Source: Pleurocapsa sp. CCALA 161
GTDB taxonomy: Bacteria > Cyanobacteriota > Cyanobacteriia > Cyanobacteriales > Xenococcaceae
Assembly (NCBI RefSeq): GCF_003003995.1
Contig: NZ_PVWF01000023.1
Coordinates: 1-52,189 of the forward strand
Reading direction: 5' to 3'
DNA: 52,189 nucleotides
Under the pieces are notes generated by a model. It was not told the DNA's origin, ran no database searches, and was given only the letters and a program-made list of their open reading frames with translations. The position numbers and the translations under genes are program-made. Below are positions 1-52,189 of this stretch, piece after piece; the first letter of the stretch is position 1; each line of letters opens with the position of its first letter.

Positions 1-150
1 AATCTCAATGGCGACTTTGGCAGCAAAATTTACATAGTCAAATTTAAAACGACGCTGAGGAATTAGCCTTACTTCTGTTTCTAAATCTAAGTCAGGGAAA
101 AGCTCTGACCACATTAGATCAAATTCAAATTCTAGGCTACTAATACTCAT
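1..150 (-). CDS. Partial nuclease-like protein, N-terminal 50 residues
   Basis: An open frame runs leftward from an ATG at 148-150 off the window edge. The 50 residues begin MSISSLEFEFDLMW and end in a segment RRFKFDYVNFAAKVAIEI. An Arg-Arg-Phe-x-Phe-Asp stretch followed by a hydrophobic strand ending in x-Ile-Glu-Ile resembles the start of DUF559/VRR-NUC-type restriction-like endonuclease folds, where the Asp and Glu are metal ligands. Only this start is visible, so the catalytic Lys cannot be checked. The nuclease assignment is a motif-level inference; that this is a real coding start is more secure. Confidence 0.5.
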   Translation of the reverse strand, partial: MSISSLEFEFDLMWSELFPDLDLETEVRLIPQRRFKFDYVNFAAKVAIEI

Positions 151-285
151 CGGTTAAACTAAATATGTTTTTTTTACTGAAGATAACCTGATTTTCTCGG
201 ATTGACCAACAGAATTATACCAATTCTCGAAAATAACGAGAGACTTAGGGCAGTTTCAGCTCTTAGCTCTTAGCTTTGACCGAAG

Positions 286-298
286 GGAATCCTTTAGG
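286..298. repeat. Short dispersed repeat, inverted copy of 525-537
   Basis: The 13-mer GGAATCCTTTAGG is the exact reverse complement of CCTAAAGGATTCC at 525-537, which lies inside the transposase remnant. Both sit next to AGCTCTTAGCT-like or GCTCGCTTCGCTC-like sequence, the style of small dispersed repeats in many cyanobacterial genomes. A small inverted repeat (TCTCG/CGAGA at 225-229 and 237-241) lies upstream. The rest of the non-coding stretch 151-413 shows nothing else I can name. Confidence 0.4.
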
Positions 299-413
299 AT
301 AGCTTTTATGGATATTTGAGCCTTTGATTGACTCAATGGTTCGGACAATTTTTAAAAAGTGAGAAAAAAGCTATCCACTGGATTAAGGTAAAAGTGTCGA
401 AAGATTACCCTCA

Positions 414-968
414 ATGGATAGCATTAAAACAATTATACAAAGCCTATTGACCTCAGTAGGCGATTTAGCACAACCCCAACCAAAATTTCTCCTAACTTTA
501 TTTTCGACTCTACTGATCAGTTGCCCTAAAGGATTCCTCAAGGATTAGCTCGCTTCGCTCCCGTCACCGCTCCGCATATCGCGTCACCGCTTCGCATACG
601 GTCGAGCAACGTTTACTAATCTAGGTCGATACAGCAATCTTTCGGAGCGAACTTATCGTCGCCAGTATCAACGTTCATTCAACAAGTCGATTGGACATGG
701 CGAGGAAACCTCGCCGTCCCTCGACTTCAACTTCATGAAATTCAACCAACAGTTAATTGACAAGTCTATTGAACCATTAGTAGCTGCCAAATTATTTATC
801 AACTTAATTTCTGATTCGCTTCAAGATTATCTCATATTAGGCGAAAATAGCAGCGTGACTGTACGGGAAAATTTACCCTCAAGTAACCTAAACTTTTTTA
901 ATTTTCTAGCAAAAATGCGTCACTATTTAGATCCATTTGTTCTACTTGATTGTCTAGCTTTAAACTAA
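414..968 (+). pseudogene. Broken transposase remnant interrupted by short palindromic repeats
   Basis: A reading frame opens at ATG 414 (MDSIKTIIQSLLTSVG...), continues through TLFSTLLISC, and is stopped at 546-548 inside a block of short repeats. An open frame resumes after the block (about 600) with TFTNLGRYSNLSERTYRRQY, a motif typical of the N-terminal region of cyanobacterial DDE transposases. It runs to a stop at 966-968. The C-terminal part (from ATG 735) jumps quickly to a sequence that looks like a transposase tail, so most of the catalytic core is missing. A short in-frame stretch GHGEETSPSLDF looks like another small insertion. The gene is inactive on this reading. The IS family cannot be fixed from sequence alone. 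Confidence 0.55.
525..606. repeat. Palindromic/tandem short-repeat insertion within the transposase remnant
   Basis: The block contains CCTAAAGGATTCC (525-537), then GCTCGCTTCGCTC, then two near-identical 17-mers, CGTCACCGCTCCGCATA (562-578) and CGTCACCGCTTCGCATA (582-598), with a 20-bp period. It introduces the stop that breaks the transposase frame. The sequence is more GC-rich than its surroundings and looks like a small mobile or amplified repeat unit. Confidence 0.5.
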
Positions 969-1013
969 GTTTTTAAGCATTGTAACAAGCCTAGATCAAC
1001 TTTTGTATTCAGT

Positions 1014-1763
1014 TTAAGCGTTGATTAGTTTAAGAGGCGATGTATCTAAAGGTTGTTCAAGTTTTTGCCAAAATTTAATTATTTTTCTTCCCGTATTTTC
1101 AGGGAAAAAATAATGAAAGAAATGATGTCCTAATGGGTTAAGCCAGAGTAGATCTTCATCTTTCAAATAATCTGACCATCCTTGTAAAGCAGAGCGATCG
1201 CTAATACCATCATTCTCACTGCCACATACCATCATAGGCATTAACACTCCTCCAGGTTGCACTCGTTCTAACTGATAAAGTGAATGAGCGGTAGGTGCTG
1301 TATATAAATCTTGCTTGAGAGTCTCAACTAGTTTTTTGGTATTTGTTTGGCTTTGATGACCAAACATCATCTGTACCATCCGAGCAAGAATCATATCTTG
1401 ACTGCAAGGTAATAGCTTTCGCATTTGATAATAGTGCGCTTGCCAGTCAATAGAGGGAGCGCAACCTACTCCCAGTAGAGTTAAAGACTTTACTCGCTGG
1501 GGATATTTACGAGCATAGAGCAAGCCGAGTAACCCACCTGTGCCATGACCAATTAGATCTATCGGTTGAGATTTAGATTTAAGATAGTCATGAAGTAATG
1601 TTGTTCCTATTTCTATAGAGCTTGCTTCGTCTAGTTCCTGATGATATTCCCAATAGGCGATGGGTATTTGTTGAGATAAATAGCGGATGATGCGACCATC
1701 AAAGTATTTAAAACTAGGATTGGCATTAATCCAAATTGGCGCTGTTTCAGGAGATATCTTCAT
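1014..1763 (-). CDS. Alpha/beta-hydrolase-fold protein lacking the usual nucleophile serine
   Basis: The 249 residues have the alpha/beta-hydrolase layout: an early strand (APIWINANPSF), the nucleophile-elbow region LIGHGTGGLLGLLYARKYP around residues 70-86, an acid-loop candidate GSENDGISD near residue 185, and a late His (LGHHFFHYF). At the elbow the usual Gly-x-Ser-x-Gly reads Gly72-His-Gly74-Thr-Gly76, so the nucleophile position is Gly. Ordinary hydrolysis by this site is therefore unlikely unless the neighbouring Thr serves; binding or scaffolding is an alternative. The start ATG overlaps the stop of the upstream Cys-rich membrane gene in an ATGA arrangement, so the two are very probably co-transcribed and translationally coupled. 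Substrate unknown. Confidence 0.75.
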   Translation of the reverse strand: MKISPETAPIWINANPSFKYFDGRIIRYLSQQIPIAYWEYHQELDEASSIEIGTTLLHDYLKSKSQPIDLIGHGTGGLLGLLYARKYPQRVKSLTLLGVGCAPSIDWQAHYYQMRKLLPCSQDMILARMVQMMFGHQSQTNTKKLVETLKQDLYTAPTAHSLYQLERVQPGGVLMPMMVCGSENDGISDRSALQGWSDYLKDEDLLWLNPLGHHFFHYFFPENTGRKIIKFWQKLEQPLDTSPLKLINA

Positions 1764-2095
1764 TTTAAATAAGTAATTTTAGGTTTGAATACTGAATACT
1801 CTGATTGTTGATTGGCATTGCTACAATGATTTACAGCAAGACAGCTACTACAGCCAGTTTTGCTTTGATCTGCAAGAAAGTCTCGGCAACCAATCGCTGT
1901 TTCTGACATCGCTGCTAGAGGATTAACGGTACATTTCAGTCGATAGTCCCCCGTAAAGTAGACACATTTGTCGCAAGGTATTTGGTGCAGGCGCTTGAGA
2001 TGATTAACAGCCTGCTCGATTATAGAAAGCGATCGCCAAAACAAGCAAGAAAAAATTAATGTCCAAACACTACAACAGAAAGCTAGATGTACCAT
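1760..2095 (-). CDS. Small cysteine-rich membrane-anchored protein, cyanobacterial hypothetical
   Basis: This 111-residue protein starts with a hydrophobic segment (about residues 2-24) that could be a membrane anchor. A Cys-rich domain follows: C-x2-C (IPCDKCVYF), then Cys-Thr-Val, Gly-Cys-Arg-Asp and a second C-x2-C (GCSSCLAVNHC). The spacing suggests a metal or redox cluster, but no known family is certain. It overlaps the hydrolase-like gene by four bases (ATGA), a two-gene operon with tight coupling. The pairing suggests the two products act together, perhaps at a membrane. Function unknown. Confidence 0.65.
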   Translation of the reverse strand: MVHLAFCCSVWTLIFSCLFWRSLSIIEQAVNHLKRLHQIPCDKCVYFTGDYRLKCTVNPLAAMSETAIGCRDFLADQSKTGCSSCLAVNHCSNANQQSEYSVFKPKITYLK

Positions 2096-2220
2096 GAGTA
2101 GATGATTCTAATGGCTGTTAGCAGAAAAAGAAAAGGGAAAAGCAAGAGATAAAATATTGGCTCATTCTCATCAGGTGCTTTTCCCTGGTTTTGGAGAGGA
2201 GAATCCCCAAACTTTTTTAA

Positions 2221-2247
2221 TAGCTTTTAGCTTTTAGCTTTTAGCTA
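2221..2247. repeat. Heptamer tandem repeat (AGCTTTT type)
   Basis: Three to four units of AGCTTTT are arrayed head to tail just past the 3' end of the flavodoxin gene. Heptanucleotide short tandem repeats of this sort are common in cyanobacteria. Variants of the same word occur near 258-275 and 50094-50130. Confidence 0.6.
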
Positions 2248-2251
2248 TTTA

Positions 2252-2767
2252 TTACAGAGCAAATTCAGATTTTAGTTGTGTCGTCCATTGTTGAATTCGC
2301 TCTTCTGTTAATTCTGATTGATTATCTTCATCTAAAGCCAAGCCGACAAATTTACCACCTTTATCCGCTTTAGATGCTTCATGTTCATAGCCTTCTGTAG
2401 ACCAATGACCTACTGTTTCACCTCCTAGACTAGAAATCTTTTCTTCTAAGATTCCCATCGCGTCTTGAAAATTATCCGCATAGCCGACTTGATCCCCCGT
2501 GCCGAAATATGCCACTTTCTTGCCACTAAAGTCGATATTGTCTAGATCGTCTTCATAGAAGCCTTCCCAGTCTGATTGTAATCCGCCAATATCCCAAGTG
2601 GGACAGGCAATAATAATGCGATCGTAGTCTGTAAAGTCACTATCTGAGACATCAGAAATTTCGTGGAGTGCCACAACGCTTGAGCCTCCTAAAGCCTTCT
2701 GTATGGCTTCGGCAGCTTCCTCGGTTTTCCCAGTAGTCGATCCGTAAAATAATCCAATTTTAGCCAT
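2252..2767 (-). CDS. isiB: Long-chain flavodoxin
   Basis: Flavodoxin is a soluble FMN one-electron carrier that replaces ferredoxin in photosynthetic electron transfer, mostly under iron limitation. The 171-residue length is that of long-chain cyanobacterial flavodoxins. The N-terminus has the phosphate-binding loop GSTTGKTE (residues 9-16), followed by PTWDIGGLQSDWEGFY, the Trp-bearing FMN loop, and FGTGDQVGYADNF, the Tyr loop that stacks on FMN. The insertion typical of the long-chain class is present. In many cyanobacteria isiB follows isiA; here no isiA is adjacent and the gene stands alone. I looked for a Fur box upstream and found only weak, imperfect resemblance near 2850, so iron regulation is expected from the family but not shown. 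Confidence 0.95.
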   Translation of the reverse strand: MAKIGLFYGSTTGKTEEAAEAIQKALGGSSVVALHEISDVSDSDFTDYDRIIIACPTWDIGGLQSDWEGFYEDDLDNIDFSGKKVAYFGTGDQVGYADNFQDAMGILEEKISSLGGETVGHWSTEGYEHEASKADKGGKFVGLALDEDNQSELTEERIQQWTTQLKSEFAL

Positions 2768-3129
2768 GATGGTTTTTTCTGTTAATTGATTTTGTGATTT
2801 TTCGGGGTGTGGTATGTCTGCTTGCGTTATTTCTCAAGTTATTGAAATTAATTACTGATTATTTAAAGTAATATTAGCCTTTGAAAAAAGTAGGAATCAG
2901 ACAATTTCAATAAAACCGAAGCCACAATCTTGACTAAGAAGCAGCAGTTAAGTCTTAATCACTACCCAATTCCTAAACAGGCGTGAGAAAATTCTCTTTA
3001 GTATCATACACATTATTGATAAATAATTTCAATAAAATTCAATTACAAATTCTGCGTTTTGACATTGGTCGTTTGGGAATCTAGTTCAACAGCAAAAATC
3101 AAGTCATCGTTCCCACGCCAAAGACTATT
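2768..3129. other. Non-coding region upstream of flavodoxin
   Basis: About 360 bases with no supportable reading frame. It should carry the flavodoxin promoter, reading leftward. It is AT-rich with no convincing hairpin or operator. The right end borders the MITE-like element at 3130. Confidence 0.4.
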
Positions 3130-3267
3130 AAGTAGCTAGTAGCTAGGCATAATCAAATTTAAAGACTGATGTGAGGTAGTGAGGTAGTGGAGTACTGGAG
3201 ATAGGGGAGAAAAATAAGAATCCGTTAGTTTATATTTATATATTTAATTCCACCCAGCTACTTATTT
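3130..3267 (+). mobile_element. MITE-like element, copy A
   Basis: This roughly 138-bp AT-rich segment has near-matching inverted ends: AAGTAGCT...AGCTAGG on the left and CCCAGCTACTTATTT on the right. Its reverse complement aligns almost end to end with 19778-19893, with a few small indels. A shared core includes an inverted GGATTCTTATTTTTCTCCCC stretch. It encodes nothing. Its right end covers the stop codon (3262-3264) of the neighbouring oxidoreductase gene. The left end has a partial duplication of AGTAGCT that copy B lacks. Confidence 0.7.
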
Positions 3268-4353
3268 AGTCCACTGACTGCGAAGCCAATCCATTGTCTC
3301 CATAATCTTTAGTGTTTCATCTAAAGGCATCACTTTGCTTTCCAACTCACCGTTTTGCAAACATCTAACTACTTCTGCTGCTTCGTAATTGTAGCCATTG
3401 CCTACTAGGGGTTTTACCGTACTTGTGTTTGAGTTTAATAAATCTTTCAGGGAAATATAGACTCGTTTAATTAGCGAATTTTGCTTAACTTTTGCCAGCA
3501 GCTTTTGTTTACTGTTAAGAGGTATTAAGGAAGAGGGAAAAGAATTATTCGTAGCTTCAGAAAATTTAGTGAGGGACAGCTTTTCGGGCATAATAAACAG
3601 TTTGTCTAGAGTAATTCTGCCCTTGTCGCCCATGATCATTGCTTGATTAGAGCTTTCTGTACAGAGAGATTGAGCCAAAATAGCCAATGCCCCCTCAGCA
3701 TAATTCAACAGCACCGCAGATTGTTCATCTACTCCTATAGCTGAGAGATTTGCTTGTGTTTGCATTCCAAATGGTTCACCCAGGAGATAATAAGCTAGAG
3801 AAAGACCATAAATACCGCGATCAAGCAGTACCCCTCCGCCTTGCTCTAAAGTGTCAAAATGGCTGCTGTTGCCGTTAACGACATAACCAAAATCTGCCGT
3901 AAGCATTCTCACCTTGCCAATTTCTCCCTGCTCAATCATAGTTTTTACCTGTTGAACTAAAGGCATAAAGCGCATCCACATCGCCTCCATGCAAAACAGC
4001 TTTTGGCGACGGGCGACTTGAATGACTTCTTGGGCTTGAGCAGCATTAACTGTAAAAGGTTTTTCGCAAAGAATTGGTTTTTTTGCTGATAAACATAAAA
4101 TACTCAGATCTCTGTGAGTATAGTTAGGAGTTCCAATGTAAACAACGTCGATATCTGGATCTTGAACTAATTCTTCACAGCTATTATAAAAACGGGGAAT
4201 CTGAAATATCTGGCTAAATACTTGGGCATTGGCAGCTTTTCTGGAAGCCACTCCTATTAGTTGAGCTTGGGGGACTGATTTTAATCCTTGAGCGAATTTT
4301 CCTGCAATGAATCCCGTGCCGATAATTCCCCAACGAATAGGTTGTGATGACAT
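3262..4353 (-). CDS. Gfo/Idh/MocA-family NAD(P)-dependent oxidoreductase
   Basis: The protein is 363 residues, the usual length. An N-terminal Rossmann domain opens with IIGTGFIAGKFAQGL (residues 9-23). The family signature is seen in VYIGTPNYTHRDL and CEKPFTVNAAQA, where the Lys of Glu-Lys-Pro is the conserved catalytic/nicotinamide-contacting residue. A C-terminal alpha/beta domain follows. Members oxidise or reduce sugars, inositols or dihydrodiols; the AMWMRFMP segment is reminiscent of the dihydrodiol-dehydrogenase-like branch. Specific substrate is not readable. The stop codon lies inside a MITE-like repeat, which may supply the last residues or only the 3' UTR. A GHL10-type glycosidase gene lies upstream on the same strand. 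Confidence 0.9.
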   Translation of the reverse strand: MSSQPIRWGIIGTGFIAGKFAQGLKSVPQAQLIGVASRKAANAQVFSQIFQIPRFYNSCEELVQDPDIDVVYIGTPNYTHRDLSILCLSAKKPILCEKPFTVNAAQAQEVIQVARRQKLFCMEAMWMRFMPLVQQVKTMIEQGEIGKVRMLTADFGYVVNGNSSHFDTLEQGGGVLLDRGIYGLSLAYYLLGEPFGMQTQANLSAIGVDEQSAVLLNYAEGALAILAQSLCTESSNQAMIMGDKGRITLDKLFIMPEKLSLTKFSEATNNSFPSSLIPLNSKQKLLAKVKQNSLIKRVYISLKDLLNSNTSTVKPLVGNGYNYEAAEVVRCLQNGELESKVMPLDETLKIMETMDWLRSQWTK

Positions 4354-4512
4354 ACTAAAAAATTTGGTTTAAAGCTACATGCTGCTGATCTAAATTTACA
4401 TGGTAAAACCTGGCAATTTGAAAAAAGTTTTCAATCTCTTGAGGGAATAGAGTAAACCAACCATGAAGAAAACAAGAAATTAAGTATTTCAGATTATTAA
4501 TTATTCTTCGCA

Positions 4513-5556
4513 TTAATTAGCAGATTTAGCAAGAGCGATCGCGACTGCATCATTATTTTTGCGTAATCCTTCGTAATGGAAAAACACTTGACCACTGAAG
4601 TGGCGATCGCGATTAGTTTTAATATATTTAATTAAGTCTTGATGACTAACATCTTTGCCATTAGCAGTAAAGGCAATACCTGGGGCAAATTTAGCTAGTG
4701 AGTTAGGTTCAAAAGTTTTAACAATCTTCTTCACTTCTTGGTTGTAGCCGAAGAAATTAGAGCGATAAATCTGGGGGTGAATCATGTCGCATAAACCCTG
4801 ATCTACCCAAGCTTTGCTATCTTGCAGCAGGTTATTCAGACAGAAAGGATATACCGCAGGGGAAAGGGAAACAATTGCTTGAGGCTTAATTGTTTTTACT
4901 CCTTGATACATTTCGGCTAAAAACTTAGTTAAGAGATTGGCGCGCCACTGTATCCAATCTTGGTTTTGGTGATTATCAGGTGGCTGCTTAGCAAAACTTG
5001 CTTGATATTGCCCGATGGTAACACTATCATATCCTGCGGTAACGGGCAGGGCAGGCAGGCGATCGCATCCTTGAATTCCGTCTACATCATAGTTACTGAT
5101 GATTTCTTTGATAATCGACTGCATAAATTGTTGAACTTCGGGGTGAAAAGCATTCATCCAGGTTAGCCCACCCTGTCTTACCGTTGTGCCATTACGATCG
5201 ATTGCTTGCCAATGAGGATACTGCTGGAGAATATGCCCTCCATTTGCTTGGTGAGAGGCAGCAAAACCATATTCCAACCAGGGAATTATTTGAAAGTTAC
5301 GCTGCCTTGCTTCTGTAATGATCTCTGCCAAAGGATCGCGCTGCTGCTTTTCAAAAAAAGGGTCGATTGCTGGTAAATGATAGTGATTCATTATTTGGCT
5401 AGGATAGAGAGTATACCCCCGATTCCAAACCACAGGAAAGAGCAGATTAAATCCATAAAAACTCAAAAAATCTAACGCCTCAATTATATTTTGCCGTGAC
5501 TCCAGCACTTTGCTGTGAGGACGATTGGCAATCCAAACTCCGCGTATTTCCGACAT
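4513..5556 (-). CDS. Glycoside-hydrolase-like protein, GHL10/DUF187 type
   Basis: The 347 residues start MSEIRGVWIANRPHSKVL and form a predicted TIM barrel: NLLFPVVWNRGYTLYPS, a dibasic/acidic stretch RDPLAEIITEARQRNFQIIPWLEYGF, then WMNAFHPEVQQFM and YDVDGIQGCDRLPALP. This follows the GHL10 (PF02638) pattern of proteins with Arg-Gly-Val-Trp-x-(A/T) at the start and His-Pro-x-Val in mid-barrel. Members probably cleave exopolysaccharide or peptidoglycan glycans; the substrate here is unknown. No signal peptide is visible. An in-frame TTG lies one codon upstream; I chose the ATG at 5554-5556 because the family starts there. It is oriented with the oxidoreductase gene downstream, 159 bases away. 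Confidence 0.8.
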   Translation of the reverse strand: MSEIRGVWIANRPHSKVLESRQNIIEALDFLSFYGFNLLFPVVWNRGYTLYPSQIMNHYHLPAIDPFFEKQQRDPLAEIITEARQRNFQIIPWLEYGFAASHQANGGHILQQYPHWQAIDRNGTTVRQGGLTWMNAFHPEVQQFMQSIIKEIISNYDVDGIQGCDRLPALPVTAGYDSVTIGQYQASFAKQPPDNHQNQDWIQWRANLLTKFLAEMYQGVKTIKPQAIVSLSPAVYPFCLNNLLQDSKAWVDQGLCDMIHPQIYRSNFFGYNQEVKKIVKTFEPNSLAKFAPGIAFTANGKDVSHQDLIKYIKTNRDRHFSGQVFFHYEGLRKNNDAVAIALAKSAN

Positions 5557-5687
5557 CAAGACTGGTTACTAAAATATACTGCTGAGATGATAATTAACCC
5601 TAGTAAGCACAAGGGAACTAATAAATTAATTGGTTCAATCATTTTAAGATCAAATTAAATTGCCTTTTCTCTCCCCTAAATTTTTAC

Positions 5688-6863
5688 TTGAACCAATCTC
5701 TTTTAGCCAACTTAACCAAGCTTTATATTCTACAGGGATTATCCTTCGCTTGGTTTCCCATTCCCACGATTGTTTTATTTTATCAACATTATGGGTTAAA
5801 CATCGAGCAGATTGTTTTGCTCAAAACGATCTTGTCCTTGTCAATTTTATTGCTAGAAGTTCCTTCTGGATATATAGCCGATCTGTGGGGCAGAAAAGTT
5901 TGTTTGGTCGTTGGTAGCGGGGTATGGGTTGCTAGCTGGTTAATTTACTGTACTGGAACTTCATTTGATGTTTTTGCGATCGCCGAAATTTTAGCGGGAG
6001 TAGCAGGAAGTTTGATTTCTGGGGCAAACACCGCCTTGGGTTACGACACCCTCTTACAGTTGGGCAAAGAACAACAGTATCAAGTATGGGAAGGAAAACT
6101 AGTTGCCATTGCTGGTATCAGTGAAGCAGTTTGTGGCATTATTGGTGCAGCGATCGCTTCAATTAATTTAGTCTATCCTTTTTATCTCCAGACGCTGTGC
6201 TTAATCATTTACTTTGGTTTAGCCATAACTTTAGTCGATCCACAAGATCATCGAGCGATCGCCCAAACACAAAAATTAACTCAGCTCAAAAATATTCTGA
6301 TTGATGTCTACCAACGTCCCCAACTACGATGGTTAATTTTACTCAGCAGCATTTTTTCTAGCGCTAGCTTCTTGATTGTTTGGCTAGCGCAAGATTATCT
6401 CCAGCAATTAAATATTCCTATTCAAGCTTTTGGTTGGGCGTGGGCAATATTTCATCTGGGGATGAGTTGGGCATCGATCAACTCCCATCATCTACAGCGT
6501 ATTTTGGGTATCAAACAAGCGCTTTTGCTGCTTATAATTATTTTAGCCGCTTCCTATATCTGTCTTGGCAGTATTACTCAAATGTGGGGGATAGTTTTTA
6601 TCATCAGCATCTATTTAGTGCGAGGTTTTTGTTCGCCGTTGATTCTCAATGCCATCAATCAGCAGATCTCTTCTTCTGTTAGGGCAACAATTCTTTCTCT
6701 TAATAGCCTCGTGTTTCGGGTTACTTTTGCGGCAATTGCCCCTCTAGTGGGAGCGATCGCCTCTGAGTATGATTTGTTTATTGGCTTGAGTGTAGCAGGG
6801 TGTTTGTTTTTTCTATCTGGTGGGTATTGCTGGTGGCAATTGGTAAGAGTTCAAACTTTTTAA
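5688..6863 (+). CDS. MFS transporter
   Basis: This is a 391-residue polytopic protein with about 12 hydrophobic segments. The loop between TM2 and TM3 carries the MFS signature GYIADLWGRKVCLVVG (about residues 62-77: Gly, Asp, Gly-Arg-Lys), and there is a long central loop around residues 190-210 (DPQDHRAIAQTQKL). The start is TTG at 5688; the upstream in-frame region has no ATG or GTG before the stop at 5622-5624, so a TTG start is forced. A second frame over 5660-5917 is a shadow. Substrate not predictable; MFS members with this N-terminus are often drug or metabolite exporters. It is divergent from the glycosidase gene. Confidence 0.85.
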   Translation: MNQSLLANLTKLYILQGLSFAWFPIPTIVLFYQHYGLNIEQIVLLKTILSLSILLLEVPSGYIADLWGRKVCLVVGSGVWVASWLIYCTGTSFDVFAIAEILAGVAGSLISGANTALGYDTLLQLGKEQQYQVWEGKLVAIAGISEAVCGIIGAAIASINLVYPFYLQTLCLIIYFGLAITLVDPQDHRAIAQTQKLTQLKNILIDVYQRPQLRWLILLSSIFSSASFLIVWLAQDYLQQLNIPIQAFGWAWAIFHLGMSWASINSHHLQRILGIKQALLLLIIILAASYICLGSITQMWGIVFIISIYLVRGFCSPLILNAINQQISSSVRATILSLNSLVFRVTFAAIAPLVGAIASEYDLFIGLSVAGCLFFLSGGYCWWQLVRVQTF

Positions 6864-7200
6864 TTTTTAATTTTTAATTTCTGTAAAACCCCCAAGACCT
6901 TGTGTACGTGATTATACAGACGTTTTTCCTCAACTGTTTTCCAATTAAAAACAATTATTTACGTATTTTCACTAGGCATTTTAAGTTTTTGCGGTTATAA
7001 AGTTCTTATGAAGTTTAGATAAAGGATTTATAAAGCAAGCGAAAAAAACTCGAACAGAAGCAGACTACGGCTAAGTATTTAGCTAGTCAAGCTTGTCCAA
7101 GCGCGATCGCCAAACAATGAATATGTTGCCTACAGAACAATTCAGCACATTCACCTAATTACCTACTCAATCTTTATTCTTTATATACAGGCTATTTACT
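6864..7200. other. Non-coding region, nothing recognised
   Basis: About 340 bases between the transporter and the first small unknown gene. It contains one HIP1 octamer (GCGATCGC) near 7105 and no convincing hairpin, reading frame or tandem repeat. Confidence 0.4.
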
Positions 7201-7476
7201 ATGGATTCATTGATAGACATGCTCAATATCTCAATTGCTGATGCTAAAGAACTTGGACAACAAGTTGACTATGACTTTACCAGTAATTTTGCTGATGGTG
7301 AATCAGATGGAGAAAACAACTTTGAACCGATTGCTTACCAGTGGTTTAACTCAGACTATCGCAAGGGATATTTGAGCGGGATAGCCAAGAGAATTGGGAT
7401 TGAATGCACACCAATTCATAGCCAAGAAATAGATCGAGTTTTTTTGTCTAACTATGTGGGAGCCAGCAAAGTATAG
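7201..7476 (+). CDS. Small acidic hypothetical protein
   Basis: An ATG-initiated 91-residue frame, acidic in its first two thirds (DFTSNFADGESDGENNFEP) with a later Tyr-rich segment (SDYRKGYLSGIAKRIG). No membrane segment, signal peptide or Cys. I do not recognise a family. It is the first of three small same-strand genes (7201, 7578, 8060) separated by 101 and 62 bases, which may form a transcription unit. Confidence 0.5.
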   Translation: MDSLIDMLNISIADAKELGQQVDYDFTSNFADGESDGENNFEPIAYQWFNSDYRKGYLSGIAKRIGIECTPIHSQEIDRVFLSNYVGASKV

Positions 7477-7577
7477 GGAGGAAGTTGGTGGGGAACAGGT
7501 TGTTTATCTTCTCTAGTACCCCTGAGACTGTCACTTTGCTGCTGCAAGGATCAAATTGACCTCAATATAGAAGTTTT

Positions 7578-7997
7578 ATGGGCAATTTCAATTTATTAGG
7601 TCTGATCAGTAAAATTTGCCAAGTCAAACCAAACCATCTTATGAACTTAGACCATTTATTAATTCTGCTGAACGAAATCGATATTGATAATGCCAATCAA
7701 GAAGCAAAACAATCGCTCGAAAACTATTTAAAACGTTTGGTTGAAAATATATTCAAGCTACAGTATTGGGAATTAGAAAAAGGACGCAACTATAAGTATT
7801 GGCAAACTATGGTGTCTAATTCTCGCAGTGATATCCAAAAATTAATTAAATGCAGTCCTAGCCTTAGAAGATATATGGAACAAATATATCCAAAACTTTA
7901 TCAAGATGCTGTCAACCTATGTCAATACGAGTTCTACATACCTAGAAATATATCAATTGAACTAGAGCAAATCTTGGAAAACAATTATTTTGGATAA
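7578..7997 (+). CDS. Hypothetical helical protein
   Basis: The 139 residues are rich in Leu, Asn, Gln and Lys and look mainly helical (ENYLKRLVENIFKLQYWELEKG). Several Trp and Tyr are present (NYKYWQTM). No signal peptide or membrane segment. I do not recognise the family. It sits between two other small unknown genes on the same strand, so a shared function is possible. Confidence 0.5.
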   Translation: MGNFNLLGLISKICQVKPNHLMNLDHLLILLNEIDIDNANQEAKQSLENYLKRLVENIFKLQYWELEKGRNYKYWQTMVSNSRSDIQKLIKCSPSLRRYMEQIYPKLYQDAVNLCQYEFYIPRNISIELEQILENNYFG

Positions 7998-8059
7998 TCG
8001 ATCAAATAGCTTTCTTTAAATTTTTTCTGCTGAATTCACCAGTATGGAGGTAAAATCCG

Positions 8060-8329
8060 GTGACCAATTGTCATGACAAAGAATTATTATGCTTGTTAAT
8101 TATTGATGCTATTGATAATTTAGAACAGGTGATACGTGCTAGAGAATTAATCAATATTTTATGGGCTATTAACAATAGCAACTGTAAAACTGAGCAAGAT
8201 TGGAATCGAGCTGAAATTTTACTTGAATCTTATGAAAAGACCAGAGACGAATTTTTAAAGGCTGCTATCTCTAATTTAAAAGAATCAGTAGAAGTTATGG
8301 CTGGTTCAACTAGCCAAAGCCAAATCTAA
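8060..8329 (+). CDS. Small hypothetical helical protein, GTG start
   Basis: An 89-residue frame begins with GTG at 8060-8062 (MTNCHDKELLCLL). A clear GGAGG at 8046-8050 lies nine bases upstream and decides this start. The protein looks all-helical, with DAIDNLEQVIRARELINILW and EILLESYEKTRDEFLKAAISN. Family not recognised. It is followed by a plausible intrinsic terminator at 8350-8386. Confidence 0.55.
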   Translation: MTNCHDKELLCLLIIDAIDNLEQVIRARELINILWAINNSNCKTEQDWNRAEILLESYEKTRDEFLKAAISNLKESVEVMAGSTSQSQI

Positions 8330-8349
8330 AATCAATTTAATAACTTAAG

Positions 8350-8386
8350 AAACTCGTCATAGGTGTTTCAATTTACGACGAGTTTT
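8350..8386 (+). terminator. Probable intrinsic terminator
   Basis: A nine-base-pair perfect stem (AAACTCGTC at 8350-8358 with GACGAGTTT at 8377-8385), an 18-base loop and a short T-run. It lies 20 bases past the third small unknown gene and would close that unit. The loop is long for a classical terminator. Confidence 0.5.
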
Positions 8387-8481
8387 CGATAGCAATTTAA
8401 TCTATATTTAGTCAGAAGTCAGAAGATAAGAGGGTTTAAATGAATTACTCATGACCTTCTCTCACATCAGTTTTTCAGTAT

Positions 8482-9150
8482 TTACGACACTAAAGTAGTG
8501 CCAGCAAACAACTCTGCCCAAGATTTACTTTGAGCATCTGGGCTAGCTATAATCTCAACTATTGCTGATTTAGCCCTTGGCTGAGATAGTGCCTCAACAC
8601 ATACCTGAGCTACTTTTTGCCTAGGGATACTACCTTCAAACAGAGTATCAGCCGAGGACATAATAATGTTGTCGGCATTATCTTCTTCTTTGAGTCCTCC
8701 AGGTCTAACAATTGTGTAGGGGATACCGCTAGATTGAATATAATTCTCCGCCTGTTTTTTCCAATACAAGATGAGCCAAAACAAATTTAACGGGTGAAAA
8801 AATTTCGAAGTACACAGAGAAGATACTAAAATAAAATGCTCTAGGTCATGCTCTTTGGCAGCATCGACTAAATTTTTAGTTCCTTCATAATCTACTTTAT
8901 ATGGTCCTGTCGGATCTAGGCTGGGGCTAGCACCAGTGGCACAAATTAAGGCGTTACAGTCATTTAAAGCAGACTCATAGCTAGCTGGACTTAAAACATC
9001 TCCTTCAATCAGTTTAACTGTGTCAGGCAATATTGTTCTGCCTCGTTCCAGATTTCTAACTAATGCTGTGACAGCAATATCATTATTAATTAACTGTCTC
9101 ACAATATGTTTGCCAGTTTTTCCTGTAGCTCCTGCAACAAATATCCGCAT
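8482..9150 (-). CDS. Atypical short-chain dehydrogenase / NAD(P)-binding protein (Tic62/NmrA-like)
   Basis: A Rossmann protein of about 222 residues. The start MRIFVAGATGKTGKHIV carries the GxxGxxG dinucleotide site; LVRN follows strand 2, GDVLSPASY and ALICATGASPS follow strands 3-4, and HFILVSSL with IPYTIVRPGGL marks the atypical SDR branch. The classical Tyr-x3-Lys is replaced by YWKKQAENYI. Relatives act as NADP sensors, protein-assembly factors (Ycf39, Tic62) or reductases. A longer in-frame start (MYGCDLDL) exists 24 bases upstream, but the family begins at MRIF. It is divergent from the DUF1997 gene. Confidence 0.85.
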   Translation of the reverse strand: MRIFVAGATGKTGKHIVRQLINNDIAVTALVRNLERGRTILPDTVKLIEGDVLSPASYESALNDCNALICATGASPSLDPTGPYKVDYEGTKNLVDAAKEHDLEHFILVSSLCTSKFFHPLNLFWLILYWKKQAENYIQSSGIPYTIVRPGGLKEEDNADNIIMSSADTLFEGSIPRQKVAQVCVEALSQPRAKSAIVEIIASPDAQSKSWAELFAGTTLVS

Positions 9151-9264
9151 AAGATCTAAATCACACCCATACAATCAAAAAAGTGTTTAGCTGATAATTA
9201 ACACCTTTATTGTAATCATATTAACAGTAAGGATTGGCTCTCAAACGTTAGTTTAAAAAGTGAC

Positions 9265-9996
9265 ATGCAGTCTAAATTTATCAATCATTCACAAAATACC
9301 TTCTTAAAAATTTCTTCTTCTGACTCTATGCAGCTTACCTATACTGATTCTATTGAACAGCAAAGAACGTTTGCTTTTACAGTTAGCTTTAATGGGCGCA
9401 TGGATATGTATAGTGATCTAGATACTGTAGCCAAATATTTAGATGCTCATGAAGGCTGGTTTTGTCGCTGCGCTCAACCAATGAAGGTTGAACCTGTGGC
9501 TGATAACGGCTATATTCTCACTGTTGGTAAATTTGGTTCATTTGGGTACGAAGTTGAGCCAAAAATTGCTGTGGTGTTAAATCCTCCCATAGATCGAGTC
9601 TATCTAATGCAGACTATACCTCTTCCTGACTGCGATGAAGGATATGAAGTAAACTATCGTGCCAACATGAGGCTAGAGGAAGTAGCGGGTAATGTTCCAA
9701 CACAAAGTAAAGGTTTATTTAGCAAACAGATAACCATGCCTCAGCGCGTTACCGAAGTAAACTGGGATTTGGATCTTAAGGTTAAAGTTGAGTTTCCCCA
9801 ATTTATTAGCAAACTTTCACCTAACTTAATTCAGGCTACAGGCGATCGCCTATTAACGCAAATTGTCCGCCAGATTTCGCCTCGTCTTACTTATAAAGTA
9901 CAGCAGGATTTCCACAACAGCCATGATCTTCCTATGCCACCAAAAAGCAGCAGACAATTGCATAGAGTTCCTCATCCTCAACAATATGCTGTTTAA
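9265..9996 (+). CDS. DUF1997 family protein
   Basis: This 243-residue soluble protein matches the DUF1997 pattern found in cyanobacteria and plastids: FNGRMDMYSDLDTVAKYLDAHEGWFCRCAQPMKVEP, then GKFGSFGYEVEPKIAVVLNPP and CDEGYEVNYRANMRLEEV. The fold resembles a lipid/START-like beta domain, but no biochemical function is established to my knowledge. The C-terminus is basic and polar (PPKSSRQLHRVPHPQ). A strong hairpin terminator follows at 10011-10041. Confidence 0.85.
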   Translation: MQSKFINHSQNTFLKISSSDSMQLTYTDSIEQQRTFAFTVSFNGRMDMYSDLDTVAKYLDAHEGWFCRCAQPMKVEPVADNGYILTVGKFGSFGYEVEPKIAVVLNPPIDRVYLMQTIPLPDCDEGYEVNYRANMRLEEVAGNVPTQSKGLFSKQITMPQRVTEVNWDLDLKVKVEFPQFISKLSPNLIQATGDRLLTQIVRQISPRLTYKVQQDFHNSHDLPMPPKSSRQLHRVPHPQQYAV

Positions 9997-10010
9997 GATA
10001 ATTAACTAGA

Positions 10011-10041
10011 AACCCAGCTAATTAAAATTAGCTGGGTTTTT
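10011..10041 (+). terminator. Strong intrinsic terminator
   Basis: A perfect 12-base-pair stem (AACCCAGCTAAT with ATTAGCTGGGTT), a four-base loop and a T-run at 10037-10041. It sits 15 bases past the DUF1997 stop. On the opposite strand it is less suited but could also stop the convergent DUF4079 transcript. Confidence 0.85.
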
Positions 10042-10129
10042 CAATTAATAGCGATTAAATTATTAAATAAGAACTGGCTACCACACTTGACACCAGTAAA
10101 GTCAATTGTCCTGAGGTCAAAGCTGTAAC

Positions 10130-10606
10130 TTAAGATACCATCTTATCAAGAATTTTCTGGACAATTTGCATACCTGTAATCGCTTGCCATCCAAATAAAC
10201 CTAGCAACACAATATTAAGAGAAACGTGAGTATTACGAGCAAGGCTATTACCCTTCTGCATTAAAGGGACTAAAGATGCGGAGACGGCAATTAGACAAGT
10301 CATACCCAACCCCGTCAAAAGATGAGAGCCTACGAAAAGCTTACCGTTGTTAATATAGGTAACTGCCATTGCACCAATATTGCCCAAAACCATCAAAGCC
10401 AACAGGATTGATCCTGCTTGATGATGTCTTTCGCCAAATTTTTGTTTAACTAGCTCTTTTCTAGTTTCTTTATCAGCACTGCGAACTTTTTTATATTGAA
10501 GTCCTAAATACAGTGCATAAACCGCAAGACCTAGCAAAACCCACATGAGAATTGGATGACCAAATTGTGACCAAGTTTTAATGCCATCGGGAATTTCAAA
10601 CGCCAT
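10130..10606 (-). CDS. DUF4079 family membrane protein
   Basis: This 158-residue protein has four predicted membrane helices: ILMWVLLGLAVYALYLGL, SILLALMVLGNIGAMAV, HLLTGLGMTCLIAVSASL and HVSLNIVLLGLFGWQAITG. His residues at helix edges (GHPILMW, RHHQAGSI, GSHLLTG, NTHVSLN) suggest a cytochrome-b561-like haem fold, as proposed for DUF4079; this is an analogy, not a demonstrated function. It is convergent with the DUF1997 gene and divergent from the PKS-AOS gene (196 bases between starts). Confidence 0.85.
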   Translation of the reverse strand: MAFEIPDGIKTWSQFGHPILMWVLLGLAVYALYLGLQYKKVRSADKETRKELVKQKFGERHHQAGSILLALMVLGNIGAMAVTYINNGKLFVGSHLLTGLGMTCLIAVSASLVPLMQKGNSLARNTHVSLNIVLLGLFGWQAITGMQIVQKILDKMVS

Positions 10607-10801
10607 AATATTTTCTCAAATTGAAATCAGCTGAAAACTTTATGAAAATTAACCTAACATAAAGTAACTTTGCATAGGAAGAGAATGCTGAATTTTTTAC
10701 TCAAATTTGCGATCTAGATAAATAAACGAAGTCTACAATAACCGAGAGATATGCTAATCTACACGACAGTTAATTAGTTTCCGATTGTACTACCCTCAAC
10801 A

Positions 10802-13800
10802 ATGCAACTAGAACCCATCGCAATTATTGGTATTGGCTGTCGTTTTCCAGGTGCTGAGAATCCCCAAGCTTTTTGGTCAATGATCCGAGATGGCAAAAGT
10901 GGCATAGTTGAAGTCCCTGAATCTAGGTGGGATGTTGATGCCTATTACGATGCAGATTGTAGTCAGCCGGGGAAAGCTCATACTCGCTGGGGTGGGTTTC
11001 TCGAAGATATAGAGAGTTTCGATCCGCAATTTTTTGGCATTGCTCCCAAGGAAGCAACCACAATGGATCCTCAACAACGTCTTTTGTTGGAAGTGGCTTG
11101 GTCAACTCTCGAAGATGCAGGTCAAATTCCTGAAGATCTTAAAGGTAGTAAAACAGGAGTCTTTATCGGGATTGGGACTCATGATTATTCCATCATGATG
11201 TGGCAACAGCCTGTGAGTGAACCCTATGCCACCACAGGGACAGGTAACTGTATTGCCGCTAATCGGATTTCCTATAGTTTTGATTTTAAAGGCCCTAGTT
11301 TAGCGGTGGATACTGCTTGTTCTTCCTCCTTGGTAGCGGTTCATTTGGCTTGTCAAAGTATTTGGACGGGAGAGTCGGAATTAGCCTTAGCAGGAGGAGT
11401 AAATGTGTTGCTGTTGCCAACAATTATGGTGGGTTTTAGCAAAGGCGGATTTATGTCTCCTCAGGGACGCTGTCAGAGCTTCGATGCAGATGCGGATGGC
11501 TATGTTAGGGGAGAGGGGGCAGGTTTGGTACTTTTAAAACCTCTAGCTCAAGCTCAAGCAGATGGGGATGATATTTATGGGGTAATCATCAGCAGTGCTG
11601 TTAATCAAGATGGTTTAAGTAACGGTTTGGCAGCACCAAATCCCCAGGCTCAAGAAGCGGTATTACGAGAAGCGTATCAAAGAGCAGGGATAGATCCTAC
11701 TCAGGTAGATTATGTTGAGGCACACGGCACAGGAACAAAAGTGGGCGATCCTATTGAAGCGAATGCTTTAGGGGCAGTTTTTGGAGAGCGTCGTGAGTCT
11801 GGAAACAAGTGCTTAATTGGTTCGGTTAAAACTAACATTGGGCATACCGAAACCGCAGCGGGTATTGCAGGAATTATTAAAGTAGCACTGGCACTCAAGC
11901 ATAAGCAGATTCCTCCTAGTTTAAATTTTAACCAACCCAATCCAGCGATCGCTTTTGAAGATCTTAAGCTAAAAGTGGTCACGGAATTAACTCCTTGGTC
12001 ATCGGACAAGCCTTTAATTGCAGGGGTTAATTCTTTTGGCTTTGGAGGGACGAATGCTCATATTGTGATCGGGGAGGTTGAGGATCAGGAAATAAGGCAA
12101 CGGGGAGATGGGGAGAGCAAATCGTCTGAGTTGAATCTGTTGACTCTATCGGCGAAGAGTAAGTCTGCTTTAAAGGAGTTGGCACAAAGTTATTTAAATT
12201 TTATCCCAGATTGCGATCGCTCTTGGGCAGAAATTTGTACGGCGACTCAAACGCAGCGGAGTCATTTTAATCATCGTTTAACCTGTATTGCTAAATCTCC
12301 AGAGCATTTGCAGCAGCAGTTAACAGCTTTTATCACCAACCAAGACGCAGCAGGATTAAGATTTAGCACCGTTAGTAATCAAACCAAGCAAATTTGTTGG
12401 CTGTTTACTGGGCAAGGTTCGCAATATGTGGGGATGGGGCAAGAACTTTATCATATTCAGCCTGTGTTTAAGGAGTCATTAGACCGCTGTGCCACCATTC
12501 TCAATGCTTATTTAGATCGACCTCTATTAGAGGTAATTTTTTCCTTGGATACCTCTGATTATGCCGATCATCAAGCAGAAATTAATCGCACTGTCTATAC
12601 TCAACCAGCGATCTTTGCCTTGGAATATGCCTTGGCGCAATTATGGCTATCTTGGGGAATTAAACCTGATTATGTGGCGGGACATAGTATTGGCGAATAT
12701 GTTGCTGCCTGTATTGCAGGGGTTTTCAGTCTGGAAGATGGTTTAAAGTTGGTTGCCACTAGAGGTAGGTTAATGGAAGAATTGCCCTCGTCAGGAGGGA
12801 TGTTGGCTGTGTTTAGCAGTCAGGTTGAAATTGCCGAATTGATTGCTCAGCATCAGGAAGTAAATATTGCAGCAGTTAATCATCAGCACAATACAGTTAT
12901 TGCAGGCAACATCAATACCCTAGCTATAATTGAAGATAAGCTGGCAAGTTTAGAGATTGCTAGCACTCTACTGGAAGTTTCTCATGCCTTTCATTCTCCC
13001 TTGATGAAGCCGATGCTGGGAGATTTTCGACAAGTAGCGGAGTCTGTTACTTATCATCTGCCTCAGATTCCTCTAGTTTCTAACGTTACGGCACAGCTGG
13101 CAAATGAATCAATTACTAGTCCTGATTATTGGGTTGAGCATATTACTCAACCCGTTAACTTTGCTGATGGGTTTGGGTTTTTGTTAGAGCAAAAAATAGC
13201 GCTCTTTCTGGAATTAGGCGCAAAACCAATTCTTGCTAGTCTTGGCGCAACTATCTCTGCCACAACCGATTATACGACCATTTTGCTGGCGAGTTTATCC
13301 CCTAAGCAACCTGATGAACAAGTAATCTTAAATAGCCTTGCCCAGCTATATCATCAGGGAATAAAAATTAATTGGCGTGAGTTTAACCAGGATATTAATT
13401 ATCCTAGAGTTAAACTACCCAGCTATCCTTTTCAACGTCAGCGTTATTGGTGGGAACAGGCTAAGTTTTGGACTAAAGATGTTCCTGTACAGCAAATACA
13501 TCCTCTATTGGGGAATCCGTTAACTTTAGCAGAGACATCAGAAATACGCTGGATAGGGCAAATTAATGCTTATCTTCCTAATTATCTTCAGGATCATTGT
13601 TTAGAGAGTGAGATTGTCTTTCCCGCAACGGCATATCTAGAGATGGCTTTAGCAGCAGGGTCGAATATTGATGCCAAGAGCATACAGCTAAAAGAATTTA
13701 TTATTCATCAGCCTTTAATCTTGAGCGATAAATCTACTCAACTTCAGACGGTGTTATCTCCTGTTGTAGATTCAGCTTATCGGGTACAGATTTTTACCCG

Positions 13801-16800
13801 TGAGTTAGATAGTGATTCCTTTATGCTGCACAGTGAAGTCTTAATTAGCATTCAATCTGAGGAATTGACTAACAATCTAGACTTGGCTCATCTAAAATCG
13901 CGGTTACAGCCACAAATAGCAGAAATTGCTGATTATTATCAGTCGTTGAGTAAACAAGGCTTAAATTACGGCGTTAGTTTTCAAGGCATTAAACAGATTT
14001 GGCATGGAGAAACAGAAGCTTTAGGCTGTATTCAGTTACCAGATCATTTAAACAGTCAAGCTAGTGACTATCAAATTCATCCTGCTTTACTTGATGCTTG
14101 TTTACAGTTAATTGGCACAGTTAGCGAAGCCAACTCAGGCATATACTTACCCATTGGCATTGAATCTCTAAGTCTGGCTCAAGCTAATCTTAATCAAGTA
14201 TGGGCTTACATAACCATTAAACCCACCATAAACAATCAAACTATTACAGCAGATCTAGTTTTAACCAATGATGCGGGTGCTGTAGTAGGAGAAATTATTA
14301 ATTTATCTCTTCAATATCTTAACTGGCGATCGCTTCAAAAACTCCTCAATATTTCTATTTCTCCATCAGCAAAAAATAGTCTTACTCAACATCTATATGA
14401 AATAGACTGGGAGCAAAAGAGTATAATCAGCCCAGAAACAGCAAAAAAAGCAGAGAATGACTGCTGGCTTATTTTTGCTCAGGATAATCAACTAGTTCAC
14501 CTTTTAACGCAACAACTAGCTGGTATTTTAGTGATTTTAGGCGGCGATCGCTTTAATCAATCTAATACCCATTTATATACCCTCAATCCTAGTCAGGTAG
14601 AAGATTGGCAGAGTTTATGGCAGGCTGTTAACTACCAACCGCAGAATAATGTAAAAATTGCTTATTTTTGCAGTCAGCAAGAACCTGCAAGTAGTAACCT
14701 TTATGCCGAAATATTTAATTTAATCCAGTCTGTAACCAAAGCCAGGCTTAATCTGACTCAATTAAACATTATTACCGAGCAAAGTCAATACAAAGCAACA
14801 AATAATCTGACAGGAGGAGTCTGGGGTTTAGGTCGCACAATACAGCAGGAATATCCCCAGATGTGCTGTAAGTTACTGGATTTTGATAGTTTACAACTTA
14901 ACCATCTGCCCCAAGTATACTCAGAATTACTCGCCTCGGATGGTGAAACCCAAGTAGCGTATCATCATCAGCAAAGATATGTCGCCAGACTAAATCCGCG
15001 TAATAGTATCTTAGATTATCCTTATCGTCTGCAATTATCTGCATACGGCAGTCTCGACAATCTTACCCTCGCACCCATAGAGCGTAAAGCGCCTCAACAA
15101 GGAGAAATCGAAATTGCGGTGGCAGCTAGTGGGGTTAATTTCCGTGATGTGTTAAACGCCTTGGGAGTACTCAAAGAATATCTTCAGGCAATGGGGTTTA
15201 ATGACTCCACAGAAGTACCCTTTGGCGGAGAATGTGCAGGGGTTGTCGTGGCGGTAGGGCAAGGGGTAAGAAATTTCCAGATCGGCGATGAGGTAATTGC
15301 TGCCCAAGCAGTGGGTAGCTTAAGTAGTCATGTAACGGTGCCGGCTAAATTTGCGATCGCCAAACCCCAAAATCTCACCTATAGCGAAGCTGCAACCATC
15401 CCCACTACCTTCTTAACTGCATACTACGGGCTGCATCATTTAGCCCAAATCAAACCAGGAGACAAAATTCTCATTCACGCTGCTGCGGGGGGTGTCGGGC
15501 AGGCTGCGGTACAGATTGCCCAACAGATAGGTGCAGAAGTTTACGCTACTGCTTCTGCTGGCAAATGGGACTTTTTGAAGGCTTCAGGGGTTAAATATGT
15601 AATGAACTCCCGTCATCTGGATTTTGCTGAGGAAGTAATGCAGTTAACGGGTGGCAAGGGGGTAGATTTAATTCTCAATAGCTTAAACGGTGATTTTATT
15701 CCCCAGAATTTAGCTATTCTCGCCCCCAATGGTCGATTTGTGGAAATTGGCAAGGTAGGCATTTGGGATCGATCCCAGGTAGCCGAACAACGAGCCGATA
15801 TTAGTTATTTTCCTTTCGATTTACTAGAGATTTCTCGTCAAGATCCCGATCTGATTAAGCATATGTTTGCTGAATTAATCCAGCAGTTTATTGATGGTAA
15901 ATTACAGCCTCTACCCCACCAGATTTTTCCCATTCAGCAAGCGAATGATGCCTTTCGCTATATGGCACAGGCTAAACACATCGGTAAGGTAGTAATTGAT
16001 TTTCCTACTAATCATCAGGTAGTTACCAGCGACGGCAGCTATTTGATTACAGGCGGCATGGGTGCGTTGGGTTTACAGGTGGCAAACTGGCTAGCCGAAG
16101 AAGGGGCAAAACACTTGATTCTTGTCAGTAGAAACCAACCTGAGATATCTGCACAACAAGAAATTGCTCGCCTCAAACAGCAAGGTATTAAAGTAGAGTC
16201 GATCCAAATTGATATTAGCGATAGTCAAGCTGTAAACGATCTCTTTGAGAGTTTAAATGCGAGTCAAGTTAAGCTCAAAGGCATAATTCACGCAGCAGGA
16301 ATCCTGGATGATGGTCTATTAAAAAGCCTCTCCTGGGAGAGTTTTCAGCGAGTTTTACCGTCCAAAGTTGCTGGGGCTTGGAATCTCCATCAAGCTACGA
16401 AAAAACTATTCCTAGACTGGTTTGTCTGCTTCTGTTCGATCGCATCTACTTTTGGTTCCGCAGGACAAAGTAACTACGCGACTGCTAACGCCTTTATGGA
16501 TAACCTGATTAGTTATCGCCGTCACCAGGGTTTACCAGGTTTAAGCATCAACTGGAGTATTTGGGATGAAGTAGGAATGGCAAGTCGTTTGACTCCCAAA
16601 CAACAGCAAAGATTCAGCCAACAGGGTTTAACTGCGATCGCGCCATCTCAGGGAATAAAAGTACTCAAACAATTATTGCAACAACAGGCAACCCAAACCA
16701 TCGTCTTCCCCGTAGACTGGGCAAGGTTTTTAAGTCAACAACCTGCTAATCCTTTTTTTGAGAGAGTACAGCCACAAGCCAAGGTTCAAAAAGTTCAAAC

Positions 16801-18388
16801 TTCATCTTTCCTCCAGCAGTTAGCCCAAACAAACCCAGCACAACAGCATGATCTTTTACAATCCCACATTCGCGCACAAATAGCCAAGGTGTTAGGCTTT
16901 AGCGATCCTGAAAGTGTTGATATCCAAGAAAAATTTGCCGATTTGGGTATGGACTCCCTGATGGCGGTAGAGTTTAAAAACAATCTCCAGGCTAGTTTTG
17001 GTAATGTGATCTCTTTAACGGCTGCTTTTGATTATCCCAACATCGAGCTATTAACAGCATATGTTGCTCAGGAATTATTAGACGGAAATGTTTTATTAAC
17101 TGCAACAGCCAAAAAGGAATCCCCAAAGCTTACAGCTAAGATACCTGCCGTAAATAAACCGCAAATTACCCCGACAACTAGAAAGAAGATTGACGTTAAA
17201 CTCGAATACAGCCAATTCAAACTCACTCCAGAATATCTCAATCTCAAAAAAGACCTTGAGCGAGTAGAAAAATTAGGCAATCCCTTCTTTAGTCTCCATC
17301 AAGGTGTTGCTCAAGATACAATTCAAACTGGCGATCGCGCCTTAATCAACTACTCCAGTTACAATTATCTCGGCATGTCAGGAGATCCCACTGTCATTGC
17401 TGCCACCCAAAAAGCGATCGCCGAATACGGAACTTCAGTCTCCGCCAGTCGAGTATTATCGGGAGAACGTCCCATCCATCTGGAATTAGAACAGGAAATA
17501 GCAGATTTAATCGGTACAGAGGCAGCGATCGTTTATGTAGGTGGTCATGCTACCAACGTCAGCACTATTGGTCATCTGTTTGGCAAACAAGATCTAATTA
17601 TCTGTGATGCCCTCAGCCACAATAGTATTCGAGAAGGATGTAAGCTTTCAGGAGCAACGATCATTGATTTTCCCCACAATGATTGCCAGGCTTTAGAAGA
17701 GATCTTAAACCGAGAAAGAACCAAATACCACAAAGTCTTAATTGCGATCGAGGGTATTTATAGCACCGATGGCGATCTTGCACCTTTGCCCGAAATAGTC
17801 AACCTAAAGCAACATTATCAAACTTTTCTCTTAGTTGATGAAGCTCATTCAATTGGTGTACTGGGTTTATCTGGCGGGGGAATCAGAGAACACTATCATC
17901 TCCAGGCAAAGGATGTGGATCTATGGATGGGAACTCTCAGCAAATCCTTTGCTAGCTGTGGTGGCTATATTGCGGGAAGTAGTGAACTGATCGAATATCT
18001 CAAATATACTGCTCCTGGTTTTGTCTTTAGCGTGGGGATGTCTCCTGCGAATACCGCAGCAGCTTTAGCAGCGATTAGACTACTCAAGTCTGAACCAGAA
18101 AGGGCGATTAAACTCCAAGCTAAAGCTAAATTGTGCCTTGATTTGGCTAAAAATAGCGGGTTGAACACAGGCAGCAGTGTCGATTCACCTGTCATCCCCA
18201 TTATCGTCGGTGAACCCCATAGAGCAGTGCGTTTGTCACAACTATTAAATCAAGCAGGAATTAACGTTAACCCGATGGTATATCCTTCTGTACCCTACAA
18301 TGCTGCTCGTTTACGCTTTTTTATTACCTGTCTGCATACAGAGGCTCAAATTCAGCAGACAATCGAGGCTGTAATGGCTTCTATTTAA
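10802..18388 (+). CDS. Highly reducing type I polyketide synthase with C-terminal alpha-oxoamine synthase
   Basis: One 2528-residue protein with order KS-AT-DH-(structural KR)-ER-KR-ACP-AOS. KS (about 3-430): Cys173 in DTACSSS, His308 in EAHGTGT, His348 in GHTET. AT (about 530-835): Ser629 in GHSIG; HAFH predicts malonyl-CoA. DH (about 899-1180): His932 and Asp1098, but HxxxGxxxxP reads HCLESEIVFP (Gly to Ser936). ER (about 1410-1735): NADPH loop HAAAGGVGQAA. KR (about 1740-1925): Ser1879, Tyr1892 and LDD, the B-type mark. ACP: Ser2052 in GMDSL. AOS (about 2130-2528): PLP-dependent, DEAHSIG and Lys2381 in TLSKS. With no thioesterase, the AOS is inferred to release the chain by decarboxylative condensation with an amino acid, giving a 2-amino-3-ketone lipid. 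Chain length and amino acid are not readable; iterative action is inferred from the single module. Confidence 0.93.
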   Translation: MQLEPIAIIGIGCRFPGAENPQAFWSMIRDGKSGIVEVPESRWDVDAYYDADCSQPGKAHTRWGGFLEDIESFDPQFFGIAPKEATTMDPQQRLLLEVAWSTLEDAGQIPEDLKGSKTGVFIGIGTHDYSIMMWQQPVSEPYATTGTGNCIAANRISYSFDFKGPSLAVDTACSSSLVAVHLACQSIWTGESELALAGGVNVLLLPTIMVGFSKGGFMSPQGRCQSFDADADGYVRGEGAGLVLLKPLAQAQADGDDIYGVIISSAVNQDGLSNGLAAPNPQAQEAVLREAYQRAGIDPTQVDYVEAHGTGTKVGDPIEANALGAVFGERRESGNKCLIGSVKTNIGHTETAAGIAGIIKVALALKHKQIPPSLNFNQPNPAIAFEDLKLKVVTELTPWSSDKPLIAGVNSFGFGGTNAHIVIGEVEDQEIRQRGDGESKSSELNLLTLSAKSKSALKELAQSYLNFIPDCDRSWAEICTATQTQRSHFNHRLTCIAKSPEHLQQQLTAFITNQDAAGLRFSTVSNQTKQICWLFTGQGSQYVGMGQELYHIQPVFKESLDRCATILNAYLDRPLLEVIFSLDTSDYADHQAEINRTVYTQPAIFALEYALAQLWLSWGIKPDYVAGHSIGEYVAACIAGVFSLEDGLKLVATRGRLMEELPSSGGMLAVFSSQVEIAELIAQHQEVNIAAVNHQHNTVIAGNINTLAIIEDKLASLEIASTLLEVSHAFHSPLMKPMLGDFRQVAESVTYHLPQIPLVSNVTAQLANESITSPDYWVEHITQPVNFADGFGFLLEQKIALFLELGAKPILASLGATISATTDYTTILLASLSPKQPDEQVILNSLAQLYHQGIKINWREFNQDINYPRVKLPSYPFQRQRYWWEQAKFWTKDVPVQQIHPLLGNPLTLAETSEIRWIGQINAYLPNYLQDHCLESEIVFPATAYLEMALAAGSNIDAKSIQLKEFIIHQPLILSDKSTQLQTVLSPVVDSAYRVQIFTRELDSDSFMLHSEVLISIQSEELTNNLDLAHLKSRLQPQIAEIADYYQSLSKQGLNYGVSFQGIKQIWHGETEALGCIQLPDHLNSQASDYQIHPALLDACLQLIGTVSEANSGIYLPIGIESLSLAQANLNQVWAYITIKPTINNQTITADLVLTNDAGAVVGEIINLSLQYLNWRSLQKLLNISISPSAKNSLTQHLYEIDWEQKSIISPETAKKAENDCWLIFAQDNQLVHLLTQQLAGILVILGGDRFNQSNTHLYTLNPSQVEDWQSLWQAVNYQPQNNVKIAYFCSQQEPASSNLYAEIFNLIQSVTKARLNLTQLNIITEQSQYKATNNLTGGVWGLGRTIQQEYPQMCCKLLDFDSLQLNHLPQVYSELLASDGETQVAYHHQQRYVARLNPRNSILDYPYRLQLSAYGSLDNLTLAPIERKAPQQGEIEIAVAASGVNFRDVLNALGVLKEYLQAMGFNDSTEVPFGGECAGVVVAVGQGVRNFQIGDEVIAAQAVGSLSSHVTVPAKFAIAKPQNLTYSEAATIPTTFLTAYYGLHHLAQIKPGDKILIHAAAGGVGQAAVQIAQQIGAEVYATASAGKWDFLKASGVKYVMNSRHLDFAEEVMQLTGGKGVDLILNSLNGDFIPQNLAILAPNGRFVEIGKVGIWDRSQVAEQRADISYFPFDLLEISRQDPDLIKHMFAELIQQFIDGKLQPLPHQIFPIQQANDAFRYMAQAKHIGKVVIDFPTNHQVVTSDGSYLITGGMGALGLQVANWLAEEGAKHLILVSRNQPEISAQQEIARLKQQGIKVESIQIDISDSQAVNDLFESLNASQVKLKGIIHAAGILDDGLLKSLSWESFQRVLPSKVAGAWNLHQATKKLFLDWFVCFCSIASTFGSAGQSNYATANAFMDNLISYRRHQGLPGLSINWSIWDEVGMASRLTPKQQQRFSQQGLTAIAPSQGIKVLKQLLQQQATQTIVFPVDWARFLSQQPANPFFERVQPQAKVQKVQTSSFLQQLAQTNPAQQHDLLQSHIRAQIAKVLGFSDPESVDIQEKFADLGMDSLMAVEFKNNLQASFGNVISLTAAFDYPNIELLTAYVAQELLDGNVLLTATAKKESPKLTAKIPAVNKPQITPTTRKKIDVKLEYSQFKLTPEYLNLKKDLERVEKLGNPFFSLHQGVAQDTIQTGDRALINYSSYNYLGMSGDPTVIAATQKAIAEYGTSVSASRVLSGERPIHLELEQEIADLIGTEAAIVYVGGHATNVSTIGHLFGKQDLIICDALSHNSIREGCKLSGATIIDFPHNDCQALEEILNRERTKYHKVLIAIEGIYSTDGDLAPLPEIVNLKQHYQTFLLVDEAHSIGVLGLSGGGIREHYHLQAKDVDLWMGTLSKSFASCGGYIAGSSELIEYLKYTAPGFVFSVGMSPANTAAALAAIRLLKSEPERAIKLQAKAKLCLDLAKNSGLNTGSSVDSPVIPIIVGEPHRAVRLSQLLNQAGINVNPMVYPSVPYNAARLRFFITCLHTEAQIQQTIEAVMASI

Positions 18389-18536
18389 AACGGTTTTCCC
18401 GCTATTTTTAAAACAGGGATGAGATTTAAATTTAATCATGCACTCGTATCAAAAAGTACTAAATTTCTCTAGTTCAGGTCTTATGATTGTAAAAAAATAA
18501 TTTAATTTTAGTTCTGGAGATCCGCTATCAGAGCTT

Positions 18537-19634
18537 ATGAACGCTTTTAACTCAACTGCTACCAAAAGTATTCCGCAAATAAAGTCTCCTTCCTACAACT
18601 ATCCACAGCTAGATGGTTTTTTAAATATCTTGCGACCATTAATTCGCGAACCTTCGGTGGTTGGCTGTGAAGATTCTTTTTTTCGGGTACTTAGCCGAGA
18701 ATTAGCAGAAATTGGACTCAAGGTACAATATTATCAAGGTGTTCTAGTCGCTCAAGGCAGTAAACCTCACGATTTAATTCTCTCAGCGCATGTCGATCGA
18801 CACGGCTTATTATGTACTGGGACAAATGAATTTCAATATGCTGCTTTTGTTGCCAGTAACCGTAGTGATTTAACGGGAGATTCTGTTTCCGAACAGATGA
18901 TGCACACTATTGAAAATCGCTTTCAAGGGCAGCAGGTTCAGGCACACCTACCCTATGTAGGAACGTATTTGGGTCAGGGATATATTACTAATTCTTATAT
19001 TTGCCCTACGAGAAATAATTTAATTTTTGAGTTAGACGGCTTAGATTTTTTACAGCCAGGTACGCCAGTATCTTTCCTAGATCGTCTTAAGATAGAAAAT
19101 GACTGTATTTCGGCTCAAATAGATAATGTTGTCAGTGCTGCTATGATTGTCTACCTATTTCGACTGGGTTTTCAAGGTACGGCACTATTTACGGCACAAG
19201 AGGAGGCAGGTAAAAGTTGGCGCTATGCTCTTTCTTGGTTTCAACGTCAGCAGCTAACTACACAGCGGTTATTGATTTTAGACACAAGCCCTTATCCAAC
19301 TCGCGAAGTCGCCGAATTACAGCAGGTTACATTACGTCATCAAGATGCCAGTGGTTATTTTGCAACCGAAATAACTGCCGAATTAGCGCAAAGGTGCGAG
19401 AAGATGGGAATTTCTTATTCTTATAAAGACGCTTATATTCAGGCACAAAATAAAATAAATAATACATCATATTCATTAGGTAGAACTGAGTTAGGGCGAT
19501 TGGCCACTGCAACAGAAGGCAAGATTAACGGTACTACTCTACAAATTCCCTCCACTGATTACCACACCCCTAATGAAACCGCTTCTTTGTCCTCGATAAA
19601 TGCAGTAATTAAGTTATTAATGTCCTATATATAG
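18537..19634 (+). CDS. M42/M20-like zinc aminopeptidase-type protein
   Basis: The 365 residues show the M42 co-catalytic zinc pattern in order: ILSAHVDRHGLL (His-x-Asp), QIDNVVSAA (bridging Asp), FTAQEEAGK (Glu-Glu), LILDTSPYP (Asp) and IPSTDYHTPNE (final His). Members are aminopeptidases, deblocking enzymes or amidohydrolase-like. No signal peptide, so cytosolic. The gene begins 148 bases after the PKS-AOS on the same strand with no strong terminator between, so co-transcription is possible and a role in trimming or hydrolysing an amide of the PKS product is a hypothesis. A housekeeping peptidase is the plain alternative. Confidence 0.8.
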   Translation: MNAFNSTATKSIPQIKSPSYNYPQLDGFLNILRPLIREPSVVGCEDSFFRVLSRELAEIGLKVQYYQGVLVAQGSKPHDLILSAHVDRHGLLCTGTNEFQYAAFVASNRSDLTGDSVSEQMMHTIENRFQGQQVQAHLPYVGTYLGQGYITNSYICPTRNNLIFELDGLDFLQPGTPVSFLDRLKIENDCISAQIDNVVSAAMIVYLFRLGFQGTALFTAQEEAGKSWRYALSWFQRQQLTTQRLLILDTSPYPTREVAELQQVTLRHQDASGYFATEITAELAQRCEKMGISYSYKDAYIQAQNKINNTSYSLGRTELGRLATATEGKINGTTLQIPSTDYHTPNETASLSSINAVIKLLMSYI

Positions 19635-19777
19635 TTAAACCGCATCCAGTTTGAAACCAGGAGTTTTTAAGTTAACTATTCGCAAGTTCCACACCCGCGT
19701 AGCAATGAACTTCTGTTTAACTTGTTGAAAAACTATGGTTTTCTATTGTGTAAAAAAAGCTATTTAATTTTCCAGAG
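19635..19777. other. Non-coding region after the peptidase
   Basis: No reading frame or clear terminator is seen here. It borders the MITE-like copy B on its right. Together with 19894-20135 it makes a roughly 500-base gap, in which only the MITE-like element is recognisable. Confidence 0.4.
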
Positions 19778-19893
19778 AAATAAGTAGCTGGGTAAAATTA
19801 AATATAAAATAACGGATTCTTATTTTTCTCCCCTATCTCCACTACTCCACTACCTCACATAAGTCTTTAAATTAATTATGCCTAGCTACTTAT
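19778..19893 (-). mobile_element. MITE-like element, copy B
   Basis: About 116 bp, the inverted counterpart of 3130-3267. Its ends AAGTAGCTGGG (19782-19792) and CCTAGCTACTT (19881-19891) form imperfect terminal inverted repeats. The shared core AACGGATTCTTATTTTTCTC and CTACTCCACTACCTCACAT match the reverse complement of copy A, with the tandem GAGGTAGT of A present once here. It lies in a gene-free gap, codes for nothing, and probably depends on a transposase elsewhere. Confidence 0.7.
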
Positions 19894-20135
19894 GTATCTT
19901 TAAGGCGATCGCTTTAAAGATTTTTGTGAAATATATAAAAGAATATTATCAATGAGCGATTACTTTAAATTAAATACTTTTACTTTTAAGTTAATAATAA
20001 TATTCAACTTTTGATATAGAACTTAGAAAAAATAATTTTCTAAGATGACAGCAAATATATAAAATTTATAGATCTGATTCAGCTATTTGCGGCTTCGTTT
20101 TTTTGTTAGTTGGCTATTTTTAAAGCCAGAATAAT

Positions 20136-20339
20136 ATGAGTATTAATTTATTAACTAAACCCAAATTCGCCCCTAATCAAACAGTTTGCTTTATCGGCGG
20201 CATAGGTAAAATTAAAAGTATTCAACAGCAAGATAGTCGTTGGGTTTATACTATCGAGATGAGTATGGGAGTAGAACCCGATTTTGGTAGAGTAGGGGCA
20301 AAGACAACTATTGTTTTGGCAGAACAAGATATCCGCTGA
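20136..20339 (+). CDS. Small conserved cyanobacterial protein
   Basis: This 67-residue protein (MSINLLTKPKFAPNQTVCFIGGIGKIKSIQ...) has a compact beta-rich pattern with FIGGIGKIK, WVYTIEMSMG and a C-terminal TTIVLAEQDI. It resembles a small SH3-like or KOW-like barrel found in many cyanobacteria, which I recognise as a type but not by name. No Cys pair, signal peptide or membrane segment. It stands alone between the peptidase and the GH116 gene on the same strand. Confidence 0.65.
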   Translation: MSINLLTKPKFAPNQTVCFIGGIGKIKSIQQQDSRWVYTIEMSMGVEPDFGRVGAKTTIVLAEQDIR

Positions 20340-20516
20340 GCAAGACGAATCGTTTAAGCTTGGTTATTAATTGGTTGAATAGTAGGCAGTAGATAGTACA
20401 AGGGTTAACTTAGTTACCGAAAAGTACTAAAAGATCGCGATTTATCTAGAGATGTTCTGGTTAATCTATAATTTTGCTGTTATCCTGAATCTTGCTTTAA
20501 CCAGTTATTTGAGCAT

Positions 20517-22925
20517 ATGACCAACCAACAGCCAATTCAGATTCCTCATTGTGCCTGGCAACGTTCTATCGGTAAAGGATGGGATCATCCCTACACAGTG
20601 CGTTACGCTAGTAATCTGGATGATGGTCCTTGGCATGGAATGCCCTTAGGAGGAATGGGTGCAGGATGTATTGGTAGATCGAGTAAAGGAGATTTTAATC
20701 TCTGGCATTTGGATGGGGGAGAGCATATTTTCCAGTCTCTCCCCGCCTGTCAGTTTAGTGTGTTTGAACAGATAGCATCAGCTACTCAGGCTTACGCTTT
20801 AAGTACAGAAGCACCAAAGGATAATACTCTGTCTCGTTGGTCATGGTATCCGCAAGAGAAGGGAACTTACAGCGCTTTATATCCCCGCAGTTGGTTTGAG
20901 TATCAAGGAGTTTTTACCACAGATATTACCTGTGAGCAATTTTCGCCTATTTGGGCAGAGAATTATCAGGAATCCAGCTATCCCATCGTTAATTTTGATT
21001 GGACGATACACAACCCTACAGATCAGCCCATCACTTTGAGTATCATGCTGACATGGCAAAATACTGTTGGCTGGTTTACCAACGCGATTAAGTCACCGAC
21101 AATTAAAGTGCGGGATGATGGCAGTCCTGAATATGAATATCAACCTAAGTGGCGCGATAGTACAGGGAACTATAACGAGTGGATTCAGGATAACTATCGG
21201 GTGGGCTGTTTACTCAATCGGGTGCAGCCTCATGAAAATGTTCAAGAAGGGGATGGGCAAATTGCGATCGCCTCGGTTTATAATCCTAGTGTCGAAGTAT
21301 TCTATCTCAGCCGTTGGAATCCCGATGGTGACGGTGGGGAAGTCTGGGACAACTTTGCTGCTGATGGTTCTTTGCCCGACTTACAGGATGAAACTCCCGC
21401 TGATTCTGCTGAACAAATTGCTTGTGCGATCGCAATTCGCTTTACAGTTAAACCAGGTCAAACTAAGACTATCCCTTTTACTCTAGCTTGGGATTTACCC
21501 ATCACTGAATTTAAACAGGGCGTTAATTACTACCGTCGCTACACCGATTTTTTTGGACGCAACGGTAAAAACGCCTGGAGTATGGTGCGGACTTCCCTCA
21601 AGCATAGTGATTTGTGGCGCGAAAAAATTGAGGCTTGGCAACAGCCGATCCTGCAACGGGATGATTTACCCAACTGGTTTAAGATGGCCTTGTTTAACGA
21701 ACTATATTTACTGGCTGATGGTGGTACTCTCTGGACTGCCGCTACCGAAGATGATCCTGTCGGACAGTTTGGGGTTTTAGAGTGCCTGGACTATCGCTGG
21801 TATGAAAGCCTAGATGTGCGCTTATATGGTTCATTTGGCTTGATGATGCTCTGGCCAAAACTGGATAAATCTGTCCTGGAAGCTTTTGCCCGCGCAATTC
21901 CTCACCATGATGATACTCCGCGTATTGTGGGTTACGATCGCTCTAGCGCTATCAGAAAAGAAGCTGGCGCAACTCCTCACGATCTTGGCGCACCCAATGA
22001 GCATCCATGGCAGGAATCTAACTATACTTCCTATCAAGACTGTAACCAGTGGAAAGATTTACCCAGCGATTTTGTCTTGCAGGTATATCGTGACTATCTC
22101 CTCACAGGAAAAAACGACTCCGATTTCCTTTGGGAATGTTGGCACAGCATTACTCTGACTCTGGCATATCTCAAAAAATTCGACCGCGATAACGATGGCA
22201 TTCCCGAAAACTCTGGCGCACCAGACCAAACCTTTGACGACTGGAAACTAAGAGGTATCAGCGCCTACTGTGGCGGACTTTGGATTGCAGCACTCGAAGC
22301 AGCAATTAAGATTGGTCAGATTCTTCTAACTACTCCTCCAACAAATCCTCAACTACAGCCAGAAAATTTCCCGACAGGTATGCAAAATACCCTTGATATT
22401 TATCATAGCTGGTTGCAGCAATCGCGATCGCTCTATCATGATGCTCTTTGGAATGGTGAATACTACCGTCTCGATACCGAAAGTGGCTCTAATGTAGTCA
22501 TGGCAGATCAACTCTGTGGGCAATTCTACGCTCGTTTACTCGGCTTACCCGACGTGGTAGAAGAGCAATATACTATATCTACCCTCAATAAAATCTATGA
22601 TGCCTGTTTCCTCAAATTTCATGATGGTAAATATGGTGCAGCTAATGGCGTGTTGCCTGATGGTAGTGCGGTTAATCCTGATGATACCCACCCTTTAGAA
22701 GTTTGGACAGGAATTAACTTTGGTTTAGCTGCCTTTATGCTGCAAATGGGCATGAAAGAAGAGGCTTTTAAGTTAACTGAAACTGTAGTGAAGCAAGTTT
22801 ATGAGAACGGTTTACAGTTTAGGACTCCTGAAGCGATTACTGCGGTGGGGACTTTTAGAGCAAGTCATTATTTGAGAGCGATGGCTATTTGGTGTATTTA
22901 TGGGGTTTTGAGCGATTGGGAATAA
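20517..22925 (+). CDS. GH116 family glycosidase (GBA2-like glucosylceramidase type)
   Basis: The 802 residues span a whole GH116 enzyme: an N-terminal beta-sandwich (GMPLGGMGAGCIGRSSKGDFNLWH) and a C-terminal (alpha/alpha)6 barrel. By analogy with human GBA2 and bacterial GH116 enzymes, the nucleophile is Glu422 in FGVLECLDYRWY and the acid/base Asp574 in PDQTFDDW; the 152-residue spacing equals that in the characterised bacterial enzyme (441/593). The family hydrolyses beta-glucosides, including glucosylceramide in eukaryotes; bacterial members also take aryl-glucosides and beta-xylosides. No signal peptide. It lies 2.1 kb after the PKS-AOS on the same strand, so a sphingoid-like glycolipid substrate is a testable guess. 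Confidence 0.92.
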   Translation: MTNQQPIQIPHCAWQRSIGKGWDHPYTVRYASNLDDGPWHGMPLGGMGAGCIGRSSKGDFNLWHLDGGEHIFQSLPACQFSVFEQIASATQAYALSTEAPKDNTLSRWSWYPQEKGTYSALYPRSWFEYQGVFTTDITCEQFSPIWAENYQESSYPIVNFDWTIHNPTDQPITLSIMLTWQNTVGWFTNAIKSPTIKVRDDGSPEYEYQPKWRDSTGNYNEWIQDNYRVGCLLNRVQPHENVQEGDGQIAIASVYNPSVEVFYLSRWNPDGDGGEVWDNFAADGSLPDLQDETPADSAEQIACAIAIRFTVKPGQTKTIPFTLAWDLPITEFKQGVNYYRRYTDFFGRNGKNAWSMVRTSLKHSDLWREKIEAWQQPILQRDDLPNWFKMALFNELYLLADGGTLWTAATEDDPVGQFGVLECLDYRWYESLDVRLYGSFGLMMLWPKLDKSVLEAFARAIPHHDDTPRIVGYDRSSAIRKEAGATPHDLGAPNEHPWQESNYTSYQDCNQWKDLPSDFVLQVYRDYLLTGKNDSDFLWECWHSITLTLAYLKKFDRDNDGIPENSGAPDQTFDDWKLRGISAYCGGLWIAALEAAIKIGQILLTTPPTNPQLQPENFPTGMQNTLDIYHSWLQQSRSLYHDALWNGEYYRLDTESGSNVVMADQLCGQFYARLLGLPDVVEEQYTISTLNKIYDACFLKFHDGKYGAANGVLPDGSAVNPDDTHPLEVWTGINFGLAAFMLQMGMKEEAFKLTETVVKQVYENGLQFRTPEAITAVGTFRASHYLRAMAIWCIYGVLSDWE

Positions 22926-23019
22926 GTGATTCATTTATTGGATAAACCAGCCACACGAAGCTATTTTGTAAAATTGCTAAACTGACAAAGAAATGTGACT
23001 TCATCATCAATTAGCAATA

Positions 23020-23910
23020 GTGGATAGACAAAAGCGACCGTCAGAAAAATTTAATCAGAATAGTCAGCAAGCTGACCAAAGAGGTGAGTTATATTCAGCA
23101 AAAGATCATTTATTAGAGAAAAAAACTTCTTGGCTATTAAAAAAACGAAAAGGTGGCAAATCAATATGGGATTGGTTGGATTTACTTATTGTGCCAATAC
23201 TAATCGCTACAACTGCTGGCACATTTACTTTAATTAATGTTTCACGGCAAATCGAAATATCTAGGCAATTGAATAAGATTTATAAACAAAGAGATAAAGA
23301 CGAAAAAAATCGTAATCAGCGAAATTTATTGGTCGAATATATGGATGAAATTTCTGGATTAGTCGAGCAAAAATTGCTTAACTTGGATGATGATAATTCA
23401 ACAACTCAAAGAACTATTGCTAAGGCAAGAACGATTTCTATATTAAGAGCCTTGGATAGCGATCGCAAGGGGGAATTAATTCAATTTCTTAGTACTGCTC
23501 AACTAATCGAAGCAGACAACCAAGTTGTTGATTTATTCTCAGCCAATCTTACGAATGCCAATCTGAAGGCATCCATTCTTAGAAAAGCTGATTTGAATGG
23601 TACTTTATTGTTTAGATCTAATCTTTGGGGTGCTAATTTAATAGAAGCTGATTTAAGCAAAGCTATTTTAGTAAAAGCCGATCTTGAGGATGCCACTCTT
23701 GAGAAAGCTAATCTCGAAAAAACTGATCTTGAAGAAGCTAATCTTAATCGAACCAACTTAAATAAAGCTAATTTTATAGGAGCAATAAATATAGTTCCTG
23801 TTCAGATCAAATCAGCTTGTAACTGGGAACAAGCAAAATTCACTGAAGGGTTTAAACAAAAGTTAGCTCAAGAACCAGATCGTAAAGTTGATTGCAGTAG
23901 ATGGAATTGA
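23020..23910 (+). CDS. Membrane-anchored pentapeptide-repeat protein
   Basis: The start is GTG at 23020. Of 296 residues, the first 45 are charged, followed by one membrane helix (WLDLLIVPILIATTAGTFTLI, about 51-70), then a charged coiled-coil-like stretch (ISRQLNKIYKQRDKDEKNRNQR). A pentapeptide-repeat solenoid follows around residues 170-260 with A(D/N)Lxx units such as ANLTNANLKASILRKADL and ANLEKTDLEEANLNRTNL. The tail has two Cys (SACNWEQAKF, VDCSRW). This is the common cyanobacterial arrangement; function unknown, probably a protein-interaction scaffold at the membrane. Confidence 0.85.
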   Translation: MDRQKRPSEKFNQNSQQADQRGELYSAKDHLLEKKTSWLLKKRKGGKSIWDWLDLLIVPILIATTAGTFTLINVSRQIEISRQLNKIYKQRDKDEKNRNQRNLLVEYMDEISGLVEQKLLNLDDDNSTTQRTIAKARTISILRALDSDRKGELIQFLSTAQLIEADNQVVDLFSANLTNANLKASILRKADLNGTLLFRSNLWGANLIEADLSKAILVKADLEDATLEKANLEKTDLEEANLNRTNLNKANFIGAINIVPVQIKSACNWEQAKFTEGFKQKLAQEPDRKVDCSRWN

Positions 23911-24141
23911 CACTTAAAGAGAATATTAATTAAACTACAATTGTGACTGTATAAAAATCAAACCATGAGCAAATTGTGGAATCATTCTAAAGTTAAACTT
24001 ATCAAGTTCTTTAACAATATCTGGGTTATCAAAATCTTTGAAATTCATATTCAAAGAAAAGATTCAGCAAAACTGTAGGCTAGCAAAATTAGTAACTAAT
24101 CTTGGTTCATAATTGAAAGAGATCGCCTTAAAATAAACAAA

Positions 24142-24372
24142 ATGACATTACAAGAAGTTCTCAAATTAGCCAAACAACTAACTCCCATAGATAAAGTGCG
24201 TTTAATTCAACAACTTACTCCAGACTTAGAGAAAGAATTAGAACAACAAAAACCGCACCCCAAAAGATCATTACTAGGTTTATGTGCTGATTTAGGCACT
24301 GCACCATCGGCAGAAGAGATTGATCTTACTCGCAGTGAGATATGGGATAGTTTTCCCAGAGAGGACATCTAA
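24142..24372 (+). CDS. Antitoxin of a PIN-type toxin-antitoxin module
   Basis: A 76-residue acidic protein (MTLQEVLKLAKQLTPIDKVRLIQQLTPDLEKELE...) of the short helical antitoxin type frequent in cyanobacteria. The N-terminal helices probably serve dimerisation or DNA binding. The C-terminal part (LTRSEIWDSFPREDI) is the likely toxin-neutralising tail. The stop codon abuts the toxin ATG directly (24370-24372, then 24373), the usual coupling. The partner toxin is frameshifted. Confidence 0.75.
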   Translation: MTLQEVLKLAKQLTPIDKVRLIQQLTPDLEKELEQQKPHPKRSLLGLCADLGTAPSAEEIDLTRSEIWDSFPREDI

Positions 24373-24779
24373 ATGATTGTAGCGGTGGCAGATACCCATA
24401 CGATCATCTGGTATTTATTTAATGATGAGAGACTTTCTAACATTGCACGGCAAACAATTGAAACAGCAGCAGTAGATGGAAATCAGATTGGCATTTCTTC
24501 GATTACTCTAGCTGAAATAGTTTATCTAATTGAATTGAAAAAAACCGTATTCCAGAACAGACATTTGAACGTTTACTAAATGCAATGGAAGAAGAAAATA
24601 GCGTATTAATTGAAATTTCTTTGGATAAAAATGTAGTTAAAACTTTAGTTCGAGTAGACAGAAAACAAATCCCCGATTTACCAGATCGTATTATTGCTGC
24701 TACTGCTTTATACGTCCAAGTTCCAGTAATTAGTAAAGACAGAAAAATTAAGTTATCTGATATTCAGACTATTTGGTAA
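24373..24779 (+). pseudogene. vapC: PIN-domain toxin (VapC-like), frameshifted in a poly-A run
   Basis: The first part (24373-24579) reads MIVAVADTHTIIWYLFNDERL with the first PIN Asp, then ISSITLAEIVYLIELKK. The second (in frame to 24779) ends DLPDRIIAATALYVQVPVISKDRKI, the C-terminal PIN acidic segment. The break falls in a run of seven A at 24538-24544. One more A would join them as LIELKKNRIPEQTFERLLNAMEEENS, giving a normal toxin of about 135 residues. So one base has been lost, by mutation, slippage or sequencing error. PIN toxins are Mg-dependent ribonucleases. As read, the toxin is dead while its antitoxin remains intact. Confidence 0.82.
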
Positions 24780-25200
24780 TTTTGGTAATCAAAAAAATTG
24801 CGATCGCTATGATTAAAATCGTAGTAAAAAAAAGGCGATCGCCTAAAATCGATTTTACTATTGATACAAGCTTTTCATAAAAGTATCATAACTAAAGGCG
24901 ATCGCTGTGACTCCAAGGGTGTTTGTTTTGTCTAATTTAGGTTTTTAGGTTTCGGCGAAGCTCAGGACAAAAGTTAAACAAGGGAAATCGAAAGCCAAAC
25001 TAATTTCAACAGCAAACCAAATACATAAATTCATTTTGCTTAAGTATGGTGGTAGTTAAACAACTGCTGCTGTTTTAGGGTTGAGTAATCTCCTCTGGGG
25101 GAAGGCAATTTTATCAAAGCAAGGTAGGATCTTAGTCTATTAATTTTTTATTATGCTTAAAAGGTGGTAGTTAGTCCGAACCACTCATAAAGTTGAGATT
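24780..25200. other. Non-coding region with HIP1 palindromes
   Basis: Three HIP1 octamers occur in about 110 bases, including the extended palindrome AGGCGATCGCCT near 24833. Two related phrases, GGTGGTAGTTAAAC near 25049 and GGTGGTAGTTAGTCC near 25161, form an imperfect direct repeat. A phrase TTCGGCGAAGCTCAGGAC near 24953 looks like a small dispersed repeat. No gene is supported. The TamB-like gene's promoter should lie in its right part. Confidence 0.4.
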
Positions 25201-28200
25201 ATGACTAAATCTGTCAACACTCCTCCCAACCCCGAACCTGAGCAACCAAAAGGTTTGCAGCGGTTGTTGAACAAGCTCAAATCTGCTCCCAAAACGTTAG
25301 TAGGAGGAGTTGCAGCGATCGCTGCTGTAGGTGGTTTGAGCTACTGGGGAACACAAGTTTTGGTCAAAAATAAATTAGCGCCGTTTTTAGAGAATCAAAT
25401 CGGCAAGATTATTGAGCGTCCGATTGATTTGGGAGAACTAAAAAATTTTTCTCTCAATGGGGTTGAGTTTGGCAATACGGTTATTCCGCCTACAGCTACT
25501 GATCCAGACAAGGTGGAGGTGGAGGGAGTAAAAGTTGGGTTTAATATTATCCCTGTCTTATTTCGTCGCACTTTACCTCTAGAGGTGGCTTTAATTCAAC
25601 CCGATATTTATCTCGAACAAGAGCAGGATGGGGAATGGGTTAATCTGGACTTTCTTAACCAAGACACTGAAAAAAAAGAACCCTTAGTCTACTTTGATGT
25701 AGATTTGGATGTCGAACAAGCCAATATTACCGCTGTACCTTATCAGCAGAATCCGCTTAAAGGAAAGCTAGACGGTAGTGGCAGATATAATCAGAAACAA
25801 GCTTTTGCCGAATACGATCTCGACGCAACTATCGAACAGGCTAAAGCAACTATTCGGGGAAAAACTCAGTTAGAAACTGGTAGCACCAATACCAAACTGC
25901 TGATAGACAACCTTATTTTGGCAGATGCAGCGACCTTTTTACCAATTCCTCTAGAAATTAATAGTGGGACACTTAATGCCAATTTAGATATTAATATTCC
26001 TTCTTTTCAAGAAATTACCGCAGCTAACGTTAAAGGCAAGGTTAATCTGCAAAACCTGTCGGGAGAAGCTACGGATTTAAACGCGCCGATTACGGCTGAA
26101 TCTAAACTTAATTTTAGTGGTCGTAATGCAAAAGTTAACCAGACTCAGGCAACTTTAGGAGATATTACCGCCCAAGTAGAGGGGCAGGTTAACTTAGATA
26201 CTGGCTATGATTTAGATGTTGATGTGCTGCCGTTTCAGCTAGCCAGTCTACCTAATCAGCTAACTCAGCAATTGCCTGTGGATGTTGCAGGAGAAGTAGC
26301 AGCACAGGTTCAGCTACGGGGAGCAATTAAAGATCCCAAGCTGACAGGCAAGATTAACAATACGCAGACGGTAATTATCGATCAAACTCCACTCCAGAAA
26401 ATTAATGCCGATTTTCGGGGAGACTTAGATCGAGTCGTTTTAGAAGATGTGCAGGTTATCCCCGTGGCAGGGGGAAAGGTAATGGCGGCAGGGATAATCA
26501 CTACTAATCTGAGACAGGCTTTAGACAGTAAGCAGCCAATAGATACGGCTAAGATGCCTGTAGCTTTCAACTTTACCGCAGATTTACCCACAGAGAAACT
26601 GGTTAACCCTTACTATCAAATACCCCAAGAGGTAGCGGTAGGAGATCTTCAGGCAGAAGGACAGATTGATGGCACTTTGAATAATCCTCAAGGTGCGGTT
26701 AAGTGGAATATTGCTGACTCTCGCGCCAGTAATCTAGAAGATCTGGCAGGTTCAGGCGAATTAGTCATTGCCAATCAAAAGATACTGCTTAAAGACACAG
26801 AAATTACCTACGGCGAGGGACAAGTAGACTTAACGGCAGATGCCAATTTAGAAACTAAACAATGGCAAGCAAGCCTAGACGCAAATGATCTCAACCTCAG
26901 ACCCTTTGCTGCTCAGTTTAGTAACCCCAATTTAAACCTGGATCGACCTTTGGGGGTAAATAAGGCTCAGGCTAAGTTTAACGGCAGCTTAGAGCAAATG
27001 GCTTTGGAGCAGATTGAGGGGACTGCGAATCTCAACCTAGATGTTAACGGTGGCAATACTATAATTAATAGTCAGCTTAACGAGGGCAATGTTCAAGCCA
27101 AGGCAATTACTGACAACATTAAGCTTAATTCCTTAATCCCCAGTCTACCGGTGGCTACATCTTTACAAGCAGGAACAATTACCGCTTCAGGAAAAGTCAA
27201 ACAATTATTAGCATTTAAAGACAACCCCAGTTTAAATAGTCTCAAAGCTGATGCCGATTTCGATCTACTGGTAGATGGTGAAGCCGTTGCGGTTAACAGC
27301 CAATTAAACTCAGGTAAGATTCAGGCTCAAGGCAATACCAGCCAAATTAATCTTAATCGCCTTGTCTCTAATTTACCCGTACCCGCAAAAATTAGGTCAA
27401 GCCAGCTAACGGCTACAGGGGAATTACGGCAGCTATTAACTTGGGCTGATAACCCTAGCCTCAGCACTTTTGTTGCGCGTGTAGATGCAGATTTAAATGT
27501 GGCTGAGGGGACAGTTAAGGCGATCGCTGATCTTAAAAACAACCAGTGGCAGGCGAACCTAGATGCCAATGATATTAGCTCACAACTACTGCTAGATAAA
27601 TTCGCTCCCCCTAATCTGGCTGGACTACAGTTAGATAACATCAATGCTCTGGCAAATCTTTCGGGAGATATTCGACCTTTAATTAATAAAAATACTAATA
27701 TCCCCGTGGCGGTTAACCAACTGACTGTGGATTCGGGAGTACAAAACCTTCAAGCTCAGGGCAATCTTAATCTAGCTAATCTTACGAGTAAGTTAGATGC
27801 TGATAGTAATCTGAATGTTAAGGCTAATCTCGACTTCGATCGTCTGCCCATAGATCAGCTAGTGGCACAAACTAGCCAAAATAACGAACTAATCAAAGAG
27901 AGCGTGAATGTTAAGGGTCAGGCCGTTTTCAACGGTCAATTTACAGGTCAACAATTACTCTCTGCGCCGACAGAAAACGTCAGCCTGATTGGCAATCTCA
28001 ATCTAGAGAATTTTGCCTTCAACGAGATTGTTTTTGACCCGATCATGACGGGCAGACTTAATATCCAGCCCCAACAAGAAATTGCCCTCAATCTTCAAGG
28101 GTCACAGGACATAATTGCCGCTAGAGCCGTTCCCTGTACTACCAGTAACTGTAGGCTTCCCTATCTACCGACAAACTTAGAAGTGCGTCAGGGAGAAGAT

Positions 28201-31044
28201 ACTTCTGAGCCTGTAATAGCTGTTGGCAAGCGTAATGGCGATCGCTTTTCTTTAGATATTGAGAACTTCCCTCTGGCATTACTTAATGTTGCTCCAGGTC
28301 AAGCAGCAGGTATTGAAGGCCCAATTAGCGGTACCACCACAGGCTCAGTCGATCTTAATCTTTATACTCTGGCAGCTACAGGAGATATTAAAATAGCTAA
28401 ACCAGGCTTGGGCTATATTCAAGCCGACCAGCTTAACGCTGACTTTAACTATGACCCCGCTAATAGTCTTGCCGAAATCAGCAGTGCTTCTTTAAGACTA
28501 GATCGGAGTCAATATGATTTCAATGCTGCTTTAAATTTAGACACAGGAAAAATCGACGGTAAATTAAACATTCCTCAAGCATATATTCAAGATGCTCTAA
28601 CTACCCTCAACTGGTTTACTGTCGAAGACGTGATTACCCTGTTGAAGACTCCCAACTATGCAGAACCCTCGGCAATTAGACCCGCACCTGAAAAAGATAC
28701 GGTCGATCAGTCCATCGCCCGCAAGCTCAATCAGTTACGTAGAGTTAATCGCCAAATCCAGGCAAATGCAGCTAGCCGAAAAGTAGGGAGTATTCCCACC
28801 GAACTAGATATTAAAGGCGCATATGCAGGAGAAGTAATTCTCGGCGGGACAATTCAAGTCCCTGAAGCTGATTTTCGAGTTGAGGGCAACAACTGGCAAT
28901 GGCAACCAGAACAAGCCTACCCCAACATTGTTAATCCTCTGGGCTTGGTGATCGAAGAGTCACAGTATATTGCTTTACCCAAACTGCTGATTGCTGGTCA
29001 GCTTCAGGGACAAACAGTAGATTTAGCCGAAGCCAGGCTTGAGGTTCAAGATGCAGCCTTATCTCTTAACGGTAAGTTATCTGCCCAACAATCTGATGCT
29101 AAGTTTACTGTGGCTAATTTAACCGTAGACGACATCGGTAGTTTCGTCGATATTCCTGTAGACCTAGCGGGAGAAATCAACAGCACTGGGACAATTCAAG
29201 GAACGCTAGAACAGCCTAAGCTAGAAGGGAAGGTAAGTTTTGCCAATGGAGCATTTAACGGTAACCTCTTGCCTGCTAATATAACGGGAGACTTTAATTA
29301 TGACGGTAGTAAACTGGGCTTTAAAACCACTGCTCCAGATTCAATTCAGGTTGAGGCGAATCTTCCCTATCCAATTATCCCTGGTAAAAGCGATCGCTTT
29401 ACGGCTAAAGCCAATCTTGAATCAGAAGCCTTTATTTTTCTAGATGCTTTGAGCCAAAATTATCTTGACTGGGCAGGAGGTGAGGGCAATGCTCAACTTG
29501 AGGCGAGTGCGCGGCTAGATTTAGACCGAGCAGAAAAAATCTATGATTTGTCTGCTCAAGGAGTATTAAACCTTGATAATGGCGAGGTGATCGTTAAAAC
29601 ACCTTTCTTTACTGAACCATTTCAAGGTACAGGAAAAATTACCATCAAAAACCAAATTATTAATGTTGAGACTCTAGAGGGAACTTTTGCTGATAAAGAT
29701 TTATCAGCAACAGGTAAATTTCCAATTCTCACCCCAGTAAAAGGTTTAGAAAATCCCTTGACGATTAATCTCCCCCCAGGAGATATTGCGATCGCCAAAC
29801 TTTACCAAGGCGGAGTTCAAGGGCAGGTAACTGTTACAGGAGCATCTCTTAAGCCAGTAATTGGCGGTGAAGTTACTCTAACTGACGGAAAAGTATCTAT
29901 TCCTCAAACCAAAACCCCAACGGCAGAAGATACACTGCAAGTCGGTAAATCCTCAGCAATTAATGCGGTGTCAGGAGTTCAGGCAAGTAATAAGGTCAAT
30001 AGTAAACCACGCCCACAAGCTGCTCAAAAGTCTGTGATCACCAGGTTGAATAATTTGAAGGTCAATCTTAAAGACTTTAAGCTAGAGCAAAATCCTCTCT
30101 ATGATTTTCAGCTTGAAGGGGGCTTAACTCTCAACGGTACAGCAGATGAACCTAATAATATTATCCCCCAGGGCAAACTAAAGCTGACCAAAGCAAACGT
30201 AGATTTATTTAGCAATAGCTTTGACCTAGCTCGTAATCGAGACAATACAATTGTTTTTAATCCCCAAGCAGGTGTCTTTAATCCTGATTTAAATGTTGTT
30301 TTAAGAACATCAGTCGAAGATGTCCAAGGAGGAGTAGACAATTTACGTTTGGCAGGATCTAACTCCAACGAAATTGACGATCCTCTAACTCAAGGCAATG
30401 ATAGTCGGACCGTCCGTATTAACTTGACCATTGATGGGAAAGCTCAAGAAATTTTGCCTAATTTGGGTCAAACAGCTAGTCTTAATTGCAATATCCGCTC
30501 TATTAATCAGCCTTTTGTGAAAAATCAAGCCTTTTATAATAAAGCCGAATTGAACCGTTTCACTCAATGTTTTGGCGATAATTTTTCCCTTAATACTAGT
30601 GAAAATTCTGATGACACCGCGACTCAGCGTAGCTTAATCGATTCCCCCGCAGTAGCATTAACCAGCATTCCCGCTCTCAATCAGGGAGAAATTCTCAATT
30701 TACTGAGTAATCAGTTTATCGGTTTTGCTAAAGATGTTAGTAGTGCTAGTCAATCAGAGCTATTTGATTTAGGGGTACAACGGTTTGTGGTTAATCCTTT
30801 TTTTGATAGCGTACTGTATAAAATAGAGGATTCTACAGTAGGTTTAGGGAAGAAAATTGGCTTAGACTATCTAACCATCTATCCCGATTTAGAAGGCACT
30901 TACGCAATCAATCAAAGTTCTTCAGTGCGCTTTATCTATAGCCATAATCTGTTTAATCAAGTAATTGAAGGAATTAACGGTACTGGCGATCGGGAAACCA
31001 GCAGCAGTAATGAAATCAAACTTGAATACCAAAGAAGGTTTTAA
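25201..31044 (+). CDS. tamB: TamB-like (DUF490) giant envelope protein
   Basis: The 1947 residues begin with a charged N-terminus and one membrane helix (LVGGVAAIAAVGGLSYWG, about 36-53), an inner-membrane anchor. A very long AsmA/TamB-type body of repeated beta-strands follows, with recurring phrases such as ANLNLDVNG, DANDLNLRP and GKLDGSGRYN. The C-terminal DUF490 domain ends with YSHNLFNQVIEG and KLEYQRRF, a strand-like end suited to docking on an Omp85 partner. Such proteins span the periplasm as hydrophobic-groove bridges that carry lipids and/or assist outer-membrane protein assembly. No Omp85/TamA gene is present here. The next gene, 56 bases on, is an unknown membrane protein probably in the same operon. 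Confidence 0.9.
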   Translation: MTKSVNTPPNPEPEQPKGLQRLLNKLKSAPKTLVGGVAAIAAVGGLSYWGTQVLVKNKLAPFLENQIGKIIERPIDLGELKNFSLNGVEFGNTVIPPTATDPDKVEVEGVKVGFNIIPVLFRRTLPLEVALIQPDIYLEQEQDGEWVNLDFLNQDTEKKEPLVYFDVDLDVEQANITAVPYQQNPLKGKLDGSGRYNQKQAFAEYDLDATIEQAKATIRGKTQLETGSTNTKLLIDNLILADAATFLPIPLEINSGTLNANLDINIPSFQEITAANVKGKVNLQNLSGEATDLNAPITAESKLNFSGRNAKVNQTQATLGDITAQVEGQVNLDTGYDLDVDVLPFQLASLPNQLTQQLPVDVAGEVAAQVQLRGAIKDPKLTGKINNTQTVIIDQTPLQKINADFRGDLDRVVLEDVQVIPVAGGKVMAAGIITTNLRQALDSKQPIDTAKMPVAFNFTADLPTEKLVNPYYQIPQEVAVGDLQAEGQIDGTLNNPQGAVKWNIADSRASNLEDLAGSGELVIANQKILLKDTEITYGEGQVDLTADANLETKQWQASLDANDLNLRPFAAQFSNPNLNLDRPLGVNKAQAKFNGSLEQMALEQIEGTANLNLDVNGGNTIINSQLNEGNVQAKAITDNIKLNSLIPSLPVATSLQAGTITASGKVKQLLAFKDNPSLNSLKADADFDLLVDGEAVAVNSQLNSGKIQAQGNTSQINLNRLVSNLPVPAKIRSSQLTATGELRQLLTWADNPSLSTFVARVDADLNVAEGTVKAIADLKNNQWQANLDANDISSQLLLDKFAPPNLAGLQLDNINALANLSGDIRPLINKNTNIPVAVNQLTVDSGVQNLQAQGNLNLANLTSKLDADSNLNVKANLDFDRLPIDQLVAQTSQNNELIKESVNVKGQAVFNGQFTGQQLLSAPTENVSLIGNLNLENFAFNEIVFDPIMTGRLNIQPQQEIALNLQGSQDIIAARAVPCTTSNCRLPYLPTNLEVRQGEDTSEPVIAVGKRNGDRFSLDIENFPLALLNVAPGQAAGIEGPISGTTTGSVDLNLYTLAATGDIKIAKPGLGYIQADQLNADFNYDPANSLAEISSASLRLDRSQYDFNAALNLDTGKIDGKLNIPQAYIQDALTTLNWFTVEDVITLLKTPNYAEPSAIRPAPEKDTVDQSIARKLNQLRRVNRQIQANAASRKVGSIPTELDIKGAYAGEVILGGTIQVPEADFRVEGNNWQWQPEQAYPNIVNPLGLVIEESQYIALPKLLIAGQLQGQTVDLAEARLEVQDAALSLNGKLSAQQSDAKFTVANLTVDDIGSFVDIPVDLAGEINSTGTIQGTLEQPKLEGKVSFANGAFNGNLLPANITGDFNYDGSKLGFKTTAPDSIQVEANLPYPIIPGKSDRFTAKANLESEAFIFLDALSQNYLDWAGGEGNAQLEASARLDLDRAEKIYDLSAQGVLNLDNGEVIVKTPFFTEPFQGTGKITIKNQIINVETLEGTFADKDLSATGKFPILTPVKGLENPLTINLPPGDIAIAKLYQGGVQGQVTVTGASLKPVIGGEVTLTDGKVSIPQTKTPTAEDTLQVGKSSAINAVSGVQASNKVNSKPRPQAAQKSVITRLNNLKVNLKDFKLEQNPLYDFQLEGGLTLNGTADEPNNIIPQGKLKLTKANVDLFSNSFDLARNRDNTIVFNPQAGVFNPDLNVVLRTSVEDVQGGVDNLRLAGSNSNEIDDPLTQGNDSRTVRINLTIDGKAQEILPNLGQTASLNCNIRSINQPFVKNQAFYNKAELNRFTQCFGDNFSLNTSENSDDTATQRSLIDSPAVALTSIPALNQGEILNLLSNQFIGFAKDVSSASQSELFDLGVQRFVVNPFFDSVLYKIEDSTVGLGKKIGLDYLTIYPDLEGTYAINQSSSVRFIYSHNLFNQVIEGINGTGDRETSSSNEIKLEYQRRF

Positions 31045-31099
31045 CTTTGATCGTTTAGCATAGATTCTGGAACATTAAACTCGTCAAACTCATAGCAGA

Positions 31100-31834
31100 A
31101 TGCAGATCAAAATTACCGCTTTTCCGCGCACCATTGTCAGGTTTCTGATCATGGGGGTGATTTTTTTTACAATCGTCGGTGTGGGAATTCAAATAGGTAA
31201 GTACGTATTTAACTTTCAAGATGAATGGCTGAATCTGTTGTTTAATGTCGATCTCGAGATGAACCTGCCCACCTGGTATTCTGCCCTAATGATTGCTTTT
31301 TGCGCCATCCTCTGCAAAATTATTGCTACGGGTAAAAAACAGCAGGGCGATCGCTATACTAAAGACTGGCAATTATTATCGCTAATTTTTTGGTTTTTGG
31401 CGATCGACGAGATAGTTAGTATCCACGAAATTTTTATTATCCCTGAAGTCAGCCAGGCGCTCCACTTGCCTAAATTCCTTTATTCAGCTTGGGTAATTCC
31501 AGGCACAATTTTTGTTGTTTGGTTCGTCCGACGCTACAGTAAATTTATCTACCATTTTCCCCCCAAATCTCGACTGCACTTTATCTTAGCTGCCTGTATT
31601 TATGTTGGCGGGGCGTTAGTTATGGAAATGGTTGGTAGCTATATTGCTCAATCTCTTACTCAGCAGAACATTATCTATGCTCTGAGTACTTCGGTTGAAG
31701 AATGCCTAGAAATGAGTGGCGTTGTCATGTTGATCTATGCCTTAATCTATTATCTAGGTCAATGGGTGCATCAACTAGATCTGCAAATCGAGATTTTAGA
31801 GTCTGTATCAAAACCTGAGCAACACCGTATCTAG
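31100..31834 (+). CDS. Polytopic membrane protein of unknown function
   Basis: The 244 residues have about six membrane segments (ILMGVIFFTIVGVGIQIG is the first). Polar residues recur inside the hydrophobic segments: DEIVSIHEIF (Asp, Glu, His, Glu), VMEMVGSYIAQ (Glu) and TSVEECLEMSGVVM (Glu, Glu, Glu). Buried acidic and His residues in this pattern suggest a metal-binding or hydrolase-like core, but I do not recognise a family and the match to CREST/ceramidase motifs is not good enough to claim. It is 56 bases downstream of the TamB-like gene, so a joint role in envelope lipid handling is conceivable. Confidence 0.65.
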   Translation: MQIKITAFPRTIVRFLIMGVIFFTIVGVGIQIGKYVFNFQDEWLNLLFNVDLEMNLPTWYSALMIAFCAILCKIIATGKKQQGDRYTKDWQLLSLIFWFLAIDEIVSIHEIFIIPEVSQALHLPKFLYSAWVIPGTIFVVWFVRRYSKFIYHFPPKSRLHFILAACIYVGGALVMEMVGSYIAQSLTQQNIIYALSTSVEECLEMSGVVMLIYALIYYLGQWVHQLDLQIEILESVSKPEQHRI

Positions 31835-32712
31835 GGGACTCTTCACCTTAATCTCGCCGATGTCGAGGAAATATCCAGAAGATTGAGAAAAAACGATCGC
31901 TTTTTCTGATTGAGATCTATCATAATTTTTACTTTTATAAAAATATACATTCTGGCTCTAATTCAACTCAGGTTTGATTTGCGTAATTTTACTGCATAAA
32001 AACTACTCTTTTAATCGAATTTTGCATTGCCAATTCTATTTTGAGCGACTATGCTTGTGTTTGAAAACAGCCTCCGTATTTTCTCGTAAGTAAATCTAGG
32101 CAAAATGGAAAAACTAGTGCTTGTTTAAAATCTGTTAATTAGACATAGCAATTCAAAATTATGCAAAATGTTTTCCAGAATAGCTAGGGATAATTAACTC
32201 CTTAGTTCTCTTTCTGGTTTTTTCATAAGCTGAACCTAACTTCGTGGTAACCAAATTAAAATCAACCAAAATTCATAGTAATTAATATGACAGAAAAACA
32301 ATTGGCACAATAACTGAAAAGCTAACCAGCTAGGATCGTTATGAGCAAAAAATAGAGTCGTGTAACCTACAGAATAACGTTATTTTGTGGGCGCAACGGA
32401 AAATATTATATAGAAAGTTATTTGGCAACAGTTCGGTATTAAATAAAAATTTTATGCTGTTTAGAAGTACCTTAAGCAATTAGAATGAAAATTTTATTGC
32501 CAAGCGATCGCAATTCACCGATCACAATAGATTTAGCAGTAAATTGTCTTAATTAAATTAATTTAATACTGCCCAAATCTAAGGATTCTTCTGGTAGTAA
32601 TACTTCAATTTTCTCATACATAAAACATGTATTGCAGGCTGAATTAATCTAGCCAGTACGCAAATTTTTCTGCCTAAAGTTCTCAAATTATTACAATAAT
32701 CACACAATAACT
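31835..32712. other. Long non-coding region before the glycosyltransferase operon
   Basis: An 878-base gap with no coding frame I can support. It contains an A/T-rich hairpin AGAAAAA-ACGATCGC-TTTTTCT near 31887, a possible terminator for the membrane protein. It also holds a perfect 12-base palindrome AATAACGTTATT at 32373-32384 and an inverted repeat ATACAT/ATGTAT at 32616-32632, about 80 bases upstream of the first glycosyltransferase. The last two could be operator sites, which is inference. Confidence 0.4.
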
Positions 32713-33879
32713 ATGAAAATTGCCGTAATTGGAGCAAGGGGTATTCCTGCCAAATTTGGAGAAATCGAGCGCTATTGCCAAGAACTATACCCTCAAATCG
32801 TGGCTCGTGGGCATGAGGTAGATTTATATGTTCAACCTAGTTATCATCAGCAATCATGGTTTTCTAGCTTTATTTATCAAAAAATGAAGGTAGTTACCCT
32901 TTTTTCCTTACCAGGAAAGCAATTTACCTGGTTTAACTCGGCTCTTAATACTATTTGGGCAACTTTTGGTAACTATGACGTGATTCACCTGCACGGTATG
33001 GCAGCAGCTTGGTTTGCTTGGTTTCCCCAAATGTTCTCTAATTCATCCATTGTCTTTACCTGTCACCAACTAGAATCTCATGCCGCAAGTTCATCTAAAG
33101 CATTTCGGCGGTTATCATCTTGGCTGGAAAAGATGGCAGTAGACTATGCAGACAAGATTGTAGTTACTACTCACGAGCTAGCAAACTATTTTTTTCGCAA
33201 GTATGGTGTCTGTTCTCATTATATTGCTAACGCTCCAGCTAAATATCAGCAAAACGACATGCAGTTTGGCTTTCGCGAGGCTTTCGGCTTAGAGCAACAA
33301 CAATACATACTGTATTTAGGTACGTTTGAACCTAATCAAAGATTAGATCTATTGATTGAGGTGTTTCAGAAATTACAGCCTCGCAATTGGAAGTTAGTTT
33401 TAGCAGGAGATATTAGCCATTCTTTCCAGCACACCATCAATTTGCTCCAGATGGCTCAACAGCAAAATAATATTATTTTTACTGGAGACATTAGCGGTAA
33501 TTTCTTAGCTGAATTAATGCGTGGTGCAGGTATATTTGTCGAACCTTCTGAAGGTAACAATTTAAGTTTTTCTGTCGGCATGTTAGACGCAATGAGAGCA
33601 GGAATTCCCATCGTGGCTAGTGATACCATGACCCATCGTAAGTTAATTGGTCGCGATCGCGGTTTACTGTTTAAAGCAGGACAATTTGATTCTTTGCTGG
33701 TTCAGCTTGAATATGCCATGTCTCGACCAAATTTACTCTTGACTATGGCTAAAAAAGCGCAGACATATATTGCTATAAACCATAACTGGGATAAGGTAAT
33801 CTACAAAAATTTGTTTTTGTATTTACAGTTAACTACCAAAATACCTAGTCACCAACCGCATCAAGCCATAGATATTTAA
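32713..33879 (+). CDS. Glycosyltransferase family 4, DUF1972-type N-terminus
   Basis: A GT-B fold enzyme of 388 residues. The N-terminal domain begins MKIAVIGARGIPAKFGEIERY, the DUF1972-like start seen in rhamnosyl- and other GT4 enzymes, with DVIHLHGMAA and HQLESH in the acceptor domain. The C-terminal donor-nucleotide domain has LYLGTFEPNQRLDLLIEVF and VEPSEGNNLSFSVGMLDAMRAGIPIVASD, including the E-x7-E-like region. It transfers a nucleotide-sugar-derived sugar, probably for exopolysaccharide or glycolipid. First gene of a three-gene same-strand cluster (gaps 66 and 25 bases). Confidence 0.88.
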   Translation: MKIAVIGARGIPAKFGEIERYCQELYPQIVARGHEVDLYVQPSYHQQSWFSSFIYQKMKVVTLFSLPGKQFTWFNSALNTIWATFGNYDVIHLHGMAAAWFAWFPQMFSNSSIVFTCHQLESHAASSSKAFRRLSSWLEKMAVDYADKIVVTTHELANYFFRKYGVCSHYIANAPAKYQQNDMQFGFREAFGLEQQQYILYLGTFEPNQRLDLLIEVFQKLQPRNWKLVLAGDISHSFQHTINLLQMAQQQNNIIFTGDISGNFLAELMRGAGIFVEPSEGNNLSFSVGMLDAMRAGIPIVASDTMTHRKLIGRDRGLLFKAGQFDSLLVQLEYAMSRPNLLLTMAKKAQTYIAINHNWDKVIYKNLFLYLQLTTKIPSHQPHQAIDI

Positions 33880-33945
33880 GAGCAAAATCACAGTTTTATG
33901 ATGCTCAAGCGCTCTTAGCTCACTGTCAATATTATTCATGCAACC

Positions 33946-35025
33946 ATGTCTTTAAAATTACCGACAGTTTCGATCATTGTTGATGCTTATCAGGGCATTA
34001 GCTATTTACCAGCTACTCTCGATAGTATCCTACAGCAGACCGATGGCAATTTTGAAATCATAGTATTTAGTGACGATTACCGTCAGATCCATACTTGGTT
34101 TAGACGACAGCCAGATACCCGTCTTAAATTTACTGTCCAAAGTAATTTAGGTCTTGCTAATACTCTTAATCGAGGGCTTCTTGAAGCTCAAGGAAAATAT
34201 ATCTCCTTTATTCGCGCTGGAGACTTATGGCATCCCAACAAGCTAGAGCAACAGCTTTTTTGCCTCGATCGCCATCCTGAAGTTGCTTTGATTCACTCTA
34301 GTTCATTGTTGCTCGATTATCAGCATCCTAGCAGACAAACTACAGCCCTGACTGGTTCTTGCGCTAATCGGTCTTTTGCCCGAACGAAAATGGTAAATCC
34401 ATTCAAAAACTTGCTTCAGCAACCAGAAATTTTGGCACAAAACCAGCTTAATCTCTCTTCGGTTATGCTGCGTCGTAGCTGCTTTGAAATGGTCGGGCTA
34501 TTTAATCCTCAATTACAGATTATTCCTGACTGGGAAATGTGGATTAGATTAAGCAACCATTATCAGTTTATGGCGATCGCTGAACCACTAGTATATTGTT
34601 GTCAACGCCAAGATCATCAGTCAAACTGTCTTACTCTCGAAACAGATTTCCAAACAACAATTGAAATAACATATGCCAATGCCAATCTGTCTTCACAGCT
34701 TGAACAAAAATATCGTAGTTATGGCTTTGCCAGTCTATTTTTAGCGCACAATACTTTACAAACGAAAAACCCTGATCTTGCTATTGTACGCAACTACTGG
34801 TATCAGGCACTAATGCACAATCCTTTAATAATTTTCTCTCTAGAGTTTTGCCAACTACGCTGGTCAATTTTTCGTCAACATTTTCGCCTATATTGTCGGC
34901 AGCAATACCGCCATCTACTGCAATTAATTCAGAATGCAAGTCGCTTTAAAATCGCGATTTCTCCAACTAGACGTAGCCAAGATGTCTTCAACTGGATGCT
35001 TGAATCTGAAGAAGGTAGTAACTAA
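33946..35025 (+). CDS. Glycosyltransferase family 2
   Basis: The 359-residue GT-A enzyme opens with PTVSIIVDAYQGISYLPATLDSILQQ, the GT2 nucleotide-binding strand and loop. GLANTLNRGLLEAQGKYISFIRAGDLW holds the region of the metal-binding DxD motif, here Ala-Gly-Asp rather than classical Asp-x-Asp; DWEMWIRLSNHY is the acceptor-side base region (Glu-Met-Trp). No membrane segment is visible, so peripheral or cytosolic. It probably adds a sugar in exopolysaccharide or lipid-glycan assembly with its two neighbours. Confidence 0.87.
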   Translation: MSLKLPTVSIIVDAYQGISYLPATLDSILQQTDGNFEIIVFSDDYRQIHTWFRRQPDTRLKFTVQSNLGLANTLNRGLLEAQGKYISFIRAGDLWHPNKLEQQLFCLDRHPEVALIHSSSLLLDYQHPSRQTTALTGSCANRSFARTKMVNPFKNLLQQPEILAQNQLNLSSVMLRRSCFEMVGLFNPQLQIIPDWEMWIRLSNHYQFMAIAEPLVYCCQRQDHQSNCLTLETDFQTTIEITYANANLSSQLEQKYRSYGFASLFLAHNTLQTKNPDLAIVRNYWYQALMHNPLIIFSLEFCQLRWSIFRQHFRLYCRQQYRHLLQLIQNASRFKIAISPTRRSQDVFNWMLESEEGSN

Positions 35026-35050
35026 AAACTATACAGGGAGCAATTAAATA

Positions 35051-36196
35051 TTGTCTAAAATCATTTTGATTCATACCCAAGCTGGGATTGATTGGAAAAA
35101 TAATTCCGCAGTTTTTGCTGTTGAGCTAGCGCGCCGTCTAGATAATTATTTTGAAGTGGAACTTTTAAGCGGCGCTGAATGTGGTTCTTTTAGTCGTCCG
35201 ATTCACTCTCTAGCTGCTAGTAGCGATCGTTTAGCTAATCCTTGGATGTCTAACTTACTCAATCGTCGGTTGCCACAACCTAAGATGGCGATCGCTCAGA
35301 TGATCAGTTTTTTACCCTGTATTTCCTATCTGTTAAATCACCCCGCCGATTTAATTGTGCCTCAAAATGGTTATGCTGGTTTGTTGGCAGCCAATTTTGT
35401 CAGAGCAATCAAACAAACCCCCATTTTATTTACCGACCATAGCAGCTTAAATCAGGAAAAAAATCTGGAACGCAATTTAACTCTTAAGCCCAATCGCTTA
35501 ATTACCCTTAATCCGATCATCGCTAAACATGTACGTAGATTAGCACCAAACCAAATAGTCGATACTATTCCACTAGGAATCGAGCCGACAGAATTTATGC
35601 CCGAAGGTAAAGCAATGATGACTGGCTTACCTCAACCTTGCATTATTACTGTTGCTCCTTTAAAGCGTTATAGTGACCAAAGAATTGAATTAACTATCAA
35701 AGCAGTTGCTCGCCTTTCCCAAGCCAGTCTCTTAATTTGTGGTGATGGTGTCGATCGCGATTATTTTCAGGCATTGGGCGATCGCTTATTAGGTTCAGGG
35801 CGATTCCAAATTAGAACTTTTGCCTATGCTCAAATGCCCCAAGTCTATCGTAGTGGAACTATTTTTACTTCAGCAGCGGTTCAAGAATCTTGCGGATTAA
35901 AATTCATCGAGGCGATGGCTTGCGGTTTACCCGTTGTGGCTATGGATAATCCAGTTCATCGCTATTTAATTGGCAATGGTGGTATTACCTGCGACCTAAC
36001 TAATCCTGATTTATATGCCAATTCTTTACAATCGGCGATCGCTAGGCACTGGCAACAGCAACAACCAAGACAAAATGCCTTGAGATTTAGCTGGCAGGGC
36101 ATAACTCTATTATATTATCAAGCAATTCTCAAAACTATGACCACCTACAATCATCGATTTTCTTCAGCCAACTCCCATCCGTCTATCAACGGCTAA
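35051..36196 (+). CDS. Glycosyltransferase family 4, TTG start
   Basis: The 381-residue protein is GT-B: SKIILIHTQAGIDWKNNSAVFAVELARRL at the start, LFTDHSSLNQEKNL in the acceptor domain, TVAPLKRYSDQRIELTIKAV and VQESCGLKFIEAMACGLPVVAMDNPVHRYL in the donor domain (E-x7-E at Glu-Ser-Cys-Gly-Leu-Lys-Phe-Ile-Glu). The start is TTG at 35051-35053; AGGGAG at 35035-35040 gives it a good ribosome-binding spacing and no ATG fits. Last gene of the glycosyltransferase cluster, 25 bases after the GT2 gene. Confidence 0.87.
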   Translation: MSKIILIHTQAGIDWKNNSAVFAVELARRLDNYFEVELLSGAECGSFSRPIHSLAASSDRLANPWMSNLLNRRLPQPKMAIAQMISFLPCISYLLNHPADLIVPQNGYAGLLAANFVRAIKQTPILFTDHSSLNQEKNLERNLTLKPNRLITLNPIIAKHVRRLAPNQIVDTIPLGIEPTEFMPEGKAMMTGLPQPCIITVAPLKRYSDQRIELTIKAVARLSQASLLICGDGVDRDYFQALGDRLLGSGRFQIRTFAYAQMPQVYRSGTIFTSAAVQESCGLKFIEAMACGLPVVAMDNPVHRYLIGNGGITCDLTNPDLYANSLQSAIARHWQQQQPRQNALRFSWQGITLLYYQAILKTMTTYNHRFSSANSHPSING

Positions 36197-36891
36197 AACA
36201 GACCGTCTGACTAAGGTATATTTTTTTACCAACAATTATTAAATTATTATTGATTTTAATTTTCACAAGAATACCAGACCAAAACTTTCGTTTTCGCCTG
36301 GCATTGCTCTATGTTTTTAGCTGTTTATTATATTTAAGGTCTTTATATTAGCTGACCTCTTTTTATCATAGTAAGTATATTCTCAGATATTTTGGCAACT
36401 CTGTTGTTTCGTAATATTTTCTTTATATTTACCTAAGTCAAGAGTTATTACTTTTTGTTTCGTCAGGAGATTCTGACTATTTGCTTAACGATGATGACGT
36501 AATTGACAATTTATTAGCCTAATTTAAGCTGTTAATTAAATATTAATCATGTTTAATTTATATTTATTTTTTTTGATTTAATTAAGAAAAACAGCTAATT
36601 ATTTAAGTAATTGAGCAGTGGCGATCGCTTTGATCATATATTTTATGGTCAAGATCGAGAGCTAACTCTTTCTGTTTAAAGAAATTAAGCAGATCTTTGC
36701 TGATTTTCAATTGAGAATAACTTGATGTAAACTGACTATGAGATTTAACAGTAAGATAATTGCCAATGCTAAAAGTATTTTGGGGCAAGCTTTCTACTTG
36801 CTAGAAATTATTGCTATCCCAATCGAACTTTATCCAGAATTTGTCAATTTATCTATAGTTTTTTCTCAGATCACACAAAAGTTAAATCATC
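36197..36891. other. Non-coding region between glycosyltransferases and haloperoxidase
   Basis: A 695-base AT-rich gap. A hairpin at 36274-36301 (see its own entry) is the only structured element. One 61-residue frame on the minus strand (36603-36788) has no family signature or ribosome-binding site and I do not call it. The right end carries the first copy of the 20-bp repeat. Confidence 0.4.
36274..36301 (+). terminator. Possible terminator hairpin after the glycosyltransferase operon
   Basis: A 12-base-pair arm with two mismatches (CCAGACCAAAAC against GTTTTCGCCTGG) around a four-base TTTC loop. It lies 78 bases past the last glycosyltransferase stop. The following T-rich tract is weak, so this could instead be a processing or repeat hairpin. 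Confidence 0.4.
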
Positions 36892-36893
36892 AT
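36874..36893 (+). repeat. 20-bp direct repeat, left copy
   Basis: CACAAAAGTTAAATCATCAT occurs here and again, perfectly, at 38638-38657. This copy runs up to and covers the first two bases of the haloperoxidase start codon. The copies are 1764 bases apart and bracket the whole gene plus its terminator. Confidence 0.85.
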
Positions 36894-38589
36894 GGAACAA
36901 GATCTTAGAGTTCAATTTGGGGAGATAGAACAAGCCCCAACTACCTATCCTGACGAACAAGGTCGGGTACAGGTAACAATCACTAATGATGGCAATGAGA
37001 GTCTAACTGATGGCAGTCTCAATCTTTACGCATCCAATGATGGAGAGCTAGACTTAGATAATCTCAATAGCAACGATGACTATATTGAAGGCACAGAGAT
37101 TAATTCTTTAAAGGGAACAGATGAGCTGTTAGGCACTCTCGAAGGAATTGATCTGGCGGCAGGGGAATCTCGTACTGTTGATATCGACTTTGCTAGTGAG
37201 GAGTTCACTAATCCTAGCGTCGTCTCCCCTGGAGTATACAATCTAGGGGCGGTCATCGATCCTAATAATGCCGTTGCGGAAAGCGATGAGAACAACAATC
37301 AGGCGATCGAGCCTGTTTCTCCCGATGGGACTGATGCAATTCTTGATTGGAACTCGGTATTTTTAAATGCCAGTGAGACTCAAGGCAAACTGGATGCAGC
37401 AAATGGAGTTACATTAACTGAAGATACTGTACCTGGAGAAGCACCACCAATCCAAGCTCATGACGCTGCGATCCTCTCGATCGCTCAATATGAAGCTATC
37501 AACGCTATTAGTGCCATCAATGGTGGTGAATCTCCTTACTTGGACGGTTCGATTACTCCTCCAGAAGGGGCATCGGCAGAAGCAGCAGCAGTGGGGGCAG
37601 CCTATCAAGTTTTAACCACTCTGTTCCCCGAACAGGCAGCCACTTTTGAACTACAAAGACAAGAATCACTAGCGGAAATTAACGATAGTGAGTCAGCAGA
37701 AAGCTCGGGTTTTGATTTTGGGGTGCAAGTTGCCAATAATATCTTGGAACAGCGGGCAAACGATGGTGTTGACCAAGCACAAATACCCCTGGATCAAACA
37801 AACTACTATGAAAATACAGAGGCAGGACCACCTAGTGCAGTTCTTCTGGCAGGTTTTGGGGATGTCGATCCTTTCGCGATTAGTAGTGCCGAAGATTTTC
37901 GTCCTGATGGACCACCTGAGTATGGCAGTGAAGAATTTGTTCAAGACACTGAAGAGGTGCGATTATTAGGAGGAAAAAGTGATACCGATGTTACTCAGAG
38001 TTTGCGGACAGAAGAGCAAACTGAAATCGCTCAATTCTGGGCCCTTGATCGCAACGATAGTTTTAGACCCCCTGGTCAGTGGATTGACATTGCTCAGGAA
38101 GTAGCATTAGACCAGGGTAATAGTTTAGAAGATAACGCTAAATTGTTTGCTCAACTCAACGTCGCCCTAGCTGATGCTGGTATTGTTATCTGGGATACTA
38201 AATTTGAATTTAATCAGCAGCGTCCTTATAACTCGATTGTAGAAGACGATATAGCAGGTGTAACTAACGATCCTGAATTTGAACCATTGCTTAATACACC
38301 TCCTTTCCCCGACTATATTTCAGGACACTCTGGCTTCGCTGGTGCTGCTGCTAGTGTTTTGGAAAGCTTCTTTGGTGAAGATGTTACTTTTGAAGTTGCT
38401 TCTCAAGAACTACCAGGTGTGACTCGCGTTTTTGATGGTAATGGCGATCAAAATAGCTTCCAAGAAGCAGCAGAAGAAGATTCTGTTAGTCGCGTTTATG
38501 GTGGAATTCACTTACGTAGTTCCGTTGAAGATAGTCTGGCGACAGGTCAAAATGTTGGACAGTATGTAGCTGAGAATTTCTTGGCTTAA
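36892..38589 (+). CDS. Vanadium-dependent haloperoxidase/PAP2 enzyme with N-terminal CARDB domain
   Basis: A 565-residue acidic fusion. Residues 1 to about 140 look like a CARDB beta-sandwich (GRVQVTITNDGNESLTDGSLN, AVAESDENNNQ). The rest is a PAP2/vanadium haloperoxidase: Lys437 and Arg444 (KFEFNQQRP), Ser477-Gly478-His479 (PDYISGHSG), and Arg534 with His540 (SRVYGGIH), the vanadate-ligand His by family analogy. All vanadate-pocket residues are present. Members oxidise halide with hydrogen peroxide, forming hypohalous acid; substrate halide is not readable. No Sec signal peptide is visible, but the acidic composition and the adhesive-like domain suggest an extracellular protein, perhaps by type I secretion. 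It is flanked by perfect 20-bp direct repeats. Confidence 0.88.
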   Translation: MEQDLRVQFGEIEQAPTTYPDEQGRVQVTITNDGNESLTDGSLNLYASNDGELDLDNLNSNDDYIEGTEINSLKGTDELLGTLEGIDLAAGESRTVDIDFASEEFTNPSVVSPGVYNLGAVIDPNNAVAESDENNNQAIEPVSPDGTDAILDWNSVFLNASETQGKLDAANGVTLTEDTVPGEAPPIQAHDAAILSIAQYEAINAISAINGGESPYLDGSITPPEGASAEAAAVGAAYQVLTTLFPEQAATFELQRQESLAEINDSESAESSGFDFGVQVANNILEQRANDGVDQAQIPLDQTNYYENTEAGPPSAVLLAGFGDVDPFAISSAEDFRPDGPPEYGSEEFVQDTEEVRLLGGKSDTDVTQSLRTEEQTEIAQFWALDRNDSFRPPGQWIDIAQEVALDQGNSLEDNAKLFAQLNVALADAGIVIWDTKFEFNQQRPYNSIVEDDIAGVTNDPEFEPLLNTPPFPDYISGHSGFAGAAASVLESFFGEDVTFEVASQELPGVTRVFDGNGDQNSFQEAAEEDSVSRVYGGIHLRSSVEDSLATGQNVGQYVAENFLA

Positions 38590-38596
38590 TCTTAGG

Positions 38597-38624
38597 AAAC
38601 CTACCCGTTGTTGGGTAGGTTTTT
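38597..38624 (+). terminator. Strong intrinsic terminator after the haloperoxidase gene
   Basis: A perfect 10-base-pair stem (AAACCTACCC with GGGTAGGTTT), a six-base loop and a T-run. It begins eight bases past the stop codon and lies inside the direct-repeat bracket. Confidence 0.88.
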
Positions 38625-38637
38625 CTTTCGTGAAAAT

Positions 38638-38657
38638 CACAAAAGTTAAATCATCAT
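38638..38657 (+). repeat. 20-bp direct repeat, right copy
   Basis: Perfect match to 36874-36893. No start codon context follows here (CATCATCGCCC instead of CATCATGGAAC), and no gene begins after it. Confidence 0.85.
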
Positions 38658-38719
38658 CGCCCAATATAGCTTACTTCAAGAGATCTGACATCTGACTAAT
38701 TATTGATTTAAGATATTTG

Positions 38720-40804
38720 TCAGGATATTTGTTTATTGCTCAGTGCGACATATTGAGTTGCTGCATGAACTAGGGGTAATAAGGCTCCAGTTTGCTCTGT
38801 GCCGTTAACTCCTAAGTCGCTATGACAGAGAAATATTTTTTCTGTTGCTCTAGCCATAACGTCTCGCAGAATTCGCTCTAAGCGTTCTCGATCCTGAACA
38901 TATTCGTCTTCGGGCATCCAGGTTTTGCCCGTCCACCGCTTAAGAAATAATGGCGCAGCAAATAGGGTAGCAGCACCACCTTGTGACCAGAGAGGAGAGC
39001 TAGCATCCAGCCAAAATTGCCAACGGTGGGACGATCGCTCTTGACGATATTGGAAGACAGTCGCCAGGGTAACAGCTTCTTTTTTGGGCGAAAACTGGCG
39101 TAATGGTCGAGGATTGGCGGTAATTGTCCCCCGACGTAGTAGCTGGATAAACTGAGCAACAGTAGCAGTCTGGGTTTGAAAACTCGGTTCATTTTGTCTC
39201 AATCTGCGATCTATTTCCCAAAAATGCTGGGCAGTTTCCATTAATTCTCTTAGTATAGCTAGGCGATCGCTTGTTAAAGAATTGCTCATTAAAAAGTGTT
39301 CAATTGCTTCGGATAACAAAATTGTCGGCGTTAAAAAGCTTTGTTGCTGTTGACGGATTTTACTCCCTTCGATCCAGCTGACAATTTGTTGATAGGCATT
39401 AGTTGCCTGATATCCAAGGCGATCCCAACGGGGGAAAGTTTCGACAGGAGATAGACAGGGGTATTCAGGTAGATATTGATAACAATAGTCAGCAATTAAA
39501 CCTGCTCGTACTGGGTCGATTTGCGATTTACTAAAGACAATCAGCATTTCGGCGATCGCATCACGATCTACTAAGCGACCTAAGTCGCTATAAACTAAGC
39601 CCAACAGGGTCAGTAAACTTCTGACTTGAGGTGAGCTAATAATGGGACGCTGTTCATTTAGTGGAGTTACAGCAATATTTTGGGCAGCTAAAATTTCAAT
39701 TAGGCTGTAACGGGCAATTTCATCTAAACCAGGGGCAATAATAGCGATTTCCGAAGGTTTAAGACCCTGTTGTACGGCTTGAATAATTATTTCCGCAGTC
39801 TGTCGTAATAATTCAGCACGAGAAATAGTTTGGATTGATTGGATTGTCTCAGGGGCAGATACTAAATAGGCAGTTTCGGTTACGAGTTCTACTGCCGTAT
39901 CAGCAAACGCCATGCTCAAGTTAGAAGTGTTAGAGGTAAGCTGTTCTTGATGGCAACGAGATGCTAAACCAGCCAGATAATCAGGATCGGCGTTTAAGCC
40001 CAAGCGAGTCTTACCATGAGGATTATAGGTGAACACCCCAACTGCACCACGATCTAGCATAACTTCAAATAAATCACGAGCGATCGCTGGATAGTCATCC
40101 ACATCATCAGCAAAAACTGCCTGATAACGACTATTTAAATGTCCCTGATATTTGGGATTGGGCAGCAAATAACGCCAGTAAAGCTCATAAATTAAACCAT
40201 AACTCAGCAAACCTCGTTCTAAGCACCAGCTACGCCACGATAGCAGTAATTCTCCCATTCTTTGTTCAAGCTGACGATCTCCACCTAAATCATGAGCCGA
40301 CAGCCCCTGGAGTAAGATAACAGCAATATCTTCTGTCGGCACACCACTAGCCCCTGCAAGCTGCATCAAATCTAAGGTTTGGCGCACTAAACGATATTCA
40401 TGATCGAGCTCGCATAGCTCCAGCCAGTCTGGTTCATTGCGCCATAGCTGTGTGGCTAATTCTTGCTCTGTTTCGGGGCGAAGTCTGAGGGGAAACTGCG
40501 CCTTAAGTTTTAATTCTTCAAAAATTAAGGGAAAAAATAACATTACCTCATCGGTAATAAAACCAACAGGAGTTTTACACACCACAGGATAAGTGCCGTC
40601 TACCGCCAGCACCAGGCGATCGCTTAATTCACGGCGATTTTGATTATTGGCAGCAAAGACTAAAATAGCCGAGGCTAAACTGGCGGGGACTTTAAGTTTT
40701 GGTTTGACAAGCCGCTCGATCACCGAGCGATAAAATTCCTCAACCAAACGAGAGGTTTTTCCTGTGCGGGATGTTCCAGTAATCCAAAGGGATAAAATAA
40801 GCAC
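38720..40804 (-). CDS. AddB/RecB-like recombinase, UvrD-helicase-related
   Basis: The 694-residue protein begins with a Walker A motif GTSRTGKT (about residues 10-17). FADDVDDYP (about 231-239) looks like a Walker B, and SEIAIIAPGLDEIARY and later ITPLNEQRPIISSPQVRSLLTLLGLVY resemble the C-terminal motor of superfamily-1 helicases of the AddB/RecC type. It is shorter than full AddB (about 1100) and lacks a visible Cys cluster, so the nuclease part is probably absent. Cyanobacterial homologues are annotated as recombinase family; their partner is unclear. The start is GTG at 40802-40804, which has no better in-frame ATG near it. It is divergent from PxcA. Confidence 0.7.
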   Translation of the reverse strand: MLILSLWITGTSRTGKTSRLVEEFYRSVIERLVKPKLKVPASLASAILVFAANNQNRRELSDRLVLAVDGTYPVVCKTPVGFITDEVMLFFPLIFEELKLKAQFPLRLRPETEQELATQLWRNEPDWLELCELDHEYRLVRQTLDLMQLAGASGVPTEDIAVILLQGLSAHDLGGDRQLEQRMGELLLSWRSWCLERGLLSYGLIYELYWRYLLPNPKYQGHLNSRYQAVFADDVDDYPAIARDLFEVMLDRGAVGVFTYNPHGKTRLGLNADPDYLAGLASRCHQEQLTSNTSNLSMAFADTAVELVTETAYLVSAPETIQSIQTISRAELLRQTAEIIIQAVQQGLKPSEIAIIAPGLDEIARYSLIEILAAQNIAVTPLNEQRPIISSPQVRSLLTLLGLVYSDLGRLVDRDAIAEMLIVFSKSQIDPVRAGLIADYCYQYLPEYPCLSPVETFPRWDRLGYQATNAYQQIVSWIEGSKIRQQQQSFLTPTILLSEAIEHFLMSNSLTSDRLAILRELMETAQHFWEIDRRLRQNEPSFQTQTATVAQFIQLLRRGTITANPRPLRQFSPKKEAVTLATVFQYRQERSSHRWQFWLDASSPLWSQGGAATLFAAPLFLKRWTGKTWMPEDEYVQDRERLERILRDVMARATEKIFLCHSDLGVNGTEQTGALLPLVHAATQYVALSNKQIS

Positions 40805-40931
40805 AATCTATTGTTTGACCAATTTATTAATATAAGTCTTATACTTCACTATCATATAAAGTATTCACTTTCTGACTCAATCTTAGACTAGGCGCTGTAT
40901 CTGATATTATGGCTTGTGCTGTTTAACATTA

Positions 40932-42284
40932 ATGAAACTTCAAGATATTTTTAACGCTAGCAGACGTTGGTTATCTGCTACCCCAGAAAGAGCATTGGAT
41001 GCAGCCTATCGTGCAGCCATTAAGATTAAAGCGATCGAAGACGACCATTTTGCTGGGCAAATAGTATCTGCTAATTCTGTCGACTATTCTGCAAGCGTTA
41101 TCAAAGTATTTAAGGGGGATGTCAAAAATTATCTTAATACGATTAATGCTCGATTGACGGAATTTAAAATTAGCCGTGGGTTATTAATTTTTTCTAGTAT
41201 TCAACCCAATAATTCTAGTCAGAGCATTGTCCGCTATAGCAATGGTTTTGATGATGCTCGTGAGCTGACGGTGATTGAAAAGTTAGCTTTTATTGATGCA
41301 GTCACCGATAAATACAAAACTCCCGTAGTTCAAGAGCTGGAAATTACGCCGACTCGTCGTTTAGAGAAAAGCCAAAAAAACAACCGCTTAATTATCAATA
41401 AAAATCAGCGTTCAATTGCTCTCAACAAATCATTCCCAGAAAGAAACGGCAAAGATCCCAATACAGAAACTATTACTGATAAGACCAGTGTTTTGCCACG
41501 CTCATTTATGCGGACGCTCAACCGCATCAAACAAGAAATCGATCCTAAATTAGAAGATACTGAAGAAGAAATAGTCAAAAAATTTCGCAAAAGTCGTAAC
41601 AAAACAGCAATTTCAATTCGTTTTTTACTGCTTTTAATTATTGTTCCTTTATTAACACATCAAGTAACTAAAAGTCTTGTCATTACTCCTTTGGTGCAAA
41701 ATTATTTTGATCAACATCCCAAAGAAGTATTATTTATCAACAAAGATTTTGAAGCAGAAGCTTTTGCTGAGCTACACCGATACGAAGAAGAGCTGCACTT
41801 CAAAAGTATGATTGGTTTAATCACGCCACTTTCTCAAGAAGAGCAAGAGTCAGAAATAAAAGTAAAAGCAGAAGAGTTATCCGAAGATTTTCGTGGTCGA
41901 GGTATTAATGCGATCGGCAATGTTTTTGCCGATTTCTTTTCTTTACTAGCTTTTGGTAGCATTATCTACTTCTGCAAACGAGAAATTCAAGTGATCAAGT
42001 CATTTCTCGATGAAATTGCCTATGGCTTAAGCGACAGCGCCAAAGCCTTTTTGATTATCTTATTAACAGATATTTTTGTCGGCTATCACTCTCCTCACGG
42101 ATGGGAAATTATTTTAGAAGGTATTTCGCGGCACTTAGGATTACCTGAAAATCGCGATTTTAATTTCTTATTTATTGCTACTTTTCCCGTGATTCTAGAC
42201 ACAGTCTTAAAATATTGGATTTTTCGTTATCTCAATCGAATTTCACCTTCATCTGTTGCTACCTATAAAAATATGAACGAGTAG
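40932..42284 (+). CDS. pxcA: Proton extrusion protein PxcA/CemA family
   Basis: About 450 residues matching the cyanobacterial PxcA form of the plastid CemA family. The N-terminal soluble half has MKLQDIFNASRRWLSATPERALDAAYRAA, then KIKAIEDDHFAG. The CemA membrane domain starts with ISIRFLLLLIIVPLLTHQVTK, continues through NVFADFFSLLAFGSIIYF and KAFLIILLTDIFVGYHSPHGWE, and ends LDTVLKYWIFRYLNRISPS. The family supports light-induced proton extrusion and inorganic carbon uptake at the plasma or inner envelope membrane. A longer frame upstream begins with TTG; MKLQDIF is the usual family start. It stands alone. Confidence 0.92.
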   Translation: MKLQDIFNASRRWLSATPERALDAAYRAAIKIKAIEDDHFAGQIVSANSVDYSASVIKVFKGDVKNYLNTINARLTEFKISRGLLIFSSIQPNNSSQSIVRYSNGFDDARELTVIEKLAFIDAVTDKYKTPVVQELEITPTRRLEKSQKNNRLIINKNQRSIALNKSFPERNGKDPNTETITDKTSVLPRSFMRTLNRIKQEIDPKLEDTEEEIVKKFRKSRNKTAISIRFLLLLIIVPLLTHQVTKSLVITPLVQNYFDQHPKEVLFINKDFEAEAFAELHRYEEELHFKSMIGLITPLSQEEQESEIKVKAEELSEDFRGRGINAIGNVFADFFSLLAFGSIIYFCKREIQVIKSFLDEIAYGLSDSAKAFLIILLTDIFVGYHSPHGWEIILEGISRHLGLPENRDFNFLFIATFPVILDTVLKYWIFRYLNRISPSSVATYKNMNE

Positions 42285-42731
42285 ATATACTGACAAAAAT
42301 TTTATAAACTTTTATGCTTTTATTTAATAGCGATCGCTGTTAAATTTAACTTGCTTATTTTTAGGTATAAATAATTTAAAATAAGCAGTTTTATTAAAAT
42401 TACTATCAATCTAACAATTTATTTTAAGCTTTTTTTCTAAACAATTTAAATAAATTATTTAACAACTTGAATATTTTTTTTAATGGCAATTTTCTTGATG
42501 CTTTAAAGATTTCAAGCTAGTTGTTATTAATCGCTTCACATAATCAGATTGACAATTTAATTATTACGTACACAATTGATAAAGAAAGCTTTATTTTTAG
42601 CCGTTTTAAAGCTCATTTATTGTAGTTGAAAATACTGATATTAATTAAGAGTTGAGTATGAAAAATTAATCTCTTAATAGTAACTATTTATGGCTAATTG
42701 ATTAATTTTATATCGTAATTGAGGAAATATT
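42285..42731. other. Non-coding AT-rich region before the RTX gene
   Basis: A 447-base, very AT-rich gap with one HIP1 octamer near 42331 and no coding frame or strong hairpin. A ribosome-binding-like GAGG at 42721-42724 sits before the RTX start at 42732. The promoter should lie here but is not readable. Confidence 0.4.
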
Positions 42732-44450
42732 ATGTCTAATGTTGTCAGAATAGAATATCCAGCTTTAGCGAATGGACCTATAAAAAATGAAACATATTCT
42801 ACTGGTGCAAAAATAGTTAGTACTCGAACAGATCAAAAAGCCATAGTTGAAGTACAGGTAAGTACTGAACCAATTAAGGTTTCTACAGGTCCTCTTGACG
42901 ACATTATTGTTGGTGGAGATAGTGGTGATGGAAATGATACTCTTGATGGTGGCGCGGGCAATGATTATGTTGACGGTAAAGCAGGCAACGACAACATAGT
43001 TGGTGGTGATGGGGAGGATACCCTTCTAGGCAGCGCAGGAAATGATTCTCTTGATGCTGGCGCAGGCAATGACTCTCTTGAGGGGGGTGACGGCGACGAC
43101 ACTTTTAGTGGCGGTGATGGCAACGACAACATAGTTGGTGGTGCAGGAAATGACACCATGGTCGGTGGTGCAGGAAGCGACACCATGGTCGGTGGTGATG
43201 GAGATGATGTTTTAGAGATAGGTGCTGGTGACAGTGTTGCAGGCAATTTGGGAACAGACACGTTTCGCCTTGACTTGTCACAACCATATGATGCCAGTAA
43301 TCGTCCCATAATCACTGATTTTGAGTCAGCAGGAGATAAGATTGCCATCTCAGGAGAAGGAGATGGAGCTTTTAGCTATGACATGGCAACTGGAACGCTG
43401 CTGTTCAACGGTCAAGCAATACTTAAGCTAGATGGAAATGTCGCTCTAAAAGAGGGGAATGTAGTTGATTCTACAGGTAGCAGCAATATCCCTGTAGAAG
43501 TCATGCCTGTAGCTCATAAGCTCTCAGGTACTGTCTACAACGACACGAATGCACCTGATCAGAATACGATTGAAGATACTGATCAGCCTATTGCTGGAGT
43601 AGAAGTTAAACTATATGCTGCTGATGGTACTACTCTTATTAACACTGCAACTACTAACGCGGATGGTTTCTATGAGTTTACTGACTTGGCCGATGGTAAT
43701 TATGTAATCAAGGAAACTCAACCTGCTGGTTATGATTCGGTGACTGATAAGGATGGTGGCAACCCCGATGAAATCCTCGCTACTATTTCTGGAGCGGATT
43801 CTGTTGGTAACCACTTCTTAGAAGAAGTTCCTCCTGTCGACCCTGTCGACCCTGTCGACCCTGTTGACCCTGTTGACCCTGTTGACCCTGTTGACCCTGT
43901 TGACCCTGTTGACCCTGTCGACCCTGTTGACCCTGTTGACCCTGTTGACCCTGTTGACCCTGTTGACCCTACAGATGAACCAACTAAAGTTTATCAGTTC
44001 GTCAATCCTTCATTAGGCTCTTATTTTTATACAGTTGATGAGTATGAGCAAAGCGTGATCGCCGAAACCTTAGATAATTACGAACTTCAAGAAGTAGAAG
44101 CTATTCGTACATTAGAGGAGAATGAAGTAGATCCGATCACAGGAGCCGAATCAGAAGAAGTCTACCGTCTCTTCAACAAGTCTTCAGGATCGCATCTTTA
44201 TACCACAAGTGAATTTGAAAGAGATTCCATTGTAGATAATTTTGATAATTATAGTTTAGATGACAACATGTTTTATGCTTATACAGAAGAAGTAGCAGGC
44301 TCAATTGATGTTCATCGTTTCTATAATGCTGTAGAAGATGTCCACGTATTTACCCATAGTGACACTGAAATAGCAGAGATGATGGCTGATTCCGAAACCT
44401 TTAATGATGAAGGAATTGCCTTTTATGTTATGCCAGACGCTATGAGTTAA
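42732..44450 (+). CDS. Secreted-type RTX protein with SdrD-like domain, VDP linker and DUF5648-like C-terminus
   Basis: The 572 residues comprise: a short N-terminus (1-56), about a dozen RTX calcium-binding nonapeptides (GGAGNDYVDGKAGND..., about 57-180), a SdrD B-like beta domain (about 258-365, ADGFYEFTDLADGNYVI), a 15-unit Val-Asp-Pro linker (369-413), and a DUF5648-like domain with three repeats (VYQFVNPSLGSYFYT, VYRLFNKSSGSHLYT, VHRFYNAVEDVHVFT). No Sec signal; RTX proteins usually leave by a type I secretion system, which is not in this window. This looks like an adhesin, matrix or sheath protein. A terminator follows at 44496. Confidence 0.88.
   Translation: MSNVVRIEYPALANGPIKNETYSTGAKIVSTRTDQKAIVEVQVSTEPIKVSTGPLDDIIVGGDSGDGNDTLDGGAGNDYVDGKAGNDNIVGGDGEDTLLGSAGNDSLDAGAGNDSLEGGDGDDTFSGGDGNDNIVGGAGNDTMVGGAGSDTMVGGDGDDVLEIGAGDSVAGNLGTDTFRLDLSQPYDASNRPIITDFESAGDKIAISGEGDGAFSYDMATGTLLFNGQAILKLDGNVALKEGNVVDSTGSSNIPVEVMPVAHKLSGTVYNDTNAPDQNTIEDTDQPIAGVEVKLYAADGTTLINTATTNADGFYEFTDLADGNYVIKETQPAGYDSVTDKDGGNPDEILATISGADSVGNHFLEEVPPVDPVDPVDPVDPVDPVDPVDPVDPVDPVDPVDPVDPVDPVDPVDPTDEPTKVYQFVNPSLGSYFYTVDEYEQSVIAETLDNYELQEVEAIRTLEENEVDPITGAESEEVYRLFNKSSGSHLYTTSEFERDSIVDNFDNYSLDDNMFYAYTEEVAGSIDVHRFYNAVEDVHVFTHSDTEIAEMMADSETFNDEGIAFYVMPDAMS
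43836..43970 (+). repeat. 15-unit, 9-bp tandem repeat encoding Val-Asp-Pro
   Basis: Fifteen contiguous units of GTYGACCCT, where Y is C in the first three and one internal unit and T in the rest. The uniform DNA-level repeat implies recent expansion by slippage or unequal recombination. Each unit adds one VDP tripeptide, so copy-number changes never shift the frame. Confidence 0.95.
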
Positions 44451-44495
44451 ATAGTAAATTCATCACTATTTATCGATCATACATATGTTTAAACC

Positions 44496-44531
44496 AAGAG
44501 TTTGCAGTAGGTTTGCTGCGAACTCTTTTTT
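44496..44531 (+). terminator. Intrinsic terminator after the RTX gene
   Basis: A stem of AAGAGTT-T-GCAG (44496-44507) against CTGC-G-AACTCTT (44516-44527) with an eight-base loop and a T-run at 44525-44531. It begins 46 bases after the stop codon. Confidence 0.8.
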
Positions 44532-44741
44532 GATCGATATTTATCTAATATGAAAGATAAACAAGAATGATCCAGATAAACTCTTCCCTAGTTTCCTAGT
44601 CCCTTAATTATGCCGTTTATAGCAAACATTTAAGTATTTCATCGAACATTCATTATTCTTAATCGATAGTGGCTGCAATGATTGATAAATAAATATACCT
44701 ACCTACTTATAATGAAGTTACTCAATTACTAAAACTATTTC

Positions 44742-45230
44742 ATGCGGTTTGGTATGGTTATTCAGTTTGCCTACAGGTGGTTCAATTTTACAGTGAGAAG
44801 CGAGAAGCTAGTCATAGGCATTGTCCTATGCAGCCTGGGATTACAGACATTACCAGCTCAAGCCGAATCAAAAATATATAATCCTCCAGCAATCACCTCA
44901 GAAACAGAAGTATCAGATACCCTGACGATAGACGATATTCCAACTGGGGATGGCGGATTTGCCCGTGATTACTTGGTGGAGTTGGAAAAAGGCGATCAGG
45001 TCACTATCGATCTTACATCAGACAATTTTGATGCTATGGTCATGTTGATTGCAGAAGACGGCACTAAAGTTGCTGAAAATGATGATGGACCTGATGGTTC
45101 GAGCAACGCTCTACTTTTTTCACGTATTAATGAAGGAGGAAAGTATATTGTGCGAGTAAGAGCCTATGGTGAGACTAGTGGCGGCAAGTATACTCTCAAA
45201 CTAACTCGGCTCAAACCTATGCGCAAATAG
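44742..45230 (+). CDS. Exported protein with pre-peptidase C-terminal (PPC) domain
   Basis: 162 residues. A long N-terminal region ends in a hydrophobic core IGIVLCSLGLQTLPAQA and a plausible Ala-x-Ala signal cleavage (after about residue 42). The mature part is one PPC-type beta-sandwich: FARDYLVELEKGDQVTIDLTSDNFDAMVMLIAEDG, then GKYIVRVRAYG and KYTLKLTRL. PPC domains bind ligands or help secretion of peptidases; here it is the whole protein. It shares strand and secretome context with the RTX gene 291 bases upstream. An alternative start, Met5, would shorten the charged N-terminus. Confidence 0.82.
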   Translation: MRFGMVIQFAYRWFNFTVRSEKLVIGIVLCSLGLQTLPAQAESKIYNPPAITSETEVSDTLTIDDIPTGDGGFARDYLVELEKGDQVTIDLTSDNFDAMVMLIAEDGTKVAENDDGPDGSSNALLFSRINEGGKYIVRVRAYGETSGGKYTLKLTRLKPMRK

Positions 45231-45285
45231 CATTAAGAGATTTTACTGATTAAATTAAATAGTATGAAATAGTATCGAACTAAAA

Positions 45286-46773
45286 CTATATATTGAGCCA
45301 ACTACCGATCGCACTAGGAAGAGGCAAAATAATTACAATTAGTAAAGCTAAAGCAAACAAGCCTAGTAAATCGCGGTTGTTATCTAGTTCTGTCACATCA
45401 TTTAAGGCAGGTTGATCGACTAAAGGAATCAGCCACATGATAATTGTCCAAACCCAAAAATAAGGATGAATTAAAGCAAAAAGTAAGGCGAGGATGCGCG
45501 TAATTTGACCAACGGCGATCGCCATTTTTTGTCCAAAAACAGCATGCATAATCTGTCCTCCATCTAGCTGTCCAATCGGCATCAGGTTGATGGCAGTAAT
45601 AAATAAACCGACACATCCCGCCATTGCTAATGGATGTAGGCGAATAGCCATCTCAGGTGTTAAGGCTGAACCTAAAGCGAGTTTTGCCAACAGGCTGAGC
45701 AAAAAGGAGAGGCGCGGATCTTGAGCTTGGATATCAAAGGTGGATGATTCTTTGAGAGGAACAACTTCTGAAAGTGATAACCCCCAAAGCAATACAGGAA
45801 CAATAGCTAACAGACCCAATAAAGAACCCAAAATTGCCGTATCAAATAGAGCTTTACGATGAGGTATTGGCGATCGTCTATGTAAAATTGCCCCTAAAGT
45901 ACCAAGAGAAAAGCTGTCTAGTAAAAAGGGAAACGGAATAAAATAAGGCAGAGTTGTCCGAATTTTGTAGTGAATCGACACCAAATAAGGAGTAAATTTT
46001 TGAATCGCAATGATAAAGAGCAAAGGTATACTATAATCTAGTCCTCGAACCAAAGATTGGGGATTAGACCAGGTATTTTCCACAGTAGAACCATCAATTG
46101 TGACTCCCGCAAATGTAGTGGTTAGCAAGGTGATCGCAAAGAGAAACAGGGCAAATCCAAGGCGTAAATCACTCTGTACCATTCCTTGTTCCGTCGCTTT
46201 AGCTTCAGGATTAGGAACTAGGGCAAAAAAGGGTTTACCTTTAAAACTTTCTTGAAAAATTAGAAAAAAGCGATCGCCAAAAGCTTGCTCAATATTATTT
46301 TTAATCTCTTCATAGGCTTTTGCAGGAATAGTTTTAAGCTGACCACGACAAAAGATTGCTTGAGGGCGATAATCGATATTTTGGAGATAATAAATATTCC
46401 AAGGAAAACAGTTACGTAAAGTTGTTTCTTCTTGACTGTTAATTGGACGGGGTGGAGTTGTTTTTAACACTTCTTCAACTATCGGGGGTTTTTGCTCGTC
46501 AGAATGGGATAATTTGCTCTTGTCCTCAATTTTTCCTCGCTGAACTAGCCAACCATATAGTAGAGGACAAACAATTAGAGGTATTAGATACACTGGCAGC
46601 GGTAAAGGCTGTGATTCGCCAAAAATGTAAGTCCAAGCAGTCCAAATAAAAGATGGCATCATTATTACCAACCAGCACAACCAAACAGGGGTAGTGGTTT
46701 TATGCTTGATGCTGCGAGCGACTACAAAGTAGGCAATCGGACTTAAAAAAATTAAAACTAACCAGAGTTTCAT
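45286..46773 (-). CDS. Site-2 protease (M50) family homologue without HExxH, EGY3-like
   Basis: About 495 residues, with an N-terminal pair of membrane helices, a soluble middle and a C-terminal M50-like membrane core. The family's HExxH zinc motif in a LHELGHxxAA helix should precede HYKIRTTLPYFIP; here that helix reads IAIQKFTPYLVSIHYKIR, so both His and the Glu are missing. The second conserved motif, NLMPIGQLDGGQIMH, keeps its Asp. The protein is thus probably proteolytically inactive, like plant EGY3, and may act as a regulatory or binding protein. A TTG lies two codons upstream of the ATG chosen here. Confidence 0.82.
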   Translation of the reverse strand: MKLWLVLIFLSPIAYFVVARSIKHKTTTPVWLCWLVIMMPSFIWTAWTYIFGESQPLPLPVYLIPLIVCPLLYGWLVQRGKIEDKSKLSHSDEQKPPIVEEVLKTTPPRPINSQEETTLRNCFPWNIYYLQNIDYRPQAIFCRGQLKTIPAKAYEEIKNNIEQAFGDRFFLIFQESFKGKPFFALVPNPEAKATEQGMVQSDLRLGFALFLFAITLLTTTFAGVTIDGSTVENTWSNPQSLVRGLDYSIPLLFIIAIQKFTPYLVSIHYKIRTTLPYFIPFPFLLDSFSLGTLGAILHRRSPIPHRKALFDTAILGSLLGLLAIVPVLLWGLSLSEVVPLKESSTFDIQAQDPRLSFLLSLLAKLALGSALTPEMAIRLHPLAMAGCVGLFITAINLMPIGQLDGGQIMHAVFGQKMAIAVGQITRILALLFALIHPYFWVWTIIMWLIPLVDQPALNDVTELDNNRDLLGLFALALLIVIILPLPSAIGSWLNI

Positions 46774-46899
46774 AAACAAACATTCCGAATCTATTTTGAG
46801 GATTCTTGCTCAATTATTATTTTCGACTGTAGATTGAGTATAAGAATATAAAATACAGGTGCAATTAAACAATTATTTAAAGTATCTCTAATTTATAGA

Positions 46900-47595
46900 A
46901 TGCCCCAAAACTGGACAGAAATCACTGCTAGCCTTGGTAGTACTAAAATTCCTCGCCTCATTGTGCCAGGAATATTTGCGTTTACACCTAATCGAGATAC
47001 ATTAGGTGCTACATCTTATTTAATTGTAGATAAAATTGGCAATATTCTCTTCGATTGTCCTGCTTGGAATGAAGCTAATCAGCAATTTATCCAGTCTCAG
47101 GGAGGAGTTCAGTCCTTAATTATCAGTCATAGAGGCGGAATTGGTAAGAATGTCCTGCAAATGCAGCAGGCTTTGAGTTGTCAAGTAATTCTTCAGGAGC
47201 AAGAAGCCTATCTCTTGCCCGAAGTAGAGGTAACATCTTTTGGAGATGGTTTAACCCTCCGTCCAGATTTAGAATTAATTTGGACTCCTGGACATTCTCC
47301 TGGCTCTAGCTGTCTCTATTATGGACAACAGGGAGGAATATTATTTACAGGAAGACATTTACTACCCAAATCTCCAGAGGAAATTGTTCCCTTACGAACC
47401 CCTAAAACTTTTCACTGGAATCGGCAGTTAAATAGTATTGCTCGTTTACGTGATCGCTTTGACTCCACAACTCTTAAATATGTTATGCCTGGAGCTAATA
47501 CAGGCTACCTAAGAGGCAAAGGCTATCTAGACAACGCCTATGAACAATTGTCTCGATTAGATTTAACTGCATTACGCTTTTTAGAACCAATCTAA
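46900..47595 (+). CDS. Metallo-beta-lactamase-fold protein with degenerate metal site
   Basis: This 231-residue protein follows the MBL fold: LGATSYLIVDKIGNILFDCPAWNE, then IISHRGGIGKNVL where the HxHxDH metal motif should be, then TPGHSPGSSCLYYGQQGGILFTGRHLL with the third His retained but the metal Asp position reading Arg. The first motif has only one His, so normal two-zinc hydrolase activity is doubtful. Cyanobacterial homologues of this type may share the change. No signal peptide. It is divergent from the site-2 protease homologue (126 bases between starts), another family member lacking its metal site. Confidence 0.8.
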   Translation: MPQNWTEITASLGSTKIPRLIVPGIFAFTPNRDTLGATSYLIVDKIGNILFDCPAWNEANQQFIQSQGGVQSLIISHRGGIGKNVLQMQQALSCQVILQEQEAYLLPEVEVTSFGDGLTLRPDLELIWTPGHSPGSSCLYYGQQGGILFTGRHLLPKSPEEIVPLRTPKTFHWNRQLNSIARLRDRFDSTTLKYVMPGANTGYLRGKGYLDNAYEQLSRLDLTALRFLEPI

Positions 47596-47641
47596 ATAGT
47601 TTTAAGCTATGAGCCTAAGCTTTTAGTAAATTGTTAATTGC

Positions 47642-48988
47642 TCATTGTTTATTGCTAAGTGCTGATTTAGCAATAGAAACATCGATGTTTCCAAAATAAA
47701 TACTAAAAGCGATCAATAAATGTTCTAAACTTTTGACCAACCAAGGAACTTGGCGAACGGTTTGATGCTGATAGTGCGTGGCAATCATACAGATCTTTTT
47801 TTCTAAATCAGCTTTTGATTCAGGACAAATCAACGTCATTTTAATCAGCACCATCATTGTTTGAGCTGTGCCTAAATTAGCCACCAATTCAGCAAACTGA
47901 TCTCGTTGCTCGTTTAATCTAGGATCGGGAATTAAAAAGCTAAATAATTGCCGACAAGTTTGGAGAATCTGAGTTTGATTGAGGGGTTTGTCGTTAGCTT
48001 GGGGAAAAATATCGACTAATTTTTGCTCTAGGAGGCTAGAAAACTGATAAGTATTATTTCTCGGCTTAATCTGACTGGCTAAGAAACGATGCAAATCTTG
48101 CTTAAATACTTGATAAGTTTGACGGTATTTATTTTCAGCCACAAAACGCTGCGATCGCTCTAAAAGAGTATTATTTTGCTCGATTTTACCCACATACTGC
48201 TGTAAAGCAATTTGAAAGGCTTTTGCGGAAAGGAGACTAGGATTATCAACTTTCATAATCATCTTTCCTGCACCCGTTGCCATCATTTTCATTTGGGCAA
48301 GCTGCTTAAGTCTGAAGCGATAAATAATGTGTCTGGACAAAAGAATTTCAAAGTTTTTTTGGCGATCGCTCTGAAGTTGCTGAATTGTCTTAATCAGTTG
48401 CTGTGCTTCGAGATCTTGGGGCAGAAAATACTGATATAAATAAGGATAGCGAATAAGATAAGCGTTGATCAGCGGAGTGGGAAGACTATTGCTAATATCT
48501 GCTGACTCGTTAGTGACTAAAGAATTGTCTAAATTTTTGGCGATCGCTTTGTGAGGATGAATCAGAGCTATAATCAACTTTAGCTGTTGATAAGATTCTG
48601 TCTGCTGATAGTTTTTAATGAGCTGAATTAATTGTTTACGACAGCGATCGTAAGAGCTGGCTTGGCAAACTACATCTAAAGTATTGAGCAGTCGATCGAG
48701 ATAAACTAGTGATTCCGACTGATGAAGCCAGGAGTCTAAAATTGTGTAAAAGCATTGGTTGAGAAACACGTGAAATTGAGACTCTTCAGCAAAAATAATT
48801 CTTTCTAAAGCTTTAGTTACCTGAGCATCATCGTTTTTACCCTGTTGTAATAGATGCTGAAACTTTTGAATTAACTCTGGAGGAGTTTGGCTACTAGCAC
48901 CTTGACGCAGATACTTATAGATAAGCTGCTGTTGAACTTGTTGTTGACCGATTGTCTGCCGAGCCGAACTATCTATGTCTCTAATCAC
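47642..48988 (-). CDS. Large helical hypothetical protein
   Basis: 448 residues, strongly helical and rich in Gln, Leu and Lys (QQQVQQQLIYKYLRQG at the start; long amphipathic stretches throughout). No membrane segment, signal peptide or catalytic motif. The start is GTG at 48986-48988; no ATG lies nearby in frame. I do not recognise a family; homologues may be cyanobacterial only. It stands alone between the MBL gene (convergent) and a small stress-type protein. Confidence 0.6.
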   Translation of the reverse strand: MIRDIDSSARQTIGQQQVQQQLIYKYLRQGASSQTPPELIQKFQHLLQQGKNDDAQVTKALERIIFAEESQFHVFLNQCFYTILDSWLHQSESLVYLDRLLNTLDVVCQASSYDRCRKQLIQLIKNYQQTESYQQLKLIIALIHPHKAIAKNLDNSLVTNESADISNSLPTPLINAYLIRYPYLYQYFLPQDLEAQQLIKTIQQLQSDRQKNFEILLSRHIIYRFRLKQLAQMKMMATGAGKMIMKVDNPSLLSAKAFQIALQQYVGKIEQNNTLLERSQRFVAENKYRQTYQVFKQDLHRFLASQIKPRNNTYQFSSLLEQKLVDIFPQANDKPLNQTQILQTCRQLFSFLIPDPRLNEQRDQFAELVANLGTAQTMMVLIKMTLICPESKADLEKKICMIATHYQHQTVRQVPWLVKSLEHLLIAFSIYFGNIDVSIAKSALSNKQ

Positions 48989-49160
48989 TGCGAGAAATCA
49001 AAAATATAAACTCTCGTCATATCTTAACCTCGGATGATTTGAATTAGAGAAAAAGAGGTCTTTCGCTGATATTTTTAATTTTCAAACTTATTAGTAATAA
49101 TCTATCAATCAATTATAGAAAGGGAATTAGATTAAACTCCCCATTAGTAATTTAATTTGC

Positions 49161-49631
49161 TTATCGACTACTACGGCGATCGACAATAATCACTTCTGGA
49201 TGGTCAGAAATAATTTTATAAATTACCCACTCCTCAACACCACAAGGTTTTAAGATAGTTTCAGCTCCTAATATATCATCTGTGTTTCCTTCCACCATCA
49301 CAAGATATTTGCCTTGAGCAACCAGTTGATTATAAAGACTTGCAGTCTCAACAGGAATATCTAGATGAATCAAAGCTTTAGTTAGGCTAATTACGGTTTC
49401 ACTTCCAACAATGCTATGTTCTTGTTCAGCAACGCTGTTGATTCGAGCGTCAAAGCGATTTCGTAGAGATTCACATAGTTGAGTATCTACTATTTTGTCT
49501 TCTTTTTCAGCATTACGAGCAATCACAAAAACCCGTTCTAAAGAAAAATGAGATTCATCAAGTCTTCTTAAAGCTGCTTCCGCATCTAAATGATTAGCAA
49601 ATATTCCAATCGCTCGTTGCTTTTCGATCAT
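49161..49631 (-). CDS. DUF1269/GSP17M-like small protein
   Basis: About 156 residues from MIEKQRAIGIFANHLDAEAALRRLDES, a start like the N-terminus of general-stress-protein 17M-type domains. A beta-alpha-beta pattern follows: VFVIARNAEKED and YLVMVEGNTDDI, and the end is VIIVDRRSSR. A longer frame extends 60 bases upstream to a GTG (MTVKTRRHYL...) but lacks a clear ribosome site; I chose the ATG at 49629-49631, which matches domain length. Function unknown; members are linked to stress or redox response. Confidence 0.65.
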   Translation of the reverse strand: MIEKQRAIGIFANHLDAEAALRRLDESHFSLERVFVIARNAEKEDKIVDTQLCESLRNRFDARINSVAEQEHSIVGSETVISLTKALIHLDIPVETASLYNQLVAQGKYLVMVEGNTDDILGAETILKPCGVEEWVIYKIISDHPEVIIVDRRSSR

Positions 49632-49822
49632 AGTTTTTTTTAACTTGGAAGTAATTTTTGAGAGGTAATGACGGCGCGTTTTGACAGTCACGTTTTGAGT
49701 AAGAATACTTTATCTTTTGACCTATTAAAATTTCTTCGCTCTTGAGGTAGATCTTGCTTTAATCGTTTAAAAGCCAAAGTCTCTATTGAGATTGAGAGAT
49801 TATTATTACTGACAAAACGGCT

Positions 49823-50062
49823 TTATTTTTGAATTAGAGAAACTTTAGGTTGATTTGATGGTGATTCTGGCTTCAATTGCCGTAAAACCCAGTTGATTAA
49901 TCCAGCGAAAAAAGGGAGGGCAAAACAAATAATTAAAGCGATCGCCACCCAACGAAAAATTGGTGGTCGTTTATTTCCTTTAGTGGGATAGCCACAGCTT
50001 AAACAAATTTCTGTTCCTTCGGCGTTAAGAGTACCACAAACACTACAGGGTTCTAAAGACAT
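49823..50062 (-). CDS. Zinc-ribbon membrane protein
   Basis: About 79 residues. Two CxxC knuckles (CSVCGTLNAEGTEICLSCGYP) form a zinc ribbon of the DZR type, followed by one membrane helix (VAIALIICFALPFFAGLINWV) and a charged tail. An in-frame TTG lies three codons upstream; the ATG at 50060-50062 gives MSLEPCSVCG. Such small proteins may be regulators or complex adaptors; no partner is evident. It lies 44 bases after aroB on the same strand, so it may be its downstream operon member. Confidence 0.7.
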   Translation of the reverse strand: MSLEPCSVCGTLNAEGTEICLSCGYPTKGNKRPPIFRWVAIALIICFALPFFAGLINWVLRQLKPESPSNQPKVSLIQK

Positions 50063-50105
50063 TTCTTTCAATGAGCAATGAACAAGTTTACTAAAAGCTT
50101 AGAGC

Positions 50106-51197
50106 TTAAAGCTTTGAACTTAAAGCTTGCGTAATAATTTCTGGTGTAACTTGGTCTGTAATCATAACTTTGCCGATCGCCGTTGGCAAGATAAAACGGA
50201 CTTTCCCTGCGGTTACTTTTTTATCGCTTTTAATGGTTTCTAAAATATTGGCGATCTCTAATTGATGAGGAATATCTGTAGGTAATCCCGCCTTGGTAAT
50301 TAAAGCATTTTGCCGATCCGCTTCTGCTTGTGTCCACAAGTTCATGGCTACGGCAATTTTTCCTGCTGCAACCATCCCAATTGCTACCGCTTCCCCATGC
50401 ACAAACTGCTGATAGTGAGTCAGGCTTTCGACAGCATGGCCAATAGTATGTCCATAGTTGAGAATTGCCCGCAATCCTGCTTCTTTTTCATCTTGACTCA
50501 CAACTTCGGCTTTTGCCTGACAAGAACGGGTAATAATCGTTTCTAGTAAGGAATCTCCCACATTATCGATTGAATCAAGGCGATCGTGATGTTCCAATTT
50601 AGTAAACAAGTCTCGATCCCAAATCACGCCATATTTAATTACCTCTGCCATGCCTGCCCGAAATTCTTTCAGCGGAAGGGTTTGTAATAAGTTCGGGTCG
50701 ATCGCCACTAGTTTTGGCTGATAAAAAGCACCGATTAGGTTTTTTCCCTGGGGATGATTCACCCCTGTCTTACCACCTACAGAAGCATCGACAATTGCCA
50801 GTAGTGAAGTAGGCACCTGGACAAAATTCACTCCCCTTAGCCAAGTCGCTGCGGCAAATCCTGTCATGTCGCCAATTACTCCCCCACCCAAAGCTACAAA
50901 GGTAGAAGATCTTTCTAAATGGTTGGCTTGGGCAACATCATACACCCCTTGAATTGACTGAAGCTGCTTATGTGATTCTCCCGCAGGTATTAAATGAGTG
51001 TAGGTTTCAAAACCAGCCTTTTGCAACGATTGAAGACAGGTTTCGCCATAATAAGCAAAAATCTCAGGGTTGGAAATCACCAAGACTTTATTCCCCAATT
51101 TTAGTTGTTTCATCTGACTACCCAACTGTTTTAGGCTATCAGTAGCGATCGCGATCGCATAATCATTTTGGGGTAAATTGACAGTTATGTTGGGCAT
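50106..51197 (-). CDS. aroB: 3-dehydroquinate synthase
   Basis: Catalyses conversion of DAHP to 3-dehydroquinate, the second step of the shikimate pathway; cytosolic, with NAD and Zn. The 363-residue length is normal. Family motifs are present: NAD-binding [20 protein letters not shown] (about 103-122), [21 protein letters not shown], metal-ligand Glu in AEVIKYGVI, and metal His in [11 protein letters not shown] and [12 protein letters not shown]. The start ATG gives MPNITVNLP. No other aro genes are near, as often in cyanobacteria. The promoter region (51198-51472) is shared with the divergent sensor gene and carries tandem repeats. Confidence 0.97.
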
Positions 51198-51310
51198 CTT
51201 AGTGGCAAATGAATTTAGATACTAAAGTCTACTACTTTTAAGGATCTCATATTTTATTTACTCGATCAAATAAGCAAATTTAACTTTGAAATTTATATTT
51301 TTATTAATTA

Positions 51311-51345
51311 CTAACCACTAACCACTAACCACTAACTACTAATTA
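51311..51345. repeat. Heptamer tandem repeat (CTAACCA)
   Basis: Five consecutive seven-base units: three perfect CTAACCA, then CTAACTA and CTAATTA. This is a cyanobacterial STRR-type heptanucleotide repeat, in the promoter region between aroB and the sensor gene. Confidence 0.85.
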
Positions 51346-51427
51346 AATTATCCGAATATTTGCTTAAAACCAATGGTATATATCTATGGCGAGCGTCTTT
51401 TTTTTGGGTTATTTTAAATAAATTATA

Positions 51428-51455
51428 TATTTGTATTTGTATTTGTATTTGTATT
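51428..51455. repeat. Hexamer tandem repeat (ATTTGT)
   Basis: About four and a half units of ATTTGT end 17 bases before the sensor start codon. The array is likely length-variable through slippage; it lies where a ribosome-binding site would be expected, and none is visible there. Confidence 0.8.
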
Positions 51456-51472
51456 TTTTATTGTAGTTATTA

Positions 51473-52189
51473 ATGTTAAACAATCAATATATTCCTCATG
51501 GACACTGCTATTTATGGCAAACTCCTTTAGTGGGTTTACATGTTGTTGCTGATACGATGATTGCGATCGCTTATTTTTCAATTCCGCTAATTTTGATTTA
51601 TTTTGTTCGACAAGTAAAAGAATTGCCATTCCCGAATATTTTTATTTTATTCGGAGCTTTTATCTTATCTTGTGGTACTACTCATGTAGTAGAGATTTGG
51701 ACTCTTTGGCATCCCAATTATTGGATTTATGGAATTCTCAAAGTAATCACAGCTTTAATTTCTTTATACACTGCCTGCTCTTTAATACCTATTATTCCTT
51801 TAGCACTCAAACTTCGTTCTCCACAGCATTTAGCCAAGCTAAATCAACAGCTAAATCAGCAAATTCTTGAAAAAGAAATTGCCAAAGAAAAAGTTCAGCA
51901 TCTCAATCAAGAGCTAGAGCAACGAGTAGCTGAAAAAACATCTGCTTTGCTTAAAGCTAACCAAGATCTTCAAGAAATTACTCGATTTAGAGAACAACTT
52001 AACGACTTAATGCCGAATATTCTTTATATTTATGATTTAGCCACTAGTAAAAATGTTTACTGCAATCCGTTCGTTACTGAATTATTAGGTTATAGTGCTG
52101 AAGAATTACAAAAATTTCAAGATAGTCTATTAGATGAATTAATTCATCCAGAAGATTTGCCATTTTTAAAACATCATTTTGCTAACTGC
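51473..52189 (+). CDS. Ethylene-receptor-type sensor protein, partial (N-terminal 239 residues)
   Basis: An open frame from ATG 51473 to the window end. The first about 120 residues are three membrane helices of the copper/ethylene-binding domain: GHCYLW near residue 10, Asp27 in VADTMIAIAYFSIPLILIYF, then LFGAFILSCGTTHVVEIW with Cys67 and His71. The Asp-Cys-His spacing (40 and 4) is that of plant ETR1 (25, 65, 69). A coiled coil follows (LNQQLNQQILEKEIAKEKVQHL, about 130-175), then a PAS domain (LMPNILYIYDLATSKN, about 185 onward). A kinase domain is expected beyond the window. The best-known cyanobacterial relative (SynEtr1) binds ethylene and affects phototaxis. The family may also sense light or other signals. 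Confidence 0.9.
   Translation, partial: MLNNQYIPHGHCYLWQTPLVGLHVVADTMIAIAYFSIPLILIYFVRQVKELPFPNIFILFGAFILSCGTTHVVEIWTLWHPNYWIYGILKVITALISLYTACSLIPIIPLALKLRSPQHLAKLNQQLNQQILEKEIAKEKVQHLNQELEQRVAEKTSALLKANQDLQEITRFREQLNDLMPNILYIYDLATSKNVYCNPFVTELLGYSAEELQKFQDSLLDELIHPEDLPFLKHHFANC

Follow-up and report, generated by a model that had tools for sequence, protein, structure and literature searches.

What does a cyanobacterium make with a protein in which a fully reducing PKS module runs directly into an alpha-oxoamine synthase (AOS)? Release of a PKS-type chain by an AOS is known from the fungal sphinganine-analogue pathways (fumonisin) and from SxtA of saxitoxin. We analysed a fused gene of this kind in a 52,189-nt stretch of DNA, hereafter the window, from Pleurocapsa sp. 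CCALA 161, the assembly of which comprises 5.37 Mb in 249 contigs.

In Pseudomonas fluorescens MYb115, the two-gene PKS system SgaA/SgaB is described as making sphinganines from serine, and 6101 homologous SgaAB-type clusters are reported in a paper whose main text, as accessible, does not contain the word cyanobacteria (PMC12134224). By 2022, the number of sphingolipids identified in cyanobacteria stood at two, according to the accessible text of PMC8895605, which assigns no gene to either and which reports for Nostoc punctiforme a single, BioF-like AOS and no sphingolipid. The open-licence PMC literature, to the extent of its accessible text, yielded no report of the fused cyanobacterial PKS-AOS, its partner set or its product. 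PKS-derived sphingolipids are already known from SgaAB, and it is the one-protein cyanobacterial form with its own partner set that appears to be new.

Domains and catalytic residues of the fused gene

Pfam assigned the domain order KS-AT-DH-(pseudo-KR)-ER-KR-ACP-AOS to a single ORF, in agreement with the architecture and coordinates given by a first-pass annotation of this DNA, whose domain list did not include the KR-like stretch (PF21394).

10802..18388, + strand: fused PKS-AOS gene, 2528 aa, one ORF
10811..12076, + strand: ketosynthase (KS), Pfam residues 4-376, C173/H308/H348
12398..13315, + strand: acyltransferase (AT), Pfam residues 533-838, GHSIGEY with S629, HAFH (H728-A-F-H731)
13499..14323, + strand: dehydratase (DH), Pfam residues 900-1174, H932 and D1098
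14384..15001, + strand: non-catalytic KR-like linker domain in the DH/ER interval, PF21394, residues 1223-1363
15032..16006, + strand: enoylreductase (ER), Pfam residues 1433-1732, nucleotide-binding stretch HAAAGGVGQAAVQ
16034..16570, + strand: ketoreductase (KR), Pfam residues 1745-1923, K1855/S1879/Y1892/N1896, LDD motif
16868..17065, + strand: acyl carrier protein (ACP), Pfam residues 2023-2088, S2052
17219..18385, + strand: AOS, Pfam aminotransferase class I/II (PF00155) residues 2181-2523, H2273/D2346/H2349/K2381

The KS starts 3 residues past the initiating Met, with no N-terminal extension. The HAFH motif of the AT presumably selects a malonyl-type extender, and the chain would be fully reduced. 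In the AOS, the PLP lysine, Asp and His residues of the family were all found (K2381, D2346, H2349 and H2273), and in an alignment K2381, the lysine that the first-pass annotation had named, occupies the position of K244, the PLP lysine of Sphingobacterium SPT. The absence of a thioesterase noted there was likewise borne out among the 23 Pfam families listed.

Conservation and distribution

All catalytic residues that were looked for were present, as had been claimed, and those of the KS, AT, DH, KR, ACP and AOS do not vary across 11 aligned full-length sequences, the window protein and ten relatives that share 49-91% identity with it; identity to relatives is lowest in the KR-like linker. The ratio dN/dS for the whole gene was 0.22 against relative G003 and 0.16 against G002, and it was below 0.5 in all eight domain segments measured. 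Invariant residues together with purifying selection argue that the PKS-AOS is the result of neither chance nor decay, and a decayed or chimeric gene was ruled out on these grounds.

The search for the same domain order in other cyanobacteria that the first-pass annotation had proposed returned 13 complete single-ORF copies besides the window, and all were in cyanobacteria. Ten of these are in genomes G002, G003, G006, G010, G012, G013, G018 (Xenococcus sp. PCC 7305, of the same family as the source genome), G048, G154 and G324; the remaining three are in Chlorogloea CCALA 695, on plasmid p3 of Planktothrix agardhii NIVA-CYA126/8 and in G506. Within the family, 10 of 25 genomes (the source genome included) carry the fused gene, and G005 and G009 have fragments only. 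A survey of 386 genomes of the phylum, the source genome included, which scored at most three candidates per genome and so gives lower bounds, found an AOS of the PKS/ACP kind (E <1e-120) in at least 19 genomes and found it inside a single ORF of more than 2400 aa in at least four (G000, G048, G324 and G154).

Two copies are of separate note. The fused gene on contig C515 of G005 (L086) looks broken, with several ORF pieces, an ER-like stretch running into the AOS and one in-frame stop; the G005 assembly is fragmented. A fused PKS-AOS filed under Candidatus Gracilibacteria (L088), with 71% identity in the AOS, is nested among the cyanobacterial ones, and its filing is probably a binning error.

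Kinship of the AOS

To place the AOS, a quick tree of 119 rows (114 different) was computed, which carried long-branch warnings at the deep forks, so that the order of its outer groups is unsure. The AOSs with the window's architecture, 19 rows of which 16 are different, form one clade (SH-aLRT 99); these rows include two genes cut at contig edges (L088 and L089) and one gene split over two ORFs (L092). The clade sits inside a 109-row clade of carrier-protein AOSs (SH-aLRT 100) that also holds free-standing, ACP-fused and ligase-ACP-fused AOSs as well as SgaB-like AOSs. The SgaB-like rows, which come from Bordetella, Achromobacter and a Pseudomonas plasmid and stand in as proxies for PfSgaB, form a subclade of their own (7 rows, SH-aLRT 100). 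E. coli BioF and Kbl, cyanobacterial BioF (itself a separate clade) and Sphingobacterium SPT fall outside the carrier-AOS clade. The phylogeny called for by the first-pass annotation thus places the AOS with PKS- or ACP-partnered enzymes, SgaB-like ones included, and release as a 2-amino-3-ketone, as first suggested, remains the best reading.

Of the worked-out systems found, SgaAB comes closest. Both it and the fused gene combine a single KS-AT-DH-ER-KR-ACP module, lacking a thioesterase, with a carrier-type AOS, and a long-chain 2-amino-3-ketone is the expected release product of both; two SgaA-like PKSs share this domain set and likewise begin with the KS itself. SgaAB is, however, encoded by two adjacent genes, whereas the window has one ORF, and the genes that accompany the fused form (see below) differ from those of SgaAB. 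In the Pseudomonas plasmid locus L167, the PKS and AOS genes are followed by an SDR gene five genes on; we judge L167 to be an SgaABC-type cluster by its layout, which matches the MYb115 locus numbers in the accessible text of PMC12134224.

Other members of the AOS family share parts of the window's design. The acyl-bearing carrier protein is fused to the AOS in TamD (tambjamine), as it is described, and in cyanobacterial ACP-AOSs of about 530-580 aa (Moorena L096 and contig C216 of the source genome), but these proteins have no PKS on the same chain, and the cyanobacterial ones lie elsewhere in the AOS tree. A cyanobacterial AMP-ligase-ACP-AOS (L072, 1081 aa) also has its ACP fused to an AOS of this family, but its chain is activated by the fused acyl-AMP ligase and not built by a PKS. 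SPT, BioF and Kbl have the AOS family and PLP residues in common with the window AOS but are free-standing. Other PKS-AOS fusions (source contig C55, Kibdelosporangium L161 and Streptomyces plasmid L197) fall outside the window's clade, which indicates that the fusion arose more than once; no ER was seen in the C55 protein, and L161 has only a KS and an AT beside its AOS.

Amino acid substrate

The solved chains closest to the AOS by sequence are serine palmitoyltransferases. In SmSPT, the residues near L-serine are given in the accessible text of PMC10196870 as Asn52, Gly80, Ser81, His138, Thr241, Ser243, Lys244 and Met271. The window has Y2187, A2215, S2216, H2273, T2378, S2380, K2381 and V2408 at these sites, identical to SmSPT at five of the eight and to the SgaB-like rows L137, L156 and L167 at seven of the eight. 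His138, Thr241 and Lys244 are identical in BioF and Kbl too, and the Tyr at position 52 is found clade-wide. Since the matches are partly common to BioF and Kbl, they suggest L-serine as the substrate but do not prove it. PfSgaB, for which L167 was chosen as proxy by gene layout, is reported to have a near-exclusive preference for L-Ser when compared with Ala and Gly (PMC12134224, accessible text).

Origin of the PKS half

A tree was computed for 46 KS rows, 39 of them different. It groups the fused KSs in a single clade (19 rows, 98/99) and sets the SgaA-like KSs apart in a clade of their own on a long branch (6 rows, 100/100); how these two clades and a further two, made up of other cyanobacterial PKSs, branch relative to one another was not resolved. 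A constraint uniting the fused and SgaA-like KSs was not rejected (AU p 0.32); in the same analysis the fused rows joined 11 other cyanobacterial KSs at 56/77 only. In a KS+AT tree of 31 rows, the fused and SgaA-like sequences share the same side of a branch with support of 78/76, which is not significant. Identity to the five SgaA-like rows that have both domains is 24-29% for the AT and 46-52% for the KS, and AT identity to the six nearest other cyanobacterial rows is 45-50%. These identities lean away from SgaA kinship, and in the trees direct common ancestry of the two PKS halves is neither demonstrated nor rejected. The idea that the PKS half is of separate stock from SgaA was dropped for this reason.

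Recurrent partner genes

In relatives, six genes are found repeatedly alongside the fused gene. They encode a GT39/PMT-like polytopic protein, a GT4 of 410 aa, a PagL-like barrel, a FAAL, an alpha/beta hydrolase (DUF1400) and M563, a polytopic protein of 563 aa for which Pfam gave no match. This partner set, together with the SgaAB system and the distribution of the gene, had been overlooked by the first-pass annotation, whose interpretation of the PKS-AOS is supported in part. In the congener G012, all six and the PKS-AOS lie within about 19 kb. On P. agardhii plasmid p3, a FAAL, two GT39, the hydrolase, M563 and a GT4 surround the PKS-AOS; no PagL match was found in 48 kb of the plasmid. None of the six lies inside the window, and in the source genome all six are present but scattered over three other contigs: C24 carries GT4, GT39 and PagL next to one another (73, 64 and 71% identity to G012), C79 has the FAAL adjacent to the hydrolase (76 and 70%), and M563 is on C201 (63%). 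A 3-keto reductase or SDR gene of the SgaC kind does not recur in the partner set of the relatives' loci.

The four PagL proteins that were aligned keep a His-x-Ser motif at the position of the PagL active site. The best NCBIfam names for the GT4, all below threshold, include lipid glycosyltransferases.

PagL was found in 3 of 386 phylum genomes: the source genome, G048, where it lies beside the fused gene, and G341, a weak match with no partners around it. Two of the three carry the fused gene (Fisher p = 0.0002 with the source genome, 0.016 without). A second draw of 388 genomes of the class gave nine PagL carriers, the source genome and G048 among them. In two of the seven new carriers, G506 and G564 (LEGE 11477), the PKS-AOS adjoins PagL or is one gene from it, running off the contig edge in G564. 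GT39 is close to PagL in G486 and G562, and GT4 also in G562, on short contigs; in G504, G524 and G526 (a weak PagL match), neither the PKS-AOS nor the glycosyltransferases were found within about 10 kb of PagL.

In the 25 family genomes, PagL is present in 8 of 10 with the fused gene (no match in G005 and G013) and in 3 of 15 without (p = 0.005; 0.010 without the source genome). The corresponding counts are 10 of 10 and 3 of 15 for M563 (p = 0.0001; 0.0003) and, for FAAL relatives at 55% identity or more, 9 of 10 and 5 of 15 (p = 0.012; 0.013). All these Fisher tests ignore shared ancestry; the cut-offs of 50% (M563) and 55% (FAAL) were set after the lists were inspected, and G015 was counted as M563-positive on fragments and G004 as PagL-positive on a weak match (2.4e-5).

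Proposed pathway and alternatives

On balance, the gene and its relatives favour a pathway in which a PKS-made chain is released by the AOS as a sphinganine-like aminoketone that is later reduced, glycosylated and placed in the outer membrane. The fully reducing module, self-contained, would build or elongate a long, saturated acyl chain attached to its ACP. The fused PLP-dependent AOS would then free this chain through a decarboxylative condensation, with L-serine as the likeliest amino acid, to give a 3-keto-sphinganine-like 2-amino-3-ketone. The base would next undergo reduction, and the GT4 and GT39 partners would glycosylate it; the lipid would be placed in the outer membrane, where the PagL-like enzyme might remove an acyl chain held by an ester bond. 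These steps after release are proposals drawn from gene context, from which we infer a glycosylated outer-membrane aminolipid as the product.

How the chain is started bears on the claim of the first-pass annotation that the module must work iteratively. Iterative use is plausible and is favoured by the lack of a loading part or N-terminal extension, as in the two SgaA-like PKSs; PfSgaA is called iterative in the accessible text of PMC12134224. The word "must" goes too far, as a related FAAL is present in most of the family genomes with the fused gene and a second PKS lies nearby in two genomes, directly upstream in G154 and, as an AMP-ligase-KS-AT-DH-ER-KR-ACP protein, on P. agardhii p3, so that the chain could begin from a fatty acid or be handed on by an upstream module. 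A non-iterative route to the same product class is a serious contender that falls somewhat short of an even chance: the FAAL would supply a fatty acid as starter, the PKS would extend it by one or a few malonyl units, and release would again fall to the AOS. The association of FAAL with the fused gene, its place inside the G012 and P. agardhii clusters and the AMP-ligase-plus-ACP genes near the PKS-AOS in G324 and G048 fit this route. The only ACP of the window PKS, however, follows the KR, and the protein has neither an ACP nor an extension at its N terminus, whereas another PKS of the source genome (C216), which is ligase-loaded, has an AMP-ligase and an ACP at its own N terminus, and the FAAL could act in another step such as N-acylation. 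As to the amino acid, it is unlikely that the AOS uses alanine, glycine or another residue to give 1-deoxy-type bases. Members of the family do vary in their amino acid, most of the contact positions compared are not specific to serine enzymes, and the NCBIfam scores are mixed and below cut-off (357 bits against 426 for bioF, TIGR00858; 328 against 640 for SPT-CFB), so that neither family assignment, including that of classical SPT, is made; but the agreement with the SgaB-like rows at seven of eight positions, the SYNYLG stretch that also occurs in human SPTLC2 and the position of BioF outside the clade speak for serine.

The destination of the product can be questioned in two ways. TamD, an ACP-AOS, is assigned to tambjamine biosynthesis in the accessible text of PMC4698589, and the patchy distribution of the fused gene and its plasmid location in P. 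agardhii would suit a diffusible secondary metabolite; with a PagL-like barrel, glycosyltransferases and polytopic membrane proteins as partners, we regard such a product as improbable in place of a membrane lipid. It seems less probable again that the partners co-occur with the PKS-AOS through shared ancestry only and are unrelated to its product. The PKS-AOS does lie apart from the six partners in the source genome, G002, G003, G006 and G018, only GT39 adjoins it in G010, and its downstream neighbours differ between the window and G003 despite 92% gene identity. Against this, at least one partner lies within a few kb of the PKS-AOS in seven genomes (G009, G012, G048, G506, LEGE 11477, CCALA 695 and P. 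agardhii) that span several families or orders.

The PKS-AOS family offers a definite candidate for the source of a cyanobacterial sphingoid base from a PKS instead of SPT, with PagL, GT39 and GT4 predicting where the lipid goes, and a chain builder and AOS releaser in one protein is an attractive biocatalyst. More tentatively, the locus may specify a novel lipid class in which the FAAL, the hydrolase and M563 act on or with the PKS-AOS base, GT4 and GT39 add sugars and a PagL-type barrel remodels the lipid at the surface. If so, the Pleurocapsa group and some other cyanobacteria would produce an outer-membrane glycolipid of a class not yet described, analogous to a glycosphingolipid or to lipid A but made by a PKS.

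Neighbouring genes and other AOS loci

The neighbours of the PKS-AOS in the window include the following.

10130..10606, - strand: DUF4079 membrane protein, 158 aa, just upstream of the PKS-AOS
20517-22925, + strand: GH116 beta-glucosidase family protein, a glucosylceramidase relative, two genes downstream

The DUF4079 gene is a possible neighbour gene only; homologues also lie near the PKS-AOS in G003 and LEGE 11477, and this proximity may be chance. The GH116 gene, an M42-like peptidase gene and a TamB gene were rejected as partners, with no match in the relatives' loci compared. A pentapeptide gene was also rejected; its weak matches in L055, L062 and L064 (37-40% over about 90-120 aa) were put down to its repeats. 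Elsewhere in the window, a CARDB plus vanadium-chloroperoxidase/PAP2-like protein (36892-38589, + strand) comes right after three glycosyltransferases (32713-36196).

The source genome holds further AOS loci. Contig C216 encodes a 2812-aa AMP-ligase-ACP-KS-AT-DH-ER-KR-ACP PKS (L225:1970-10405) and, about 3 kb away on the other strand, a 540-aa ACP-AOS (L067:10784-12403), a second system; of the 25 family genomes, 24, the source genome included, have an ORF of the ACP-AOS type (536-582 aa), and G005 has part of one at a contig edge. On C55 (L069), a contig-edge PKS lacking an ER ends in ACP-AOS and is followed by DUF1254/DUF1214, SDR and sulfotransferase genes, possibly a pathway to a sulfated aminolipid or amino-alcohol. 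Outside the cyanobacteria, the Planctomycetota loci L111-L165 encode many proteins of about 1130-1220 aa that end in an AOS of the same clade as the window's.
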